Shown here one piece after another: positions 1 to 64,000 of a stretch of 64,000 nt of DNA; the stretch's first letter is position 1, and every line of letters begins with the position of its first letter. This DNA comes from Oligoflexia bacterium (lineage in GTDB: Bacteria > Bdellovibrionota > UBA1018). The notes under the pieces were generated by a model. The model did not search any database. It saw only the letters and a list, made by a program, of their open reading frames with translations, and had not been told where the DNA came from. A program made the position numbers and the translations under genes. The stretch lies in assembly GCA_903935335.1 (NCBI GenBank), contig CAIZRG010000036.1, positions 1-64,000 on the forward strand. Reading direction: 5' to 3'.

Positions 1-2
1 AA

Positions 3-107
3 ATCGAAGGACATTTAGAAGGAACTAAAACTGTTTTAACAAATGTTCCGCAAATTATTGATTATATTCGACGAGATTCTGAACATTTTATTAAATATTT
101 ATTTTAA
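3..107 (+). CDS. 3' end of an unidentified gene (partial)
   Basis: An open frame enters from the left edge and ends at TAA 105-107, giving the last 34 residues of a protein whose start lies outside the window. The tail contains GTKTVLTN followed by RRDSEHFIKYLF. That layout recalls the N-terminal signature of e/aIF2-beta and eIF5 proteins (T-V-x-N ... R-x-x-x-H-x-x-K-Y/F), but 34 residues are too few to decide and the match may be chance. The other two forward frames are closed early, so this is the only plausible coding frame here. Confidence 0.4.
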   Translation: MEGHLEGTKTVLTNVPQIIDYIRRDSEHFIKYLF

Positions 108-163
108 TTTGATGAATAAAGTATGAAAATTGCATCTTTTATTAGAAAACAAAGGGGACTAGG

Positions 164-2068
164 GTGAAGAGTTTTCTAAAAAGACTCTCAATTAAACTCG
201 ATTCTTTTTTGGATCTACGAAGATCTTTATTTTTTATTTTGTCTATTCTTATTTTTATCCAATCTTGCAGCAATAGCATGCAAATGAACTGGGGACTTTC
301 TGGAACTCAAATCCAAGCCCCTCCTCCATCCATCGGAAGCTCAAGTGGCGGAGCATCTACTTTCACCTTAAACCGAGTTGTGAAAGATAATTTGAATCCT
401 TCGACTGTATTTGATTTAATTGGAGATGGATCAGGTTCTTTTGGGTCACTCTGCCAAAGCAGCTCAAGCAGTACTTCATCTTGTGAGTGTAATTATAAAT
501 ATTCTTCTTCAACTCACCCTAATCAACAGGTTTTCACTCCTGTGACTTATACTGAAGATAATTTAATTCGATGCTCTTACGATAAGATTCCCTCTGATGT
601 CACAAGGATCACTATTTCTATTCATCTCATCACAGTGGATACCTACAGCAATACAGTGACTCTGAGTTTAGGTTCTGCGGGCACCACACTAGATGTCACT
701 AACCCCAATAGCTTTATCCAGCCGGTTCGATACCAGTGTCGAGATGTTGTTAGCATTCCCTATATTTTTGACTCCACCATTTATGATCCATTTCAATCAG
801 AAGATCCTCACCTGAGCTATCCCATTGATTTTTATGCATCCAACCTAGCCAATGCAATGACTCAATATGTAGGAGTTTCAACAAATGATAGCTGGAATTG
901 TCCTCCTACTTTAAATCCACAAAAGTTTTTAACTCCTGATTATTTAAATCAATTTAACTCAACTCAACAAATGAACTACAATATTTACTCAAAAACAGCC
1001 TTGCCAGGAGGTGGAAAGCAAATTTATCCTCCCAATGGAACCATTGACCGATCTACTTTTTATCTAGCAAAACAAGCAGCAGGTGCTTTCAGTGTTGCTG
1101 TCAATGCTAACTTAGCCCCATCCATCATCACAGCCGAAGGAGGCAATGGCACTCCTGCTCCGCTTGGATACGGAGCACAACCTATAGCCATTGGAGTAGG
1201 AACTGGCCAGGAAACCTGTGATACCAGCATTTCTATCCCGGCAGGATTTCACTGGATGAAACTTTGGCTTTTTCGCGCTGGACTGGCCCAGCGACATTAC
1301 GCCAAGAGTGGAAACCCAGGACCCAGTATTGCAGACATTCAAAGCGTCAGCTGTAACCCAGGAGCTTGGTCAGCTGATGCTACCCCTCACAACCCAGTCT
1401 TTCCACAGTGTGACCGTACCATCCCTAACGGAGGGAACTCGCTCTCAATGCAAGAATTGAGTACAAATCACCCTTTGGCTGATCGTGTTTTAGGAAACAA
1501 CCAGTGCATGAGATTTGATGATAATCCAAAGAGCACTATCGCTGCTGTCTTTTGTGGTCCCCATCCAGGAGCAGGATGTTCCAGCAGTGGAGAAGATAGT
1601 TGGCTCACTGAACCCCCTCTCTCTGCTATCAGTAGCCAAGTGGGCTGCTCAGCTAACCCTTTAAATGACCCCATGGGAATGTGCATTGATCAAACTACAG
1701 CCAAAACCCCAATCACTTATAGTGTTGGAACTGGAGACCTTGACGCTAGCAGTCCAGGAGACTCAAATGCCGCCAGCGCCCGTTTTGACTTTCTTTTTGT
1801 TGTCAGCCCCCCCAGCATCAATACAGTGGATATGCAAGATACTTCTTCCAGTAGTCGAAGCCTTCCATACCAACCTTATCGCTTTCTTACTTACGAAGAC
1901 TGTCAATCTTCAGACCCTGATTCTGATCCAACCTGTAACTTAAGCAATGCCATTACCAACTTTGGATTAAAACTTCATGACGTAGGAACTAACGGCGATC
2001 CCCCTGCAAATGACCCAAACCGAGCTGGAGTATTTCCAGTCTGTGTCCTTCAACCGGACGCCAGTTAA
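164..2068 (+). CDS. Large Ser/Cys-rich surface lipoprotein
   Basis: No known family recognised. The 634-residue product starts at a GTG behind an AGGG sequence. It has a basic N-terminus, a hydrophobic stretch at about residues 20-33 and a lipobox-like IQSC, so export and lipidation at Cys are likely. The mature part is rich in Ser, Thr, Pro, Asn and Gly, with many scattered Cys pairs suggesting disulfides, as in an extracellular or outer-membrane protein. The downstream gene encodes a second protein of the same style 28 bases later, so the two are probably co-transcribed. Function unknown; an adhesin or surface-layer role is only a guess. The lipobox has Gln at -2, which is unusual but seen in related bacteria. 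Confidence 0.75.
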   Translation: MKSFLKRLSIKLDSFLDLRRSLFFILSILIFIQSCSNSMQMNWGLSGTQIQAPPPSIGSSSGGASTFTLNRVVKDNLNPSTVFDLIGDGSGSFGSLCQSSSSSTSSCECNYKYSSSTHPNQQVFTPVTYTEDNLIRCSYDKIPSDVTRITISIHLITVDTYSNTVTLSLGSAGTTLDVTNPNSFIQPVRYQCRDVVSIPYIFDSTIYDPFQSEDPHLSYPIDFYASNLANAMTQYVGVSTNDSWNCPPTLNPQKFLTPDYLNQFNSTQQMNYNIYSKTALPGGGKQIYPPNGTIDRSTFYLAKQAAGAFSVAVNANLAPSIITAEGGNGTPAPLGYGAQPIAIGVGTGQETCDTSISIPAGFHWMKLWLFRAGLAQRHYAKSGNPGPSIADIQSVSCNPGAWSADATPHNPVFPQCDRTIPNGGNSLSMQELSTNHPLADRVLGNNQCMRFDDNPKSTIAAVFCGPHPGAGCSSSGEDSWLTEPPLSAISSQVGCSANPLNDPMGMCIDQTTAKTPITYSVGTGDLDASSPGDSNAASARFDFLFVVSPPSINTVDMQDTSSSSRSLPYQPYRFLTYEDCQSSDPDSDPTCNLSNAITNFGLKLHDVGTNGDPPANDPNRAGVFPVCVLQPDAS

Positions 2069-2096
2069 TCCGATAAGAAAAATGGAGAGCTATCCT

Positions 2097-4415
2097 ATGA
2101 TCAGCTTGAGCCAGTCAAACCCTTTCATTAAGCTCATTTTATATGGGGCTTTTCTTATTTTTTTGACAGGATGTACAAACTCCAATCTCCAGTACCCCTC
2201 CCTATTAGCATCTCCCACTTCCCTGATGGGAGGCAGTGGAACTCCCTCCCCAGATCAATTCGTCATTTCAACCGTTAGCATTGCCAATTCAGCCAATGGA
2301 ACTTCTTCTAGCGCAACTGCAAGTATCTTCTTTGATACCTCTCAATCAACACTTAATGCTTTGGTTTCAAATCACTGTAATGTCAGTAGTTCTAATAGCA
2401 ATCAAATCTCAAAACCTTGCCTTTGTCAGTTTTCTTGGACTGAGATTAATCCAAATGGAGGTAACTCCTCCTCAATTCCAAGAAAAACGACAACCCCCGT
2501 AAGTGCAGTTCAAGCCAGTTTTATTGGCTGTCCAGCGCCCAGTATTTATAATACAGAGATTCGAGATGGCACGCAGTTGAAGATTAGCGTCATTGCAGCT
2601 CCAGGAAATGGGGATACAGGACTATTTAGCGTGACCCCTATTGCTTATACAAAAAACACAATCACTGTCACTGGAAGCTTTCAAGATTCTCAAGGTCATA
2701 TTTTTGATAACATTCTTCATTATGCTTGTTATCAGAAGTTTATGCGAGGAATGTCTATTCAAAATCAAATCGTAGTTCAAACTAATAGTCAAACTTCTGA
2801 AACGGCTAAAGTTCTTGTGGGAACAAAATTCTGTGTGGCTTCCTCAGGCAGTACTGGCACATCGGCAAGCTCTACCACTTGCCCAAACCCAGCTTCTCCT
2901 GATTATTCAGCTCAAGCCAACTACTTCAACCTTTATATTCGAAATACAGAACGAGGAGACATTAACCAGTTCAATAACGAATTTATTTGTCCTATGGTGA
3001 CAGAAAGCTTGAACTCGGTTGCAGGATCCCTTGCAACTCAAAGCCAACCTTGGCCCTTAGATACCCAGTTTGCACTTTCACTCAGTCCTACGAGTACATT
3101 TGCAGTGGGAGTCGTTTCTAACTCTAAGCTTTCCATTGGTTCCACTCCATCCAGTCAAAATTCATCTTGTTTTCCTACTGCAAGCTCTAGCACTAGCAGC
3201 AGCACTCCTAGTCCTGATGCCTTCATCAATTCATGTCTAGGTTTTGCTGCTAATGTGAACTCAGATGGGACCTGCCCTTCTATCAAAGACTCCTCTGGGT
3301 TGATCCGGCCTACATTTCGACTCCGTCGCTTTATTACGATTTACCCTCGTGTCTATGATACTGGAGGAAAAACAATTCCTAAAAGAATGCAAGGTTTAGA
3401 CACTATCTATGTCTTGGACCGTCCCGTGAAAGGACCCCCTCAATCTAACCCTCAAAAACCTTACACAATGCTGGGTCCAAAGCCTTGCCCTGCTGCCTAT
3501 TTTGATCGAAAAGGAGTCATTAAAACTGGTTATATCCCCACCAGTTACACTGGCTGGGCTGGGAAAAATGTCGATGGAATTGAACTTCCAAACTATGATA
3601 GTTTACCTGGAGACAGCAAAGCTTCCTGCTCTGCTTCTTTGCCTATCTTAAGTCAAGATAAATCATCTTGGAGTATTGCAACTGTAAACATCAATAATAA
3701 AAATGGATTTCAGCATATTTATATCCGCCCAATTCAACCGTTTATTCCTCACTATGAAGAAGATACAGATTTTCAAGCTTGTGCTCCCCAAGCTTCTCCT
3801 TTTCAAGACCCTCCTTTACATTTTTCCAGGGATCCCGTCACTGGAAGAGTGGCTTGGTGTGCAGAATCTTACCCCACTCAAAACCCTAATGTTCAAGCCA
3901 TTGATCCACCCGTTCAGCCTTTTCCTCAAACTTCAGCATCACCCTCACCCCCTTCAATTATTCCATCTGGAGATGTTTCTCCGTACACTTCTCACGTTGT
4001 TAAAAATTCGAGTAGTCAAATCTGCACAGGAATCTCTATTCAACCTCTCGCTACAAGGACTTATGATTATTCACAAGCTCCGTCTCTCAATAAATATGCA
4101 GCTCATCTGCACAGTACAGTGTGGGATGCTGGGAGGGCTGATCAAACCTGTGATCGTACAGTGACTCCTGACCCCGGAATAGCATGGCCTCGATTCCCCC
4201 TCCTCTCCTCAGCAGGAGGCATTGAGGGCTCCATTAATCAGGATTCTAGCTATATGTGTCTGGTGACCTATGACGCCCAGGGAGTCAAAACTAATAAAAT
4301 GACCCCAACTGATGGATGTTGTGCTATCAATGCAGTTTCTGTTCCAACAGGGACAGCTGGGAATAGCACAGCTCATCTAGAACCTGACGTCCCGTGCAAT
4401 GTTCCCAATTATTAG
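2097..4415 (+). CDS. Large Ser/Cys-rich surface lipoprotein, companion of upstream gene
   Basis: The chosen ATG has GGAGAG seven bases upstream and opens straight into a signal sequence ending in a good lipobox (LTGC, residues 23-26). Earlier in-frame starts at 2010 and 2082 would put a soluble extension before it. The mature protein of about 745 residues is Ser/Pro/Thr-rich with many Cys, and shares habits with the upstream lipoprotein: C-D-R-T motifs, long low-complexity linkers and Pro-rich segments. The two are therefore probably distant paralogues forming an operon. No enzyme motif is visible. Likely an outer-membrane or surface protein of unknown role. Confidence 0.75.
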   Translation: MISLSQSNPFIKLILYGAFLIFLTGCTNSNLQYPSLLASPTSLMGGSGTPSPDQFVISTVSIANSANGTSSSATASIFFDTSQSTLNALVSNHCNVSSSNSNQISKPCLCQFSWTEINPNGGNSSSIPRKTTTPVSAVQASFIGCPAPSIYNTEIRDGTQLKISVIAAPGNGDTGLFSVTPIAYTKNTITVTGSFQDSQGHIFDNILHYACYQKFMRGMSIQNQIVVQTNSQTSETAKVLVGTKFCVASSGSTGTSASSTTCPNPASPDYSAQANYFNLYIRNTERGDINQFNNEFICPMVTESLNSVAGSLATQSQPWPLDTQFALSLSPTSTFAVGVVSNSKLSIGSTPSSQNSSCFPTASSSTSSSTPSPDAFINSCLGFAANVNSDGTCPSIKDSSGLIRPTFRLRRFITIYPRVYDTGGKTIPKRMQGLDTIYVLDRPVKGPPQSNPQKPYTMLGPKPCPAAYFDRKGVIKTGYIPTSYTGWAGKNVDGIELPNYDSLPGDSKASCSASLPILSQDKSSWSIATVNINNKNGFQHIYIRPIQPFIPHYEEDTDFQACAPQASPFQDPPLHFSRDPVTGRVAWCAESYPTQNPNVQAIDPPVQPFPQTSASPSPPSIIPSGDVSPYTSHVVKNSSSQICTGISIQPLATRTYDYSQAPSLNKYAAHLHSTVWDAGRADQTCDRTVTPDPGIAWPRFPLLSSAGGIEGSINQDSSYMCLVTYDAQGVKTNKMTPTDGCCAINAVSVPTGTAGNSTAHLEPDVPCNVPNY

Positions 4416-4433
4416 ATCCAAGTTGAACCAAAA

Positions 4434-5468
4434 ATGAAAGATCATTTGAGTGATTTAAAAATCATAGTCCAAATTTTAGGTCAGCCCATCCGAGCAGATC
4501 AAGCACTCCTCCAAGCGCTCAGTCGACAAGGGATTCACCTCTCCCGCTCCAAACTGAAACGAAGCTTTCATGAAAAAGAAATTAGGCTCCAAAACCAGTC
4601 TTTAAAAGCATCTGAATTGCTTCCTCCAGGTGATTACCTCCTCAACTGGACCCCCTCATCCTCCATGGCACTTGACCAAATATTGAACCCAAAAGCAGTG
4701 CCTTCTACCCAAGGAAGCTTTATACCGATCGTTTACGAAGACAACACTCTGCTGATCTTAAACAAGGGGAATGAAATACCCTCAATCCCTCACCACTCCA
4801 AGGAAACTCAAACAGCCGTTAATAGTGCTTTAGCTCGATGCCCAGAAATTGCTTATGTAGGACGAAACTCGTTAGAACCTGGAATTTTACATCGTCTCGA
4901 TACAGCAACCAGTGGACTCTTAGTCTTTGCAAAAACCCAGGAAGAGTTTACTCGTCTTCAGAGTTTATGGAAAAATCGTCAAATTGAAAAAATTTATCGG
5001 GCCGTTATTCAAACCCAAAAAAAAATCCCAAAAACTCCTTTCACCATCGATGTTTCAATAGCTCACGATGCTTGCTCCTCAAAAAAAATGCGGGTAGTTT
5101 CACCACATTCCCATTCCCGTTTCATCCACTTTCGAGGTAAGCCTCTGACTGCTATCACTCGAATTCTCAATTCTCGCTCTGTTTCTTTTTCGTCCATCGA
5201 CACTCAGACAATTGATGACAAGAAAAACTTTTTTTATGATCTTGAAATTCAAATTGAAACAGGGGTGATGCACCAAATTCGGTGTCACCTAGCCTCAGTG
5301 GGACTCCCCCTTTTTGGAGATTCACTATATGGGGGAATCCCTTCCAAACGTTTATGGCTTCACGCCTGGAAACTGAAGATTCCTCTTAAGGTTTCTCTAG
5401 GAGCGAAGTCATTCCTCTGCCTGGAAGCTCAACTACCGGAAGAATGGCCAAAGAGTGACCCATTGTAA
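4434..5468 (+). CDS. RluA-family 23S rRNA pseudouridine synthase
   Basis: Isomerises uridine to pseudouridine in RNA, most likely 23S rRNA. Residues 15-70 resemble an S4-type RNA-binding segment. The catalytic domain follows at about 97-340, with the family motif G-I-L-H-R-L-D-T-A-T-S-G-L-L at 150-163, whose Asp156 is the expected catalytic residue. The late H-Q-I-R-C-H-L and G-D-x-L-Y-G motifs of RluA/RluD enzymes are also present. At 344 residues it is normal for the family. The target position (RluC- or RluD-like) cannot be told from sequence. It follows the two lipoproteins by 18 bases and ends six bases from convergent nrdJ. Confidence 0.9.
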   Translation: MKDHLSDLKIIVQILGQPIRADQALLQALSRQGIHLSRSKLKRSFHEKEIRLQNQSLKASELLPPGDYLLNWTPSSSMALDQILNPKAVPSTQGSFIPIVYEDNTLLILNKGNEIPSIPHHSKETQTAVNSALARCPEIAYVGRNSLEPGILHRLDTATSGLLVFAKTQEEFTRLQSLWKNRQIEKIYRAVIQTQKKIPKTPFTIDVSIAHDACSSKKMRVVSPHSHSRFIHFRGKPLTAITRILNSRSVSFSSIDTQTIDDKKNFFYDLEIQIETGVMHQIRCHLASVGLPLFGDSLYGGIPSKRLWLHAWKLKIPLKVSLGAKSFLCLEAQLPEEWPKSDPL

Positions 5469-5474
5469 CCTTTC

Positions 5475-8474
5475 CTAGCTACAACCCATGCTGTTTCCAC
5501 AATTTAAGCACTTATAACAAGCTCCATTTCGAACTGTCGTATGACCACAACTATCACAAGGAGGTGCATCACCCATCATTTCAGCCAAATGTTGAGATAA
5601 TTCACTCTTATGTTTCACATCGGCTGTTAAATCAACGACAGGCTTGATTTGAATAAAATCAGTCCGGCCTAAATATTCCATACCCAGTAATCGAAAAATA
5701 TAATCGACAATGGAGGTAGCTAACTTGATATTAGGATGCCCTACTACAACGCCTGACGGGTCAAAACGAGTAAAAGTAAACTTATCAACAAACTCCTCTA
5801 AGGGAACTCCATACTGAAGCCCCAAGCTCACAGCAATAGCAAAGCAGTTCATCATAGATCGATACGCTGCACCCTCCTTATGCATATCAATAAAAACCTC
5901 TCCCAAAGAGCCGTCTTCATACTCTCCAGTCCGTAAATAAACTTTATGCCCAGCAACACCTGCTTCCTGAGTAAAACCTTGACGCTTAGCAGGAAGCTTG
6001 CGCCGACGGATAGATTGAACTTGAGGCACACCTTTTGAACTTGCCTGAGTCGACAAGGGTTGGGAAAGCTTACACCCATCTCGATACAAAGCAATGGCTT
6101 TAAGACCGAGCTTCCAACCTTGTTCATAGATTTCTTGAATCTGCTCAACCGTCGTTTCATGAGGCAAATTCACTGTTTTTGAAATAGCTCCCGATAAAAA
6201 AGGCTGAACAGCAGCCATCATCATCACATGCCCCATGGGAGCAATCAATCGCTTTCCCTTCTTTCCACAAGGATTCGCACAATCAAAAATGGGAAGATGC
6301 TCTTCTCGAAAGTGAGGAGCTCCTTCCACCGTCATCGTCCCACAAATCACTTCATTGGCTTCTAAAAGCTGTTCATTGGAAAAACCACACCAATCCAGAA
6401 AATGAAAGTCAGGACTCTCAAGCTCTGTTGGAACCACTCCCAATCGAATCAGCAACTCATCGCCTAAGGCATAACGACTGAATGCACTTGAAAGCTCAAA
6501 AGTTCCAGGAAGTGATTTTTCAATTTTTTCTATTTCCTCTTTTTTTAAACCTTTTTTAAATAAAAAATCTCGATTCACATGCGGAGTACCTACTAGATTC
6601 ATTGTCCCCAAGACATACTCTAAAATTTTTTGAACCTGATCGGAAGGATAACCCAGATTCTTTAAAGCTGCAGTCACTGACTGATTCACAATTTTAAAAT
6701 AACCTCCTCCTGCCAATTTCTTAAGCTTCACCAACGCAAAATCGGGCTCAACTCCGGTCGTATCACAATCCATCAATAAACCAATGGTTCCGGTCGGTGC
6801 TAGCACTGTTGTCTGAGCGTTGCGATACCCATACTTTTGCCCAAGTTCAAGAGCATTGTCCCAATCCTCCTGGGCCGCTTGAATCAATTCATGAGGAACT
6901 TGATGAGAGTCGATTTGAGAGAGTGATTTGCGATGTTTATTCATCACCTTCAGCATATACTCCCGGTTGGATGCATAACCAGGAAAAGCCCCTAAAACTC
7001 TAGCTTCCTCAGCACTCACAGAATAAGCGTGACCACAAAGAATGGCTGTCAAAGCTGCTGCCCAAGCTCGGCCTTGCGCACTATCATAAGGAATCCCCTT
7101 GAGCATTAATAAAGTTCCTAAATTGGCATAACCCAAACCCAGTGGACGATAATCATGAGAATTTTTAGCAATTTTCTCAGTGGGATAGCTTGATAAATCA
7201 ACTAAAATTTCTTGAGCAACAATAAAGATTCGACACGCTCTTCGGTAATGAGAAATATTAAAACTTCCGTCTGCGTTTAAAAACTTAACCAGATTTAAAG
7301 ACGCAAGATTACAAGCTGTATCATCTAAAAACATAAACTCGGAACACGGATTTGAAGCATAAATACGACCCGTTCCAAGACAAGTATGCCACTCATTAAT
7401 GGTTGTATCATACTGCACTCCTGGATCAGCACATGCCCAAGCCGCTTCAGCCACTTTTCTCCAAAGATCTCTGGCCTGATAAGTATCAACCACCCCTCCA
7501 GTCGTTCGAGCTCGGGTTTCCCAAGATCTTCCTTCCTGAACTGCTTTCATAAATTCATCTGTAACCCGAACTGAATTATTTGAATTTTGACCTGAAACAG
7601 TCTTATAAGCCTCCCCATTAAAATCAGAACTATACCCTGAGCGAATCAGCGCCACCGCTTTTTTCTCTTCCCGGCTTTTCCAAGCAATAAAATCAACAAT
7701 TTCTGGATGATCCATCTCCAAACAAAGCATTTTTGCTGCTCTTCGAGTCGTCCCTCCTGACTTCGTCGCGCCTGCTCCTTTGTCTAGCACCTCAAGAAAA
7801 CTCATGAGTCCAGAAGAATATCCCCCACCCGACAAGAGTTCTTGCCGTCCACGGACTTTCGAAAAATTTGTACCACTTCCAGACCCATATTTAAATAATC
7901 GAGCTTCATTTTTCATGAGCTGAAAAATAGACATTAAATCATCATCCACAGACTGAATAAAACAAGCAGATCCCTGCGGACGCAAATAGGCATGTGGAGT
8001 TTCTAAAGCTTGATTGGCAGCTGAATCCCAAGCATAATTCCCGCTGAAACCTTCAATCTGATACTGATGATAAAGCCCCAGATTAAACCAAACCGGAGAA
8101 TTAAAGGCTCCCATCTGATGAATCAGAAGATAAGCTAACTCATCCTCAAAAATTTCAGCACAAGAGGAGTTTAAATAACCCCTTTTCTCCCCTTCTACTG
8201 CAAGAGTATGAGTAATTCTTCGAATGACTTGCTTAAATGAAACTTCATGCCCGGTGTTGGGCACCCCTGCCTTTCGAAAGTACTTGGATACAAGAATATC
8301 CACGGCAAGTTGGCTCCACGCTGCAGGAACTTCAACATCTTTCATCTCAAAAACGGTCTGCCCTTCAGTATCCTTGATTCTTGAGTCTGTTCTCAAGGTC
8401 TCTACTGACTCCAAAGGATTTACCCCAGCGCTTGTAAAATATCGCACAAAAGAAATTCCAACTTTATTTTCCAT
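5475..8474 (-). CDS. nrdJ: Adenosylcobalamin-dependent (class II) ribonucleotide reductase
   Basis: Reduces ribonucleotides to deoxyribonucleotides using coenzyme B12, with or without oxygen. The product of about 999 residues has the NrdJ layout: a phosphate-binding stretch with G-S-G-S-G-T-N-F, the active-site N-P-C-S-E-F segment with [11 protein letters not shown], the [15 protein letters not shown] motif, and a Cys-rich zinc tail (C-D-S-C ... C-Y-K-C-L-N-C ... C-S) acting as redox shuttle. The ATG at 8474 has GGAG at a good distance; the longer frame starts at 8495 with a weaker site. A tandem NrdR operator lies upstream. No class I reductase is in the window. Single-gene unit, convergent with the pseudouridine synthase. 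Confidence 0.96.
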
Positions 8475-8547
8475 CTCGTTCTCCGACTGAAGCATGTGAT
8501 TTTTATCTTCCTACCTTGCCTTCAATTGGAACTTCTGTCAAAGAAGA

Positions 8548-8594
8548 CCACAATATATAGTGGTATATTTTTTAGATACCCCTATCTGTAGTCT
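8548..8594 (-). promoter_or_regulatory. Tandem NrdR boxes upstream of nrdJ
   Basis: The 16-mer at 8548-8563 (CCACAATATATAGTGG) agrees with the published NrdR-box consensus acaCwAtATaTwGwgt at 14 of 16 positions. A weaker second copy at 8579-8594 agrees at about 11 of 16. The copies start exactly 31 bp apart, about three helical turns, the arrangement known for NrdR repression of nrd genes. They sit 74-120 bp before the nrdJ start. This predicts repression of nrdJ by NrdR when dNTP or ATP pools are high; nrdR itself is not in this window. Confidence 0.8.
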
Positions 8595-8738
8595 TTTAAA
8601 AAACGAGTTAAGTCTTGGTCCCCCTTCCATTTTTATCTTAATCACAAACTAAAAAGGTCAAAAATTAAATAAATTAATGCTTTGCGTTAATATTCAACTC
8701 TTGACACTCGAAAGACCCTCACGTACTTCAAATCTTCC

Positions 8739-10493
8739 ATGCTTAAAATGATGGTTTGCTTTAAAAATTTTCAGATTCTTCTTATTTTTTTTGTACTGAC
8801 AAACTTACTTTTCACATCGAGTCAAAGCCAAGCAAAGCTAAATCGGCCCAAACTTGTTTTAGTCCTAGTGATCGATCAATTTCGATCTGACTATCTTTCA
8901 CGGTTTGAAAATCAGTTTCTTCCCGCTTTTCAAAAATCAGGAGAATTAGGGGGATTTAAATACTTACTCAGCCAATCTGCGTTTCTTCCACTGTCTCAAT
9001 TCAACACTCTGCAAAATATTACAGCCTCAGGCCACGCCACCCTTTTGTCAGGGGCTTATCCTTATCAGACAGGAATTCCACTCAATGAATGGTTCAACCC
9101 AAACACTCAGGAAGTGGTTTATAGTACGGATGATCCAGATTCTCCCATCATCGGGTCTCAAGGAGTGGAAAGTGCAAAAAAAGGATCTGCTCCAGACTCC
9201 ATCGTCCCTGATCCAGACTCCCTTGCGATTCACGCGGGTATGTCACCTAAAAACTTAAGAGCAACTACTGTAGGCGACGAGCTTAAGAATGCTGGTTTTT
9301 CTTCAAAAATAGTCAGCATTGCCCTCAAACACCGATCTTCCATCTTACTGGGAGGACACCGGGCAGACTTGGCACTTTGGTATGACACGGACTCAAACGA
9401 ATGGGTCTCCAGTCGGTATTATCTAAAAAACTCTGAGCTTCCCCACTGGGTCATTGAACTTAATAAAAAAGTAAAAGCTCAAAAAGGACAGACGTTTGAG
9501 TGGAAACCTCTCAGCAATGGAAAAGGACCCAGTGATGAATCCTTTTTCCCTGGCTTAGGCAAAACCCAGTTCACCCAAAAAGGAAGCTCCAAAAGTTTAG
9601 CAACTCCCTATGGAGTAGAATTGACCTTCGATGCAGCTCAACAAGCCTTAAGCGCTTACCCATGGGGTCAAGGCCCGGCTACTGATCTATTGGCCATCAG
9701 TCTCTCAAGTCATGATAAAGTAGGACACTGCTTTGGTCCCAATAGCCGCCCTATAGAAGAGATCACCTTAGCTCAAGACCGAATGCTTGCTAAATTTTTA
9801 AATCAAGTTCGAAAAAAAATTCCAGGAGGACTTAAAGATGTTCTCATTCTTCTGACCGCCGATCATGGAGTTTCTCCTAGCCCGGATTGGTTAAAAAAGA
9901 ACGGCCTTGATGCTGGAGTCCTTGATTTAGAAGAACTTTCACAATCGATTTCTCGTCGTATTGATGAAAAATTTGGAAAACCGGCTCAAGGAAACTGGGT
10001 TTCTAAAGCCCTCTATTTTCATTTTTATCTCAATCATTCAGAAATCCTTTCTAAAAAACTTGACCTATCTCTGGTTGAATTCGAAGCAAAAGCAGAACTC
10101 CTTAAAAACCCTAAAATTGCGTATGTTTTAACCTCTACAGACTTTGAACTGAGAAGATTGCCTCCTGGAATATTTGAACTTCAAGCCCTTCATAGCTATG
10201 TTCCAGGACGTAGTGGACATTTAATTATTGTTCCCCGTCCATTCTATCTCCCTAAGAATGATGTTTTTCAACTCGGAGCCACGACTCATCTCACCGGGTA
10301 TAGTTATGATCGGACGATCCCTATTTTACTTTCAGGCCATCATATTCAGCCTGGGATTTACCCAACTCAAGCCCAAGCCATCGATATTGCTCCCACTCTC
10401 TCTTTTTTGCTGGGAATCATTCCGCCCTCCTTGTCTGAAGGTCGAACCTTGTCTGAAATTATAGATCTCAATAGCTTGCGAAGTACAAAATAG
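8739..10493 (+). CDS. PafA-like periplasmic alkaline phosphatase
   Basis: A secreted metallo-phosphomonoesterase of the alkaline phosphatase superfamily, expected to release phosphate from organic esters in the periplasm. A signal peptide covers about residues 1-32. The first metal-site Asp is in V-I-D-Q-F-R-S-D-Y, and the nucleophile is a Thr (Thr95 in N-I-T-A-S-G-H-A-T), as in PafA, rather than the Ser of PhoA. Further metal ligands are in S-H-D-K-V-G-H, L-T-A-D-H-G and the C-terminal A-T-T-H ... Y-D-R-T-I-P. At 584 residues it is normal for PafA-type enzymes. A phosphodiesterase of the same superfamily is the main alternative. No Pho box was identified. Confidence 0.88.
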   Translation: MLKMMVCFKNFQILLIFFVLTNLLFTSSQSQAKLNRPKLVLVLVIDQFRSDYLSRFENQFLPAFQKSGELGGFKYLLSQSAFLPLSQFNTLQNITASGHATLLSGAYPYQTGIPLNEWFNPNTQEVVYSTDDPDSPIIGSQGVESAKKGSAPDSIVPDPDSLAIHAGMSPKNLRATTVGDELKNAGFSSKIVSIALKHRSSILLGGHRADLALWYDTDSNEWVSSRYYLKNSELPHWVIELNKKVKAQKGQTFEWKPLSNGKGPSDESFFPGLGKTQFTQKGSSKSLATPYGVELTFDAAQQALSAYPWGQGPATDLLAISLSSHDKVGHCFGPNSRPIEEITLAQDRMLAKFLNQVRKKIPGGLKDVLILLTADHGVSPSPDWLKKNGLDAGVLDLEELSQSISRRIDEKFGKPAQGNWVSKALYFHFYLNHSEILSKKLDLSLVEFEAKAELLKNPKIAYVLTSTDFELRRLPPGIFELQALHSYVPGRSGHLIIVPRPFYLPKNDVFQLGATTHLTGYSYDRTIPILLSGHHIQPGIYPTQAQAIDIAPTLSFLLGIIPPSLSEGRTLSEIIDLNSLRSTK

Positions 10494-10556
10494 ATTCAAT
10501 AACGCACCAAGTTAAATCATAGTTAGCCTTATTCACTGATAAACTTATTTGTAGTT

Positions 10557-10585
10557 TTGACACTTTCACTTATTTTATTCAAAAT
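10557..10585 (+). promoter_or_regulatory. Candidate sigma-70 promoter of the cold-shock gene
   Basis: A perfect TTGACA at 10557-10562 is followed after 17 bp by CAAAAT (4 of 6 matches to TATAAT) at 10580-10585. The region from 10573 to 10590 is also an A/T inverted repeat (ATTTTATT / AATAAAAT) overlapping the -10 element. The transcript would carry a short leader of about 35 bases before the cold-shock ATG. Confidence 0.45.
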
Positions 10586-10627
10586 AAAATGATGGATTTG
10601 ATCTTTCAAAAAGGAGGAAGCGGATTC

Positions 10628-10831
10628 ATGGAATTAGGAAAAGTAAAGTGGTTCAATGACTCGAAAGGCTTTGGCTTTATTGAGCGCAAAGGGGGAGGAG
10701 AAATTTTTGTTCATTGGACTTCCATTCGAAATGACGGTTACAAAACATTAATAGCCGGGCAAAAAGTCGAATTTGATATCTACGAAGGCCAAAAAGGCCA
10801 AGAAGCCCAAAATGTCGTTCACTTAGATTGA
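10628..10831 (+). CDS. Cold-shock domain protein
   Basis: Small RNA/ssDNA-binding protein of 67 residues consisting of a single CSD beta-barrel. The RNP1 motif K-G-F-G-F-I (about residues 13-18) and an RNP2-like I-F-V-H-W are present; Trp replaces the usual aromatic-Ser of RNP2. Start chosen because AAGGAGGA lies nine bases upstream of this ATG; the longer frame from 10589 has no such site and adds residues foreign to the family. Probably an RNA chaperone; whether it is cold-induced cannot be seen. A small beta-barrel gene follows 22 bases downstream. Confidence 0.93.
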
Positions 10832-10853
10832 CGCTTAAAGGAATCAAAATAAA

Positions 10854-11438
10854 ATGAATTCTACCCTCTTAAATTATAAATTTTATTATATTTTCAGTAT
10901 CTTAACGGCTAGCTTCTTAGGCATTGGAGTTCCCTGGACGACCCAAGCCAATCTTCTTACATTACGGGTTGAACCCATCGCTGGATATGAAAAAATCCAA
11001 CAAGTTCTTCCAACCCCTCACTCTACAAATCGTCTCATCTACGGAGCAAGAGTGACTGCTGGAGTTCTTCTCTTATCTGCAGAATCTGAATACACCCATG
11101 GTGTTATTGAAGAGACTTTCAATGATATGACGCAAAAAACAACGGGAGATAAACTCAAAGTAGGACTTCGCTCGGGATTCAGACTACTCCCCCTCTTATC
11201 GTTTCACGTCCGTGGAGGTATTCAAGCCGATCAAGAGCAAACTGAACAAACGTCAGCGGGAGTCACCCTCACCACAAAGACTTCAGTATACCATCCCTAC
11301 GGAGGAGCTGGAGCTCGGATCAGTCTTAGTCCTAAAATCTCAGCCACAGCTGATGCAGTAGCCGTCATCCCTGATATCTATGACCTCAGTAAAAACGATT
11401 ACCAAATCACAGCAGGATTTGCAGTTCAGATACCTTAA
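10854..11438 (+). CDS. Small outer-membrane beta-barrel-like protein
   Basis: The 194-residue product has a signal peptide ending near T-Q-A (about residue 32). The rest is a run of short amphipathic segments alternating with polar turns (for example G-A-R-V-T-A-G-V-L-L, K-V-G-L-R-S-G-F-R, S-F-H-V-R-G-G-I) and a C-terminal strand ending I-T-A-G-F-A-V-Q-I-P. This resembles an OmpA/OmpW-type eight-stranded barrel. No specific family recognised. It lies just after the cold-shock gene and is convergent with typA, with a long hairpin between. Confidence 0.65.
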   Translation: MNSTLLNYKFYYIFSILTASFLGIGVPWTTQANLLTLRVEPIAGYEKIQQVLPTPHSTNRLIYGARVTAGVLLLSAESEYTHGVIEETFNDMTQKTTGDKLKVGLRSGFRLLPLLSFHVRGGIQADQEQTEQTSAGVTLTTKTSVYHPYGGAGARISLSPKISATADAVAVIPDIYDLSKNDYQITAGFAVQIP

Positions 11439-11460
11439 GAAATTGAACCCATCATTTCGC

Positions 11461-11500
11461 AGTCAGTGCTTAAGAAAATATCTTTTGGGGCGTGAAGATT
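11461..11500 (+). repeat. 40-bp dispersed repeat, copy 1
   Basis: This stretch is the reverse complement of 19984-20023 with only three mismatches over 40 bp. Both copies lie outside genes. Copy 1 also forms one arm of the long hairpin at 11469-11530, whose other arm (11511-11530) is a third, degenerate version of the core ending TTTTCTTGAG. The pattern suggests a small palindromic interspersed repeat, of which the second locus keeps only one half. Confidence 0.75.
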
Positions 11501-11530
11501 TGGATTTCGACCCAAAAAGATTTTCTTGAG
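11469..11530. terminator. Long hairpin between two convergent genes
   Basis: The arms 11469-11489 and 11511-11530 pair as an 11-bp segment (with one G-U), then five pairs and three G-C pairs, separated by small bulges, around a loop of about 21 bases. It lies between the stops of the beta-barrel gene and typA, so it may end transcription from both sides. Neither strand has a canonical long U-run right after the stem, so it could equally protect 3' ends or just be a repeat element. Confidence 0.5.
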
Positions 11531-11537
11531 AACTCTC

Positions 11538-13409
11538 CTAATCAATTCTTTCCTGACGCTTCACACTTCGAAGATTTTGAGGAAGGACTTTTTTCCTCAG
11601 TCTGACAGATTTTGGGGTCACCTCAATCCACTCATCTTCATCAATCCACTCAATGCATTGCTCCAAAGACATCTTGCGAATCCCAGAAAGAGTAACCAAA
11701 AGTTCAGCATGAGCTGCCCGAATATTCGTCAGCTTTTTTTCCTTACAAGGATTCACGTTCAAGTCGTTTTCTTTGTTATGCTCTCCAATAATCATGCCTT
11801 CATAAACTGGCATCCCTGGGCCCAGAAACAAAATTCCACGATCTTCTAGGCCTAAAAGACCATACTCCACAGTCTCACCTGATCTGTCTGAAATTAAAGC
11901 CCCCGTTGTCCGATGAGGAAGCTCTCCTTTATGAGGCCCATACCCAAGTAAGATTGTACTGAAGAGTCCCTCTCCACGAGTGACGGTCAGATACCGAGAC
12001 CTCATCCCTAGAAGACCTCGCGTAGGAATCTCAAATTCAAGACGAACTCGCTGACTTCCATGCCCAGATCCACCTTCATACTTTGACAAAATGCCTTTTC
12101 GGGATTGAAACATATGGGTTACATCTCCCACTGCAGCCTCAGGCATATCCAAAACAGCTCGTTCCATCGGCTCTAAGCGAGTCCCGTTTTCATCAGCTTT
12201 ATAAAGGACAGTGGGTTTTCCAATCATGAACTCAAAACCTTCACGCCTCATTTGCTCAATGAGAATAGCAAACTGAAGCTCACCTCGTCCTAAAACTCGA
12301 AATTGATCATTCGTTTGAGTTTCTTCTAAACGAAGGGCTACATTTTGCCTAACCTCCCGAACCAATCGATCTCGTAACTTCCGAGACTGAATCGCCTCTC
12401 CCTCTTTTCCTGCGAGTGGCGCTGTATTGACAGAAAAAATCATTCCAAGAGTAGGCTTTTCCACATAAATTCTAGGAAGAGTTTTCTGGTCTTCTGAACT
12501 CACCAAAGTATCCCCAATTTCAACGGACTCATTTCCAGCCAAAACACCGATATCTCCTGCAAATAGCTCACCCACCTCCACTTGCTTGAGTCCTTCGTAA
12601 GTGTAAAGCTGGCTGATTATAAAGGATTCAGTTTTGAGCTGACCTGCTTCATCAACTCCTCTTCTAAAAATGCGTTGATTTTTTTTCACAGAGCCTGAAT
12701 AAATTTTTCCGATAGCCAATCTACCTACATAATCAGAGTAAGAAAGATTAGAAACTAACATCTGATAACCTGCACCTAAATTCACGGCCGGAGGAGGAAT
12801 ATCTCTTAGGATTTCATCAAAAAGAGGCTTCAAAGTATTTTTCTTTTGCCCAGAAAGCAAATCGGGCAGTTCCTCTAAATCTAAAGTACACCACCCCTGT
12901 CTGGCACAAGCATACACAATTGGGAAACTTGCTTGCGATTCCGTTGCCCCTAGATCAATAAATAAATCAAACGCATGATTGACAACTTCTGCAATTCTCG
13001 CATCAGGTCGATCTACTTTATTAATAACTAAAATAATTTTGAGACCTTGAGATAAAGCTTTTTGTAAAACAAATCGAGTTTGAGGCAGTGGCCCTTCTGC
13101 AGCATCAACTAAAAGAAGAGCACCATCTACCATCCCCATAATACGTTCCACTTCCCCACCAAAATCAGCGTGACCTGGAGTATCTACAATATTAATTTTT
13201 GTATCTCCAACTCGAACCGAAGTATTTTTAGCAAGGATCGTAATTCCTCGCTCTCGCTCTAAATCCATCGAGTCCATGACTCGCTCTTCCATGACTTGAT
13301 GTTGTTTAAAGGTACCCGCCTGCCGAAGTAAAAAATCAACCAAAGTCGTTTTCCCATGATCGACGTGAGCAATAATACAAACATTTCTTAAATAATTAGA
13401 AAATTCCAT
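11538..13409 (-). CDS. typA: TypA/BipA ribosome-binding translational GTPase
   Basis: A ribosome-associated GTPase related to EF-G and LepA, involved in large-subunit assembly and stress growth. The G1 motif A-H-V-D-H-G-K-T-T is near residue 14, G3 is D-T-P-G-H-A-D-F and G4 is N-K-V-D-R-P-D-A-R. The elongation-factor barrel and the TypA-specific C-terminal domain (H-R-T-T-G-A-L-I-S and M-P-V-Y-E-G-M-I-I-G-E) follow. The length of 623 residues is typical. It is separated by 20 bases from upstream pntB and may share its transcript. Confidence 0.97.
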   Translation of the reverse strand: MEFSNYLRNVCIIAHVDHGKTTLVDFLLRQAGTFKQHQVMEERVMDSMDLERERGITILAKNTSVRVGDTKINIVDTPGHADFGGEVERIMGMVDGALLLVDAAEGPLPQTRFVLQKALSQGLKIILVINKVDRPDARIAEVVNHAFDLFIDLGATESQASFPIVYACARQGWCTLDLEELPDLLSGQKKNTLKPLFDEILRDIPPPAVNLGAGYQMLVSNLSYSDYVGRLAIGKIYSGSVKKNQRIFRRGVDEAGQLKTESFIISQLYTYEGLKQVEVGELFAGDIGVLAGNESVEIGDTLVSSEDQKTLPRIYVEKPTLGMIFSVNTAPLAGKEGEAIQSRKLRDRLVREVRQNVALRLEETQTNDQFRVLGRGELQFAILIEQMRREGFEFMIGKPTVLYKADENGTRLEPMERAVLDMPEAAVGDVTHMFQSRKGILSKYEGGSGHGSQRVRLEFEIPTRGLLGMRSRYLTVTRGEGLFSTILLGYGPHKGELPHRTTGALISDRSGETVEYGLLGLEDRGILFLGPGMPVYEGMIIGEHNKENDLNVNPCKEKKLTNIRAAHAELLVTLSGIRKMSLEQCIEWIDEDEWIEVTPKSVRLRKKVLPQNLRSVKRQERID

Positions 13410-13429
13410 AATAAATTACCTATAGACGA

Positions 13430-14815
13430 TTATTCGCCCTTAACAGCCCCAATCAGAGCTTGACACGTCGCTTTTGCATCTCCAAAAACGAGCGAACAGT
13501 TTGGATAATAAAAAAGAGCATTATCGACTCCTGAATAACCTGCTTTCATCGATCGTTTACTTACAAAAATGTGCTTTGCTTTGTAAACATCTAAAATAGG
13601 CATTCCATAAAGCGGACTTGTTTTATCGCTTTTTGCAGCAGGATTAACAACATCATTGGCTCCAATGACCAACGCCACATCCGTTGTAGAAAACTCCCCA
13701 TTGACTTCCTCCATTTCAAAAACGCAGTCATAGGGAATATCCGACTCCGCCAAAAGAACATTCATATGTCCAGGCATTCTCCCAGCTATTGGATGAATAG
13801 CAAACTTGACCTGCACCCCTTTTTCCGTCAGAACTTGATAAAGTTCTTTGACAGAATGTTGAGCTTGAGCCACCGCTAAGCCATATCCAGGAACAATGAT
13901 CACCCGCGAAGAGTTTTCTAACAAAAAAGCAACGTCCTCAACTGAAGCAGATTTTACCTTTTGGGTTCCCGTTTGAGCTCCGGAGGTCTCTTGCTCAGAC
14001 CCCAAACCACCAAAAATTACATTTAAAATAGAGCGATTCATCGCCTTGCACATAATATAAGAAAGGATTGCACCACTACTTCCCACTAAAGCACCCGTTG
14101 TAATGAGAAGTGGATTGCCTAAAATAAACCCAGTTGCGCAAGCAGCCCAACCCGAATAGGAGTTGAGCATCGAAACCACAACAGGCATATCGGCTCCACC
14201 AATGGGCAATACAAGAAGAACACCCAAAACTAAAGCCATTCCTGTCATGATCGCAAAAGCAATGAATTGAGGATAAATTGCAAACTGAATCCCTAAAGCC
14301 ACCATCACTAAAGTCCATACTAAATTAAATACATGCTGTCCGGAAAAGCTCAGAGGAGCTGATTTGAGAAATTCCTGCAACTTACCAAAAGCAATGAGTG
14401 ATCCCGTAAAAGTAATGGCTCCAATTACACTTCCAACAGCAAGCTCAATCAACCCTACCGTTCCAATCTCTCCACTGCCTTCCCGAGAAAGCAAAGTTCC
14501 TAGAGCCACGAGTACTGCTGAAAGTCCAACAAAACTATGAAGAACAGCTACCAATTGTGGCATTGCTGTCATACTAATTTTGAGAGCTAAAGCCACCCCG
14601 ACAACAGCTCCTCCGACTAAACCTGCAATCACCCCTATCAAGCTTTTAATCTCAGGATGAAATAAAGTGACACCTACCGCAAGAGCCATCCCTAACATAG
14701 AAGAGAAGTTGCCTTTCAAAGCGGTCTTAGGAGAACTGAGAGCTTTCAGTCCATAGATGAAAAAAACTGTAGCAATTAAATAAGTAAAAGCAAAAAAATC
14801 TGGGCTCAATTCCAT
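13430..14815 (-). CDS. pntB: Proton-translocating NAD(P) transhydrogenase, beta subunit
   Basis: Forms the NADP(H)-binding and main membrane part of the transhydrogenase, which uses the proton gradient to transfer hydride between NAD(H) and NADP(H) and so supply NADPH. About eight or nine membrane helices occupy residues 1-260. The C-terminal NADP domain starts near 300 with the motif P-G-Y-G-L-A-V-A-Q-A-Q and includes G-A-N-D-V-V-N-P-A. At 461 residues it is normal. It follows pntA2 by 12 bases, and all three subunits are transcribed in order A1-A2-B. Confidence 0.96.
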   Translation of the reverse strand: MELSPDFFAFTYLIATVFFIYGLKALSSPKTALKGNFSSMLGMALAVGVTLFHPEIKSLIGVIAGLVGGAVVGVALALKISMTAMPQLVAVLHSFVGLSAVLVALGTLLSREGSGEIGTVGLIELAVGSVIGAITFTGSLIAFGKLQEFLKSAPLSFSGQHVFNLVWTLVMVALGIQFAIYPQFIAFAIMTGMALVLGVLLVLPIGGADMPVVVSMLNSYSGWAACATGFILGNPLLITTGALVGSSGAILSYIMCKAMNRSILNVIFGGLGSEQETSGAQTGTQKVKSASVEDVAFLLENSSRVIIVPGYGLAVAQAQHSVKELYQVLTEKGVQVKFAIHPIAGRMPGHMNVLLAESDIPYDCVFEMEEVNGEFSTTDVALVIGANDVVNPAAKSDKTSPLYGMPILDVYKAKHIFVSKRSMKAGYSGVDNALFYYPNCSLVFGDAKATCQALIGAVKGE

Positions 14816-14827
14816 AGGTGTTTATCT

Positions 14828-15112
14828 CTATTTTTTTCGTTTAAACATGGCGAGCATTCGATTTGTCACAACAAATCCACCAAAAATATTGATCGACGCT
14901 AGAAAAACTGCAAAAAACCCGATCAAACTCACCCCATTAAATTCATCACTCCATCCTGCAACCAACATAGCACCCACGACTACAATTGCACTAATCGCAT
15001 TCGTGACCGCCATCAAGGGAGTATGTAATGCAGGTGTTACACCCCAAATGACGTGATAACCTACAAAACAAGATAGGGTAAACACATAAATTGCTATCAA
15101 AGTGGGAGACAT
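14828..15112 (-). CDS. pntA2: NAD(P) transhydrogenase, membrane alpha-2 subunit
   Basis: The 94-residue protein has three or four hydrophobic helices and corresponds to the membrane part of the alpha subunit, which is a separate gene in three-subunit enzymes such as that of Rhodospirillum rubrum. The segment [24 protein letters not shown] is characteristic. It sits between the NAD-binding subunit and pntB with gaps of about 10 bases, so the three are co-expressed. Symbols pntAB or pntA2 are both used for it. Confidence 0.93.
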
Positions 15113-15121
15113 TTTTTAACC

Positions 15122-16255
15122 TCAAACCTTCTTCAATCGGATATTTCCTTGATAAGTCACCAATGAAGCAGCGATAATCTCATCTTTCAAGTCCAAATTG
15201 AGACTCAACTTCTTATCCTGGGCTTGGCTATCCTGAACTTGAATGACAAGATCTAAAATTGCAATACAGTTATTAGCATAGAATGAACTTGCATCAGCAG
15301 GCATGAAAGCCGCATAATTGGTCCATCCAATCAATGTCACTCCATTTTTTACTACAACCTGATCGGCTTGACTTAAGGGGCAATTCCCACCCTGACCTGC
15401 TGCCAAATCTACAATGACTGAACCCGCCCTCATCCCCTTCACCGCTTCTTCCGTGATTAAAACAGGTGCTTTCCTCCCAGGAATATTAGCCGTTGAAATG
15501 ACAATATCACATTTTTTTAAACGCTCAGTCAATGCAAGCTGCTGCCTTCGCTTTGCCTCTTCCGAAAGTTCCTTGGCATATCCGCCCTTTCCAGCCCCTT
15601 CTTCACCGACATTCAGCTCTACAAACTTAGCTCCTAAAGATTGAATCTGTTCTTTGACTTCGGAACGAACATCATAAGCTTCGACTTGAGCTCCAAGCCG
15701 TTTAGCGGTTGCAATGGCCTGTAGGCCTGCTACACCAGCTCCCAAAACCATAACCTGAGCAGCCTTAGAAGAACCTGCTGAAGTCATCATCAATGGGAAA
15801 AAACGTCCATAGTAACTCGCTGCTTCAATGACAGCCCGATACCCTGCAATACCTGCCTGAGAAGATAAAACATCCATAGACTGCGCCCGAGAAATCCTTG
15901 GGATCAGTTCCATCCCAATGGCCTCAATCTGAGCTTGGGCTAAGAGAGAGATCGTTCCATCGTCTTCAAAAGGCTCAATCATTGAAATCAAAAGAGTTCC
16001 TTTTTTCATCCAGGCAATTTGGTGAGAGACGGGTTTATGAAGTTTTACAATAACTTCAGAACCAAAAACAGCTTGTGCGTCTCCCATTTTGGCTCCGGCA
16101 GACTGGTATTCAACGTCCAAAAACCCAGAATTGGCACCACACAAGTGCTCAACACAAACTTGATAACCTTTTTTTGTTAATTTTTTAATAGCATCAGGGG
16201 TAAGTCCAACTCGAGTTTCTCCTGAACGGGTTTCTTTAGGAACGCCAATGATCAT
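15122..16255 (-). CDS. pntA1: NAD(P) transhydrogenase, NAD-binding alpha-1 subunit
   Basis: Soluble subunit of 377 residues that binds NAD(H) and passes hydride to the NADP domain of PntB. The N-terminal motif K-E-T-R-S-G-E-T-R-V-G-L-T-P is shared with alanine dehydrogenase. The Rossmann nucleotide site is G-A-G-V-A-G-L-Q-A near residue 174, and the R-Q-D-like loop region and the V-D-L-A-A-G-Q-G-G-N-C segment are present. The gene lacks the C-terminal membrane helices of fused PntA, which are encoded by the next gene. A plausible promoter is seen upstream. Confidence 0.96.
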   Translation of the reverse strand: MIIGVPKETRSGETRVGLTPDAIKKLTKKGYQVCVEHLCGANSGFLDVEYQSAGAKMGDAQAVFGSEVIVKLHKPVSHQIAWMKKGTLLISMIEPFEDDGTISLLAQAQIEAIGMELIPRISRAQSMDVLSSQAGIAGYRAVIEAASYYGRFFPLMMTSAGSSKAAQVMVLGAGVAGLQAIATAKRLGAQVEAYDVRSEVKEQIQSLGAKFVELNVGEEGAGKGGYAKELSEEAKRRQQLALTERLKKCDIVISTANIPGRKAPVLITEEAVKGMRAGSVIVDLAAGQGGNCPLSQADQVVVKNGVTLIGWTNYAAFMPADASSFYANNCIAILDLVIQVQDSQAQDKKLSLNLDLKDEIIAASLVTYQGNIRLKKV

Positions 16256-16310
16256 TTTTATTGCTCTTCTTAAGTTTACTTTTTAAGTTTTGCTCTTTTT
16301 TTATTTTTTT

Positions 16311-16350
16311 ACTGAATTTTCAGTATGGCCTAAACTTATAACCGAGCCAA
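16311..16350 (-). promoter_or_regulatory. Candidate promoter and operator of the pnt operon
   Basis: On the minus strand TTGGCT (16350-16345) is separated by exactly 17 bp from CATACT (16327-16322), each matching four of six sigma-70 consensus positions. The inverted repeat ACTGAA-TT-TTCAGT at 16311-16324 overlaps the end of the -10 element and the expected start site, a position suited to a repressor. A second small hairpin (AAGCAGT/ACTGCTT, 16349-16369) lies just downstream of the cpaF stop and has no U-run in the cpaF direction. Confidence 0.4.
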
Positions 16351-16378
16351 GCAGTTTCTCCTACTGCTTTTATGAGAA

Positions 16379-17506
16379 CTACGGATGGGATTGTAACATC
16401 TGAGTGTACCAAGTTGGGGGAGTAAACTTTTCCTTGGGAAAGGGAAGACGATTGAGCTCAATCTCATCCATAAAACTTGGAACATAACCCGTAGGAATAA
16501 ACTCTCCTACAATTTTACCATCTGCAGTCTTTCCTCGTTGAACAAATTTAAATATGTCCTGAATTTGATAGCGACCTGAATCATCAATCTCAGGAATGAC
16601 TTCTGTGATATGCGTCACTTTTCTTGTTCCATCATGCATACGCTTAATTTGAACAACAAGATGAATGGCTGAAGCAATTTGACGTCGAATTGCACCAATT
16701 GGAACTTGAGTATCTCCCATCATTGCCAAAGTTTCCAAACGAACGAGTCCATCATAAGGGGTATTGGCATGCGTTGTTCCCATGGACCCTCCATGCCCTG
16801 TGTTCATTGCAGTGATTAAATCAAGTGCCTCAGGACCTCGAACTTCCCCAACCACGATCCTATCCGGCCTTAATCTTAAGGCTGACTTGATCAAATCTCG
16901 AATGGAAACCTGACCTCGCCCCGATTCATCTGCATGCTTTGTTTCAAAGAACACGACGTGCTCCGTATGAATTTTAAGCTCTGAGGAATCTTCAATAATC
17001 AAAAGTCGCTGAGTATTAGGAATTCTTGACCCCAAGACATTTAAAAGAGTCGTTTTTCCAGATCCTGTTCCCCCAGAAATAATAATGTTTTTAGCTAAAT
17101 AGATACAAACATCTAAAAATCTAGCCCCATCCTTAGAAATGGATCCCCGATTCAATAAATCTACAAATGTAGGATTCCCTTTAGAAAATTTCCGAATAGA
17201 TACAGTTGTCCCTTTTCTAGAGCAAGGAGGCAAAACAGCTGCCACACGACTTCCATCAGGTAACCTAGCATCTAAGATAGGATGCTCATCATCGATTTTT
17301 CGACCCACAAATTGAGCAATGTTCCTAACAGCAGCTTGCAAAGCCTGCTCATCCATAAACTTAGCCGAAGTTCGCTCTAAAAGACCTTTTCTTTCAACAA
17401 ACACCTCATTAGGACCGTTAATTAAGACTTCAGATACAGCATCTTCTTCCAGAAATTCTTTTACAGGAGCAAGAAAGGTTCCAACTGAATCTTCAAAAAC
17501 ACCCAA
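16379..17506 (-). CDS. cpaF: CpaF/TadA-type secretion ATPase
   Basis: Hexameric ATPase of the type II/IV secretion superfamily, Tad-pilus branch, powering pilus assembly from the cytoplasm. The N-terminal region carries V-S-E-V-L-I-N-G-P-N-E-V-F-V-E-R; then come D-A-R-L-P-D-G-S-R-V, Walker A G-G-T-G-S-G-K-T-T near residue 143, the Asp and His boxes and T-T-H-A-N-T-P-Y-D. At 375 residues it is a core CpaF without the long N-terminal extension of some family members. Start is a TTG two bases after the stop of the upstream cupredoxin, so translation is probably coupled; the next ATG (near residue 32) would cut into the conserved domain. No other tad/cpa gene is in the window. Confidence 0.93.
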   Translation of the reverse strand: MGVFEDSVGTFLAPVKEFLEEDAVSEVLINGPNEVFVERKGLLERTSAKFMDEQALQAAVRNIAQFVGRKIDDEHPILDARLPDGSRVAAVLPPCSRKGTTVSIRKFSKGNPTFVDLLNRGSISKDGARFLDVCIYLAKNIIISGGTGSGKTTLLNVLGSRIPNTQRLLIIEDSSELKIHTEHVVFFETKHADESGRGQVSIRDLIKSALRLRPDRIVVGEVRGPEALDLITAMNTGHGGSMGTTHANTPYDGLVRLETLAMMGDTQVPIGAIRRQIASAIHLVVQIKRMHDGTRKVTHITEVIPEIDDSGRYQIQDIFKFVQRGKTADGKIVGEFIPTGYVPSFMDEIELNRLPFPKEKFTPPTWYTQMLQSHP

Positions 17507-17508
17507 AG

Positions 17509-18021
17509 CTAATTCCCCTTCATCCCAGTATAAGAATCTTTCACATGAAGGATCCCTTCCATTCCATGAATGGGGCAGTAAAATCGAAACTCACCTGAAG
17601 TAGTGGGTTTAAATTCAATTTCCTCAATTCTTTGTGTTCGAATTTGCCTTCTCACCTGAAAAGCATCAAGAACAATACACAAAGATTTTTTTGAAGATCC
17701 TGTAACAAAAAGTTTTACAGGAATATCTCGAGTGACAAAAAGAACCCTAGGGAAATATCCAAGATCTCCAGCAATCAGCGCAATTTCTTGCACTGCTGTA
17801 TTAGCTCCTGTGTGATCTAGTGAAGTCCTAGCTTCAACTTCAGCAGGCTTTCTATTTTCAATCTGAATGGGTTGAGGCGGTTGACCAAATCGAGACTCAG
17901 AAAATGAGCGACCTCTGGGAACAAAAGACGAAGTCCATAACTCTGCAAAAGCTAAATTTATCGACAGGAATTGAAACACGAATCCTAAGAGCACCCAAAA
18001 TCCTGAAGTCGACCGAGTCAT
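17509..18021 (-). CDS. Secreted cupredoxin-domain protein
   Basis: The 170-residue protein has an N-terminal signal or anchor (about residues 8-27), a variable linker, and at about 65-165 a cupredoxin fold with the copper-site motif C-P-I-H-G-M-E-G near the end. The Cys, His and Met are spaced as in type 1 copper sites. It probably carries electrons or copper in the periplasm. The gene lies directly before cpaF with only two bases between, an unexpected partner for a pilus ATPase, and is divergent from the next gene. The partner oxidase or donor is not visible. Confidence 0.75.
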   Translation of the reverse strand: MTRSTSGFWVLLGFVFQFLSINLAFAELWTSSFVPRGRSFSESRFGQPPQPIQIENRKPAEVEARTSLDHTGANTAVQEIALIAGDLGYFPRVLFVTRDIPVKLFVTGSSKKSLCIVLDAFQVRRQIRTQRIEEIEFKPTTSGEFRFYCPIHGMEGILHVKDSYTGMKGN

Positions 18022-18077
18022 CTATTCTTCTCCTTCCACCTGAAGGGGTGTGACTCTCTCTCTTCGACAAAACCCCA

Positions 18078-18632
18078 ATGCATCTAAAGATTGGAATCAG
18101 GATAACTGTCATTTTGTCAGTCAACCTGGTAATAATTAGTCAGTCTCATTCTGGCTCCAGTTCACTCAAACCTAAAAAAGGTATTATTTTCAAGAAATTA
18201 AATATTATCCAAACCCCTCGACCATCTCTCATCTTTGGCACTACAATTGCTACCGGGTTCCTGCCAGTATGGAGTATGGTATCTATGAACAATGTCATTT
18301 CGCTCAATGCCTTACGTGAAATCAGAAGAACTCAAAAGGCAGATCCTTCTTATCAAGCTTATAAAGCGAAAATCCAAAAGATGAATAAGCTAGAGCTTCT
18401 GGATGAAATGATGAACTTTCAAGAAGAACGATCTAAAATTGGCCACTTAACCCCGAGTATGATGATTCTAGGACAAATCCTCTTCCAAGCTCTTGAAACC
18501 CAGGCTGAAACTCAAGAACTGCAAACCCTAACTCGGTCCTACCGTCGTCATTTGAAATATGAACTTGAAGAATATTTAAAATTCCAAAATCCATTGCCTA
18601 AAAAAATCCAAGCCATTCAAGATAGCCCATAA
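18078..18632 (+). CDS. Secreted or membrane-anchored protein of unknown function
   Basis: Not recognised. The 184-residue product has a hydrophobic N-terminus (residues 5-22), a second hydrophobic stretch near 52-72 and an Arg/Lys/Glu-rich helical C-terminal half with possible coiled-coil character (for example R-R-T-Q-K-A-D-P-S-Y-Q-A-Y-K-A-K). It starts 56 bases from the divergent cupredoxin gene and ends four bases before convergent phoH. A perfect sigma-54-type element lies inside the frame at 18236-18251, judged more likely chance. Confidence 0.55.
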   Translation: MHLKIGIRITVILSVNLVIISQSHSGSSSLKPKKGIIFKKLNIIQTPRPSLIFGTTIATGFLPVWSMVSMNNVISLNALREIRRTQKADPSYQAYKAKIQKMNKLELLDEMMNFQEERSKIGHLTPSMMILGQILFQALETQAETQELQTLTRSYRRHLKYELEEYLKFQNPLPKKIQAIQDSP

Positions 18633-18636
18633 ATCA

Positions 18637-19959
18637 TTATAATAAATTGCTAGCCAGTTCAGAAAGTTTAGATCTTTCACCTTTAGTTAAAGTGATATGA
18701 GCAGAAATTTGCTCTTCCTTAAATCGGTCCACCAAGTACACCAATCCATTATTCGCAGAATCTACATAAGGATTATCAATTTGATAACTATCTCCTGTTA
18801 AGACAATCTTCGTATCATCCCCTGCACGAGTCACAATCGTCTTGATCTCATGGGGGGTTAAATTTTGAGATTCATCCACAATCAAGTACTGTTGAGGAAT
18901 GGAACGGCCTCGAATATAAGTTAAAGGTTCAATCTGGAGTAATCCCTGATTCATAAGCTCTTGGCAACCCTTCCCCGCCCCTCTTCTTCCTTTGGCACTA
19001 GTAGTACCAAAAAGAAAATCAATATTATCGTAGATAGGCTGCATCCAAGGATTTAATTTCTCTTCGATATCCCCAGGTAAAAAACCAATATCTTTACCCA
19101 AGGGAAATACAGGACGAGAAACTAATAGTCGATGGTAAATACCTTCATCGACAGTCTTTGCTAAACCCGCTGCAATAGCTAATAAAGTTTTTCCAGTACC
19201 TGCCTTACCCACAAGACTAACCAGCTTAATATCGTCATTTAAAAGAGCATCAATGGCAAAAGCTTGTTCAGCATTCTTAGGAAAAATTCCCCATAAACCC
19301 TCTGAAGGCTTAAAAATTGGAACAATACAATCGAGTTCTTTAGAGTATCGACCCATAGCCGTATGAGTTGGATTTGAAACATCCTTCATAATGATATATT
19401 GATTCGGTCTAAACGGCTGAGTTGCATCTTTATATGCTAATTTCTTATTCTGATAAAATTCATCAACCCGATGAGAATCGATAGAAAGTGTTAAAGTCCC
19501 TGCATAAAGTTGTTCCGGCTCTACACTAGAAGGCTCGTAATCCTCAGCTGTAATTCCTAGTGCATCAGCTTTAATTCGAAGATTCACATCTTTTGTTACA
19601 AACACCACCGGACGCTTAGGATATTCTTTCTTAAGAGAAATCGCTAATGCTAGAATACGATTATCCGCTTTATCCATTTGTAGTTCAACTGGTAGAGGTT
19701 GATCTCCACCCAGTTCTACTGTTAAAATACCACCATTATCAATTTTAACGCCCTTTGAAAGCTCTCCATCTGAACGCATTTCATCAATCAAACGCGAAAA
19801 AAGACGAGCGTGTCGTCCATTCTCACTCATTTCCCGTTTGAAACGGTCGATTTCCTCAACAACCACCATTGGAATAACAATATCATTACTCCCAAATTTA
19901 AAAAGAGCCTGTGGATCAAACAAGAGAACATTAGTATCTAAGATGAATGCTTTGCGCAA
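18637..19959 (-). CDS. phoH2: PIN-PhoH fusion (PhoH2-type ATPase/ribonuclease)
   Basis: An N-terminal PIN domain (residues 1-130, beginning F-I-L-D-T-N-V-L-L with the metal-binding Asp) is fused to a PhoH ATPase domain (about 215-440) with Walker A G-K-A-G-T-G-K-T and the Walker B-like V-D-E-S-Q-N-L-T. Such proteins act as RNA helicase-ribonucleases in studied cases. At 440 residues it has the usual two-domain length. The start is a TTG supported by AAAGGAGG five bases upstream and by the PIN domain beginning right there. The upstream spacer holds copy 2 of the dispersed repeat. Confidence 0.92.
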   Translation of the reverse strand: MRKAFILDTNVLLFDPQALFKFGSNDIVIPMVVVEEIDRFKREMSENGRHARLFSRLIDEMRSDGELSKGVKIDNGGILTVELGGDQPLPVELQMDKADNRILALAISLKKEYPKRPVVFVTKDVNLRIKADALGITAEDYEPSSVEPEQLYAGTLTLSIDSHRVDEFYQNKKLAYKDATQPFRPNQYIIMKDVSNPTHTAMGRYSKELDCIVPIFKPSEGLWGIFPKNAEQAFAIDALLNDDIKLVSLVGKAGTGKTLLAIAAGLAKTVDEGIYHRLLVSRPVFPLGKDIGFLPGDIEEKLNPWMQPIYDNIDFLFGTTSAKGRRGAGKGCQELMNQGLLQIEPLTYIRGRSIPQQYLIVDESQNLTPHEIKTIVTRAGDDTKIVLTGDSYQIDNPYVDSANNGLVYLVDRFKEEQISAHITLTKGERSKLSELASNLL

Positions 19960-19983
19960 ACTTGCCTCCTTTGTGACCTAGTC

Positions 19984-20023
19984 AATCTTCACGCCCCAAA
20001 AGACATTTTCTTGAGCACTTACT
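19984..20023 (-). repeat. 40-bp dispersed repeat, copy 2
   Basis: It matches 11461-11500 in inverse orientation at 37 of 40 positions. It lies in the spacer between the end of the beta-barrel gene and the start of phoH. Unlike copy 1 it has no second arm next to it. Further toward the barrel gene (about 20088-20105) a short GCCTT/AAGGC stem without a good U-run is the only terminator-like structure. Confidence 0.75.
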
Positions 20024-20111
20024 ACCGAACAACTCTATTTCAAATCTGAGATCCTTCGCAACAGGAAAGAAAACTGTAAATTTTTAGCCTTTTTAAGGCC
20101 ATTTACGTTTA

Positions 20112-21182
20112 CTAGATCTCTAGCTTAAGCGTAATATGAAGTAAGTGTCGGCGTTCAGGATCCTGATTGACCAAAGTTGCTTGCTCTTCAGCATAGGAAA
20201 GATACATGACCTTGATAAACCAAAGATCAACTCCAGCTCCATAGGTGAGATACACCTGATTCACACCACCATAAAGACTAAGTAATGGAAATTTGAGCTC
20301 TAAACCAAAGTGATTTTTTTTTCTCCAATCAGCGTAATCTAAAATGTGACTGTAATCATAGGCCAGAGTAGCAACCATATCATCACTTTGATAGCTACTG
20401 GCCAAACCAAAAACGAGGTCACTTTTAATCGGACTTGAAGTTCCAGAAAAGCTAGTATCTCCAATATTTTTAAAAGCTAAAGCTGACTTGAGAGATAATT
20501 TTTTTTTGATCTGATAAACAAATTGAACACCAGAATCTAACCCATATCCACTTCCTAAGGATGAGTTCAATTGATTGATCATTGATTTTGAATCAATCGT
20601 TAAAAGCTCCATTAAACTTACTTTTTGATAACCCCCACTTCGAAAAAGATATTTTCCTGCCAATCCAAACCGAAGCTGACCTTTTTTTTTACGAAGTGTG
20701 AGAACAGGCACCCCAAAAGCAGCTTGAACACCATATGTGTTCTGCCTTTGAATCGAAAGAACGGGTAACGCCTTATTTTTTAGACTCACTCCCAGTTGTT
20801 GATCATACAATACTGAAACTCCAAAACCTGGGAAAACAAAATCAGAAGAAGCTTGAGCTCTTGCGTAAATATTCTTTCCCATAAAATTATTTAAAACGGA
20901 AAAACCAGAATTTGAGAGAGCATTGGATAAATCAGAATAGGAGTTAACCGCGTCATTTGACACCTCAATATTTGCACTTAAACCATGAAATAATATTTTC
21001 GAAACACCTGCAAGACCTGCTGGATTATAATAAATAGCACTTTCATCGTCAGCTACAGCTGTAAATGCTCCTCCCATAGCTTGAGCTCTTGGACTTTTAT
21101 ATAACAATTGAAATTCTTCAGCATGCCCTACAATACAAAACAAGAGCAACATCAAACTGATAGAGGCATACCAATACCTCAT
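20112..21182 (-). CDS. Outer-membrane beta-barrel protein (PorV/OmpP1-like)
   Basis: After a signal peptide ending H-A (about residue 22) comes S-P-R-A-Q-A-M-G-G-A-F-T-A-V-A-D-D-E-S-A-I-Y-Y-N-P-A-G-L-A. This N-terminus is typical of FadL/OmpP1 and PorV/PorQ-like barrels. Alternating strands then run to a C-terminal strand ending H-I-T-L-K-L-E-I. The length is 356 residues. The ATG at 21182 overlaps the stop of the preceding gene as ATGA, so the pair is translationally coupled; an ATG 15 bases earlier is less likely. It may import hydrophobic molecules or act as a secretion accessory; sequence alone does not say. Confidence 0.8.
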   Translation of the reverse strand: MRYWYASISLMLLLFCIVGHAEEFQLLYKSPRAQAMGGAFTAVADDESAIYYNPAGLAGVSKILFHGLSANIEVSNDAVNSYSDLSNALSNSGFSVLNNFMGKNIYARAQASSDFVFPGFGVSVLYDQQLGVSLKNKALPVLSIQRQNTYGVQAAFGVPVLTLRKKKGQLRFGLAGKYLFRSGGYQKVSLMELLTIDSKSMINQLNSSLGSGYGLDSGVQFVYQIKKKLSLKSALAFKNIGDTSFSGTSSPIKSDLVFGLASSYQSDDMVATLAYDYSHILDYADWRKKNHFGLELKFPLLSLYGGVNQVYLTYGAGVDLWFIKVMYLSYAEEQATLVNQDPERRHLLHITLKLEI

Positions 21183-22136
21183 GGAGGACCTTGCCAACTT
21201 GAATTAACAAACAAACTAATTCCAGCTGCCGCACAGGAATTCACATCCGTGGTAAGACCACTACAGCTGTCTCGATTTCTCAGGGTAATAGGACAACTCG
21301 TACAAGTGACAGCACCTGCGCAAGTTGTTGCACACCCAAAAGCACAAGCAGCATTGATAGCAGGCTTTAGAAATGAAAGAATTTTTTCATAATTATCATT
21401 ACTAACTAACGCAACTGCAAGAACAGAATCAATTCCATCAATCATATTTAACAGAGCAGCAGAAAAAGCACATCCATCACCCTGAGTGTTTGCTGGAAGA
21501 TCCCAAGGAAGGTTAACACTTTTATGATTGTTTGCAGTAGGACTTCCATATCGAGATTGCAAAGAACCCATTAATGCCATTCCTAAAAAAATAATGTAAG
21601 CATTTGCATCATCCCTTCTATCAGAAGAAAGAAGTGTTCTAGGATTGTTAACATCCAAATTAAGAATATTACTAGGAATAGTAATAGTATCTGGATTAAT
21701 TATAGACATTACTGCATCCATCCCATTCATGGCAGACTGAGGAATCCTGTCGTCAGGACTGGCTGTTGAATAAAATTCTTGAGCTAAAAACTCCCAAAAC
21801 CCAGAACCTCCCAAACTAGCAGGGAAATTAATAATATCTGAAAAAATATTAAAAATATTTATTTTAGAATAGCACCCATAAGTAGACGCCATTGCTAAAC
21901 GAATTTCATTATTTGTATTTGAAGAGTTATACAGAGGGTGAATCTTTAGATACGCTGCTGAGCAATTTTGATATGAAAGCTCAATATTGACTTGATCGAT
22001 AACTGAACTAATTAAAAGATTATTTGCAGCTGGATTTACAGAGTCATAACCTGGAGCAGCACAATTCGTAGAAAAAAATAAGACCAGGGAAAACCCACAT
22101 AATTGATTTAATTTTATCTCTAAAATACCAAACCAT
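21179..22136 (-). pseudogene. Exported Cys-rich protein gene split by a frameshift at a T7 tract
   Basis: The intact downstream frame encodes at least 237 residues from an internal ATG at 21892, but it stays open upstream to about 22145 without any ATG, GTG or TTG. In the neighbouring frame an ATG at 22136 starts M-V-W-Y-F-R-D-K-I-K-S-I-M-W-V-F-P-G-L-I-F-F, a typical signal-sequence start. Losing one T from the run of seven (A7 on the plus strand, 22072-22078) would join it to S-T-N-C-A-A-P-G-Y-D, giving a lipoprotein-like N-terminus. The mature part has many Cys near its end. It follows the aminotransferase by 17 bases and overlaps the barrel gene by ATGA, so it belongs to that operon. Cause may be mutation, slippage or assembly error. 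No family recognised. Confidence 0.65.
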
Positions 22137-22153
22137 CCTTGGTTTAGGGAGCT

Positions 22154-23389
22154 TTAACCCCACGTTTTCAATGACTCCAAATACTGAACAATCCTTTGAC
22201 ATCCCTCTAAGATTGTTTTTTCATCTGTCGAAAAACTAACTCTCACAAACTTAGGCTCACCAAATACTACACCTGGCACTACAGCTACTTTAGCCTTCTC
22301 TAAAAGATTTTTACAAAAACTAATAGAATCCTCTCCTGATTTTAAATAAGCCTGAACTCCAATAAAAAAATAAAAAGCTCCATCAGGAACACTCAATTCT
22401 AGTTTGGAGGCTTTTTTAAGATTTTCCAACATGAGATTACGTCTTTTTGTAAAATTCTTTGCTTGACTTAAAAAGTACTGATCTGGAAGCCCTAAAGCGG
22501 CAAGACTTGCCCACTGAGCTAAAGCATTAATCCCTGAAGTACTTTGACCTTGCAGAATTGCCATCCCTTCGGTAACAATCTTCGGGGCTACTGACCAGCC
22601 TATTCTCCAACCCGTCATCGCAGCACCCTTTGACATACCATTGACCGTAATTGTTCTATGAGCAAGCTCGGGTGCAGCTTCTAAGAATGAACAAAATGGA
22701 GTGTTATCTAAAGTAATGCGATCATAAATCTCGTCTGAAACAACCCAAACCCCCTGAGCTTGAGGAGCATGAATCAAAATATCGGCTAATGCAGCAAATT
22801 CATCCCGAGTATACATTGCTCCTGTTGGATTATTGGGAGAATTAAGAATGAGAATTTTCACTTTAGGACCTAAAGCTGACTTCAACTGAGAAGGATTAAT
22901 TTTAAACCCTTGAGAATATGAAGATTTAATTAATTTAGGAATTCCTCCAGCAATTTTTACCATATCTGGATAACTCAACCAATAGGGAGAAGGAATTAAT
23001 ACTTCATCTCCTGAGTCCAAAAGAGCTAAAAAAGAATTAAAAAGCGCTTGCTTTGCCCCATTAGTGACAACGACATCTGAAGCCTTCCATGGATGAGTCT
23101 GACCGATCCAAGACTGCTGCTGATTCGTTTTTTGGGTGATAGCCTCTCTGAGTTCTAAAATCCCAGTGACTGGAGTATATTTGGAGCAATTAGCCTGAAC
23201 TGCTTTTATTGCTGCCTCTTTAGCAACATCAGGAACCCAAAAATCAGGTTCTCCAGCAGTTAAATTAATAACATCAAGTCCTTTGGCCTTCATTGACTGA
23301 ACTGCAGCATTGAGCTGCAGCGTTGTACTTTCAGATACCCCAGATAGCCTCTGAGATAGATGCAGTAGATTTTCTTGTTTTAAAGTCAT
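22154..23389 (-). CDS. aspC: Class I aminotransferase (aspartate aminotransferase type)
   Basis: PLP enzyme that moves an amino group between an amino acid and a 2-oxo acid, most like the AspB/AspC (Ib) branch. Motifs in order: N-L-T-A-G-E-P-D-F near residue 43, the substrate segment S-P-Y-W-L-S-Y-P-D, N-S-P-N-N-P-T-G, S-D-E-I-Y-D, and the PLP-lysine motif S-K-G-A-A-M-T-G-W-R-I-G. Length is 411 residues from the ATG at 23389. A longer frame to 23497 overlaps coaD and adds unrelated sequence. It follows coaD by 10 bases. Exact substrate (Asp, Tyr or prephenate) is not certain. Confidence 0.9.
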   Translation of the reverse strand: MTLKQENLLHLSQRLSGVSESTTLQLNAAVQSMKAKGLDVINLTAGEPDFWVPDVAKEAAIKAVQANCSKYTPVTGILELREAITQKTNQQQSWIGQTHPWKASDVVVTNGAKQALFNSFLALLDSGDEVLIPSPYWLSYPDMVKIAGGIPKLIKSSYSQGFKINPSQLKSALGPKVKILILNSPNNPTGAMYTRDEFAALADILIHAPQAQGVWVVSDEIYDRITLDNTPFCSFLEAAPELAHRTITVNGMSKGAAMTGWRIGWSVAPKIVTEGMAILQGQSTSGINALAQWASLAALGLPDQYFLSQAKNFTKRRNLMLENLKKASKLELSVPDGAFYFFIGVQAYLKSGEDSISFCKNLLEKAKVAVVPGVVFGEPKFVRVSFSTDEKTILEGCQRIVQYLESLKTWG

Positions 23390-23399
23390 AAAGCCTTTC

Positions 23400-23897
23400 T
23401 TAATTTTTTTTAGACACCTTGACCTTAAGCCGAGCAACAACCCCAGCTGGAACATAAGGTGAAATATCACCATCATAGTAAAATAATTCTTTAACAATTG
23501 TAGAACTTACAAAATAAAGATTCTGAGCTGTCATCATAAATAAAGTTTCAACCTGAGGATTGAGTTCTTTATTCATACTGGCCATCATAAATTCATATTC
23601 AAAATCACTTGCAGCTCTTAGTCCTCGAATTACAGCAGAAATCTGATGGACTCGAGCATAATCCATAATTAATCCAGACCATCGATCGACTTTCACTCCT
23701 TTTCGATCAGATACGACTTCCCGAATCAATTCAACTCTTTCCTGAGGACTCAGGAGCGGCTTTTTGTGCCCTGTACCAGCAACAACGATAATCACTTCAG
23801 AAAACAAGGATAAACTGCGATCTAAAATATCAAGATGCCCATTGGTAATGGGATCGAAACTTCCTGGATAAATCGCTTTTCTGACAGTATCATTCAT
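23400..23897 (-). CDS. coaD: Phosphopantetheine adenylyltransferase
   Basis: Fourth step of coenzyme A synthesis: transfers AMP from ATP to 4'-phosphopantetheine. The N-terminus Y-P-G-S-F-D-P-I-T-N-G-H-L-D carries the nucleotidyltransferase T/HxGH motif, and later R-G-L-R-A-A-S-D-F-E-Y-E and S-S-T-I-V-K-E-L are family hallmarks. At 165 residues it is full length. It lies four bases after rsmD, a pairing common in bacteria, and ten bases before the aminotransferase. Confidence 0.97.
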   Translation of the reverse strand: MNDTVRKAIYPGSFDPITNGHLDILDRSLSLFSEVIIVVAGTGHKKPLLSPQERVELIREVVSDRKGVKVDRWSGLIMDYARVHQISAVIRGLRAASDFEYEFMMASMNKELNPQVETLFMMTAQNLYFVSSTIVKELFYYDGDISPYVPAGVVARLKVKVSKKN

Positions 23898-23901
23898 AAT
23901 T

Positions 23902-24468
23902 TTAGCATCTTAGATAAGTTGTCAGTACGCTGTCACCATATTTTTTTTCTCGCACTTTTTGTAAGCCTGCAACTTCATCAGGAAGCTCATTCTTAGAATT
24001 TATTTTCTGAACTCTCCATTCCAAGCAGAAATACGCACCCATGGTGAGTAGTTGAGACCAAGGTAAATGAGAAAGAAGAAACATCCCCCAGTCTTTGTCA
24101 TACGGCGGATCTGCTAAAACCAAATCAAACGGTCCATAAGCGATTAGTCGCGGGATCACCTTGGGAAGTGCTTCATTCAAGAGTTTTATCTGATTCATCA
24201 CTTTTAAATGTTGAGCATTTCTCAAAATGCACTGAGCAACTCCTGGAGAAGACTCGACGAAAACAACCTGACTAGCCCCTCGTGAAAGAGATTCAAAACC
24301 CAAAGCTCCAGATCCTGCAAAAAGATCTAAAACATAAGCTTCAGGAGTAACGGATTGCAAAGAGTTAAAAAGTGCTTGCCGTAACTTAGATTGAGTTGGC
24401 CGAGTTTGACTCTGGTTAGGAGTCTGAATGGATTGACCTCGAAAAATACCGCCGGTGAGACGTAACAT
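23902..24468 (-). CDS. rsmD: 16S rRNA (guanine-966-N2)-methyltransferase
   Basis: Methylates G966 of 16S rRNA using SAM. It has the RsmD opening R-L-T-G-G-I-F-R-G, the SAM site D-L-F-A-G-S-G-A-L-G-F-E-S-L-S-R-G-A near residue 46 and the catalytic motif A-D-P-P-Y-D near 121. The 188 residues are typical. Gene order rsmD-coaD is conserved in many bacteria. The upstream acidic protein gene ends 32 bases earlier on the same strand. Confidence 0.95.
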   Translation of the reverse strand: MLRLTGGIFRGQSIQTPNQSQTRPTQSKLRQALFNSLQSVTPEAYVLDLFAGSGALGFESLSRGASQVVFVESSPGVAQCILRNAQHLKVMNQIKLLNEALPKVIPRLIAYGPFDLVLADPPYDKDWGMFLLSHLPWSQLLTMGAYFCLEWRVQKINSKNELPDEVAGLQKVREKKYGDSVLTTYLRC

Positions 24469-24500
24469 GAAAATCCCTCTTCATCAGAGGTCATCGCATT

Positions 24501-25004
24501 TTATATGTTTTTTTTGGAGTGCTTTGTGAACTGTGGTATTTTCAATTCAACCCCACCTGAAAGTCGAATTTGGAGAAATGGACCATTGAAGTCGACTAAG
24601 ACAAATTGATCTGCATCATAATTCAGCTGCACAGCCATTTTCCCTTGAATTTTCATGGATAATAAATTTTCAAGATGAACCTCTTTTTGAGAAATACTGG
24701 ATGAGTCATGGACTGGCTTTTCCGCTTCCCAAACATCCTCTCTGGTTTTAGTGAGTTCTCGAAGCAATTCTTCTTCGGACTGACTTTCATCAAAAACTTC
24801 AGTTAAAGGCTCATTCACTTCAGGTTGAGAACCTTCAGAAGAAAGGTTTTCCTCCCCCTGCAACTGAAGATCTGATTCTGCTTCCATTTTTTGCTGCAAT
24901 TCATTAATTTCATTGACAATATGGTCAAAATCTTCTTCTTTGTTCTCTTGAGACTGTTCCAAGCTTCCTTTGAACTCAGGTTTTTCCTTATTTGGAGCAG
25001 TCAT
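24501..25004 (-). CDS. Acidic protein of unknown function
   Basis: Not recognised. The first 100 of 167 residues are extremely rich in Glu, Gln, Ser and Asp and probably disordered or coiled coil. The last 55 residues form a compact, predicted beta-rich piece (K-I-Q-G-K-M-A-V-Q-L-N-Y-D-A-D-Q-F-V-L-V) ending in a Lys-rich tail. No signal peptide, so cytoplasmic. First gene of the rsmD-coaD-aspC run and divergent from the 910-residue gene, with a 173-bp shared spacer containing the short palindrome CATCTC-TT-GAGATG at 25028-25041. Confidence 0.6.
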   Translation of the reverse strand: MTAPNKEKPEFKGSLEQSQENKEEDFDHIVNEINELQQKMEAESDLQLQGEENLSSEGSQPEVNEPLTEVFDESQSEEELLRELTKTREDVWEAEKPVHDSSSISQKEVHLENLLSMKIQGKMAVQLNYDADQFVLVDFNGPFLQIRLSGGVELKIPQFTKHSKKNI

Positions 25005-25177
25005 GCCTGATTGACCTGTCTTTCTCTCATCTCTTGAGATGGGATCGGCTCAAATTAAAAAGAAGTTAAGATTAAAAATTATCCGAGTCACTCATTGATT
25101 TTTTTCTCGCCAGAATCAAACAACCCCGGTATTTGATTAAAGTTCAGTCTTAAAAACTAAAATAGGTATTTACTGAC

Positions 25178-27910
25178 GTGTCAGATACTCCGATGCTATT
25201 AGATCACTTGATCGATCCTGATCGTCTTGAAGGGACTATCAGCAATGAAACTCGCACACGAATGGAGGATATGTTAGAATGTATTTCTCCATCCAAACTT
25301 CCTCCTACTCAGGATGTGAAATTAGTATCCCCAAAGCTCGTACCTCCTTCTGATTGGACAACCCGGCCAATTACCCCTTCATTTTCTTCGGTTTTACCTT
25401 CACTGGTCACCCTCTCTGGAAGGATACTCCATGAACTCGAAACTGATCTTCCCCGGCTCCTCTCACTCAATCCTAGCCGCCGTGAAGCCATTGCTCACCA
25501 TTTAGACAAGCTTGCGGGGAGTTCTCCATCCTCTTCTTCCTATGGAAACTCAGATACCATTCATCGTTTACGCCACTGGATTGAAGGGCCTAGGCAGGCC
25601 CACCAAAGTACAGCGCTACGAACTTATTTTGAAGAAGTGGCCACCATCGCTCTGGGACAAGCCCTTCTATTAAAAAGTTGGTCTGATCGCGGAATTAGGC
25701 ACTGGAGTGAATCGGATTTAGGTCGACTCAACTGGGCATTGAGTAGTGCTTTAAAGCCTCAAATTCCTCTAGATCGAGAGGGTTGGCAAATTACAAGACC
25801 TAATCTTTACTCCTGGTTTAATCCAAGCCCAATTCTCCAACATGAAATCTGGGTTGCTCTAGAATCATGGAAAGTGACCCTTGAAGGACCTAGCTTTTTG
25901 CTGACACTCCTCAGCACTGTTCGAAAATCTCAACCTGAAAATGCCGATCCCTGTGGCTACGATCCTAAATTTTTCAAAGCCTTATGGGATCACATGGATC
26001 TCCTAGGATTAAGCTCCACACCAAATTCTCAGCTCTTAAAACGTAAAAAAATCATTTTTTCACCTACTCTTAGGGATGGATCCATTGTCCGAGCAGGACC
26101 TTCTGATGTAAATTGGATCGGTTTAGAATCCTCCCCATTTCAGCTCATGCTCGCAGAACTCATGCAAATCTGGTGGGGCCCATGTCCTCCTCCCTTTTGG
26201 TCGATTGGAACAGGCTTAGAAGTTCATTCTAAGGATCAACTCGCTTTAGCACTTTGCTCTGCCAAACCCTCTATTTTATCTCGAATTGCTGAAATGGAAG
26301 CTTGTGATGCAGCTTTCGTTTTTGAAGAACAGACTGTTCGAGCTCAAAGCCGAAATATTCATTCCACTCGATTTAAAGAGCAAGTAGAGAGTTTACCTTA
26401 TTTTAAACGACTCCGAAGTGCTGGAACAAGCCTGGGTGACCTGCAAGCTTGTGTTGCTATCTCTAAATTGAGACCTGGGGGTATTTTGATCTGGTCTAGA
26501 CAAGAAGCACTCAGTGCCAAAGAGGGTGCTGAAATGCTCAACTTCATTCTCAATCGTGCCAAATTAACCTGCGAATGGGATTTTTCTGAGCTGCAACATT
26601 CTTTACCCTCCTCTTCCCCTCTCTACCCAAAACATCTGTATTTATTCCAAAAAGAAAGTCACATTGAAGCTCGCCTCTCACATCGGCCCATCAGACATTC
26701 GATTCAAGGCCAAATGAGGAGTCATATTGAGCTAGAACTGGTTCTAGAAGACGCTCTTCAATCCATCTGCCAAACCATCCAACCTCGAGGCCAATGGACC
26801 ATTTTGTCTCACTCCAGCCCTTCCTCTCAAAAAGATTGGATTGAAAAGTGGCCAGATCCTACTTCTCACTCTGTCATTCGAAAACTTGATCAGCTCAGAA
26901 TTGAATCTCTGCCTTTAGCAAATTTAACTACGATTCGACCCACTCCTGATGAAGATCCAAAACAAGGCGGCAAATGGTCAGTTGGTTCTTCACTCAAGGG
27001 CTTATGGGTCTTTTCAGAATGCGACTCAGAAGGGAGAAAACTGATTTCAAGACCACTGCCTCGCGTCGGACAAGAAGCAGAAGGGAATGGATTTCTCATT
27101 CTTGTTCCAGACGAAGGCTGGGTTGCTCCACTTTCTTTTTATCTCATGTCTGAACTCGTTCAAAAGTGGTTGGATCACCATGCTGAACGACGAGGAGAAC
27201 GCTGGATTCTGAATGAGCAGATCATCAAATGGATCCCTGTTCCAAAACCCCTCTTAGCCGTACTTGGAGTTCCTAGTGCTCTTGAAGAACCCCCTCCTTC
27301 TTTTACACTCCCTCTTCCTGAAGACTGGGAGAAACTTGTCTCCGAAGTCGCCTATCAACCCCAAGCCATTAAAGCTGCACTCACCGAGTTGAATCCCAAT
27401 CACCCTTCCAATCTCCGAATTCATGCAACGATCTTTGTGAGAGCTGCTCGAGCACTAGACTACGTTCGATATGGACAAAAGAGACTATTCTCTTTAGTCA
27501 AACCTGATGGAAGTATCCGTTGGAGAGAGCTTTTAGATATCTTACCTAAAGGCGAATGCGTGACTCTCTCTCTTCACCCTAAAATTCGGCTCTCAGGTAG
27601 TTTACCTCCACATCTTCCCATTGGAAAAATGGATCGTGTCAAATCACCTAGACCAGGCATTCTTCTGGCTACTGAAAGTGGATTTAGTCTTCATATATGT
27701 GCAGAAAACTCAGCTTTCATTCATATTCTTTGGGAACAGCTTGAGGGTTTGACTCACCCCACCTGGAATGAATTGCTTCAATATCTTAGAGTTCCTAGAA
27801 AAATTGAGATGGCCGAATCCACAGCTTTAGATGTCTTGCAATCTCATTCGGAGCAAACCCTTTTACTTCAAGACCTGCGAGATTTGTTAGCCATGTGTCA
27901 GCTTTTTTAG
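25178..27910 (+). CDS. 910-residue protein resembling a degenerate N6-DNA methyltransferase
   Basis: No family is certain. A motif I-like A-D-P-C-G-Y-D-P-K-F-F (near residue 257) is followed by C-D-A-A-F-V-F where active enzymes have a D-x-x-x-x-N-P-P-Y motif. Then comes L-R-P-G-G-I-L-I-W-S-R-Q-E-A-L-S, close to the L-K-P-G-G strand of N6-adenine methyltransferases, and near residue 690 I-I-K-W-I-P-V-P-K-P-L-L, like the I-x-x-I-P-I-P-x-P element of TaqI-like specificity domains. If right, the fold is kept but the catalytic NPPY is lost. It starts at a GTG, is cytoplasmic, and stands alone with no restriction subunit adjacent. Alternatives: an unrelated lineage-specific protein. Confidence 0.4.
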   Translation: MSDTPMLLDHLIDPDRLEGTISNETRTRMEDMLECISPSKLPPTQDVKLVSPKLVPPSDWTTRPITPSFSSVLPSLVTLSGRILHELETDLPRLLSLNPSRREAIAHHLDKLAGSSPSSSSYGNSDTIHRLRHWIEGPRQAHQSTALRTYFEEVATIALGQALLLKSWSDRGIRHWSESDLGRLNWALSSALKPQIPLDREGWQITRPNLYSWFNPSPILQHEIWVALESWKVTLEGPSFLLTLLSTVRKSQPENADPCGYDPKFFKALWDHMDLLGLSSTPNSQLLKRKKIIFSPTLRDGSIVRAGPSDVNWIGLESSPFQLMLAELMQIWWGPCPPPFWSIGTGLEVHSKDQLALALCSAKPSILSRIAEMEACDAAFVFEEQTVRAQSRNIHSTRFKEQVESLPYFKRLRSAGTSLGDLQACVAISKLRPGGILIWSRQEALSAKEGAEMLNFILNRAKLTCEWDFSELQHSLPSSSPLYPKHLYLFQKESHIEARLSHRPIRHSIQGQMRSHIELELVLEDALQSICQTIQPRGQWTILSHSSPSSQKDWIEKWPDPTSHSVIRKLDQLRIESLPLANLTTIRPTPDEDPKQGGKWSVGSSLKGLWVFSECDSEGRKLISRPLPRVGQEAEGNGFLILVPDEGWVAPLSFYLMSELVQKWLDHHAERRGERWILNEQIIKWIPVPKPLLAVLGVPSALEEPPPSFTLPLPEDWEKLVSEVAYQPQAIKAALTELNPNHPSNLRIHATIFVRAARALDYVRYGQKRLFSLVKPDGSIRWRELLDILPKGECVTLSLHPKIRLSGSLPPHLPIGKMDRVKSPRPGILLATESGFSLHICAENSAFIHILWEQLEGLTHPTWNELLQYLRVPRKIEMAESTALDVLQSHSEQTLLLQDLRDLLAMCQLF

Positions 27911-27964
27911 CACTCAGAGAACCCTAAATCCTATCCAAGACGGGTTACTCTCCTTGGGTACTGT

Positions 27965-27980
27965 TGGCACTGTAGATGCA
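27965..27980 (+). promoter_or_regulatory. Near-consensus sigma-54 promoter
   Basis: TGGCAC at 27965-27970, five bases, then ATGCA at 27976-27980. This matches TGGCAC-N5-TTGCW at all but one of the specified bases, with the required GG/GC spacing of -24/-12 elements and a preceding T. It lies in a gene-free stretch and points toward the hairpin leader and two downstream genes, with transcription expected from about 27991. A sigma-54 activator is encoded 3.7 kb away (31696-33090). Confidence 0.65.
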
Positions 27981-28060
27981 TAAGATTATTCTTGCCTGAT
28001 ATTCGGTATGATCTGACGAAGTTTAAGACCTAACGTTACGAACTTCGATGCTTTTCCTTC

Positions 28061-28183
28061 GAATCGAAATGGCCCTCAAATCTGTTTCCTTGACAGATTT
28101 TGTTTCGATTCAGAAAAGCGCTACCTCAATCTCCCTTCCCCAGTGTCTCCCATTCGGGACCTCGAACTTAGATCCGAGGTCCC
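28061..28183 (+). ncRNA. Hairpin-rich leader or small RNA downstream of the sigma-54 promoter
   Basis: Two perfect nested helices: GAATCGAAA (28061-28069) with TTTCGATTC (28103-28111), and inside it AAATCTGT (28078-28085) with ACAGATTT (28093-28100). They leave an eight-base internal loop on the 5' side, two bases on the 3' side and a seven-base apical loop. A separate nine-pair G/C stem, GGGACCTCG (28156-28164) with CGAGGTCCC (28175-28183), has a ten-base loop. No U-run follows, so it is not a standard terminator. The stretch 27911-28245 contains no gene. It could be a structured 5' leader of the next gene or a separate small RNA. Confidence 0.45.
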
Positions 28184-28245
28184 CTCCCCTCCTATTGATC
28201 AATCTTGAGATGGATTGAAAGCTCAGTCTCAGATAAAATCCAGGT

Positions 28246-28947
28246 ATGACATCTAATCCTTGGCATCTCAGACTTCCCACTACCAAACACTACCAATGGT
28301 ATCAAAACCTAGTAGATCGTCACCGCTTAACAGAATCCTGGCTCAAGGAGATTCAATCTGAACGCCCCTCGCATTTACTCACCCGAGGGTTACGGCCTGA
28401 GATTCAAAATAGCCTTTGGTTCTTAGAATCTTTACCTCAAATTGAACTCACAGAAATCACGGATGATACTTCGGTTGAACAGCAACTCAGTCGGTTGGAG
28501 CATACTATTTGGTCTGCTCAAGCATGGACTTTGAATGCACTGATGACACGAACTCCTTCAATCAACCAAGAAGCTCTCCACACTCTTTTAGAGCAGATCT
28601 CCTGGAAAATGGGCAAAGCTTCTTTTGAATCCCGATGGAAACTTTTTAAAAACAAGAATGACTCTGACCTTCGAAAAATTATATCCTTCTTAAAAGATAG
28701 CCCTCTTTCTGGGTATCCCAAAAAAAATGGATTTTTAATTCAAAGAGCAATTTCTACTGAGGTTCAAATTCAACTCCATTATTGTCCTCATCAAATTCGC
28801 CATATTGAAACAAAACCTATAGCTGATCGGCTTTGCCAACTCCACAGTCATTGGATGAGAGGATTTATTTATGAAATTAATAGTCAAGCAAGTGTTGAGC
28901 TTTCTATCCAAGCCCCTCGGTGTACTCAAAGATGGTTTTTTATCTAA
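28246..28947 (+). CDS. Cytoplasmic protein of unknown function
   Basis: Not recognised. The 233-residue protein is soluble and Trp- and His-rich. Its last 50 residues (L-H-Y-C-P-H-Q-I-R-H ... G-F-I-Y-E-I-N-S ... A-P-R-C-T-Q-R-W-F-F) have the pattern of a small beta-rich ligand-binding end, vaguely like V4R domains, but this is weak. It ends directly against the next gene (no spacer), so the two are translated together. Its leader carries the hairpins and sigma-54 promoter described above. The ribosome site is poor (AGG two bases before ATG), which may matter if the leader controls translation. Confidence 0.6.
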   Translation: MTSNPWHLRLPTTKHYQWYQNLVDRHRLTESWLKEIQSERPSHLLTRGLRPEIQNSLWFLESLPQIELTEITDDTSVEQQLSRLEHTIWSAQAWTLNALMTRTPSINQEALHTLLEQISWKMGKASFESRWKLFKNKNDSDLRKIISFLKDSPLSGYPKKNGFLIQRAISTEVQIQLHYCPHQIRHIETKPIADRLCQLHSHWMRGFIYEINSQASVELSIQAPRCTQRWFFI

Positions 28948-30630
28948 ATGAAATCTCATTCTTCAACCTATCAAAAGGCGCTTAGACTCCAGAAGAAAAT
29001 TTTTCAGTCACTAAAAACTGAAGCAGACCGTCTCCTGGGGCCTTTACCTGAATCCATTTCTCGGTATCGCCGAGAAACCAGGATGGACTTCCAAGATTCC
29101 CAATGCCATTTCAATAAAGTAGATAAAATCGATCTTATCGCCTCTGTGAGATCAGCCGATGTCACTTTTATTGCTGACTTTCATACTTTCAAACAGTCTC
29201 AAAAAACAGCTCTCCGAATCATGAAGGAATCCATACAAGAACCTGATCATTGGTCTATTGGCTTAGAAATGATCTCAAGCCATTACCAGTCTGAACTCGA
29301 TCAGTTTCAAAGAGGAGAACTTTCAGTGGAAGATTTCCACCAAAGGATCTCCTACTTGGAAGAATGGGGCTTTCCATGGTCTCATTACTCTCTGATTTTT
29401 GAATGGGCTAAAGAAAATAAAATTAAACTGATTGCTTTAAATCGGCCCAAGCCCATTTTTCGTGGATCTGAAAATCAAGAACTAGAGCACCGAGATGAAT
29501 GGGCTGCAGGTATCATCACAGATTTTTTCCATGATCAAATTCAGAAATCAATCCCTGCTCAAATGATTGTCTTATACGGAGAACTTCATGTTGGAACCCA
29601 ACATCTTCCTGCTCAACTCACTCAGATTTCCAAAAATTTCTTAAAATCACCTTTGAATTGGGTCACGATTCATCAAAATGATGACCTACTTTTCTGGAAG
29701 ATCGCTCGGCATAACCATGTACTTCAGACTGAAATCATCAAGCTTAAAAACAATACCTACTGTGTCTTCTCGAGCACGCCTTGGGCTAAACTCCAATCTT
29801 TAATGAGCTGGTTGGAAGGATGCTCTCCTGATGAATCTGATCCCGCTGAAAACGACTACCTCTCACTTCTTCAATCGTTTGGGAATACAATCACTGATTT
29901 CTTAGGGGAACCCCCTCCCTCTTATGAAAGCATGAGCATTTGCACTCTGGAGCAAACTGAAATCATCAACCGACTGAGGCCGCAAGATGGCTTCACTCGA
30001 AATGAACTGAAGCTGATTAAATTCCATGCTACGGCTAATCAGCGTCTTTATATTCCCAAAGTATCCATTGCTTACTTAGGCTCCCCTTCCTTAAACGGAG
30101 TAGCAGAACTTGCTGCAATTCATCTCCTAAAATCAAAGACCGGGGTGAAGCACCTCTTTCATTATACGATGGATGATTTTTCAAGATTAGCTTTAGAAGC
30201 AGCATTTGGTTTCTTTGGCAGTCTTATTCTCAACCCCCGCCGAAAGTATGATTTACCTAAAGACCACTTAAAACGAGTCAAAGAACTCAAAAAAACAAAT
30301 CGGCCTTTATTCCGATTTGAAAAAGAAGCCCGATTGCTTGGCGTTCAGGCTCTCAAAAAAGACATTTCTTCGATTAAAAACCTTAAAATCAATATTAAAA
30401 ACAAAAGACAAGGCCCCACTATTTTGATGGGAGCAAAATATCTAGGACGAATTCTGGGTGCTAGACTTCATCAAGCCGTTCTTTCTGAAGTGGTTCAACT
30501 TGAGTGGATCCGAAAGCTCTTCTTTCTCCCCCCAGATTCAAATCCTTCCTTCTTCGAAGAAAGATTAAGGGAACTCAAGACTGCCACTGCCTCCATTCAA
30601 ACTCACTTAAGTAAAACAGATCAACTGTAA
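28948..30630 (+). CDS. ChaN/Tiki-superfamily protein with a large C-terminal extension
   Basis: Residues about 55-270 match the ChaN-like haem-binding/Tiki fold: V-T-F-I-A-D-F-H-T-F with its histidine, a G-L-E-M motif, Q-F-Q-R-G-E-L-S-V-E-D-F, and L-Y-G-E-L-H-V-G with the second key Glu and His. Typical ChaN proteins are lipoproteins of about 280-300 residues. This one has 560, no signal peptide and an extra basic C-terminal half of about 290 residues with no family I can name. It is coupled to the upstream unknown gene and convergent with the FabH-like gene. A role in haem or metal handling, or as a metallopeptidase-like enzyme, is possible but unproven. Confidence 0.75.
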   Translation: MKSHSSTYQKALRLQKKIFQSLKTEADRLLGPLPESISRYRRETRMDFQDSQCHFNKVDKIDLIASVRSADVTFIADFHTFKQSQKTALRIMKESIQEPDHWSIGLEMISSHYQSELDQFQRGELSVEDFHQRISYLEEWGFPWSHYSLIFEWAKENKIKLIALNRPKPIFRGSENQELEHRDEWAAGIITDFFHDQIQKSIPAQMIVLYGELHVGTQHLPAQLTQISKNFLKSPLNWVTIHQNDDLLFWKIARHNHVLQTEIIKLKNNTYCVFSSTPWAKLQSLMSWLEGCSPDESDPAENDYLSLLQSFGNTITDFLGEPPPSYESMSICTLEQTEIINRLRPQDGFTRNELKLIKFHATANQRLYIPKVSIAYLGSPSLNGVAELAAIHLLKSKTGVKHLFHYTMDDFSRLALEAAFGFFGSLILNPRRKYDLPKDHLKRVKELKKTNRPLFRFEKEARLLGVQALKKDISSIKNLKINIKNKRQGPTILMGAKYLGRILGARLHQAVLSEVVQLEWIRKLFFLPPDSNPSFFEERLRELKTATASIQTHLSKTDQL

Positions 30631-30643
30631 AATACTCTAAAGT

Positions 30644-31627
30644 TCAGTCAACCTGAACCACAAAACCACTCCAAGTTAAACCCGATCCGACCAAAGCCAC
30701 CGTAATTTGATCTCCCGATTGGAATCGATCCCAGTTTTGAGAAAGCACGCTGGGTGCACCTGCTGCACCACAGTTTCCAAAATCCTCAACATTGTGCAAG
30801 TGCATCTGCTTTGAAATTCGAGCTTTCTCACATACTTGATTGAGCATCCTTAAATTAGCTTGATGACCTATAAAATAGTTCTGCTTAAACCCTGAGTGTG
30901 CTTGTTTTTGTAAAATTTCGAGAGTGGCTAAAGTTTTTCGAATCGCAAATGACTGGACTTGAGCCCCAGATTGACTGAAATGCCCTCCTGCCGGAATCTT
31001 AACCTTCATCCATCCTGAAGGATCCGAGCTCAGTGTACTCAATGTCACTCTCATCTTCGAAGGAACCTTCTTTGAGACGATTGTTGCTGCTGAGCAATCC
31101 CCCCAAAGAATAGCAGTACCCCGATCCCGATAATCCACAGACCGAGTATTATTCTCACAACTCATGAGTAAAATAAAGTCAGGGAGACTTTCAGTCCGCA
31201 TCCCTCTTAAAAAATGAATCTGCGCCGCAAAACTCGAGCATGCCGAACTTAAATCAAAGGCAGTTGCCTCGAGATTCAGTTCCGAAGCTAAAATACAAGC
31301 TTCTGCAGGAATTAAATACTCCGGAGAACATCCACCTGAAATCACCATCCCGATCTGATTGGGACTAATCCCTGCTCTTTTCATGGCAAGATTTGCAGCC
31401 TGAGCTCCTGTCTGAGCATTTGTATAAAGCGATACCTGGGAAGCAAGACTTGGATTTTCATTTTTCGTTTGAACAATATAATCCAGCGGTAAAACTGTTC
31501 TTCGTGAGCGAATCCCTACTCTCTCCAAAATCCAAGCAGGATCAGTTCCAATTCCAAGATCTTGAAAAAATAAATTATCAATCTGATTCTCTGGATGAAA
31601 ATGTCCAATCCCATGAATAAAAAGCAT
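30644..31627 (-). CDS. FabH-like 3-oxoacyl-ACP synthase III
   Basis: Thiolase-fold condensing enzyme that joins an acyl-CoA or acyl-ACP to malonyl-ACP. The catalytic triad is visible: Cys130 in D-L-S-S-A-C-S-S-F, His in I-G-H-Q-A-N-L-R-M and Asn in G-N-C-G-A-A-G-A-P. R-V-G-I-R-S-R-R near the N-terminus is standard. The ATG at 31627 opens on the first strand; the frame extends six residues further. At 327 residues it is normal. It lies downstream of the two-component genes rather than in a fab cluster, so it may be a specialised paralogue and not the housekeeping FabH. Confidence 0.88.
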   Translation of the reverse strand: MLFIHGIGHFHPENQIDNLFFQDLGIGTDPAWILERVGIRSRRTVLPLDYIVQTKNENPSLASQVSLYTNAQTGAQAANLAMKRAGISPNQIGMVISGGCSPEYLIPAEACILASELNLEATAFDLSSACSSFAAQIHFLRGMRTESLPDFILLMSCENNTRSVDYRDRGTAILWGDCSAATIVSKKVPSKMRVTLSTLSSDPSGWMKVKIPAGGHFSQSGAQVQSFAIRKTLATLEILQKQAHSGFKQNYFIGHQANLRMLNQVCEKARISKQMHLHNVEDFGNCGAAGAPSVLSQNWDRFQSGDQITVALVGSGLTWSGFVVQVD

Positions 31628-31695
31628 TCGAAAACATAACCTCAAATTTTACAAATCTTAGCCAGAAGTATCCAAGACGTCAACAACCTTAGAAG

Positions 31696-33090
31696 TCATC
31701 TCTCATGATCTGAATCCTTCTCACTTCGCTTATCCAGCTTCCGATAAATCGTTCTGGAGTTAATCCCCAGCAATCGGGCAGTCATATTCTTATCTCCTGC
31801 CGTTGCCTCCAAAGTTTTTCGAATCAAAAGATCTTCAACATCCCGAAGTGAAGTGCCTAATGGCACAGAGATCATAGAAGGAGACTGAAGCCTCAGACTG
31901 GAACTCAGCTTAGACCCAAGACAAGAAAGCAAATGGGAGGGAAGTTCTGAAGGAGAAATAGAATTTTTTGGAGCCAAGACCACTGCTCTTTCAATGACAT
32001 TGGAAAGCTCCCGAACATTGCCTGGCCAAGAGTGCTCTAAAAGAATTTTAAAAGTTTCTTCATCGATGCTCTGAACGCTCTTTTGGTGCCTTTGTGCTGC
32101 ATTTTTAATAAAATGATCCACTAAACTTGGAATATCTTCTAATCTTTCACGTAGCGGAGCAATATGAATTCCTACGACCTCTAAGCGATAAAGAAGATCA
32201 TGACGAAAAACACCTTCTTGAACACAGTTTTTTAAATTTCTGTGAGTAGCAGCAATCACTCTCACATCTACTTTTTTAGGAAGAGTTGCTCCTACTCTCC
32301 TGACTTCATTTTCCTGAAGACACCTTAAAAGCTTGGCCTGCACAGCTAAAGGCATATCTCCAATTTCATCTAGAAGTAAGGTTCCACCATGAGCCGTTTC
32401 AAATAAACCTTCCTTTGCGCTTGTAGCTCCAGTAAAAGCTCCTCTTTCAAATCCAAAAAGTTCAGACTCAATGAGCTGCTCAGGAACTGCTGCACAGTTA
32501 ATAGCGACAAATTTGAGATTCTTGCGGGTACTGTGCTCATGAATAAACCTTGCAATCAGCTCCTTACCTGTACCACTCTCTCCTGTAAGCAAGATGGATG
32601 CTTGCGTCGGTGCCACTCGTAACGCTAGATCCTGAAGTTCACGCATTGCAGAAGACCTTCCAAAAATCAATCGGCCAGGAGAAACTCCCCCAGTAGAACC
32701 TCGAAGCCCTTGAGCAATCCCCCTCTTTAAGGCTATTTCTACTGAAGAAAGAAGAGTCTGTCTCTTAAACGGTTTAGTCAAAAAATCCACTGCTCCTGAC
32801 TTCATTGCCCAAACAGCATCCTCGACCCGACCAAATGCTGTCATCAAAATCACGGGAACTGCCTCACCCCCTAATGAAAGTGCCCTCAAAAAATCAAGCC
32901 CTCCTAAACGTGGCATTCGTACATCCGTAATGACTAAATCAAAAGATTTTTGAGTACCACCTGCTCGGATCTCTTCTAAAGCTTTCTGCCCATCCACAGC
33001 TGTCAACACTTCAAAGCCTTCAAACTCTAAAATCTTGCGAGTAGAATCTAAAGCTTGAGAGTCATCATCAACTAATAAAATTCTAGGCAT
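31696..33090 (-). CDS. Sigma-54-dependent response regulator (NtrC family)
   Basis: Three domains: a receiver (residues 1-120) with Asp56 in V-I-T-D-V-R-M-P as phospho-acceptor; a sigma-54 AAA+ activator domain (about 155-395) with Walker A G-E-S-G-T-G-K-E, the sigma-54 contact loop G-A-F-T-G-A and Walker B L-L-L-D-E-I-G-D; and a C-terminal Fis-type helix-turn-helix (T-A-R-L-L-G-I-N-S-R-T-I-Y-R-K-L). The start ATG at 33090 overlaps the kinase stop by eight bases; longer starts are not needed. It is the partner of the upstream kinase. The sigma-54 promoter at 27965 is a possible target. Confidence 0.95.
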   Translation of the reverse strand: MPRILLVDDDSQALDSTRKILEFEGFEVLTAVDGQKALEEIRAGGTQKSFDLVITDVRMPRLGGLDFLRALSLGGEAVPVILMTAFGRVEDAVWAMKSGAVDFLTKPFKRQTLLSSVEIALKRGIAQGLRGSTGGVSPGRLIFGRSSAMRELQDLALRVAPTQASILLTGESGTGKELIARFIHEHSTRKNLKFVAINCAAVPEQLIESELFGFERGAFTGATSAKEGLFETAHGGTLLLDEIGDMPLAVQAKLLRCLQENEVRRVGATLPKKVDVRVIAATHRNLKNCVQEGVFRHDLLYRLEVVGIHIAPLRERLEDIPSLVDHFIKNAAQRHQKSVQSIDEETFKILLEHSWPGNVRELSNVIERAVVLAPKNSISPSELPSHLLSCLGSKLSSSLRLQSPSMISVPLGTSLRDVEDLLIRKTLEATAGDKNMTARLLGINSRTIYRKLDKRSEKDSDHER

Positions 33091-35119
33091 TAAAAACCTC
33101 TTGTTCAATCTGGCGTTTCTCTGAAATACCCTCACTCAGAAAAGGTAAAGTCAACTCAAAACACGCCCCATAGCCCATAGCCCGGTCCCGATGCCGAATC
33201 ATCCCACAATGCTCTTCAATCACTTGCTTCACAAAGGAAAGACCCAAACCTGTTCCCTGGGCCCGAGTTGTTACAAAAGGATTAAAGAGTCGATCTTTGA
33301 CTTCTGGAGAGATTCCTGGACCGTTATCTTCAATTCGAAGCCAAACTTTGTCTGTTTCTGTGTTTCCAAGACTGATCCAAATTTGAGGACCCTGAAAATC
33401 CTGTCGAACAAAACCCTCTAGAGCTTGCAAAGAATTTTTCAATAAATTTCCTAATACTTGCTCCAATAAATCTTTGTCTGCCCAAACCTGTAAAAGAGCA
33501 GTTTTTTCACTTTTACAATAAACTTGAACTCCTTGAACCTCACAAACTGGAGCATAGGTACTGAGAACAGATTCAAGAAGCTGCCCAAGATCTACCCTTG
33601 ATTTTTGGCCATCCGATAAACGAGACAGCTTGAGATAGTTTTCAGTAATTTTTTGCAATCGATCCACAGAAATCAAAATTGAATGAAAAGACTGCTTTAA
33701 GCTTGAACTCCCCAGTCGAGTGGCTAGTTCTGCTGCCATCTCAGCCTCTAATCCAATTGAATGCAAAGGGTTTCTCACTTCATGAGCTACTTGTGCAGAC
33801 ATTCGCCCCACTGCCGCTAAATTTTCAGCTCGTCTCAGTCTTTCCTCTAAATCATGCTCTTCAGTCAAATCATCTAAAACGATGATTGCTCCGTGAATAA
33901 AACCCTGATCCTGCCGAAGAGGCATCATGTTTCCACCATAAACCCGTTCCTCAATCTTTAAAGGACCGAGTCGCCAGGTTTCTTTCGTCTCTTTAAACCG
34001 CTCTAGCCATGTTTTTTCATCAGAAGTACTTGGGAAAAAAGCCTGAAGCTTTTCTAAGGTGAGCAAATCTGACCCCATCATTTCTTCCTCAGATTTACCT
34101 AACCATACAACAGCTTGAGGATTACACTGAGTCATTCGTCCACTAAAATCCGTGACAATGAGAATCGATTTAATGCTATTTAAAATATTTTGATTGAGCT
34201 GCCCCATCTCGAGCAGAAGACTGTTTTGCTCTTGTAATCGGCTCTTTTGAGTTTCAACAGTCTTTTCACGTTCCAAAAGAGCTGTTGCCATATGATGAAA
34301 CTCTCTTGAGAGCTGACTCACCTCATCTGATCTCGAAATAGGAATTTCTGGTAAAAGAATTTTATCTTCTTTTCTTAATCCTCTTCGAGTAATTTCTCGT
34401 GCAAGCAAAGTCAGTTCCCCTAAAGGACGAAGTGCTTGTTCTCCTAACCAAAGGAGTAACAATGACAAAAGTACTACGATAATAAGAATGACTTCTAGCG
34501 AAGTTCTGAGCTCAATCACTTGATTTTCAGCCACTGCAAAATTTTGTCTCAAAGATTTCTCAAGTTCAGCACTTCCCCACTGAAGCTTTCTTTTCCACTC
34601 TTCAATCCCTGTCATCCACTGTGGATAAAGTTCAACCGCTGTTTTTTCATCCTTATGAACAAGAGCAGAATAAAGTTGATTCGACTTTAAAAGTAAAACG
34701 TCTAATTCAGCAGAAAAACGTTGAATCCAATGGATCCAATATCTTTTCGAATCAGGTTCAGCCCATGAAAAATCTCGCTGCACCAAATCACGAATTCTGG
34801 ATACTTCTGTTTTTAAAATTCCCTCAACCCATCGAGGAGTAGGTCTTGGCTTCCAGTAAGGGTCAGTCCAGTGAGAATACCCTAAACAGCGTTCCAGTTC
34901 CCGATGAAAAATTTCTGCATCCGATTGAATCTGGGTAAAGGCCCGGCCCAATGGAACAGACACATGATTAATTGCTTTGAGCAATCGACTCACTTCAGTC
35001 ATTCGGTACAAACAAATGCTCGAACTCAATAAAGAGAGAAGAACCATCGCACCGACTGAGGCCATGATTCTTTGTCGAAGAGAAGTTTTTTTGAAACTTA
35101 CAAAACTCATCCTGGCCAT
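33083..35119 (-). CDS. Membrane sensor histidine kinase (NtrB/AtoS type)
   Basis: A membrane helix at about 18-38, a periplasmic sensor of about 170 residues, a second helix at about 205-228, then HAMP (230-285), a coiled coil and a PAS domain (about 315-430). The dimerisation domain has the phospho-His motif A-H-E-V-R-N-P-L, and the ATPase domain has N-L-L-K-N-S, D-N-G-P-G-I and G-T-G-L-G-L. At 678 residues it is large but standard for this architecture. The periplasmic part is mainly helical and its signal is unknown. It is translated together with the response regulator and follows metG by 35 bases. Confidence 0.95.
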   Translation of the reverse strand: MARMSFVSFKKTSLRQRIMASVGAMVLLSLLSSSICLYRMTEVSRLLKAINHVSVPLGRAFTQIQSDAEIFHRELERCLGYSHWTDPYWKPRPTPRWVEGILKTEVSRIRDLVQRDFSWAEPDSKRYWIHWIQRFSAELDVLLLKSNQLYSALVHKDEKTAVELYPQWMTGIEEWKRKLQWGSAELEKSLRQNFAVAENQVIELRTSLEVILIIVVLLSLLLLWLGEQALRPLGELTLLAREITRRGLRKEDKILLPEIPISRSDEVSQLSREFHHMATALLEREKTVETQKSRLQEQNSLLLEMGQLNQNILNSIKSILIVTDFSGRMTQCNPQAVVWLGKSEEEMMGSDLLTLEKLQAFFPSTSDEKTWLERFKETKETWRLGPLKIEERVYGGNMMPLRQDQGFIHGAIIVLDDLTEEHDLEERLRRAENLAAVGRMSAQVAHEVRNPLHSIGLEAEMAAELATRLGSSSLKQSFHSILISVDRLQKITENYLKLSRLSDGQKSRVDLGQLLESVLSTYAPVCEVQGVQVYCKSEKTALLQVWADKDLLEQVLGNLLKNSLQALEGFVRQDFQGPQIWISLGNTETDKVWLRIEDNGPGISPEVKDRLFNPFVTTRAQGTGLGLSFVKQVIEEHCGMIRHRDRAMGYGACFELTLPFLSEGISEKRQIEQEVFNA

Positions 35120-35154
35120 GAAACCTGATTGTGCCTCAAGTCCTAGCGTAGAGC

Positions 35155-36759
35155 CTAGTCTTTTCGTACTTCTGATTCTTGATTTTGAATTTCTAAACGA
35201 GGATAGATTGGCTTAGGTTCATTGGGCCGAAACGAAATTTCTCCCCATTTTAAAGACTGAAAAGCACCCTGCTCAGCAGGACAATCTAATCCCAACTGCC
35301 TAAAAACATCGGGCATTCCCACGGGTAAAATAGGACGCCAGAACACAGCCAACCACCGAATTCCTTCTAAGAGAGTATAAAGAACCTCCTGCAGCTCTTT
35401 GAAGGCCTCAGGAGTTCCTTTTTTAGCAAGAACCCAAGGCTTGGTCTGGTCAATATAAAGATTCAAAAGGCGTGATCGAGCACAGCAAGCTGCAGCGTAA
35501 GCCGAAGGATTAATTTGATCCAAAGTATGGGCTAGCTCTTTTAAAAGCTCTTCAAATGAAGCTTGAATCTGAGCAGAGTGAGTCACTCGACCGGTCCAAG
35601 ATAAAGACTGATCAGGAAAGTACTTTCGAGTCATGCTAATAGAACGATTGACCAAGTTCCCCCAGTCATTCGCCAAATCTGCATTAGACTTAAAAATCAA
35701 AGCCTCCCAATCAAAGTTTCCATCTTGAGCAAATTGATTTTCTGCTAGAAGATAATAGCGAAAAGGGTCCACTCCAGTCACTGCTGTGACCTCATCAGGG
35801 GTAATCCCATTCCCTAAACTCTTGGAAAGCTTCTGTCCCTTAATCGTAATATAACCATGAGCAAAAACTCGATGAGGAAGGGGTAGATCTAACGCCATGA
35901 GCATAGCAGGCCAATAAATACAGTGAAATCTTGTAATATCTTTTCCAATGATATGAACATGGGGAGGCCATCGTTCATCAAAAACCTGAGAATCAAATTG
36001 ACCTGAAGCATTGAGTTTTAAATCTAAACCCGCTGCCGTTAAATAGTGAACTAAAGCATCAAACCAAACATAAACAACATGGTTAGAATCAAAGGGAAGA
36101 GGAATCCCCCAGTCAAACGTAGATCGAGAGATTGAAAAATCTTTTAACCCAGATTGGATAAAATTGATGACTTCTGATCGTCTGAATTCGGGCTGAAGAA
36201 AATCAGGATGATCTTGAAAAAGCTGGAGTAATCGATCTTGGTATTGAGAAAGTCGAAAAAAATAGTTTTCTTCTGAAATCCATTGAGGAGGTTTTCCATG
36301 AGAAGGACAAAGCCCTTCTTTTAAGTCCTTCTGAGTATAATAAGCTTCACAGCTTTCACAGTAAAGACCTTCATACTTAGCCTGATAAATATCTCCTTTT
36401 TGATAAGCTTTTTTCACCACAGCTTCAACCACTCTTTGATGGTCTAAGTCAGAAGTTCGAGCAAAACGATCATAGCTAATATGAAGGTTCCTCAGGACTT
36501 TTTCAATATCCTGAGCCATACGATCGCAATACTCTTTTGGAGATAATCCTTGACTCTGTGCAGCTTTTTGAACATTGATCGAGTGTTCATCAGTTCCAGT
36601 TGAAAAAAAAGTCCTTCGCCCCAGACCCTTTAACCCTCTCACTAACCAGTCTGCCCCAAGACATTCCCAAGCCCAACCCACGTGAATCCTAGAATTAGGA
36701 TAAACAATAGCTGTCGAAACATAATCCACTTGAGGCTTAGATTTCATTTTAAAACCCAT
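35155..36759 (-). CDS. metG: Methionyl-tRNA synthetase
   Basis: Charges tRNA-Met. The N-terminal Y-P-N-S-R-I-H-V-G-W-A provides the HIGH motif in a relaxed form (H-V-G-W), and K-L-S-K-S-L-G-N supplies the KMSKS loop. A single zinc-knuckle-like C-E-S-C ... C-P-S-H is present, and D-E-H near residue 70 and V-Y-V-W-F-D-A-L are family signatures. The C-terminal tRNA-binding domain of long MetG proteins is absent, giving about 534 residues. Starts at 36759 or 36747 are both possible; the frame extends to 36852 with a Cys/Phe-rich sequence foreign to the family. First gene of a minus-strand run with the kinase pair. Confidence 0.93.
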   Translation of the reverse strand: MGFKMKSKPQVDYVSTAIVYPNSRIHVGWAWECLGADWLVRGLKGLGRRTFFSTGTDEHSINVQKAAQSQGLSPKEYCDRMAQDIEKVLRNLHISYDRFARTSDLDHQRVVEAVVKKAYQKGDIYQAKYEGLYCESCEAYYTQKDLKEGLCPSHGKPPQWISEENYFFRLSQYQDRLLQLFQDHPDFLQPEFRRSEVINFIQSGLKDFSISRSTFDWGIPLPFDSNHVVYVWFDALVHYLTAAGLDLKLNASGQFDSQVFDERWPPHVHIIGKDITRFHCIYWPAMLMALDLPLPHRVFAHGYITIKGQKLSKSLGNGITPDEVTAVTGVDPFRYYLLAENQFAQDGNFDWEALIFKSNADLANDWGNLVNRSISMTRKYFPDQSLSWTGRVTHSAQIQASFEELLKELAHTLDQINPSAYAAACCARSRLLNLYIDQTKPWVLAKKGTPEAFKELQEVLYTLLEGIRWLAVFWRPILPVGMPDVFRQLGLDCPAEQGAFQSLKWGEISFRPNEPKPIYPRLEIQNQESEVRKD

Positions 36760-36837
36760 ATCCTTAATCTCTTTGGGTCGCAAGCCGATAAGTAGAAAAA
36801 AGGGGAAACACTCACAGCGGTTATAAAAATTAAAGCT

Positions 36838-38118
36838 ATGAAATCTCATCAAAATCGTTCAAAAATTCAAATTGCATGGATCTCTAACGACCCACTTTCA
36901 GACGAGAGACTTTCAAATGATCAGTCCAAAATTTTAAACCCCAAACTAGAAAAGCTAGCTCAGCACTTTGAGATCCAATTTCTAAAAATGAAAGAAACCT
37001 CTGAACAAGACCTCATCCAACGCTTTGTTAATCGAGAGATAGGTCTTGCCTTTCTCCCGTTCAACACTTACCAGAACTGGCAACTCATCGAAAAATTTCT
37101 GAGTCTTCATTTTGGATCAGGACCTATCATCGCAGGGTATTTTTGTGAACCTATGGACGGATTCAAGATTTCGATGCCATCCCAACGCTATCGAAATATT
37201 ATTTTTGACTTCGCCTCACTCAATGCAGATGAACTCATCATCCTCACAAACTGCCTTCTCCACAGCGAGAATCGTTCTGGCTTAAAGCCTTTACTCAATC
37301 CCAAATCCTTCATCTATACAGAAAACTGGCATCCTGCAGTTGGATCAGGAACCCAACGAGGGACTTCAATCAACTCCCTCTTAGGTTTAGAAGAGATTAG
37401 CAAAACCTCTTGGAAAAACCGATCCAGCTCGATTCAAATCCTTTTAGAAGCATTATTGAGTCTAGTTTATGAAAAAAACTTGGGGTCCAAGAAAGAAAAT
37501 CCAAATGCTTATTTCCAAGTAGCAGCGGATGATCATTTCTTGATATTCCGTCTCATTTATTGTCCGAACCCTCCTCTTTCTGCACAGGAAACTGTTCAAA
37601 AATTTTGGCCTCAGATTTCAGATCAATCACAAGCGTCCCAAAAACTCTTGAAGTTTTCAGATTTTATCAGGGTTCACCCCTTCTCCAGTATCCCTGAAGT
37701 TGAAATCGTCGTAGGCCTTTGCCAATCTGCACCTGCAGAAACATCAGCTCAAAGGATTCATACCCTTTGGGTTGAGCCACTTGAAACTCGCCTTTTGATG
37801 GAAGCCCCATCTGAAGGAGTTGGAGTTGAATCTCCCAATCTCAGACTCCTGCCTACTCCTTTTGCTGAACGTTTTTCTGAGGCAGAAGCTTTGCTTGAAG
37901 GGTTTCAGCAACGGTATCTTGAAGCCCGCTTCCAAATCAGGCAATTTGAACTCCAAATTGAAGACATGAAAAAAAAAGGAGTGAGCTTAAAAAAAATTAA
38001 AACCCTTCAACTTAAGATGGAAGCTCTTGCAAATCGAGAAAAATCCTGGATTAAAAAGATCACCTCTACTTTAAAAATTTACAAGCAAACCCATCAGCGA
38101 ACTAAAAAATGGCGTTAG
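36838..38118 (+). CDS. Unknown protein with C-terminal coiled coil
   Basis: Not recognised. The first 100 residues have alternating strands and helices (I-Q-I-A-W-I-S-N-D-P ... G-L-A-F-L-P-F-N-T-Y) as in an alpha/beta domain. The middle is undefined, and residues 340-426 are rich in Glu, Lys, Gln and Leu heptads typical of a coiled coil ending in a very basic tail. No signal peptide or membrane helix. It diverges from metG and is followed 51 bases later by the TonB-like gene. Contains an A9 run at 37969-37977. Confidence 0.6.
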   Translation: MKSHQNRSKIQIAWISNDPLSDERLSNDQSKILNPKLEKLAQHFEIQFLKMKETSEQDLIQRFVNREIGLAFLPFNTYQNWQLIEKFLSLHFGSGPIIAGYFCEPMDGFKISMPSQRYRNIIFDFASLNADELIILTNCLLHSENRSGLKPLLNPKSFIYTENWHPAVGSGTQRGTSINSLLGLEEISKTSWKNRSSSIQILLEALLSLVYEKNLGSKKENPNAYFQVAADDHFLIFRLIYCPNPPLSAQETVQKFWPQISDQSQASQKLLKFSDFIRVHPFSSIPEVEIVVGLCQSAPAETSAQRIHTLWVEPLETRLLMEAPSEGVGVESPNLRLLPTPFAERFSEAEALLEGFQQRYLEARFQIRQFELQIEDMKKKGVSLKKIKTLQLKMEALANREKSWIKKITSTLKIYKQTHQRTKKWR

Positions 38119-38169
38119 CCCTCCAAAAACAGTTTGGAACCCTAAGCCTCTGTGTGCGAATAAGAAGAG

Positions 38170-39093
38170 ATGATCTTTGAGATCCATACGGAGACTAAAA
38201 CTCCTGAAAAACCTTTCACCTGGATCTGGGTCATCACTGCAACTCTTCTTCTTCATTTACTCTTACTTTCCTTTCGATGGAGAAACCATCAAACACCACT
38301 CCCCCAACGGATGGAAGTACAAGAAATCAGCCCCAAAAAATTAAAGAATATTCGAGAAAAATGGGGAAAAAAGTCTTTTATCTTTACTCCTGCCTCCCCC
38401 CATGACCCATCGCGCATGAACGTTTCTGATGAAGATGTCTCCGATGCACGGTACTTCTCCAACCAAAACTTTCGTGTCTTAAAAGAGCAAAAAGCACGAA
38501 AAACCGATATTTTACCCCATCAATCGAACCACCCAAAGGCATCTCTGAAAGAAAGCCTAGATCTTAAGAGCCCTCAAAAAGCAACTCCTCTGAGCAAATT
38601 TGCTCTTCCTTTTCATCTGAATGAAAAACCCCAAGAAGAAACACTCCCAGACTCCCAAGAAACCCATAGCGAAACTGCCGTCCTAGACAAGAATCTCCCC
38701 GAGGGAAGTCAAACCTTACTGAATACACAAAGATCGATTCACTATTCTTTTTTTGCTCGAATCCATGAAGCCATTGCACCTCCATGGAAAAGTCAAATTC
38801 AAACAGCCTTTCTTTCTTTAAAAAAAAAAATTTATCCTGGAGAATACATAACGGTCATCGATGCCATCTTAGATGAGACAGGCCATATTCTACAAATCCA
38901 TCGACTCCACGAATCTGGAATTGAAGAATTTGATGAAGTAGCCATAAATGTTTTTAAAAAAGCACAGCAGTTTCGCAACCCTCCACCAGCACTTTTAGAT
39001 GGAAATGGAGAAATTCATTTAGTTTATCAATTCGTTTTTGAACTAAACGACAAGCTCAATCCTTTCTATTTTTCACCTCAAAGAGTTTTTTAA
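38170..39093 (+). CDS. TonB-family energy-transducer-like protein
   Basis: The 307-residue protein has a short cytoplasmic N-terminus, one membrane helix (about 17-35), a long polar Lys/Pro/Glu/Ser-rich periplasmic span and, from about residue 215, a TonB/TolA-type C-terminal domain (V-I-D-A-I-L-D-E-T-G-H-I ... F-D-E-V-A-I-N-V-F-K-K-A ... F-R-N-P-P-P-A-L). It would pass inner-membrane force to outer-membrane proteins, but no exbB/exbD is adjacent. An unbroken run of 11 A (38820-38830) lies just before the C-terminal domain, a site prone to slippage. Convergent with the sigma4/anti-sigma gene. Confidence 0.8.
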   Translation: MIFEIHTETKTPEKPFTWIWVITATLLLHLLLLSFRWRNHQTPLPQRMEVQEISPKKLKNIREKWGKKSFIFTPASPHDPSRMNVSDEDVSDARYFSNQNFRVLKEQKARKTDILPHQSNHPKASLKESLDLKSPQKATPLSKFALPFHLNEKPQEETLPDSQETHSETAVLDKNLPEGSQTLLNTQRSIHYSFFARIHEAIAPPWKSQIQTAFLSLKKKIYPGEYITVIDAILDETGHILQIHRLHESGIEEFDEVAINVFKKAQQFRNPPPALLDGNGEIHLVYQFVFELNDKLNPFYFSPQRVF

Positions 39094-39104
39094 AAAAATT
39101 TTTC

Positions 39105-39896
39105 TTAGAATGAGATACGGTGCAATGACTTTAAAAAAACAAAAATCACTAAAAATAAAAGTAACCAAGGAATATCTGGCTGCCTCCAAAGAGCCTTCAA
39201 GCTTCCTCTAAAGCTTTGTTGAGCCAGTGGAACTTGATCAGGGATCTGATCCCAGATCCTCTTGAGTCCTTGAGAAAAATCAGGACCCTCCACAATCTTC
39301 ATTAACTCTCGGTCAACCTTAAAATAAAGATCACGGCAACGATTCAATAACTTAAGACAGGATTCACATTCGACCAGGTGACGTTGTAGCCTAATGAGTT
39401 CTCCTTTGGATGAAAGCTCATCATCCAAAAACCTCTGTGTCCAAGGCTTTCTCATATCATAGCTTAGACAATTTACACCTCGAGTAGATGGACCCGTAGG
39501 ATAAGTTTGGGAAAGACTGAGCTGTAAACGAGCTGCCCAAACCAACTCTTGCAAAGAATCTTCATCTGTATTTAAGACACGAGTCAATCGTTGATAGGAC
39601 CAACGAGCAACGTGAAGAGCTGCTAACGAAAGCCTTTCCTCAGGAGTCAACCTAAAAAAACACTGAAGCAAACTTGTTTGATTTTTTCGGCTATTCCCAG
39701 CCATTCCCTCAAGATTTGCTCGCTCTAAAAGAGCTTGAATAGCCTTATCTAAGGTTCGTTCAGGTGTTAAATTCATGAGACCTGCAACTGCAAGTGCCTC
39801 AGAAGAACCTTTCTCACAATCATTTAAATCTACCCATAACGAACGACTTAATTTTGAGAACAAGACAAGATCCTGCTGATCTATTTCTTTATTCAT
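39105..39896 (-). CDS. Sigma region 4-like / zinc-finger anti-sigma fusion with membrane anchor
   Basis: Residues 82-127 (R-L-T-P-E-E-R-L-S-L-A-A-L ... T-R-V-L-N-T-D-E-D-S-L-Q-E-L-V) have the helix-turn-helix pattern of ECF sigma region 4. Residues 145-190 carry an anti-sigma zf-HC2 motif with His173, Cys177 and Cys180. Residues 241-258 form a membrane helix. So one polypeptide seems to join a sigma-like DNA-reading part to its own anchor and sensor module; region 2, which binds the -10 element and core polymerase, is absent or degenerate. No separate ECF sigma gene is adjacent. The fusion reading is inference from motifs. Confidence 0.65.
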   Translation of the reverse strand: MNKEIDQQDLVLFSKLSRSLWVDLNDCEKGSSEALAVAGLMNLTPERTLDKAIQALLERANLEGMAGNSRKNQTSLLQCFFRLTPEERLSLAALHVARWSYQRLTRVLNTDEDSLQELVWAARLQLSLSQTYPTGPSTRGVNCLSYDMRKPWTQRFLDDELSSKGELIRLQRHLVECESCLKLLNRCRDLYFKVDRELMKIVEGPDFSQGLKRIWDQIPDQVPLAQQSFRGSLKALWRQPDIPWLLLFLVIFVFLKSLHRISF

Positions 39897-39994
39897 AAAT
39901 GAAATTTTATTATGTCACTGACTTAATAAAACTGTCTAGCTTTTGGACACAAAGACATAAAATAGAGAAAATAAGGTATCGATTTTATTTTTTA

Positions 39995-40029
39995 AATAAT
40001 TCCAATTTTTTTAAATAATTGGAATTATT
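39995..40029. promoter_or_regulatory. Perfect 13-bp inverted repeat in a divergent spacer
   Basis: AATAATTCCAATT (39995-40007) and AATTGGAATTATT (40017-40029) are exact reverse complements nine bases apart, followed on the plus strand by a run of seven T. The 267-bp spacer 39897-40163 separates the sigma4/anti-sigma gene from the divergent lipoprotein gene and contains no frame of its own. It could be an operator for either gene or an A/T-type terminator for plus-strand transcripts. Confidence 0.5.
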
Positions 40030-40163
40030 GATTTTTTTAGTATTTAAATTCAAGCTGACTTAGTTTTTCGCTCAATCCTGGTTTGGTCTTTATTTTGCAT
40101 TGTGTCAAGCAGAAGACCAGGTACGAGAAAACCAGGGCTCAAAAGGTTTATTTGGATATTAAT

Positions 40164-40841
40164 ATGAATAAAAATTTAAGGTTATATTTATTAAATTGGA
40201 TTTTCCTGAGTTTATTTTTAAATTCATGTGGCTCAAGCTCTAGCCAAAAAAACCCTGCCCCCCTTTATGTCCCAGGAGTAAATCCAAATAGCACGACTCA
40301 ACCCAGTCCTAACTCAACAACTCCACAAAATCCGCCATCAAATCCTTCTAAAAATCCTCAGCAAAGTCCTTTCACCAAAAATTACTCTTTTTCAGGGAGT
40401 CGTGGAATAATACCACCTCTTGACACTTCAAAATTCAATACTGAAAATTTTAGCACTGACAGTATTCTCAGTGTTTCATTGACTGCAAACAGCACAGGAA
40501 CAATTAACGCTAATGGACATGGATTTATTCCCCCATATAACTGCATTCGTATGGATGTATCTCTTTATAGATCTGATACACATACGCAAATAGGAAACTC
40601 TAGACAAGCTTATATTAATACAAATGATGATGATTACTGCAACGGACACCTAGTGAATAAAGATTTAGATTTTAGCGACTTACTAAGATCAGGATCGCCT
40701 ACTGGATACTATATCCAACTCTCAAATGCTTTTTCAGATCTTTATGACAGCACTAGATTTTCACTTACCTTATTGTATCAAGTTTATCCAACCTGGCTAA
40801 TTTCAGGAGAACTTTCAATTATGATCAATCAAATCAATTAA
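40164..40841 (+). CDS. Lipoprotein with Pro/Ser/Asn-rich linker
   Basis: Start set at the ATG that opens the signal sequence M-N-K-N-L-R-L-Y-L-L-N, ending in the lipobox L-N-S-C (about residues 19-22). The earlier frame start at 40083 would add 27 residues of unrelated sequence. After lipidation comes a 50-residue Asn/Pro/Ser/Thr linker typical of surface spacers, then a beta-rich domain of about 150 residues (F-S-G-S-R-G-I-I-P-P-L-D ... F-S-L-T-L-L-Y-Q-V-Y-P). Family unknown. It precedes the TPR/FecR pair by 80 bases. Confidence 0.7.
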   Translation: MNKNLRLYLLNWIFLSLFLNSCGSSSSQKNPAPLYVPGVNPNSTTQPSPNSTTPQNPPSNPSKNPQQSPFTKNYSFSGSRGIIPPLDTSKFNTENFSTDSILSVSLTANSTGTINANGHGFIPPYNCIRMDVSLYRSDTHTQIGNSRQAYINTNDDDYCNGHLVNKDLDFSDLLRSGSPTGYYIQLSNAFSDLYDSTRFSLTLLYQVYPTWLISGELSIMINQIN

Positions 40842-40921
40842 TCATTCCTGCAATATTTGCTGCTCACTCAAACCATCTGTTACTCAAGTCTTAGTTCTTA
40901 AAAACCGATCTTAGAATAGGA

Positions 40922-41713
40922 ATGAATAAAAATTCCTTTTCTTCCAAGAAATTATTTAGATGGATCATGAGCTTAGGATTAATTGGAATCTTAGGGCTCA
41001 ATATCTATCCTGTTTTGACGAAAAGATGGAATCCTCAAGCCATGCTTAACATCGCTTTTCATGGTTGGACCGATTTATCCATGACTTACATTCACGCCTG
41101 GAAAAGCTTTCAAGAAAAAGCTATAGCAATTAAAAAATTAGACGAGAATAATAACAAATTAATAACTGAAAACACCATTCTTAAACATAAACTAGAAACA
41201 CTTGAGTTTCAGCATAGTACAAAAAAAGCTCAAATCAGGACTCAAAACAAAGAAAAACAACTCCTGAAAGAAACAGGTGCTGAAACGGGTCGAAGTATGA
41301 CTAGCCTAAAGTACACCCCTCCGCCCCAACTCTCTGCAGCCCAACTTTACACCCTTGGAGTTTCTTACTTTAAAGCTCATGAGGACGAAAAAGCAGCAGT
41401 CATTTTTTCATCCTTAATCAACTCATCCAATTCATTTGAATATCATTCGGCATTCCACTTTTTAGCCACTGGAGTTGCCTGGTATCGACTTGAAAACTAC
41501 TTTCTTGCAGACCTTTACTTTACAGAAGTTTTGAGAAAACCAGAAAAAGAAGAGTTCCTTCCCTACCAAGCCAAAGCAAGAACATGGAAAGCTTTAGTCG
41601 CAAAAAAACTAGGGAAAAAAGTTAAAACTCAATATTGGCTCAAAGAGCTCATGGATCACCACCCCAAAGCACCTGAAACAGCTTTAATCCACTCCAATCG
41701 AGCAAACCCATGA
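40922..41713 (+). CDS. Membrane-anchored coiled-coil protein with TPR-like repeats
   Basis: One N-terminal membrane helix (about 13-31) is followed by a coiled coil (about 70-110, rich in Lys, Glu, Asn and Leu) and then helical repeats at about 130-255 with TPR-type spacing (L-Y-T-L-G-V-S-Y-F-K-A-H-E-D-E-K-A-A-V-I). This suggests a periplasmic scaffold. Its stop overlaps the next start by four bases (ATGA), so it is coupled to the FecR-domain gene and the two products likely work together. No enzyme motif. Confidence 0.7.
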   Translation: MNKNSFSSKKLFRWIMSLGLIGILGLNIYPVLTKRWNPQAMLNIAFHGWTDLSMTYIHAWKSFQEKAIAIKKLDENNNKLITENTILKHKLETLEFQHSTKKAQIRTQNKEKQLLKETGAETGRSMTSLKYTPPPQLSAAQLYTLGVSYFKAHEDEKAAVIFSSLINSSNSFEYHSAFHFLATGVAWYRLENYFLADLYFTEVLRKPEKEEFLPYQAKARTWKALVAKKLGKKVKTQYWLKELMDHHPKAPETALIHSNRANP

Positions 41714-42735
41714 GAAAAATCATTTTTTTTATTTTCATTTTTTTTAGAATTGAAATAGCTCAAGCTCATGCACCCAAACCCGATCCTTCAAACATTCCAA
41801 CCCAAACCCCTTGCGGATCAGTTGAAGAGATAGTTGGAGAAGTCCAAGTCATTCATTCTGATCAGTCGGTTTCTTTAGAAATTCAACCCAAAATGGTACT
41901 TCCTTGTAATACGTGGATCTCCACAATGTCTGGCTGGATTAAGGTCCTGCACATAAGCGGCGCTAAAATTCAAGTAGGAGAACAATCATTTGTTCAGCTT
42001 TCTGATCAAAAAAAATTTCAGGGAGATTCTATTGTTTTATATCAAGGTCAAGTTTATGCAGAAGTTGTAAACGGAACTCCAGAACTCAAACTGATTTCTT
42101 CAACAGCCAGAGCACGACTCAGTCTAGGAAGTTTACTCATGATTTCCGGGGACCTTCGCTCTCGTGGGTCTGATCAAGATCAGGATAAAACTCAACTCAT
42201 TGCTTTGAAGCACTCCGCTTCACTTGAAAATCGATTTGAAACCAAACGGAAAGTCACTGTTCACGCAGGAGAAATGACCTCCCTAGATTTTAATCTCCAC
42301 AGGGTTATTCCAACTCAACCTCAGGCTATTGCCGTCTCCCAACTTAAGGCTAAACTCTATGGTTTCAAATTTACAAATCAAGATCAGGCAGAAATACTGA
42401 AACTTGCACATAAAAGACAAATCAGAACTTTTGCATCTGATTTAAGTACACCTCAAACTCCAGCAAAACGAGAAATTGCAAGTTCCTCAACCTCTCCACT
42501 TCAATATCATCGACCTGAACCTGATGTAGAAATCTTTGAGCACCTTGTCAATAAAATGGTTGGGGGTGAAACAACAGGAGAGAAAATCCTTTTCCCTCAA
42601 GCCCTCAGTAAAAAATCTGAGAAATTTTATCTCGAAATTGAGGACTCTGATAAAATCCAAAGATCTACTCAGAAAGAAGAAATTGAAGAAAAAAATAGAA
42701 TTATTCAAGAACTCTCACAAATTCGAATGGATTGA
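41710..42735 (+). CDS. Periplasmic FecR-domain protein
   Basis: A signal peptide (residues 1-21, ending A-Q-A) precedes a FecR-type domain at about residues 38-150: E-I-V-G-E-V-Q-V-I ... L-P-C-N-T-W-I-S-T-M-S-G-W-I-K-V ... V-G-E-Q-S-F-V-Q-L. The C-terminal half is polar and ends in a Glu/Lys helix. In many bacteria stand-alone FecR domains bind surface or peptidoglycan-associated ligands rather than regulate a sigma factor, and the coupling to a TPR protein supports a structural or sensory role here. argS follows 50 bases later. Confidence 0.75.
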   Translation: MRKIIFFIFIFFRIEIAQAHAPKPDPSNIPTQTPCGSVEEIVGEVQVIHSDQSVSLEIQPKMVLPCNTWISTMSGWIKVLHISGAKIQVGEQSFVQLSDQKKFQGDSIVLYQGQVYAEVVNGTPELKLISSTARARLSLGSLLMISGDLRSRGSDQDQDKTQLIALKHSASLENRFETKRKVTVHAGEMTSLDFNLHRVIPTQPQAIAVSQLKAKLYGFKFTNQDQAEILKLAHKRQIRTFASDLSTPQTPAKREIASSSTSPLQYHRPEPDVEIFEHLVNKMVGGETTGEKILFPQALSKKSEKFYLEIEDSDKIQRSTQKEEIEEKNRIIQELSQIRMD

Positions 42736-42785
42736 ACTCAAACTTATAGTTCACTTACAACAGTGCTTAGTGTAAGTAATTGAAA

Positions 42786-44531
42786 ATGGAAAGGTTTGCT
42801 AAAATTGCCTTAGAGTCTCTGAACTCAGCTTTAAAGGTCCCGATTCAGTTGACAGATCTTGAAATCCCTCCCGACCCTCAGCTCGGAGATTTTGCTCTAC
42901 CCTGCTTTAAGCTGGCTCAATCTTTTCAAAAATCTCCCAATCAAGTGGCTCAACTGCTTTGTTCAAAGATCCAAGACCAAGTGACTGATGAAATCCTAGT
43001 TTCTACTCAGGGGCCCTACTTAAATTTTACAGTCCGACCCCAAAAAGTCTTAAGTTCATTGCTCAAAGACATTCTCTTGGGCCCCGAACGAGGACACTAC
43101 GGATCTCTTCCTAAAAATTCACGAGGTAAATGGGTTATTGAATATGGATCTCCCAATGTTGCAAAACCACTGAACATCTATCATTTAAGAACCACCGTTC
43201 TAGGAGCTTCTCTAGACCGAGTTGCCCGATACCGAGGATACGAAGTATCCTCGATTAATCATCTGGGAGACTGGGGTAAACAGTACGGAATGTTAGCGGT
43301 TGCATTTGAGCGGTATCATAAAACCGTAGAGGATTCTCTCAGCCTAACAGATCTAGTTGAGCTCTATGTCAAAATCAATTCTGATGCTGAAAAAGACCCC
43401 ACTATAGAAATTCAAGCAAAACAAGCATTCCTCGATTTAGAAAAAGAAGAACCTAAAATTACTCAAATTTGGAAAAAATGTATTGAAATTTCTCTCCAGG
43501 GATTTAGGCACAGTTATCAAAGGCTCAATATTCATTTTGATTACATTTGGGGTGAAAGTCACTATAAGAATCAGCTCATCCCTTTAATTGAAAACTTAAA
43601 AACTCAAGGAATTCTAGTTCAAAGCGAAGGAGCATGGATTGTTCCCTTAGTCGACGAAAACAACAAAGAACTCACACCTTGTATTCTTCAAAAAAATGAT
43701 GGCGGTACCCTTTATGCAACTCGAGACATTGCAGCAGCACTCTACAGGCATAAACAATTCGCTTTTGATCGTATGACTTATGTTGTAGGAGCTGATCAAA
43801 AATTGCATTTTAAGCAAATTTTTGGAGTTCTGAAAAAAATGGGTGTCCCCTGGGTTAAAGACTGTGAGCATATCCCTACTGGATTGTATCGATTTAAAGA
43901 TGCAAAAATGTCAACCCGAAAGGGAAATTTTGTCACCTTAGAAGAAGTCTTGGCTCTGGCTAAACAAAAAGTCATCACACTGATGCAAGACCGAGGCCAT
44001 ACTTCCCCCCCAGCTCAATCTCAAAGCTCGTTTGAAGAAATTGCTGAAAAAATCGCGATAGGAGCCATTGTTTTTCATGATCTGCACAATGACCCAGCTC
44101 GAGATGTTGAGTTTGACATAGAACGAGTTGTTGATTTTGAAGGAGAAACAGGTCCTTATCTTCAATATGCACACACTCGATGTTTAAGTATTTTAAGAAA
44201 AGCAAGCACAACAAGTCAGTCTCAAGAGAGTATTGAATTTTCCTTGTCTTTGATTTCCCTTCTCAATTCTCCATCAGAACTTCAACTGATAAAAACACTG
44301 GGACAGTTTCCACTCCACCTCGAACGAACTCTCCGGTTTTCAAAGGCCAGTCAACTCGCACACTTTCTCATCGAAGTGACTCGATCTTTTGGTGTTTTCT
44401 ATAGACAATGTCAAGTCCTAGGCCATTCAACCCAACTCACTCAGGCAAGACTCATGCTTGTTGAAGCAACTCGTCGAGTTTTAGCTCAAGGCCTAACACT
44501 ATTAGGAGTTCCTCTACCAGAATGGATGTGA
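42786..44531 (+). CDS. argS: Arginyl-tRNA synthetase
   Basis: Charges tRNA-Arg. The N-terminal tRNA-binding (Arg_tRNA_synt_N) domain spans about 1-85. The catalytic core has E-Y-G-S-P-N-V-A-K-P-L-N-I-Y-H-L-R where the HIGH motif usually reads H-x-G-H, here N-I-Y-H. A normal A-K-M-S-T-R-K-G-N-F-V loop and the helical anticodon domain ending in P-E-W-M follow. At about 581 residues it is normal. A TTG two codons earlier (42780) is an alternative start. Its last 46 bases overlap the convergent gene. Confidence 0.95.
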   Translation: MERFAKIALESLNSALKVPIQLTDLEIPPDPQLGDFALPCFKLAQSFQKSPNQVAQLLCSKIQDQVTDEILVSTQGPYLNFTVRPQKVLSSLLKDILLGPERGHYGSLPKNSRGKWVIEYGSPNVAKPLNIYHLRTTVLGASLDRVARYRGYEVSSINHLGDWGKQYGMLAVAFERYHKTVEDSLSLTDLVELYVKINSDAEKDPTIEIQAKQAFLDLEKEEPKITQIWKKCIEISLQGFRHSYQRLNIHFDYIWGESHYKNQLIPLIENLKTQGILVQSEGAWIVPLVDENNKELTPCILQKNDGGTLYATRDIAAALYRHKQFAFDRMTYVVGADQKLHFKQIFGVLKKMGVPWVKDCEHIPTGLYRFKDAKMSTRKGNFVTLEEVLALAKQKVITLMQDRGHTSPPAQSQSSFEEIAEKIAIGAIVFHDLHNDPARDVEFDIERVVDFEGETGPYLQYAHTRCLSILRKASTTSQSQESIEFSLSLISLLNSPSELQLIKTLGQFPLHLERTLRFSKASQLAHFLIEVTRSFGVFYRQCQVLGHSTQLTQARLMLVEATRRVLAQGLTLLGVPLPEWM

Positions 44532-44815
44532 CTTTTACTGCTTTTAAACCCTACTCGAAGGTCATAGACAACGAAATCCTCGTTTTTCCTCTGTTGAATC
44601 TCCCTGAGAGAATCAACACTCAGATTTTTTTCAAATAAATCACTTAAAAACCAAGACTCATCATCACCATTCAAATGATTTTTTACTTCTTCTCGTATTG
44701 TTCGAGTTTCTATTATCGGTTTAAGAAATAGCTCTGTAGAAAGATACATAGCACCTGCACCTAAAAAAAATCCAATAACTCCAGTTATACTTTGACTTTT
44801 AAGAACTTGCACCAT
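44486..44815 (-). CDS. Small membrane-anchored protein
   Basis: Not recognised. The 109-residue product has one N-terminal helix (about 10-28) with G-x-x-x-G packing, then a charged helical part. Its end overlaps the 3' end of argS by 46 bases tail to tail, and the overlapping residues (G-R-G-T-P-N-S-V-R-P) look like by-product sequence. It is last in the carotenoid gene run, 50 bases after the preceding gene. It could be an independent small gene. Confidence 0.5.
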   Translation of the reverse strand: MVQVLKSQSITGVIGFFLGAGAMYLSTELFLKPIIETRTIREEVKNHLNGDDESWFLSDLFEKNLSVDSLREIQQRKNEDFVVYDLRVGFKSSKSHIHSGRGTPNSVRP

Positions 44816-44865
44816 AATCGCAGATTATTTTAATTATAAAATTTTTTTTGTCAATAAATAATTTA

Positions 44866-45495
44866 TTACTCAGTAAACCAGGACATAAACTTTTTCTTAA
44901 CTTTCTCCATTTTTTCAAGACAAACATTTTTAGCAATCGGTGCAAAAACTAAGTCTAATGCATACCAGGGCCGACTTACCTTGACCTGGTTTCGAAACTC
45001 AATATCAATCCTGGAAGAAGACTTTTTTTGAATCACCATTTTAAATAAAACTGAATTTAAATAGCTAGCCATACCAGAGGCCTTGACCTCTTTGGATTGA
45101 GTTTCATAAAAAAGTTCATTTTTTGAAGGAGTATTTAGGATAATTTCCTCTCGAATTTGAATAGAATTACCACCTTCTTTAAAATGATGAGAAACCTCCC
45201 ACTTAAGACTAGGTGGGAAACTGACTGTTAAAGCAATGGGTCCTTCATGAATAATAGAATCTTTTTCGATTTTTTGAATGATCTTTTCTCTAAAACCTTC
45301 TAAAGTTTCAATTTCCCTCGAATAGACACTCCAGCAATGATTGGCAAGATCACCTGTAAAAGTGCCATTATGAGATTCAGCAGGAGACATCCAATAAGGT
45401 TCATCACATTGAAAAACCGAAGAAGACTGAGCAAACTCTAATTGAACTGACAAAAAAAACCCGCTCAAACTCATCCAGTGTAGAAGAAATTTCAT
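44866..45495 (-). CDS. Exported protein, possibly SRPBCC/START-like
   Basis: A signal peptide ends near residue 22 (F-A-Q). The mature 187 residues have the strand-rich layout and long final helix (F-A-P-I-A-K-N-V-C-L-E-K-M-E-K-V-K-K-K-F-M) seen in lipid-binding SRPBCC/START-like proteins, but no diagnostic motif settles it. It follows the membrane protein of the carotenoid cluster by two bases, so it is co-translated with it and could handle carotenoids or lipids. Family assignment is tentative. Confidence 0.55.
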   Translation of the reverse strand: MKFLLHWMSLSGFFLSVQLEFAQSSSVFQCDEPYWMSPAESHNGTFTGDLANHCWSVYSREIETLEGFREKIIQKIEKDSIIHEGPIALTVSFPPSLKWEVSHHFKEGGNSIQIREEIILNTPSKNELFYETQSKEVKASGMASYLNSVLFKMVIQKKSSSRIDIEFRNQVKVSRPWYALDLVFAPIAKNVCLEKMEKVKKKFMSWFTE

Positions 45496-45497
45496 TC

Positions 45498-46085
45498 TTA
45501 AAAAAATGATATAAATTTTAAAGTTTCACTTACCCCAGGGTATCCTGCTTCAAACCATATCCACCATGAAAGAATCATAATAGAATGACCTAAAAAAATA
45601 AAAAAATGACTCCACATCTCAATTCGATCTGAATTTCCCTTCATATAACGATTCCAATGCATCCATTCATCAATAATACTGTAAAAAATAGATAAGGCAA
45701 TCAAAGCAATGGCAGGCACTCTAAAAAAAACAGGCCATCGATAAGCTAAGCAAAGAATAATACAACTCGTAACTCCTGCAAAAATGGTGATCAGGTGTAC
45801 GAGTCTTTCTCCGTTTTTAAGAGCTTCTTTATAAGCAGTCTGATGACCAATCGTATCAAAAGCGATAGCTCCAATAAAAATCAAAGTTCCCAAGGGGACA
45901 TTCCAAACATAATCAGGAAAACTCACCCCATGAAACCACCCCACCAAAACAAACCCCCCTGTACAAATGAAAAGACCTGCCATGAGACCTAGCCATTGCG
46001 CATAGTAAACCCAATCAGCGCGTTTAAACTCAAAGATCCTCTTGGCATAAATAATTGTATCCTCAAGAAAACTACGATTTTTCAC
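45498..46085 (-). CDS. Five-helix membrane protein in the carotenoid operon, unknown family
   Basis: The 195-residue protein has about five membrane helices and several conserved-looking polar residues at helix ends: D-T-I-G-H-Q-T-A-Y-K-E-A, Y-S-I-I-D-E-W-M-H-W-N-R-Y and E-M-W-S-H-F-F-I-F-L-G-H-S. The Asp/Glu and His groups could bind metal. It does not match the CrtZ, CrtW, CrtR or CruF motifs I know. Its start overlaps the end of crtB by 14 bases, so it is part of the operon and probably modifies, binds or transports the carotenoid product. The function is inferred from position only. Confidence 0.65.
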   Translation of the reverse strand: MKNRSFLEDTIIYAKRIFEFKRADWVYYAQWLGLMAGLFICTGGFVLVGWFHGVSFPDYVWNVPLGTLIFIGAIAFDTIGHQTAYKEALKNGERLVHLITIFAGVTSCIILCLAYRWPVFFRVPAIALIALSIFYSIIDEWMHWNRYMKGNSDRIEMWSHFFIFLGHSIMILSWWIWFEAGYPGVSETLKFISFF

Positions 46086-47031
46086 AAATATCTCCTAAAT
46101 ATCTCCATGAACGATCGATAGAAGTCGTCAATCGAGATTGAAAAAACCGCTGACGCAAAGTTTTAATAAAAAACCATAACCCTTTGAAAAGCGCAATCAC
46201 TTGGCCTGCTTTTGAAACAAAAACCCGACTTTGCCAAGCCTGAAATCCTCGTTTTAAAACTTGAACTCCTATGCTTCGGTAAACAAACGCAGCCATTCCA
46301 ACAGCCAAAGCACAACGCCAAGGAAGAAATACCAACCCACGAAGCCCAGACTTATAATAATTATCCGCTTCTTTGAGAAGTTGTTGACATAATGCTTCAA
46401 GATTCTGACTCTGAGCAGGATTCAGCAAATAATCACGATCCACCCCAAATTCGATCATCCAATCTATCGGTAAATAATTTTTCCCAACTCGGTTATCATC
46501 ACCTAAGTCTCTAGCAATATTGGTGAGCTGCAGAGCAATCCCTAAATCAACCGCGTTGCCGAGAGCCTGTGAGTTTTTTAGACCAAGCAGGTAGCACATC
46601 ATGACTCCCACCGTCCCAGCAACACGGTAGCAATAAATTTTCAAATCATCAAAGGTTTGAAAGGTTGTATTTTGTACATCCTGACTCATTCCCTTGAGTA
46701 AGTCCTGAGCATAAACCCAGGGGATGTCATACTTTCTCATTACTCTTCCAAAGACCACAAAGGGTAAATCAACATCAGCTTCTGGATCGTGAATTGCAAG
46801 TTGTGTCTTATACTCAAGGACTTCAACTCGATCCCTTGAAAGCCCGTTGAGGTTCTGGTGCCACCCTAAAGTAGAGCCGTCAGTCACATCATCACACTCT
46901 CGGCACCAAGAATAAAGATGAGCCACATCTTCCCGCAGCTCTTTAGGGAAAAACCAACTGGCCCAGGCAAAGCTTTTAGATCCTTTTTTTAAACGGGCTT
47001 TGGATTGCTTGCTTAATTCCAATGGATTCAT
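46072..47031 (-). CDS. crtB: Phytoene synthase
   Basis: Condenses two geranylgeranyl diphosphates head to head into phytoene, the first committed step to carotenoids. Both Asp-rich metal sites are present: Y-S-W-C-R-E-C-D-D-V-T-D (about 40-51) and L-Q-L-T-N-I-A-R-D-L-G-D-D in the second half. At 319 residues it is typical. Its start overlaps the crtI stop by four bases. A squalene synthase-like alternative is unlikely next to crtI and crtY. Confidence 0.94.
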   Translation of the reverse strand: MNPLELSKQSKARLKKGSKSFAWASWFFPKELREDVAHLYSWCRECDDVTDGSTLGWHQNLNGLSRDRVEVLEYKTQLAIHDPEADVDLPFVVFGRVMRKYDIPWVYAQDLLKGMSQDVQNTTFQTFDDLKIYCYRVAGTVGVMMCYLLGLKNSQALGNAVDLGIALQLTNIARDLGDDNRVGKNYLPIDWMIEFGVDRDYLLNPAQSQNLEALCQQLLKEADNYYKSGLRGLVFLPWRCALAVGMAAFVYRSIGVQVLKRGFQAWQSRVFVSKAGQVIALFKGLWFFIKTLRQRFFQSRLTTSIDRSWRYLGDICEKS

Positions 47032-48536
47032 AGGACTCCTCGCAACAAATCAGACTCGATGACTTTTAAGGTTGCTTTTGCCGAATTCACTACGCCAGGA
47101 ACCCCAGCACCCGGATGAGTACCTGCTCCCACAAAATAAAGACCTGAAATTTGGGAATCTCGATTATGAGTTCGAAAATAAGCACTTTGAGTTAAAATAG
47201 GTTCTAATGAAAAAGCTGAACCCCAATGGGAGTTCAGCTCAGTATGAAAATCCTCTGGAGTAAAAATCCGCTGAGTCACAATCTCTTGACGCAAGTTTGG
47301 AATCAAAGTGGATTCTAATCGCTCTAAAACTCTCTCAGCATACCTAGGTCCTTCCTCTTTCCAATCAATCCCTCCAAAACGTTTTGAAAGACCTAAATGG
47401 GGTACAGGAGAAAGCACATAAAAGGCCTCATGCCCTGGGGGAGCTAAAGAAGGATCCGTTCTTGTTGGAGCATGCAGATAAAGAGACATATCTGATGATA
47501 TTTTCCCTCGATGAAAAATATCATCTAAAAGACCTCGGTAACGAGGACCAAACAAAACTGAATGATGAGCAATTTCTGGATATTTGCGTTGAGTCCCAAA
47601 ATAAATTAAAAAAAGAGACATACTCCAACGCTTCTTTAAAAGGGTTTTACTTACCTTTACGCCACGAGTGGTTTTTCTTAAGAGTTGCGAATAAGTATGC
47701 ATCACATCTGCATTGCTGACGATTAAATCAAAACTCAACTCTCTTCCGTTTGCAATGACACTCTGAACTCGGTTATTTTTTACTTCAATTGTTTCAACAG
47801 GCATATTCAAATAGATCTCACCTCCAAGCTCCTGGAAAAGTTTTACAAGACTTCCAACTAATACCCCTGTTCCTCCCCGAGGAAAATAAACTCCCCACTT
47901 TCTCTCTAAAAAATGAATCAGAGTATAAATAGAGGAAGCTTCAAACGGATTACCTCCCACCAAGAGTGAATGAAAACTAAAGGCTTCTCTTAATTTCTCA
48001 TTTTTAATAAATCGACTGACCATTGAATAAACAGAACGGTAAGCCTTCAGCCTAAACAAAGCAGGAGTTGCTCGAATCAAAGTTTTAAAATCTAAAAATG
48101 GAACATCGACAAACTGATAGTATCCTGCTTCAAAAACTTTTTTAGAATAATCCAAGAATTTAAGATAACCTTGAACATCTGAGGGAGATCTTTTCTCAAT
48201 TTGTTTTAAGAGAGAGTCCAGATTACCGTTATAACTAAAATGATCTCCATCCCCCCAGCAAAGGTCATAAAAAGGATCTACAGGCAGAAGCTCAACATAA
48301 TCTGAAAGCCTTCGCCCGGATAACTCAAAAAGCTCTTCTAAACAAGGAGGTGCAGTAATCACAGTAGGCCCAGCATCAAAAGTAAAACCCTGATCGTGAT
48401 AAACATAGGCTCTTCCTCCAGGCTGATCTCGTTTTTCAAAAATTGTTGTTTGAAATCCGAGGGACTGAAGACGAATCGCTGCAGCTAATCCTCCAAAACC
48501 ACTTCCAATGACCGCTGCTCGACGCTGTTTAGACAT
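47028..48536 (-). CDS. crtI: Phytoene desaturase
   Basis: FAD-dependent desaturase taking phytoene to lycopene. The N-terminal dinucleotide site is V-I-G-S-G-F-G-G-L-A-A-A-I-R-L, followed by F-D-A-G-P-T-V-I-T-A-P. The C-terminal CrtI signature G-L-Y-F-V-G-A-G-T-H-P-G-A-G-V-P-G-V is intact. Length is about 502 residues. The ATG at 48536 has GAAGG nearby; a GTG six bases earlier is possible. It overlaps crtE by eight bases. The number of desaturations cannot be told, but crtY next door implies lycopene. Confidence 0.95.
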   Translation of the reverse strand: MSKQRRAAVIGSGFGGLAAAIRLQSLGFQTTIFEKRDQPGGRAYVYHDQGFTFDAGPTVITAPPCLEELFELSGRRLSDYVELLPVDPFYDLCWGDGDHFSYNGNLDSLLKQIEKRSPSDVQGYLKFLDYSKKVFEAGYYQFVDVPFLDFKTLIRATPALFRLKAYRSVYSMVSRFIKNEKLREAFSFHSLLVGGNPFEASSIYTLIHFLERKWGVYFPRGGTGVLVGSLVKLFQELGGEIYLNMPVETIEVKNNRVQSVIANGRELSFDLIVSNADVMHTYSQLLRKTTRGVKVSKTLLKKRWSMSLFLIYFGTQRKYPEIAHHSVLFGPRYRGLLDDIFHRGKISSDMSLYLHAPTRTDPSLAPPGHEAFYVLSPVPHLGLSKRFGGIDWKEEGPRYAERVLERLESTLIPNLRQEIVTQRIFTPEDFHTELNSHWGSAFSLEPILTQSAYFRTHNRDSQISGLYFVGAGTHPGAGVPGVVNSAKATLKVIESDLLRGVL

Positions 48537-49545
48537 ACGCACCTTCCAGTTTATGAAAAAGAGATTGAATTTTTTGATTTAAATCTTCGTTGACTTGAAA
48601 AAAATCAAGACTTCTCCAAAGATACTGAGAAGCAACCTTCTTAGACTCTTGGATGAGATTAAAAGATAAAGACCAAGCATTCAAAAATGAATCATCAGGT
48701 AACTTTTGAGTTGCCTCAATAAAAGATAAATAATCATTTTGAGAGGAAATTTTCGATGCAATCAACCATATAAAAGACGGACGACCATTTTTAATATCTT
48801 CCTTTCCTTTGGGTGGAGAAGCCAAAAAGTTTCCGATATCATCAAACATCTGAAGAGCCATTCCAAATCTTTTAGCAAATCCCCTTCCGTTTGAACTGGG
48901 TAAAATGCAGGGCTGAGCCATAAACCATCCTAAATCAAAGGCAAGAGACATTAAAGCTCCTGTCTTAAGCTCCATGACAGTTAAACATGTAGAAGCTACC
49001 TTCTCCTGAGGAAGGGAAGGAATAGACACTCCAACATCAATGGCTTGCCCCATATGAGCCTTAATTAAGACTTTATGAATGTAATGCTGCAGCTCAATCT
49101 CTTGTTCAGGAATCAAGCGTAACTTACGGATTTTATCAAGCGACTGAAAATAAAGCCAATTACCCGCATTTAAGGCAACTCCCAAACCATACTGACAATG
49201 AAATGCGCTTCTTCCACGCCGAATTTCACTTTGATCCTGAATATCATCAATAATCATTGATCCGGCATGCAGTCCTTCAACAAACTGTGAACACAAATCT
49301 AGGCGCTCCTGAGCATGAGGATCCAACGTTCCCCCAGCTGCAAGGAAAGCAATTTCAATCATTTCGGTTCTTAACCTTTTACCCTCGAAAGAAAGAAACT
49401 CTTTTAGAGGATGAAGCAAAACACCTGTTAAGAGATCATAACTCGGTTCGCAAGAATCTACTTCTAAGAGATCACGCAATTCGTCTAACTGAGGAACTAA
49501 ACTCTGAGAACTCAACCTCTGCTTTTCAAGCTCAATGGCTTCCAT
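48529..49545 (-). CDS. crtE: Geranylgeranyl diphosphate synthase-type prenyltransferase
   Basis: Chain-elongating trans-prenyltransferase supplying C20 diphosphate to CrtB. The first Asp-rich motif D-D-I-Q-D (residues 100-104) with R-R-G is present. The second reads F-D-D-I-G-N, lacking the usual final Asp, and is followed by G-K-E-D-I-K-N-G-R-P in place of the G-K-D-x-x-x-G-K-x-T region. The 338 residues include a longer N-terminus than bacterial IspA. Named crtE by context; chain length is not proven. Confidence 0.85.
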   Translation of the reverse strand: MEAIELEKQRLSSQSLVPQLDELRDLLEVDSCEPSYDLLTGVLLHPLKEFLSFEGKRLRTEMIEIAFLAAGGTLDPHAQERLDLCSQFVEGLHAGSMIIDDIQDQSEIRRGRSAFHCQYGLGVALNAGNWLYFQSLDKIRKLRLIPEQEIELQHYIHKVLIKAHMGQAIDVGVSIPSLPQEKVASTCLTVMELKTGALMSLAFDLGWFMAQPCILPSSNGRGFAKRFGMALQMFDDIGNFLASPPKGKEDIKNGRPSFIWLIASKISSQNDYLSFIEATQKLPDDSFLNAWSLSFNLIQESKKVASQYLWRSLDFFQVNEDLNQKIQSLFHKLEGAYV

Positions 49546-49562
49546 CCGTTCTTCTCCTCACT

Positions 49563-50741
49563 TCACTTCTTTTGAATGACTGTAAAAGCACTTAATAATG
49601 CAGGCCCGATGGGAACTGGCGGTTTTCCAATGAGGATCCTTGCTTGGTCTTTCAACTTTAAATTCCCCTGATAAAAGCGAAAAATCAAGTCCTCTGGTAA
49701 CTGATAAAATCGATGGAAAATTTTCCATCTTTCAGTCGCTGGAGCTGCTAAAAAAAGCATCCGATTCAGAAGAGCTAAAAAACGGGATTGTTTATACACA
49801 CTCCTTTGAATCGGCTTGAGTCGATCCTGCAAAGATTGAACTGTCCAGGAGGGATTCTCGATAAACTCACAGGCTAGAGCTTGAGCCACCTGTACCGCAT
49901 AAGGAAAAGAATATCCTGTTGTCCAATGGAAATACCCACCACGAACTCCGATTGGAATTAAGCTTTGTAAATTCTTTGAAAACTTTTTCTTATAATATGG
50001 AATCGGTAAAGATCCTTTTTCTTTGCGATGAATTTGATGAATTTTCCAATGAGCTCTTTTACAATAGGCTCTTATTTCATTCTCAAACTCAATCACATCC
50101 ACTTCAGGCTCTGTACTATACCGAGTATCCTCAATCAATAAATCATGACTGGACCAAGGAAGAAGGTAAAAAAAACGATACCCTCTCTTCTGTTCACACA
50201 CAGCATCCATAATCACCGGATGACTCAGTCCATGCGGCTTTTCTAGCTGAAGATCAAGACCCAGGAATTTTTGATAGCCACACTGGATTGAAAGACTAGA
50301 ATCCATCCCTCGCGCATCGAAAACAACTTTTGCATTGAGCTTGAGTCCACTTTTTAACTCGATTTGATTTGACTGAAAAGACACCACTTCATCATGGATG
50401 AGCCATGGCTCTCTCACTGGTTCTTGCAGTTTTTTTCTTAGATGAGAAGAAGTCACAGAATGATAACCTTGCTTCCAATCCCTCGTGTAACCCTGAAAAC
50501 GAACCTCTTGTTGCTCCCAACTCCGAAAGATCAAAGGTCTAACCCATTCCCAGGAATCTGTAGGAATATCCGATGAGTGAAAAGACCAAGTATGGTTTCC
50601 ACATAGATTTTCCTGAGGCTCTACAACGACAAACTTCGGTGGATTTTGAAGCTCCAAAATCCGATAAGCTAGCAAACTCCCAGAAAGACCTCCTCCTAAA
50701 ATAACAATAACCGGTGAATCATTCTTCTGAGTCCAACTCAT
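49563..50741 (-). CDS. crtY: Lycopene beta-cyclase, CrtY family
   Basis: FAD/NADPH-dependent cyclase closing the ends of lycopene to beta-carotene. The N-terminal V-I-L-G-G-G-L-S-G-S-L-L-A-Y-R dinucleotide fold, C-G-N-H-T-W-S-F-H, the V-F-D-A-R-G motif, and P-I-G-V-R-G-G-Y-F-H-W-T-T-G-Y-S-F match the CrtY branch. The 392 residues agree with the family. Its start overlaps the stop of the SDR-SRPBCC gene (ATGA), and crtE follows after 17 bases. Confidence 0.92.
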   Translation of the reverse strand: MSWTQKNDSPVIVILGGGLSGSLLAYRILELQNPPKFVVVEPQENLCGNHTWSFHSSDIPTDSWEWVRPLIFRSWEQQEVRFQGYTRDWKQGYHSVTSSHLRKKLQEPVREPWLIHDEVVSFQSNQIELKSGLKLNAKVVFDARGMDSSLSIQCGYQKFLGLDLQLEKPHGLSHPVIMDAVCEQKRGYRFFYLLPWSSHDLLIEDTRYSTEPEVDVIEFENEIRAYCKRAHWKIHQIHRKEKGSLPIPYYKKKFSKNLQSLIPIGVRGGYFHWTTGYSFPYAVQVAQALACEFIENPSWTVQSLQDRLKPIQRSVYKQSRFLALLNRMLFLAAPATERWKIFHRFYQLPEDLIFRFYQGNLKLKDQARILIGKPPVPIGPALLSAFTVIQKK

Positions 50742-52132
50742 ACCAAACCCTTGATGATCTGGTCAGATCGATAGGAAAAAATTTTTGCGATATCTTTTCT
50801 CACAAAAGGACCTGCAATCACTCTTCCTAACCAAGCCATTGGAATTTTGTAAAACACTTGATCTTCAATCAAAGTTCCACCCTTTAAATTAGAAAATCGA
50901 TGGGTATGTTCCCAAACTTGATAAGGACCTTTGCTTTGAATATCTACAAAAGAATAGGGAGGACTCCATTCACGAATTTCTGTGTACCAATGAACTGAAA
51001 TACCATGAATTTTAATTCTATAATGAATTTTAGTTCCCTTTTCAATCTTGGGAGTTGACTGAAACAGTATTTTGAAATTCAACCAAGGAGGAGTCATTTT
51101 TTCTAAATTTCGAGCTTCTGAGAAAAATCTAAAAACTTCATCCAATGGCTGAGGCGTCCAACACTGAGAGATAAACTCAGAATAACCCAAAGCTACGCTC
51201 TGACCTAGAATCTGATCTAGAGCTGAATCTAAATCTGGATATTGAAAGTGAAACTGAGTTTTTTTAAGCTTGGATGAAAATCCTCTTTGACTAGAAACCA
51301 AAACCTGTGAAACTTCCCCAAGCGCCACTCTTAAACAAGATTTAGGAACTCTAAAAAACCCAAAGCTATGAAATTTTTGAGCCAAAGTTCGACTCAGTAC
51401 CATCTGAGTCACAGGTTTAGGGGCACAAGCAAGAACAGGACCTGATAAAGCTTGATTTTCTAAACACTCTAGAATCAGTCCAACACAATCATCCAGATGA
51501 ATCCAACTCACCCACTGCTTACCACTACCCAAAGCTGCTCCAAAACCCAAAGAGAAGGAAGGAACCATTTTCTCCAAAACCCCTCCCCCCTTGCCTAAAA
51601 CTACACCCATTCGAAGCACAATTTTTCGAGTTTCTGGTAGATCTGATTCAAACAAAGCCTTTTCCCAATCTTGACAAAGATGGGCTAAAAACCCTGTTCC
51701 AAGCAAAGAAGACTCATCTAAAACTTCATTCAAACGATCACCATAAATTCCAATTGCCGAAGTACTGATGAAAACTTTTGGCTTAGAACTGGAAGTCTTT
51801 TGAAGCCATTCACATAGTTTTTGAGTGGATTGAATGCGAGACTCATAAAGCTTCTGTTTAAAAGTAGGGCTCCATCTTTTTCCCACTAAAGACTCTCCAG
51901 CTAAATGGATCACTGCGTCAATAGAGCTGAATGGAGAACTTAATTTTGAAATAGGATTGGATTGATGAACTTTTAGAAACTCCCAATCCATGGCTAAGTG
52001 TGGAGCTGGAATTTCTCGTCTTGCTTTCTCAGAATCTCGAGTGACTACAATCAACTCATGTCCTTTTAAAGCGAGAGCTTTGCAAAGAGGTTTTCCAATA
52101 AAGCCAGTTGCACCTGTGATTAAGACTCTCAT
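50738..52132 (-). CDS. SDR39U1-type epimerase fused to an SRPBCC lipid-binding domain
   Basis: First gene of the carotenoid operon. Residues 1-300 form a TIGR01777-like NAD-binding domain: M-R-V-L-I-T-G-A-T-G-F-I-G, H-L-A-G-E-S-L-V-G-K-R-W, S-T-S-A-I-G-I-Y-G-D and W-I-H-L-D-D. Residues about 315-464 form an SRPBCC/START-like domain (P-L-D-E-V-F-R-F-F-S-E-A-R-N-L-E-K-M-T). Substrate unknown; the hydrophobic-pocket domain suggests a lipid or carotenoid. The start is placed at the ATG opening the Rossmann strand; the frame extends to 52195 but those residues are foreign to the family and run into the divergent promoter region. Confidence 0.85.
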   Translation of the reverse strand: MRVLITGATGFIGKPLCKALALKGHELIVVTRDSEKARREIPAPHLAMDWEFLKVHQSNPISKLSSPFSSIDAVIHLAGESLVGKRWSPTFKQKLYESRIQSTQKLCEWLQKTSSSKPKVFISTSAIGIYGDRLNEVLDESSLLGTGFLAHLCQDWEKALFESDLPETRKIVLRMGVVLGKGGGVLEKMVPSFSLGFGAALGSGKQWVSWIHLDDCVGLILECLENQALSGPVLACAPKPVTQMVLSRTLAQKFHSFGFFRVPKSCLRVALGEVSQVLVSSQRGFSSKLKKTQFHFQYPDLDSALDQILGQSVALGYSEFISQCWTPQPLDEVFRFFSEARNLEKMTPPWLNFKILFQSTPKIEKGTKIHYRIKIHGISVHWYTEIREWSPPYSFVDIQSKGPYQVWEHTHRFSNLKGGTLIEDQVFYKIPMAWLGRVIAGPFVRKDIAKIFSYRSDQIIKGLV

Positions 52133-52215
52133 TGCTTTGCTCTCTTCCCAAATGCTTTTAAGCCGAGGTTCAAGTGCAGTATACCTGAATTTCAACTTCT
52201 GATACAGTTCTGATC

Positions 52216-53532
52216 ATGCGATCATCGAAGAAAGTCCCTAAGACTGTCAGAGAAAGAACTACCCGTCTTTTAAAAATGGCAGGATCTCTTGCCTCTCAAG
52301 AGATTTTAAAACGATTTCAAAAAACTCAATCAAGCATCACACCCCTGCTCAACCTTCCACAAATTCACCTTCTGGTCAAAGAATTAGGCCATCTCAAAGG
52401 CGCTGCTATGAAGCTTGGACAGATGCTAGCTCTAGAAGCAAGAGACTATTTCCCAGAGGAAGTTTGTGTCATCTTAGACCAACTTCAATCCAATGCTAGT
52501 TTTCTTGAATTTCCTGTGATCGAATCGATTTTAAAAACAGAGCTTCAAGAAAAGTACCAAGACTTTTCTGAAATCTCTGAAGAACCCATCGCTGCGGCAA
52601 GCATTGGTCAGGTCCATTTCTCAAAACTCCAATCAGGTGAAGAATTAGCCATTAAAATTCAATACCCAGGCATTGCTGATTCTATTGACTCAGATATCAA
52701 AATTTTATCAAAAATACTTAAAGCTGCTTCCTTTCTCATGCGAAAACAGGTTGATTTAACTCCTCTGATACAAGAATTCTCTCAAATCCTAATTCAAGAA
52801 TCTAATTATTTAAAGGAAGCAAATTATTCAGAAAATTATCGAGAAAAAGCTAAAGTACTTCCAGAAATTATTATCCCAGCCATTTACAATCAATACAGCA
52901 CTCAAAAAATATTGACTATGGAATTTAAAAGAGGTCAGAAATTTTCTCAATGGATCTCCACCCAAGAAGCAACTTTAGAGAATCGATCTTTTTATGGAAA
53001 ACTCATTTTAGATCTATACACTCGTGAGTTTTGTGATTGGGGACTTGTTCAAACTGATCCAAACCTTGGAAATTTTCTATTTTGTTCTAAAAATCGCACC
53101 TTAGTTCTTCTGGATTTTGGAGCCACCAAAGAGTACGATCTTGATTTTAGAAGAAACTACTCAAAACTGATCACTGCAACCTTAGAGAAAAATTCTAAAA
53201 AAATATTAAAATTAGGAGAACAAATGCGACTGATTCATCCCCAAGAATCAGTCGAAACCAAGAACATTTTTAAAGAGCTTCTTCTGGAAAGCATGAAGCC
53301 CATTGCCCAGAAAGAATATGACTTCTCTGAAAGTTCTTATCCTGAGAAAATGCGAACGATTACTCGAAATTTAGTGAAATCTCTACGCTTTTCAGCCCCT
53401 CCTGAAAATCTAATTTTTTTACACCGAAAACTTTCTGGGGTATTTTACATCCTCAGAGGACTTAAAATTAAATTACAACTGAAGTCTTATACAGAAAGAT
53501 TTGAAGCGCTTGACTCATTGAAAAGTTTCTGA
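52216..53532 (+). CDS. ABC1/AarF/UbiB-family atypical kinase
   Basis: Members support ubiquinone or other isoprenoid lipid metabolism. It has the family-defining K-x-G-Q motif (A-M-K-L-G-Q-M-L-A near residue 62), the Ala-rich loop A-A-A-S-I-G-Q-V-H, the metal/ATP residues in T-D-P-N-L-G-N-F-L and the D-F-G-A-T-K segment. The 438 residues lack the C-terminal membrane helices of UbiB. It is divergent from the carotenoid operon (83-bp spacer) and precedes the photolyase by 13 bases. Its ATG sits in the loop of the inverted repeat TGATC-ATGC-GATCA (52211-52224). Confidence 0.9.
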   Translation: MRSSKKVPKTVRERTTRLLKMAGSLASQEILKRFQKTQSSITPLLNLPQIHLLVKELGHLKGAAMKLGQMLALEARDYFPEEVCVILDQLQSNASFLEFPVIESILKTELQEKYQDFSEISEEPIAAASIGQVHFSKLQSGEELAIKIQYPGIADSIDSDIKILSKILKAASFLMRKQVDLTPLIQEFSQILIQESNYLKEANYSENYREKAKVLPEIIIPAIYNQYSTQKILTMEFKRGQKFSQWISTQEATLENRSFYGKLILDLYTREFCDWGLVQTDPNLGNFLFCSKNRTLVLLDFGATKEYDLDFRRNYSKLITATLEKNSKKILKLGEQMRLIHPQESVETKNIFKELLLESMKPIAQKEYDFSESSYPEKMRTITRNLVKSLRFSAPPENLIFLHRKLSGVFYILRGLKIKLQLKSYTERFEALDSLKSF

Positions 53533-53545
53533 AAAAACAAAATTT

Positions 53546-55012
53546 ATGCAACCTTATGGAATTCATTGGTTTAGAAGAGATTTAAGAATTGCTGGCAACT
53601 CAGCACTCAAGTGGAATTGGAGAAAAACCCAAGGAAAAACTTTGGGCATTTTTTTCTTAGACTCAAAATTTCTAGCTCGACCTGATTTTTCACATCATCG
53701 ATTTGGATTTTTCTTACAAACACTGAAGACTCTAAAAAATGAGCTCAAAGAAATGGGAGGAGACTTGATCGTTTTAGATCGCCCCCCCAAAGAGGGTTTT
53801 GAATGGCTTTTTTCAAAACTAAGACCTAAACTTCCAGCCTATCTCAGTTTTAATCGAGACTATGAACCTTTTGCTCGAGAAAGAGATGCGCTTATCCAGC
53901 AAAGTTTGAGTGACCAAGTCCAGATCCACACTGAACGAGATCACTTGGTGATTGAACCTCATGAATTGCGCAAAGAAATCAGCGACAACAGCTTTTATCA
54001 AGTTTATACACCTTTTTCTAAAAAATGGTTTTCTTTACTTCAAAGCGAAATCATCCAGGAACGAATTCAAATTCAACAAGAAGCAATCCAGTATCTAGAA
54101 AAAAGAGCTCAAGGCCAAATCATACCCCCTTTCTTTCAAATCACTTGGAGTCAACTCCTACCCAACGACCTCCTCCAAGACTCACTGGACGCTTATATCC
54201 ATCAAAACAAATACGATCTTACCTTTGAGATACCCCAAGCAGGAAGTCTTGCCGCTTATCAAAAAGCTAAATCTTTTTTACTGAAAGTGGATCGATATTT
54301 AGAAACAAGAGACTATCCTTACGCCCAAGGAAATTCTCAACTTAGTGTTTATTTAAAAAATGGATCGATGACTCCAGCTATCCTGATCAAACTTTTTGAA
54401 CTGAGCTCAGTCGATTTCAAACAAAAAACAGGAAGGTCTCAATTTCTAAAAGAACTGATTTGGAGGGAGTTTTACTATCATATCATCTACAATCGCCCCC
54501 GAGTTGAAAATGAATCATTTCTCCCGCAATACAAGAATCTTCGCTGGGAAAATAGAGAAGACTGGTTTCAGGCTTGGCAGGAAGGAAAGACAGGCTATCC
54601 CATTGTCGATGCTGGAATGCGTGAACTTAAGACCACTGGACTCATGCATAATCGAGTCCGGATGATTGTTGCATCTTTTCTCACAAAAGACCTACTCATT
54701 GATTGGCGATGGGGAGAAAAGCATTTCATGAACCATCTTCTGGATGGAGATCTAGCGGCTAATAACGGAGGATGGCAGTGGGCTGCTTCAACAGGGAGTG
54801 ATCCTCAACCTTATTTTCGAATCTTTAATCCTACTCTCCAAGCAGAAAAATTTGATCCCCAAGGTCACTACATCCGACAATTTTTGCCTGAACTTGAGAC
54901 TGTTTCTACTGAAGGGATTCATAGCCTGACGAATTACCTTCCTCCCATTGTAGATCATTCCACTCAAAAGCAAAAAGCAATCGCCCTTTATCAATCTCAT
55001 AAAAAGAGATAA
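53546..55012 (+). CDS. phrB: Class I deoxyribodipyrimidine photolyase
   Basis: Light-driven repair of UV pyrimidine dimers with FADH-. The N-terminal antenna-binding domain opens with H-W-F-R-R-D-L-R. The FAD domain has W-R-E-F-Y-Y-H-I-I-Y, G-K-T-G-Y-P-I-V-D-A-G-M-R-E-L, H-N-R-V-R-M-I-V-A-S-F, and the C-terminal N-N-G-G-W-Q-W-A-A-S-T-G-S-D segment. The 488 residues are normal. A C7 run at 53782-53788 is in frame. Its place next to carotenoid genes fits a light-response locus. A cryptochrome role is less likely given the repair motifs. Confidence 0.94.
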   Translation: MQPYGIHWFRRDLRIAGNSALKWNWRKTQGKTLGIFFLDSKFLARPDFSHHRFGFFLQTLKTLKNELKEMGGDLIVLDRPPKEGFEWLFSKLRPKLPAYLSFNRDYEPFARERDALIQQSLSDQVQIHTERDHLVIEPHELRKEISDNSFYQVYTPFSKKWFSLLQSEIIQERIQIQQEAIQYLEKRAQGQIIPPFFQITWSQLLPNDLLQDSLDAYIHQNKYDLTFEIPQAGSLAAYQKAKSFLLKVDRYLETRDYPYAQGNSQLSVYLKNGSMTPAILIKLFELSSVDFKQKTGRSQFLKELIWREFYYHIIYNRPRVENESFLPQYKNLRWENREDWFQAWQEGKTGYPIVDAGMRELKTTGLMHNRVRMIVASFLTKDLLIDWRWGEKHFMNHLLDGDLAANNGGWQWAASTGSDPQPYFRIFNPTLQAEKFDPQGHYIRQFLPELETVSTEGIHSLTNYLPPIVDHSTQKQKAIALYQSHKKR

Positions 55013-55061
55013 GCTATGATCTAAGTCATTTTTGCAGGTCGACTATTTGGAGGTTCACTTC

Positions 55062-55499
55062 ATGATAAAACTAAAAAAGAGATTTCTTCTTTTTGGAATA
55101 GGACTGCTTGAACTGTCGTTTTCCCATCTGAGCTTGGCCAAAGAAGAAAAGCTTGGCTCCCACGGGGGACAAGTCATCTCCAATGGCGTTAGAAGTGCAG
55201 AAGTGATCATCTCTGAGAAAAACTCAAAAGTTCGTGTCTACCTACTTCGAGAGGAAAAAGAGAACCCTACTGGAGTGCTCCTCACTCTTTTTGATCAAGA
55301 AAATCACACTCTGTCTTTTGAGCTTAAAGCTATACCCCAAAACAACTCTCCATTACTCACTTATCAAGGGTCTCTGAACTCAAACCAAGGGCAAACTCCA
55401 TGGTCTCTTCCTGCCAGCTCTTATTTTGGAATTGAACTCAAAATTCCTTTATCCAAAGGAAAACCTGAGATCTTAAGATTTCAAGCTCCTAACCCATAA
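55062..55499 (+). CDS. Small periplasmic HGG-type protein
   Basis: The ATG at 55062 is chosen because GGAGG lies eight bases upstream; the frame from 55032 has no such site. A signal peptide covers residues 1-27. The mature 118 residues begin K-L-G-S-H-G-G-Q-V, an opening seen in many small periplasmic proteins next to metal-efflux or unrelated operons, followed by a beta-rich body. Function unknown; metal binding through the N-terminal His is possible. It sits between the photolyase and the KAS gene. Confidence 0.65.
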   Translation: MIKLKKRFLLFGIGLLELSFSHLSLAKEEKLGSHGGQVISNGVRSAEVIISEKNSKVRVYLLREEKENPTGVLLTLFDQENHTLSFELKAIPQNNSPLLTYQGSLNSNQGQTPWSLPASSYFGIELKIPLSKGKPEILRFQAPNP

Positions 55500-55523
55500 G
55501 ATGATTCCTCTGAGGAGTTCCCA

Positions 55524-56813
55524 TTGAATAGAAAAAAAAGAATTGTTGTTACCGGGATGTCAATTTCTACGCCTCTTGGAAATACGTTAAATGAAGTTCT
55601 TGAAAATCTTTTCCTAGGAAAATCTGCTATCACAAAGCTTGATCCTCATTTATCCTCTGAAATTGACTGTAAAATTACTGGAAATTTATTAAGCTATGAC
55701 TTTGATTCTGAAATAAAATGTTTAGAAAAAAACATTCCAGAACAAACTTATTTAAAAATGAATAAGTTTCTTAAAATAGCTCCATGGTCCACCTGCATTT
55801 CTTCTTTACTGGGAGTAAAAGCCTGGAATGATGCTGGATTATTTGACTACTGTATTCCACCTGAAAAGATAGGCTCTATTGCAGCAGGCCATAACATCAA
55901 TATGGGCTATATCTTTAAAAACGATGCTCAATTTAAGACGACTCCTCATTTTATTGATCCTTTTTATAGTCTACATGTACTAGATACGGATCATGCAGCC
56001 ACGATCTCTGAGCTCATACAAGCTCGGGGGGCTACATACACTTCAGGAAGTGCTTGTGCAAGCGGTAATACGGCTCTCAGAAGTGCCATTGACGAAATTC
56101 GCTACCATAATCTAAAAGTTGCAATAGTAACAGGCCCAGTTTTTGACTACTCACAAGTTGTACTTCATAGCCTTGCTTTAATGGGAGCCATCAGTACTAA
56201 AAAATTTAATGATACACCCTCAAAAGCAAGCCGTCCATTTGACAGAGACCGAGAAGGATTTGTTCCATCACATGGAGGTGGAGCTTTAGTAATTGAGAGT
56301 CTTGATTGCGCACTGAATCGAGGCGCACGAATTTATGCTGAAATTATTGGAGTTGAAGTCACTTCTGATGCTAGCCATCTTCCTCAACCTTCAGAAAATG
56401 GGCAAATCGCTGTACTGAAAAAAATTTTTAAAAAAACAAAAGTTTACCCTGAACAAATAGACTTCATTTCTGCACATGCAACCTCCACACCTCTGGGGGA
56501 CCTCACTGAGGTTCGAGCAATACAGAAATTCTTTGGGACTCATACAAAAAAAATAAAAATAAATGCACCGAAGTCTTTACTCGGACATACTCTCTGGTCT
56601 TCTGCCATTGTAGAAACCATAGTCGCTATTCTACAAATGAAAGCTGGAAAACTCCACCCCAGCATCAATATTGAAAACTTAGATCCTAAAATAGATCTAG
56701 ATATCTGCACCCACACAGAAACTCATCATCCTATCAATTACTTATTAAAGAATTCTTTTGGATTTGGAGGTATCAATTCTGCATGTATCATTCGATCTGA
56801 ATTGGCGATCTGA
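55524..56813 (+). CDS. Beta-ketoacyl-ACP synthase (FabF/KAS II-like)
   Basis: Condensing enzyme extending acyl chains on ACP. The catalytic Cys178 is in T-S-G-S-A-C-A-S-G-N, with His in A-H-A-T-S-T-P-L-G-D and in K-S-L-L-G-H-T-L-W-S. At 429 residues it is close to FabF. Start is a TTG after GAGGAG. It is not in a fab cluster; its neighbour is a convergent ACP gene, suggesting a dedicated acyl-chain pair outside bulk fatty-acid synthesis. The stop codon lies inside a 13-bp tandem repeat. Confidence 0.88.
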   Translation: MNRKKRIVVTGMSISTPLGNTLNEVLENLFLGKSAITKLDPHLSSEIDCKITGNLLSYDFDSEIKCLEKNIPEQTYLKMNKFLKIAPWSTCISSLLGVKAWNDAGLFDYCIPPEKIGSIAAGHNINMGYIFKNDAQFKTTPHFIDPFYSLHVLDTDHAATISELIQARGATYTSGSACASGNTALRSAIDEIRYHNLKVAIVTGPVFDYSQVVLHSLALMGAISTKKFNDTPSKASRPFDRDREGFVPSHGGGALVIESLDCALNRGARIYAEIIGVEVTSDASHLPQPSENGQIAVLKKIFKKTKVYPEQIDFISAHATSTPLGDLTEVRAIQKFFGTHTKKIKINAPKSLLGHTLWSSAIVETIVAILQMKAGKLHPSINIENLDPKIDLDICTHTETHHPINYLLKNSFGFGGINSACIIRSELAI

Positions 56814-56837
56814 ATTGGCGATCTGAATTGGCGATCT
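56794..56837 (+). repeat. 13-bp tandem repeat across the KAS stop codon
   Basis: The unit GATCTGAATTGGC occurs three times in a row (56794-56806, 56807-56819, 56820-56832) plus five bases of a fourth. The KAS gene stop TGA (56811-56813) falls in the second unit. As 13 is not a multiple of three, copy-number change would alter the protein end. The repeat copies are identical, suggesting a recent duplication. Confidence 0.9.
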
Positions 56838-56863
56838 TAAGATACCGGCAACCTGTATCAGTA

Positions 56864-57124
56864 TCATTTTTTTTCTTTGAGCTTAGAAGCCAGAGAATCA
56901 ATGAGTTCATTAATACTGTTTCCATTGAGTTGATGGAGTTGAACAACTTTAATTCCGAGATCTTTCAAAGTACTTAAAAGAACATGAATAGAATCTAGGC
57001 TATCTAATCCCACCTCTTTTAATGAATGATCTGGATCAAATGCATCTTCATCCCATCCTATAATAATTTTTTTTATGTTTTTTTTAAATATTTTAATGAT
57101 TTCCTCACGATTAATAGATAACAT
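56864..57124 (-). CDS. Acyl carrier protein
   Basis: Small 86-residue four-helix carrier with the phosphopantetheine site G-L-D-S-L-D-S-I (Ser42). The acidic second helix and length agree with ACPs, though the N-terminus is unusually Lys/Ile-rich (K-I-F-K-K-N-I-K-K-I-I-I-G-W). It is convergent with the KAS gene, 50 bases away. With no other fatty-acid genes close by, it likely serves a specialised pathway with that synthase. Confidence 0.85.
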   Translation of the reverse strand: MLSINREEIIKIFKKNIKKIIIGWDEDAFDPDHSLKEVGLDSLDSIHVLLSTLKDLGIKVVQLHQLNGNSINELIDSLASKLKEKK

Positions 57125-57181
57125 ATATTACATATTTTATAATATATTTATCAATTTTTTAACTATTTTATTGGTTCCAGT

Positions 57182-57994
57182 TTGAAAAATTCAACTACTC
57201 TAGACATCCAAGGTCAGACAATACTATCCGCTCTTTTCGCAATGGGAGTTTCTTCCACTCTTGTTTTGACTATATTAGCCATTAACAATATTTCAATGAA
57301 AATTTCAAAAACTCAAGACATTCGACAAGAAGTAAATGATTTTAGAAATTCAATGAATTCTATTACAAACGACAAAATTCTTTGCAATCTGTTCTTTAAA
57401 GACATTCCACTTAACCCAATGAATTCTGTAGAAGCGATTAACTCAATACCATCAGGAGGAAGCATTTCTCCTAGCATGGAGTTTCCAGAAGCAGGCACAA
57501 GCTTACTGCAAGTCGGTACACCTATCTCACGATCATTACAGATATCTTCAATTTCATGGTCAAACGTAGCATATCTTTTGACAGGAAAATTATATTATTA
57601 CCAGAACGGTAAAGTAACTTTTCCAGTTTCTGTTACTCTGAATATAGACTTAAAAATAAGAGATGATGTAAATGCAAAATTATTTGGTTCCTCATCTTTT
57701 AGTGTCTCAATTCCAAATTTAAATTTTTCAACATCTTTTGATCTTTTATCAGATGAAGTTACCCGAATTATTCAATGCAACTCTAATTCTTCTTTAAATA
57801 GTTCCATTGTTTTTAACACGGGGTGGGGAAATTTAAATGATCCACAATGCACTTCTTACAATACTTCCCCGATGGACCCCAATATTCACTGCCCTCAAGG
57901 TCAATACCCTGTCAGCATGACTTATTCTGATATTACAAGCATCCAAAGACTTAAAGTCAAATCATATGTTTGCTGCGGTGTTTCAAATTTTTAA
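57182..57994 (+). CDS. Type IV pilin-like protein A (without Cys module)
   Basis: A short leader ending in Gly11 precedes Q-T-I-L-S-A-L-F-A-M-G-V-S-S-T-L-V-L-T-I-L, a pilin-like hydrophobic helix; the usual Glu at +5 is Ser, so it may be an atypical or GspK-like minor pilin. The C-terminal part (W-G-N-L-N-D-P-Q-C ... C-P-Q-G-Q-Y-P-V-S-M ... Y-V-C-C-G-V) is clearly related to the ends of the two pilins downstream but lacks their ten-Cys insert. Start is TTG with a weak ribosome site. First of six co-directional genes in an A/T-rich block. Confidence 0.65.
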   Translation: MKNSTTLDIQGQTILSALFAMGVSSTLVLTILAINNISMKISKTQDIRQEVNDFRNSMNSITNDKILCNLFFKDIPLNPMNSVEAINSIPSGGSISPSMEFPEAGTSLLQVGTPISRSLQISSISWSNVAYLLTGKLYYYQNGKVTFPVSVTLNIDLKIRDDVNAKLFGSSSFSVSIPNLNFSTSFDLLSDEVTRIIQCNSNSSLNSSIVFNTGWGNLNDPQCTSYNTSPMDPNIHCPQGQYPVSMTYSDITSIQRLKVKSYVCCGVSNF

Positions 57995-58053
57995 AATTTT
58001 ATTGCACTAAATTGTTCAATCATTAAAAAGTTGATAAAAAATAATTTTAAATT

Positions 58054-59040
58054 ATGATTAAAATCTACTTACTCATTAAAATGAAAAAAATAATATTTTT
58101 TAAAAATCACTGGAATCATGGAATGACTCTCATTGAAACCATGATTTCCGGAGCGTTAATTTCTGTTGTAATTTTAGCTACGTCGAATGTTGTTGGAATT
58201 GCTGCAAAATTAAGAAAATCCTCAGTGAGTAAACAAGCTTTATTTGATTTTAAATCTAAAGTAAGAAATGCAATCAATGATCTTTCAAGCTGTGTCCTGA
58301 TCACATCTCCTACAGCAATTGATCCATCCAATTTCTCAGTTCAAGCACTACCTCAATTATCTATTCCAGGCTACACTTATGATACTAGTTCAAACAATAA
58401 AATCCAAGACAATGTAACTATTAAGACAATTTCATTTCAAAAAAATCTTGATTTAAATTCAAAGTTTGGATCAACCAACTTCACAATTAATTCTGTTAAC
58501 TATTGGCCAACTTTAGGTACTATCAATATTGGAATTGAAATCATTGGATTTGGGATCGGATCAGGAAGTACAAGCACAATCAATTACGCTTTTCCTATCA
58601 CTATTACTTTTCAATCATCTTCAAGTACTGGATTCAAATGGACTATTGGACAATGCTCAGCAAAACTTCCTGAATCTTTTACAAATTTAGGCTGGAGTTC
58701 AGAAAATCAATCTGACCCACACCTTTGCAAAAATTTTGAAATCTCTGCAAACACTGCGATGACTTGTCCAGCCGGAATGTACTTGATAGGACCCAGTCAG
58801 ACACTTATTAAAGTCCCTATTACAATTTATTCTCCATCTTGCAGTTGCAATGGAAGCTGTAAAGGATGTGCCTGTATTGCTGGGTCTTCATGTAGTGCTT
58901 CTTGTGATTCAAATGGAAATGTATCCGTACCTTTCAACCATTGCATGGGAACTTGTAATGCTTCCCCACAATGCAATGGTACTAATACAACTATAGATGT
59001 AGAAAAAATTTCAATTACTTGTTGCAAAGTATTAAAATAA
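58054..59040 (+). CDS. Minor type IV pilin B with ten-cysteine module
   Basis: Classical prepilin N-terminus: a basic leader, cleavage after Gly in N-H-G, then M-T-L-I-E-T-M-I-S-G with Glu at +5 and a hydrophobic helix. The body is beta-rich. Near the end is C-P-A-G-M-Y-L-I, then a module of ten Cys with spacings 1, 3, 2, 1, 5, 3, 12, 3 and 5, followed by I-S-I-T-C-C. Pilin C has the same module with identical spacing. An internal ATG (58081) gives a more usual 14-residue leader and may be the true start. Prepilin peptidase is not in the window. Confidence 0.8.
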   Translation: MIKIYLLIKMKKIIFFKNHWNHGMTLIETMISGALISVVILATSNVVGIAAKLRKSSVSKQALFDFKSKVRNAINDLSSCVLITSPTAIDPSNFSVQALPQLSIPGYTYDTSSNNKIQDNVTIKTISFQKNLDLNSKFGSTNFTINSVNYWPTLGTINIGIEIIGFGIGSGSTSTINYAFPITITFQSSSSTGFKWTIGQCSAKLPESFTNLGWSSENQSDPHLCKNFEISANTAMTCPAGMYLIGPSQTLIKVPITIYSPSCSCNGSCKGCACIAGSSCSASCDSNGNVSVPFNHCMGTCNASPQCNGTNTTIDVEKISITCCKVLK

Positions 59041-59120
59041 ATACTTAAATAGTATATAAGTAGTTTCACATTTTTTTAAAACTGTGCTGGTAAAAAATAA
59101 TTTATTTAAATATTAATAAT

Positions 59121-60128
59121 ATGGAAAAATTAAACAAAAAAAAGAATAAACAAAAATTTAGTTGATTTTTTTTTATTCTTTTTTTTGTTTTATTTATTTA
59201 TTTTAAAAACAAAACAAAAGACTTAATTAATCCAATAAGTTCTGAAAAAACTACTGAGATTGAAAAAAAACTAGATGAGTCAAATTATTTAGAAATTAAG
59301 CTCCCAAATGAAATTGTAGCAGGAGAGTGCAATCAAATACAAGTAACGCTAAAAGATCAAACAAATAAAGAAATTTACTCTAATTATGATCTTTTTTTAA
59401 AAATATTAGACTCTAAAAATAATGCAATCACTTTATTTGAAAAAAATACTTGCGGTGTAACAGACTCTCCTACTCTTAAATTTAAAATTTTAAAAAAAAC
59501 AAATTCTTCTTATTTTTACACTATATTTTATGCAGTTGGTCCTATTAAAACTGAAGCAGTTGACTCCACAGGTTCTTCTATAAAAACACAGTTTGAAAAC
59601 ACTCCATTAGTTCAACCAAATTTTAAAAAAACAAAAATAATATTTTCTAAACTACCAAAATATTTTATTGAAGGCGAACCTTTTTCTGTAGATATCATTA
59701 TTTCTGATATTCTTGGAATTCCATTAAATTCAACTCTAGAACCAGTTAAACTTTCTTTAAAAGTTGATGAAAAAAATACCTCTTTACCACTAGGAGAAGC
59801 TAAGGTAGTTAATGGAGTTGCAGAATTTAAGAACCTTTTAATTGATGAATTAGATGGAAATAAAGCTCAACTTGTTGCATCTATTGGAGATAATGTCTTA
59901 ACCAGTGATTCAATTATTAAAGGCACATTCAAGAGCCGAACAATTCAAGTTGAAGTCGTAGGAATGCAAACTTTCTCTGGTCATCTAATTACACCTTCTA
60001 GTATTGAAGTCATTAATAAAATTTGGAAGATTGAAAAAGTAAACTCAAAAAAAACAGTTAACATTAACGGAGTCAACTATTCTATTGAATTTAAAAACTT
60101 TAATAGTGTCATTCTTAAACCAATGTAA
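59121..60128 (+). pseudogene. Membrane-anchored beta-sandwich protein gene with one in-frame TGA
   Basis: From ATG 59121 the frame reads M-E-K-L-N-K-K-K-N-K-Q-K-F-S, then TGA (59163-59165), then continues F-F-F-I-L-F-F-V-L-F-I-Y-F-K-N-K without another stop for over 300 codons to TAA at 60126-60128. The two sides together make one basic-then-hydrophobic N-terminal anchor. Trp (TGG) is the simplest original codon. There is no ATG, GTG or TTG after the TGA that would keep the anchor. The rest looks like two or three Ig-like beta domains (E-G-E-P-F-S-V-D-I-I-I-S-D and V-V-N-G-V-A-E-F-K-N-L). Pilin C follows seven bases after the stop. May be a nonsense mutation, readthrough or a sequencing error; TGA is a normal stop in other genes here. 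Confidence 0.75.
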
Positions 60129-60135
60129 TTATAAA

Positions 60136-61119
60136 ATGATTAATATTTTATATTTTAATAAAAATTTTAAGATATTTTTCTTAAAATTATGGGTATCTCA
60201 AAAAGGTTATAGCCTCATTGAGTTAATGGTTGCACTATCTATCGGAAGTATGATGGCACTTGGACTTTCGAAGTCTCTTGAATATACCTCCAAGTCATTA
60301 AATACAAATACAATCAATCAGGATCAAACTGAATTTCAAAGAAAAATAAATAATGCTTTGAGCAACCCAACTTATTGCACTCAGCTGATTGCAAGTTCAT
60401 TAGATCCTAGCTCAACCAGTAATCAACCTATATCTCTGCAAGCCGGAAACAATTTGTATAACGGAAATAGCTCCCCGTCTATCAGTAAAGATCTTAGAAT
60501 TAATTCATTATATTTTTTAAAAACTAACGACTCATTTTTAAATGGAGGTTCAAATTTTTACACATCACAAAACACCAACTATTGGCCTTTGAGTGGAAAC
60601 ATTGTTGTTAATATAGATAATCTATCAGTTTCTAGCAATCGATCTTACGGAAAAAGATCTATTAGTTATACTTTTTCGATTAATTTGACTTTGCAAAGAC
60701 CCGCATCTGGAGGTTCATGGACTATCAGAAGTTGCTCTACAGAAATCCCTGAAAATATAATAAACTCTGGCTGGAACACGGCGGACACTTTAGATCCGAA
60801 TTACTGCACTACCCTTACTACAACTTCAGGTGATAACATTATTTGCCCCAGTGGCATGTACCTAATATCACAAGTGCAATCAACTCAATACATTTCTAGA
60901 ATATCTTATACCCCACAATGCGATTGTGTCGGTAGTTGTAAAGGCTGTGCTTGTGTCGCAGGTTCAGCTTGCAGCTCTATGTGTGATTCTTCAGGAAATC
61001 CAAACGTAACAGCTAATAGCTGTATGGGAACTTGCAATGCTAGTGCAAGTTGTAACGGTTTTCCTGTTATAGATTCAGTTCATAAGCTAACTGTAAAATG
61101 CTGTTATGCTAAAAAATAA
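60136..61119 (+). CDS. Minor type IV pilin C with ten-cysteine module
   Basis: Start at ATG 60136, seven bases after the previous stop; a TTG at 60085 inside that gene is less likely. A leader of about 24 residues ends in Q-K-G, followed by Y-S-L-I-E-L-M-V-A-L-S-I-G, the standard N-methylation segment with Glu at +5. The C-terminal third has the same W-N-x-x-D-x-L-D-P and C-P-S-G-M-Y-L-I elements, the same ten-Cys spacing and the same final C-C pair as pilin B. It is thus a paralogue and probable partner in one pilus tip or pseudopilus. Its end overlaps the next gene by 14 bases. Confidence 0.82.
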   Translation: MINILYFNKNFKIFFLKLWVSQKGYSLIELMVALSIGSMMALGLSKSLEYTSKSLNTNTINQDQTEFQRKINNALSNPTYCTQLIASSLDPSSTSNQPISLQAGNNLYNGNSSPSISKDLRINSLYFLKTNDSFLNGGSNFYTSQNTNYWPLSGNIVVNIDNLSVSSNRSYGKRSISYTFSINLTLQRPASGGSWTIRSCSTEIPENIINSGWNTADTLDPNYCTTLTTTSGDNIICPSGMYLISQVQSTQYISRISYTPQCDCVGSCKGCACVAGSACSSMCDSSGNPNVTANSCMGTCNASASCNGFPVIDSVHKLTVKCCYAKK

Positions 61120-62164
61120 AACACAAGAAATAGAAGAATTATCTATCCATAAAGGAATATCAATATGCTCTATGATTGGACTTCACACCATTATTTGGTG
61201 GATGTCTAAAGGAAATGACGGATTTATTATAAAAAATTGGGATAAATATGAGTTTATTCTAACTCCTTATGTTCTTTTTTTTGGATGGTTATCTTTATCA
61301 TTTGCATTTACTTCAGGATTTTCTTTCCATCTTTGGATTTTTAATAAATCCAATTTCCCTAACCTATTCTCAATTATAAAAAGAGTTCTTTTTTTGTTTA
61401 TTGTAGGTTGGTTTTTAAATCCAAAAAGTTGGTATATTTTTCAATTTTTATCAGTTTCGATGGCATTATCATACTTATTGATCAAATATTTTTGTATAGA
61501 GTTTATTTGGATTTTTACATTTTTATCCCCTTTTGGAGCAAACATTTTAAGATACTTTCATCTGCCCTGGGAGGGCTCTTACTTGGAAGCAATACTAATT
61601 GGAGATAAGAATGGTCTCTATTTCTGGCCTTTTTTCCCATGGTATTTTCTTTTTGGATGCGGAATATTGTTTAGAGATATAAAGTTAAAGGTATCAAAAA
61701 AATCTAGAAACTTAATGATCAAAATTTTTTTAATTTTATCATTATCTTTTTTAAATATTGGTGAATTTTTTAAAATAATAATGCCAACCATAGATCTTAC
61801 TCATTTTTGGGGCACAGGTATTTTTCAACCTAATCTTTTTCAGTTTTTTTCTTGGTCAGCATTAATCATTAATAGTTTTATCGCAGTAGAGTTTGTCTCT
61901 AAGTTCAACTTTAAAAAAATATTTTACGCATTTAAAAAAATTGGAGAATACAGTTTAATTATTTACATTATCCACTATAAATTTTTCGTGAGTTATGTTT
62001 TTTTATATAAGAACGATGATTTTTCCAGACTATTTATTTTAATTTTACTTCAAATTTTATTTTCAATTTTTATTGGAGTTATTTTAGATTTTTTTATAAA
62101 AAAAGTTTATATGGAAAAACAAATAGAGAAAAAAAAGAATGCATGGCAAACTAGCAATATTTAA
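61106..62164 (+). CDS. Multi-pass membrane protein, acyltransferase-like
   Basis: About ten membrane helices in 352 residues. The opening E-E-L-S-I-H-K-G-I-S-I-C-S-M-I-G-L-H resembles the first helix and catalytic-type His of DUF1624/acyltransferase-3 enzymes (R-G-x-x-I-x-x-M-x-x-x-H). Helices with P-F-F-P-W-Y-F-L-F-G-C-G and a late Y-S-L-I-I-Y-I-I-H-Y support that superfamily. It would O- or N-acylate a surface sugar or lipid, but substrate is unknown. It overlaps both neighbours, so it is tightly tied to the pilin block. Very A/T-rich. Confidence 0.6.
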   Translation: MLKNKTQEIEELSIHKGISICSMIGLHTIIWWMSKGNDGFIIKNWDKYEFILTPYVLFFGWLSLSFAFTSGFSFHLWIFNKSNFPNLFSIIKRVLFLFIVGWFLNPKSWYIFQFLSVSMALSYLLIKYFCIEFIWIFTFLSPFGANILRYFHLPWEGSYLEAILIGDKNGLYFWPFFPWYFLFGCGILFRDIKLKVSKKSRNLMIKIFLILSLSFLNIGEFFKIIMPTIDLTHFWGTGIFQPNLFQFFSWSALIINSFIAVEFVSKFNFKKIFYAFKKIGEYSLIIYIIHYKFFVSYVFLYKNDDFSRLFILILLQILFSIFIGVILDFFIKKVYMEKQIEKKKNAWQTSNI

Positions 62165-63215
62165 TCCAATTTTTTCAAAAAAAATAGACCTGCTTATTTT
62201 TATAACTCCAACGATTATAGCTTCTATATTAATACTTGCTTGCTTCAGATTGAGTTTTTATTTCCCAGTATCTTTCTCTTATGAGAATATTCAAATTTAT
62301 TTCTATAGCGTATACACTGTTTTTTTAATGGTTCCACATTCTTACGCTACTTTTTATAAAGTTCATGACGATAGAACTATGTTTGATGGAGCTTATCAGA
62401 TTGAGTTCAAGTATTTTTTTTTGTTGGTGTTTTTTTCAGGTATTGTTTTTTTTAAATTACCAAGAATTTTTTCTGTTGTTTTAAGTTACGCTGATATTTT
62501 TCACCATGTCAGACAACAATATGGGTGGATGGTTCTTTCTCAGCGAAGGCAATTGACTCTGTCTACTCATGAATCCATCCTGGATAAATTAATGATTTAT
62601 AATGTCATGATTACTCCTTTGCTTTGGTGGCATTTCAACCCAACGAATTTTGGATGGATTCAAAAAAATGATCTTTTATTTTTTAATTCCCCTTTGTGTG
62701 GAGCAATTACTATTGGGATTCATTGGATTTTTAATTTATATTTTTTCTCAATATATTTATATTGGTATTTAAAAGGAAAGCAGTTCAACTTAGGGAAAAT
62801 TTTAATTATTTTAAGCACATGGTTTTCATTTTACTTTGGAATTTTGAATTTTGAGGACGGAGTTAAAAGTTTACTAGTGACTTTTAATCATACTATTCCT
62901 TATCTTTTTCTAGTGTATAGATACATCGGCAGTCCTAACAGGCTAGGCCACAAGAGTCCCAGAGTTTCCAATAAAAGCTGGATGTCGTTTTATCTCCCTC
63001 TAGTTTTTATTGGACTTTTAATTAGTTCTTTGCAATTTTTAAAAATTAAAAAACTGCCTCTTTTAGATGGTGGAATCGCATTTGCTGCAGTAACTGGAGG
63101 AATATTTCACTACTTTTTTGACACTTTTATTTGGAGATTCCATAGAAAAGAAACAAGATTAACAGAGTTTTTAGATATACAGGGTCAGAGATTTAAAAAA
63201 TTAGGTCATCAGTGA
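62139..63215 (+). CDS. Multi-pass membrane protein with conserved-looking histidines, unknown family
   Basis: About eight helices in 358 residues with polar clusters at helix ends: V-P-H-S-Y-A-T-F-Y-K-V-H-D-D-R, A-D-I-F-H-H-V-R-Q-Q-Y-G-W, F-N-H-T-I-P-Y and F-H-Y-F-F-D-T-F-I-W-R-F-H. Repeated His/Asp near membrane faces are typical of metal-dependent membrane enzymes (hydroxylases, Brp/Blh-like oxygenases), but I cannot assign a family. The start overlaps the acyltransferase-like gene by 26 bases, and its end overlaps the convergent next gene by seven bases. Last gene of the A/T-rich block. Confidence 0.6.
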   Translation: MHGKLAIFNPIFSKKIDLLIFITPTIIASILILACFRLSFYFPVSFSYENIQIYFYSVYTVFLMVPHSYATFYKVHDDRTMFDGAYQIEFKYFFLLVFFSGIVFFKLPRIFSVVLSYADIFHHVRQQYGWMVLSQRRQLTLSTHESILDKLMIYNVMITPLLWWHFNPTNFGWIQKNDLLFFNSPLCGAITIGIHWIFNLYFFSIYLYWYLKGKQFNLGKILIILSTWFSFYFGILNFEDGVKSLLVTFNHTIPYLFLVYRYIGSPNRLGHKSPRVSNKSWMSFYLPLVFIGLLISSLQFLKIKKLPLLDGGIAFAAVTGGIFHYFFDTFIWRFHRKETRLTEFLDIQGQRFKKLGHQ

Positions 63216-64000
63216 ATTTGAGATTTATCAAAAATTTTAGGATGAGATAAATTTTCTAGATTCAAAAGCTTCTTTTTTAAGTCTTCAGGTAAAAAAGTTC
63301 CTCCACTTCCTGTAAAACCTTCATACACGCTTTGTTCAAAATGCCGATAGCAGACCTCAGAAGTTGGAGTATATGGAACTTTCTTAATACACGCCTCATA
63401 ATAAACCTCATGCAGTTCATCTAAAATAAGAGGTCTAATAACTTCGTAGCACATCCCAGCCATCAGCAGTGCTTCTCCAGCATACCGGCCCTCAGGATAT
63501 TTTTGAAGAAGTTCATGAATCACCGCTGTTGCTCTTAAATATAAAACATCAGCAGCTCGATCCCTACTATACTTCTGAAGATCCTTAGCCTGCATAGTCA
63601 ATTGAATTGCTTCCTGCCGCAGTCCTTCCTCACTCAAAGCCCTCTTTGAAAGCTCATCTTTCCATTGAATAATAGACTCCTTCCACTTCAATGCATCTTG
63701 CTTTAAGAAGAATGGGGCGTGAGGAGAGCCAATCACCCTCTCCACCAAAGATCGAGCTTGAGCGGGATCCTTCTTAACCCGAACAGCAATGGACAAACCA
63801 AACCGGACTGCTTGCTCCCATTCCAATGGCCTTTCAATTGGAGCTAAAGCATCATTGATAATTTCTTGGAACCCATCCAAAGCACGGTCATACTGCCGAG
63901 TAGCGGCATAAAAGCGGCCTTTCTCAAGTGGAGACAGATTCTTGGTCATAGGTTCTACCCGAGGCTCTAAGGGAAGAGATGAAAAGTTAATGCCTGAGCT
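63209..64000 (-). CDS. TPR-like helical-repeat protein, 5' end beyond the window
   Basis: The frame is open through the right edge: 17 codons upstream of the first in-window ATG (63949) carry no stop and continue sensibly (L-P-L-E-P-R-V-E-P), so the true start, perhaps with a signal or lipoprotein sequence, is outside. The visible 263 codons encode helical repeats (F-Y-A-A-T-R-Q-Y-D-R-A-L-D-G-F-Q-E-I-I; A-T-A-V-I-H-E-L-L-Q-K-Y-P-E-G-R-Y-A-G-E-A) like TPR or Sel1-type modules, with four or more Cys in the last third. Composition is back to the window's normal. Function unknown. Confidence 0.7.
   Translation of the reverse strand, partial: SSGINFSSLPLEPRVEPMTKNLSPLEKGRFYAATRQYDRALDGFQEIINDALAPIERPLEWEQAVRFGLSIAVRVKKDPAQARSLVERVIGSPHAPFFLKQDALKWKESIIQWKDELSKRALSEEGLRQEAIQLTMQAKDLQKYSRDRAADVLYLRATAVIHELLQKYPEGRYAGEALLMAGMCYEVIRPLILDELHEVYYEACIKKVPYTPTSEVCYRHFEQSVYEGFTGSGGTFLPEDLKKKLLNLENLSHPKIFDKSQIH

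Follow-up and report, generated by a model that had tools for sequence, protein, structure and literature searches.

We analyzed a 64,000-nucleotide stretch of DNA (hereafter, the window) from an Oligoflexia bacterium, whose source assembly comprises 2.6 Mb in 59 contigs and is 94% complete. Toward its downstream end, the window encodes three pilin-like proteins, named A, B, and C, together with an exported protein, named X, and a membrane protein that resembles acyltransferases. The genes and features of this locus are as follows:

57182..57994, + strand: pilin A, 270 aa from a TTG start; a head and a short predicted C-terminal β domain without the Cys module
58054..59040, + strand: pilin B, 328 aa; a head with C57 and a predicted C-terminal β domain carrying a ten-Cys insert
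58840..58974, + strand: ten-Cys module of B from Cys1 to Cys10, residues 263-307
59121..60128, + strand: gene X, one N-terminal membrane helix followed by a predicted all-β (perhaps Ig-like) exported protein
60085..61119, + strand: pilin C, layout as in B, 344 aa from the listed TTG
60919..61053, + strand: ten-Cys module of C from Cys1 to Cys10, residues 279-323
61106..62164, + strand: membrane acyltransferase-like protein with a sub-threshold Acyl_transf_3 match, overlapping the 3' end of C

The initial annotation gave the gene order as A-B-C; the actual order is A-B-X-C, with the previously unlisted gene X (59121-60128) placed between B and C. The likelier start of pilin C is the ATG at 60136, which yields a protein of 327 aa. 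The acyltransferase-like ORF, with a Pfam Acyl_transf_3 score of 15.3 bits against a cut-off of 31, is a possible but unproven member of the same operon. The region at approximately 56900-63200 of the window is AT-rich, with a GC content of 25-33% compared with 37-42% in the flanks. The pilins are immediately preceded, at 55524-57124, by genes for a ketosynthase-like protein and a small acyl carrier protein on the opposite strand, and a short sequence (about GAATTGGCGATCT) is present in three tandem copies at 56790-56845, across the end of the ketosynthase-like gene.

The description of A, B, and C as three paralogous pilins was borne out, as all three ORFs are present and A was aligned with B and C by hhalign with a probability of 96.9 (E 1.6e-10, 223 columns). 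The prepilin sites are IQG^QTILS in A, NHG^MTLIE in B, and QKG^YSLIE in C. In B and C, the class III (prepilin) signal is identified by its motif and by the Pfam/TIGR N_methyl models, while in A it is recognized via alignment and not via HMM; with the Pfam N_methyl cut-off of 21.2 bits, C passes (30.9 bits), B falls just below (16 bits), and A is unrecognized. Beyond the methylation motif, no meaningful Pfam or NCBIfam match was found elsewhere in the three proteins, and none of them passes a GspH-K or Tad model from these libraries, the Tad models giving nothing at E≤1. Glu5 is kept in B and C and is absent from A, which has S5 in this genome and T5 in its orthologue from G012, a genome representing another genus of the same family. 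The ends that the three pilins were said to share are partly the same: each of the proteins has an exact CPxGxY motif and ends in CC, whereas the proposed W-x-x-x-D-P-x-C motif is approximate only, reading W-x4-DP-x-C in A and W-x6-DP-x-x-C in the other two.

The ten-Cys module of about 45 residues, initially described as identical in B and C, is identical in its Cys spacing (2,4,3,2,6,4,13,4,6 from Cys1 to Cys10 in both proteins) but not in its sequence, in which 33 of 48 positions (69%) are the same, compared with ~31% in the remaining aligned parts of the two proteins. Outside the Cys residues, 23 of the 38 module positions are conserved between B and C, which is above the rest of the pilin. 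The insert is indeed absent in A: the C-terminus of A can be aligned up to and beyond the module, leaving a clean gap. At the nucleotide level, the Cys codons differ between the two modules in half of the cases, the third codon positions are 44% identical compared with 37% expected from composition, and dN is 0.31 with saturated dS. The high protein identity of the module combined with saturated dS and near-random third positions indicates that the duplication of B and C is old and that the module has been under purifying selection. Thus, the possibility that B and C are recent duplicates of no functional meaning, put forward in the initial annotation as a potential objection, is excluded. The module has no known domain family among Pfam, NCBIfam, PHROGs, and PDB sequences, in agreement with the initial impression; a tailspike (E 0.36) and aerolysin (E above 1) were rejected as its relatives, both matches being at chance level.

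To describe the position of the module, we used an AlphaFold2 model of B based on 17 sequences (mean pLDDT 69, pTM 0.50), which portrays B as a normal pilin with an additional small C-terminal β domain. The predicted long helix (residues 7-65) is followed by a β head with pLDDT mostly of 70-90, and the C-terminal strands 223-240 and 290-306 (model numbering) flank the module, which would form a loop between the two long hairpin strands of the small C-terminal domain. The module itself is modeled with low confidence (pLDDT 43-53). In A, the host hairpin is kept without the module loop. A Foldseek search with the whole B model against PDB gave nothing at E≤0.001, although a model with pTM of 0.50 makes this search uninformative. 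The total numbers of Cys residues are even in all three proteins, namely six in A (two in the head and four in the tail), 16 in B, and 16 in mature C; the B copy in G012 is a caveat to this arithmetic, as it has an odd total of 17. The insert brings ten Cys residues, while the two head and four tail residues of the A type stay in place. Since the added number is even and the host Cys residues are undisturbed, the module can most simply be regarded as a self-contained unit that would be held by five disulfides. The clean insertion into the modeled hairpin, the even number of added Cys, and the insert-free hairpin of A all favor the original proposal of a disulfide-rich domain grafted onto pilins.

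Gene X contains an in-frame TGA at codon 15, the remainder of the frame being open. The only clear relative of X, found in G012, has Trp at this position (S-W-F-F), which points to either a Trp-to-stop change or an assembly error in the window. An alternative genetic code was rejected, as TGA ends 8 out of 27 long ORFs of the window and Trp is encoded there by TGG 204 times. The X protein has a weak match to Pfam MG4 (18.7 bits, below the cut-off of 24.7), and its structure model, with pLDDT of 39, is too poor for use.

The profile of the C-terminal domain has matches in only 2 of the 369 genomes of the phylum, namely the studied genome and G012, and the profile of X has matches in the same 2 of the 55 genomes of the order, plus one weak hit; thus, A, B, and X travel together. 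Moreover, X and the module are linked in both genomes that hold them. In G012, where the region has ordinary base composition, A is divergently oriented from B, and downstream of B the contig breaks off in the initial part of X. The module of the G012 B protein is diverged and Cys-rich, with 11 of the 17 Cys residues of the protein and a single final Cys. A constant A-B-C arrangement of the homologues, a point that the initial annotation had suggested checking, was not confirmed: in G012, A, B, and X are present and C was not seen, the contig ending inside X, and C is known from one genome. Two pattern scans of GTDB species contigs, as well as searches of viral contigs, plasmids, and phages, revealed no relatives of the module. 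A match to the module profile in G039 was rejected, being a metalloprotease-like ORF of which the Cys-rich stretch alone matches.

The distribution of the pilin head is much wider. The head profile, built without the hydrophobic helix, matches open frames 170-1001 codons long in 113 of the 369 phylum genomes, and no Pfam model matches this family. When the pilins are aligned with relatives in their bacterial family, two columns only are invariant; both are Cys, the first lying 57 residues past the cleavage Gly (+57) in almost all members and the second at ~155-188. Among 37 head-family ORFs, 33 are connected by their heads (without the hydrophobic helix) in one similarity group, a unity that is partly due to selection since the ORFs, a few of them fragments, were gathered by similarity to this head; the tails of the same 37 ORFs fall into 14 groups at E≤0.01. 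The common head with mutually unrelated tails in the sampled members identifies the ten-Cys module as one rare tail. The pairing of a Glu5-less pilin with a Glu5 pilin is also found in head-family loci of two other genomes, G008 and G011. The G008 pair precedes a major-type pilin and PilB-like and PilT-like ATPases, which ties the head family to type IVa pili (T4aP). A second tandem head-family pair is encoded on another contig of the studied genome (C40; L055 5391-6557 and 6672-7742); these pilins have a different, Cys-rich tail with 14 Cys each, are separated by several kb from GspD/E/F genes of a T2SS-like cluster, and, as judged by eye, adjoin an acyltransferase-3-like ORF.

The assembly of type 4 filaments begins with a tip complex that is capped by a subunit without Glu5 (PMC10191384). 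We consider it somewhat probable that A, B, and C are minor pilins forming such a complex, in which A acts as the cap, B and C each display a binding module with five disulfides, and X is perhaps a partner. Since A has no Glu5 in both genomes, B and C keep it, and the same pairing occurs at two other loci, A was placed as the cap and would be outermost in the helical bundle, with B and C docked under it. Each of the latter two pilins would present its module outward, at the β-hairpin end of the C-terminal domain, most likely as a surface that resists proteases and binds another cell or a polymer. Gene X would probably encode a membrane-tethered or released tip partner, a relationship that we infer. 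The loss of Glu5 in A and the bulk of the extra modules that these minor pilins carry lend indirect support to the tip location, which was suggested earlier together with an adhesive role. The most likely use of the module would be adhesion or recognition, in analogy to Streptococcus sanguinis PilB (PMC8179133) and the Kil tips (PMC12075869). The genome has PilB/PilT/PilC-like genes, and the type IV pilus (T4P), T2SS, and Tad genes are all present; the A-B-X-C locus is located away from the T4P machinery genes, and thus the filament that these pilins serve is uncertain. A CpaF-like gene is found in the window at 16379-17506, 40 kb from the pilins.

A different assignment, in which the pilins belong to a T2SS pseudopilus or a Tad-like system and push or recognize a substrate rather than adhere, appears rather improbable. 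The genome encodes Tad ATPases and a T2SS cluster of the GspD/E/F type, a second pair of Cys-rich pilins is found close to T2SS genes, and a set of Glu5-less and Glu5 subunits is also compatible with GspK/I/J; however, the head-family relatives in G008 adjoin PilA-, PilB-, and PilT-like genes, and A, B, and C pass none of the GspH-K or Tad models. Somewhat greater weight, though still that of an unlikely explanation, can be given to the module as a structural stabilizer, the disulfides of which would harden the exposed tip end against force or proteases without a specific ligand. Such a role would suit a module that is small, dense in Cys, and hardly able to accommodate a large binding site, in a head family where Cys-rich tails are frequent, and disulfide-rich predicted tips have been noted in Tad systems (PMC12075869). 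Yet the conservation of 23 of the 38 non-Cys positions between B and C, above that in the rest of the pilin, suggests more than a scaffold.

The metal-binding cap offered by the initial annotation as an alternative to an adhesin is unsupported, and we regard it as very improbable. It would be in line with the CxC and CxxC spacings in the module; on the other hand, the proteins are exported to a presumably oxidizing location and have even Cys counts in A, B, and C, which favors disulfides, the ten extra Cys residues were gained together as one unit, His, Asp, and Glu are very scarce in the module, and no similarity to a metal-binding family was found in Pfam or NCBIfam. There is equally little to recommend the view that the locus is a decaying lineage-specific island without current function. 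Although the in-frame TGA in X, the low GC content of the AT-rich stretch, and the very sparse distribution could all be read in this way, the A, B, and C genes are intact, the module has been strongly constrained since the duplication, and A, B, and X are linked in a second genus with ordinary composition there; moreover, the TGA in X could reflect a recent event or an error in the assembly.

The tip complex reading can be compared with several known systems. Modular pilins, for which 264 architectures have been counted, present grafted modules including an adhesin (PMC8179133); PilB and PilC of S. sanguinis, for example, are bimodular type IV pilins, the extra module of PilB being a vWA domain, and CofB and GspK are also classed as modular although their extra modules have no signatures (PMC8179133). 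The B and C pilins likewise combine an N-terminal pilin module with an extra module that lies outside the pilin fold, as indicated by the clean insertion relative to A and by the hairpin position in the model, and they share the proposed tip position. The likeness to GspK extends to an extra domain inserted within the pilin sheet (PMC8179133); here, however, the ten-Cys insert is predicted to lie in the hairpin of a second β domain, and it occurs in two neighboring paralogs. In contrast to the vWA domain of PilB, the module matches no recognized functional domain family in Pfam, NCBIfam, PHROGs, or PDB sequences; membership in such a family is usual but not strictly required in modular pilins. 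The KilL/M/N proteins of Myxococcus xanthus, which form predation tips, vary in their C-terminal domains and have many predicted disulfides (PMC12075869), and they share with A/B/C the clustering of minor pilins and the heteromeric tip proposed here; however, they belong to the Tad minor pilins and have a link to a needleless T3SS, whereas A/B/C, the class III signal of which is of the T4aP/T2SS type, have no such linkage. A single Glu5-less cap subunit with Glu5 subunits is also characteristic of PilHIJK/GspHIJK, the core tip pilins of T4aP and T2SS, from which A/B/C differ in their heads and tails, their match to the HIJK models being not significant beyond the N-terminal helix. The modular-pilin principle is already known (PMC8179133), and the new elements are the module, for which the searched libraries contain no family, and the head that recurs across the phylum with tails unrelated to each other.

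A broader and more tentative reading, which we regard as possible but doubtful, is that the phylum-wide head is a universal socket for unrelated tails, the exchange of which retargets pilus tips, the module being a new disulfide-rich adhesin fold that is used twice in the A-B-X-C tip complex. If these proposals are true, they would provide a small stand-alone disulfide-rich binding module and a pilin head family outside the Pfam models with tails exchanged across the whole phylum, and one could ask whether the tail type predicts the pilus attachment target of a bacterium. The PilV shufflon-type and tail-fibre-like pilin adhesins have a constant head and exchanged C-terminal tails, to which the head family bears a resemblance only. 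As judged by eye, the tails of the head family include repeat fibres and S74-like chaperone ends. For instance, the tails of two members (L025 1420-2511 and L028 352-1803) end in a stretch that resembles an S74-type intramolecular chaperone, as in phage tail fibres.

Follow-up and report, generated by a model that had tools for sequence, protein, structure and literature searches.

Gene X, as we call it here, lies at positions 59121–60128 of the forward strand in the window, the 64,000-nt stretch of DNA that was analysed. Its frame leads from an ATG start through 335 codons to a TAA at 60126–60128, and the sole stop within it is a TGA at codon 15 (59163–59165, forward strand), after which 320 codons are stop-free up to the TAA. 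An earlier note on this DNA had described an ATG and a TAA in one frame with a single TGA at codon 15 and more than 300 open codons downstream, and both descriptions were confirmed. At the base composition of the gene the chance of 320 stop-free codons is about 3e-13, the other five frames over the gene contain 14–49 stops each, and codon usage scores positively, at 0.145 per codon. The frame is coding, and not a product of chance. The first in-frame ATG, GTG or TTG past the TGA is the ATG at 59964, preceded by 266 codons without a start; this start-less lead is the largest among 286 coding-like segments in a sample of 456,679 bases, made up of the window and a further 392,679 bases from its genome. 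Since no in-frame ATG, GTG or TTG occurs until 59964, standard gene calling would miss the gene, as the earlier note had expected, and X is absent from the listing of open reading frames of the window at ≥80 aa. There is no second copy in the genome.

With the TGA read as Trp, protein X is predicted to have 335 aa, with a Lys-rich N-terminus, one membrane helix as anchor and a strand-rich remainder forming a domain of about 300 aa. A structure model of low confidence (mean pLDDT 41) places a helix at residues 15–35, followed by strands. The only Pfam match was the macroglobulin-like MG4, below threshold (18.7 bits versus a cut-off of 24.7), and NCBIfam gave no match. No prepilin motif was detected, as neither N_methyl nor IV_pilin matched in Pfam or NCBIfam, and comparison of the protein X profile with solved structures returned two chance-level matches only (E 0.64 and 0.96). 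The low-confidence helix and strands and the sub-threshold MG4 match suggest that X may be a surface protein, and the use of this label in the earlier note is kept here as a prediction.

The genes on both sides of X form a type IV pilin-like cluster, with a prepilin N-terminal motif that is clear in the downstream neighbour (60136–61119, forward strand; N_methyl, E 1.7e-7) and weak in the upstream one (58054–59040, forward strand; N_methyl below cut-off, 36% identical to the downstream pilin). Further upstream lies an open cluster gene (57182–57994, forward strand) that is prepilin-like by reading only, with no significant family match and no N_methyl match. Downstream of the second pilin follow two open genes for membrane proteins, one at 61106–62164 (forward strand; weak Acyl_transf_3 match below cut-off) and one starting at 62139. 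Gene X is separated by 7 nt from the pilin ATG at 60136 and by 80 nt from the upstream pilin stop (59040), so that the tight spacing between two pilin genes claimed earlier holds on the 3′ side but not on the 5′ side. An Rfam search of the window gave no match, and a scan for promoters and terminators gave a signal no higher than expected from shuffled sequence. The block of pilin-like and membrane-protein genes (57182–63215) has a GC content of 0.26–0.35 versus 0.39 for the window overall, which makes it A+T-richer than most of it, and it may have been acquired from elsewhere. A perfect 13-bp tandem repeat of 3.5 copies is found at 56793–56837, where it overlaps the 3′ end of a ketoacyl-synthase gene.

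The sole orthologue of X was found on contig 23 (JACPOE010000020.1) of a Bdellovibrio sp. MAG (G012), which belongs to the same family and another genus. It is 28% identical to X, ends with its contig after 161 residues and adjoins a preceding prepilin-like gene, as X does. In the alignment, S-W-F-F of the orthologue faces S-stop-F-F of X; the codon of its Trp20, at the place of the TGA, is TGG, and the orthologue contains no stop codon. Its ATG lies upstream of the anchor and of the position equivalent to the TGA. The one orthologue found thus combines a sense codon at the site of the stop with an upstream start, as is to be expected for a nonsense-interrupted gene. As grounds for refuting its proposal the earlier note had named orthologues with a different start and no anchor; this one starts upstream and so does not refute it, and its aligned TGG supports the reading of the TGA as Trp. 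When the query included the N-terminus, with Trp in place of the stop, the E value improved from 9e-6 to 1e-7, a comparison in which the queries also differ in length.

Matches to X were seen in 2 of 35 genomes of the family, its own genome counted. A profile search of the phylum yielded matches in 3 of 368 genomes, namely its own, G012 and a weak domain match in G233 (E 4e-4); the latter was rejected as an orthologue, the matching domain being part of a 730-aa protein that lacks the X N-terminus. Profile searches of order, class and phylum (55, 58 and 368 genomes) revealed no orthologue beyond G012. Scanning of genome contigs returned nothing with the X protein and the G012 record only with a two-row profile, and pilin searches in the family, with the G012 and G020 loci inspected in detail, gave no additional X gene. 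Because the orthologue carries TGG at this position, the TGA in X appears to have replaced a Trp codon, and for Trp as the ancestral state at codon 15 the evidence is good but not deep.

An inverted repeat (59117–59205) extends over the start codon of X and the codons of its membrane anchor, and the TGA is located at its tip. The arms of 41 nt (59117–59157 and 59165–59205, forward strand) are 85% complementary and separated by 7 nt. The right arm begins with the A of the TGA, whose partner in the left arm is T59157. The repeat has a perfect 19-bp core and is one of five such repeats in the 456,679 bases (perfect arm of at least 19, spacer of at most 60). Folding of the repeat as DNA gave a z of −5.2 (0 of 200 dinucleotide shuffles) and as RNA a z of −3.2 (2 of 200 shuffles), and none of 300 shuffles in which the blocks of Lys-rich and of Phe-rich codons stayed separate matched its folding. 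This fold is absent from the first 140 nt of the orthologue, which fold differently. The longest perfect inverted repeat in the 457-kb sample is found at another locus (L084, 3566–3640) and has 34 bp with a 7-nt spacer. Imperfect inverted repeats are described as hotspots of templated mutation in excerpts of two publications (PMC7202029, PMC3820800), and it is plausible that the repeat in X was a mutation hotspot for the TGA.

Our favoured explanation, which we consider probable but far from assured, is that gene X is a recent null allele created by a single substitution of a Trp codon to TGA. The product of X, whose gene has minor pilin-like genes as neighbours, would be a bitopic envelope protein with a cytoplasmic Lys-rich tail, one membrane helix and an outer domain rich in strands. 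Exchange of a single nucleotide would have turned the Trp codon of the anchor into TGA, and the inverted repeat may have helped to cause this mutation by a templated (quasi-palindrome) error, as suggested by the A of the TGA extending the pairing. Translation would then normally stop after 14 residues and leave X null, while some full-length X may still arise from background near-cognate misreading of UGA by tRNA-Trp. That the cells really carry this change, that it arose recently and that it abolishes function is our inference. The lack of any other lesion in the 320 downstream codons supports this account. A point against it is that, under an equal-rates model, 320 codons would remain open with a probability of only about 0.01 after drift amounting to 0.1 substitutions per site; the codons still being open, either inactivation was recent or the frame is still under selection. 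This drift clock is weakened because only 11 of the 135 single changes that would create a stop in X are transitions. A further point against the account is that X has a single orthologue for comparison, at 28% identity.

The stop could also reflect a strain mixture or a consensus error in the MAG, with the population, or most of it, carrying an intact X. The genome consists of 59 contigs with 94% completeness, the relative with the orthologue (G012) is a MAG as well, and the inverted repeat could disturb library preparation or assembly. Moreover, a second gene in the window, lipoprotein-like and located on the reverse strand at 21179–22153, has no recognisable start, so that there may be two single-base oddities on one contig. 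These two genes are, however, the only ones among the 286 segments with a start-less lead of more than 80 codons, and 6 of the 286 segments were flagged in the 456,679 bases, which is unlike an error-ridden assembly. All long A/T runs of X are in frame, and the lipoprotein-like gene may use a rare ATT start with AAGGA 9 nt upstream. We regard such a mixture or error as unlikely, though as the next best explanation. The lipoprotein-like gene itself is matched in 32 of 35 family genomes (its own counted). Its first 87 codons include no ATG, GTG or TTG, and an in-frame ATT follows AAGGA after 9 nt. Among 11 loci of relatives that were inspected, two (L092, L093) have a start codon at the place matching the missing one. 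The gene may have a rare start codon or may have lost its start.

The organism uses the standard genetic code. TGA terminates 62 of 196 long frames in the genome sample, and those frames hold 1283 TGG codons. Release factor RF2 (prfB) is present (503.2 bits versus a cut-off of 370). Its gene (L058, G000:C54:117830-119000) appears to keep a CTT-TGA-C programmed frameshift, since LRGSL and a TGA close the upstream frame and the gene carries on in the next one. This is the layout of the RF2 autoregulatory frameshift of E. coli, so the host probably monitors termination at UGA. A UGA-to-Trp code change (table 4-like) was rejected in view of the retained RF2, the wide use of TGA for termination and the canonical tRNA-Trp. 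The latter is the only tRNA-Trp among 40 distinct tRNAs and has the anticodon CCA, five anticodon-stem pairs, A9 and G24. The features of UGA-reading tRNA-Trp named in the available part of PMC13092985 are a 4-bp anticodon stem, A9C and G24A, and none of these occurs in the host tRNA-Trp. No tRNA with anticodon TCA was present among the 40, and a suppressor tRNA is unsupported by this survey. The survey scored 150 of 232 candidates and the ARAGORN output contained no Leu-TAA or Leu-CAA tRNA, so a suppressor tRNA may have been missed in this incomplete list. No tRNA-Sec exceeded the cut-off of 47, the best candidate (45.6 bits) lying at a site that ARAGORN calls tRNA-Ser. Selenocysteine at the TGA was rejected for this reason, and the sole orthologue has Trp instead of Cys or Sec. 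Recoding as a control point, one of the options of the earlier note, finds no positive support, given the standard code, RF2, the canonical tRNA-Trp and the absence of a tRNA-Sec over the cut-off.

Leaky readthrough could nevertheless be selected, if tRNA-Trp misreads the UGA at a rate that yields a little full-length protein and the stop thereby keeps the envelope protein at a low dose. The TGA stands exactly where the orthologue has Trp, and Trp is what a near-cognate tRNA-Trp would add to the chain; the frame downstream is intact. According to excerpts of PMC7918605, bacterial in-frame stops can be under purifying selection, and E. coli and S. typhimurium insert Trp at TGA at a low level. 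The canonical tRNA-Trp, the presence of RF2 and the orthologue without a stop argue against such selection in X. No stem was seen on the 3′ side of the stop; the strong hairpin extends across it, and with UGA in the A site the 5′ arm would be inside or behind the ribosome. Because this arm must already have been opened by the ribosome when UGA reaches the A site, the hairpin is unlikely to aid readthrough, and with the stop at its tip it was rejected as a stimulator on grounds of geometry. A search for a readthrough context, as suggested earlier, found no element 3′ of the stop. As far as can be read from its sequence, X offers no support for readthrough above background, and we consider selected readthrough improbable. 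Within the alternative posed in the earlier note, recent inactivation (or a strain or assembly variant) fits the data, while control by readthrough or recoding received no positive support.

The stop might also be bypassed by non-standard initiation downstream or by paired slippage at the runs of A8 (59136–59143) and T9 (59166–59174) that flank the TGA. Four of the eight frame-restoring double slips tried left the frame open to the end, but none of four single slips at the A run restored it, and slippage in a single step was rejected. By reading, the ATT that follows the TGA lacks a Shine-Dalgarno-like sequence in front of it, and the orthologue initiates upstream. Bypass by these routes seems highly improbable. 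We give even less credence to a maintained dose control, in which the A/T inverted repeat would create and revert the Trp and stop codons by templated mutation, combined with Trp-specific leaky reading. If it were true, a reversible genetic switch and leaky reading would together set the amount of a pilus-associated envelope protein. Should the stop prove conserved or leaky, X would be an instance of near-cognate Trp insertion controlling protein dose in a bacterium that uses the standard code.

As things stand, X is an interrupted gene from a protein family with hardly any known members, it lies in a pilus-like cluster of a Bdellovibrio relative, and its value is mainly that of an annotation note. 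It is a single-stop interrupted gene, a kind already known: as in bacterial UGA nonsense alleles and single-stop pseudogenes, there is one stop where a relative has a sense codon, and the rest is intact. Unlike in bacterial single-stop pseudogenes, the family of X is nearly unknown, with one orthologue found. X shares the TGA at a Trp position and the open frame with natural in-frame stops for which readthrough is suspected (Belinky et al. 2021, PMC7918605), but lacks conservation of the stop and dN/dS evidence. With the recoding of UGA to Trp through an altered tRNA-Trp, as presented in the available part of PMC13092985, it has in common a UGA where Trp is expected, whereas the host has a tRNA-Trp CCA with a 5-bp anticodon stem, keeps RF2 and uses TGA as a common stop. 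Finally, compared with the quasipalindrome template-switch mutations in the excerpts of PMC7202029 and PMC3820800, the mutation event in X is deduced from the sequence, but the changed base likewise lies at the inner edge of an imperfect repeat and extends its pairing, and the inverted repeat makes a quasi-palindrome origin of the stop directly testable.
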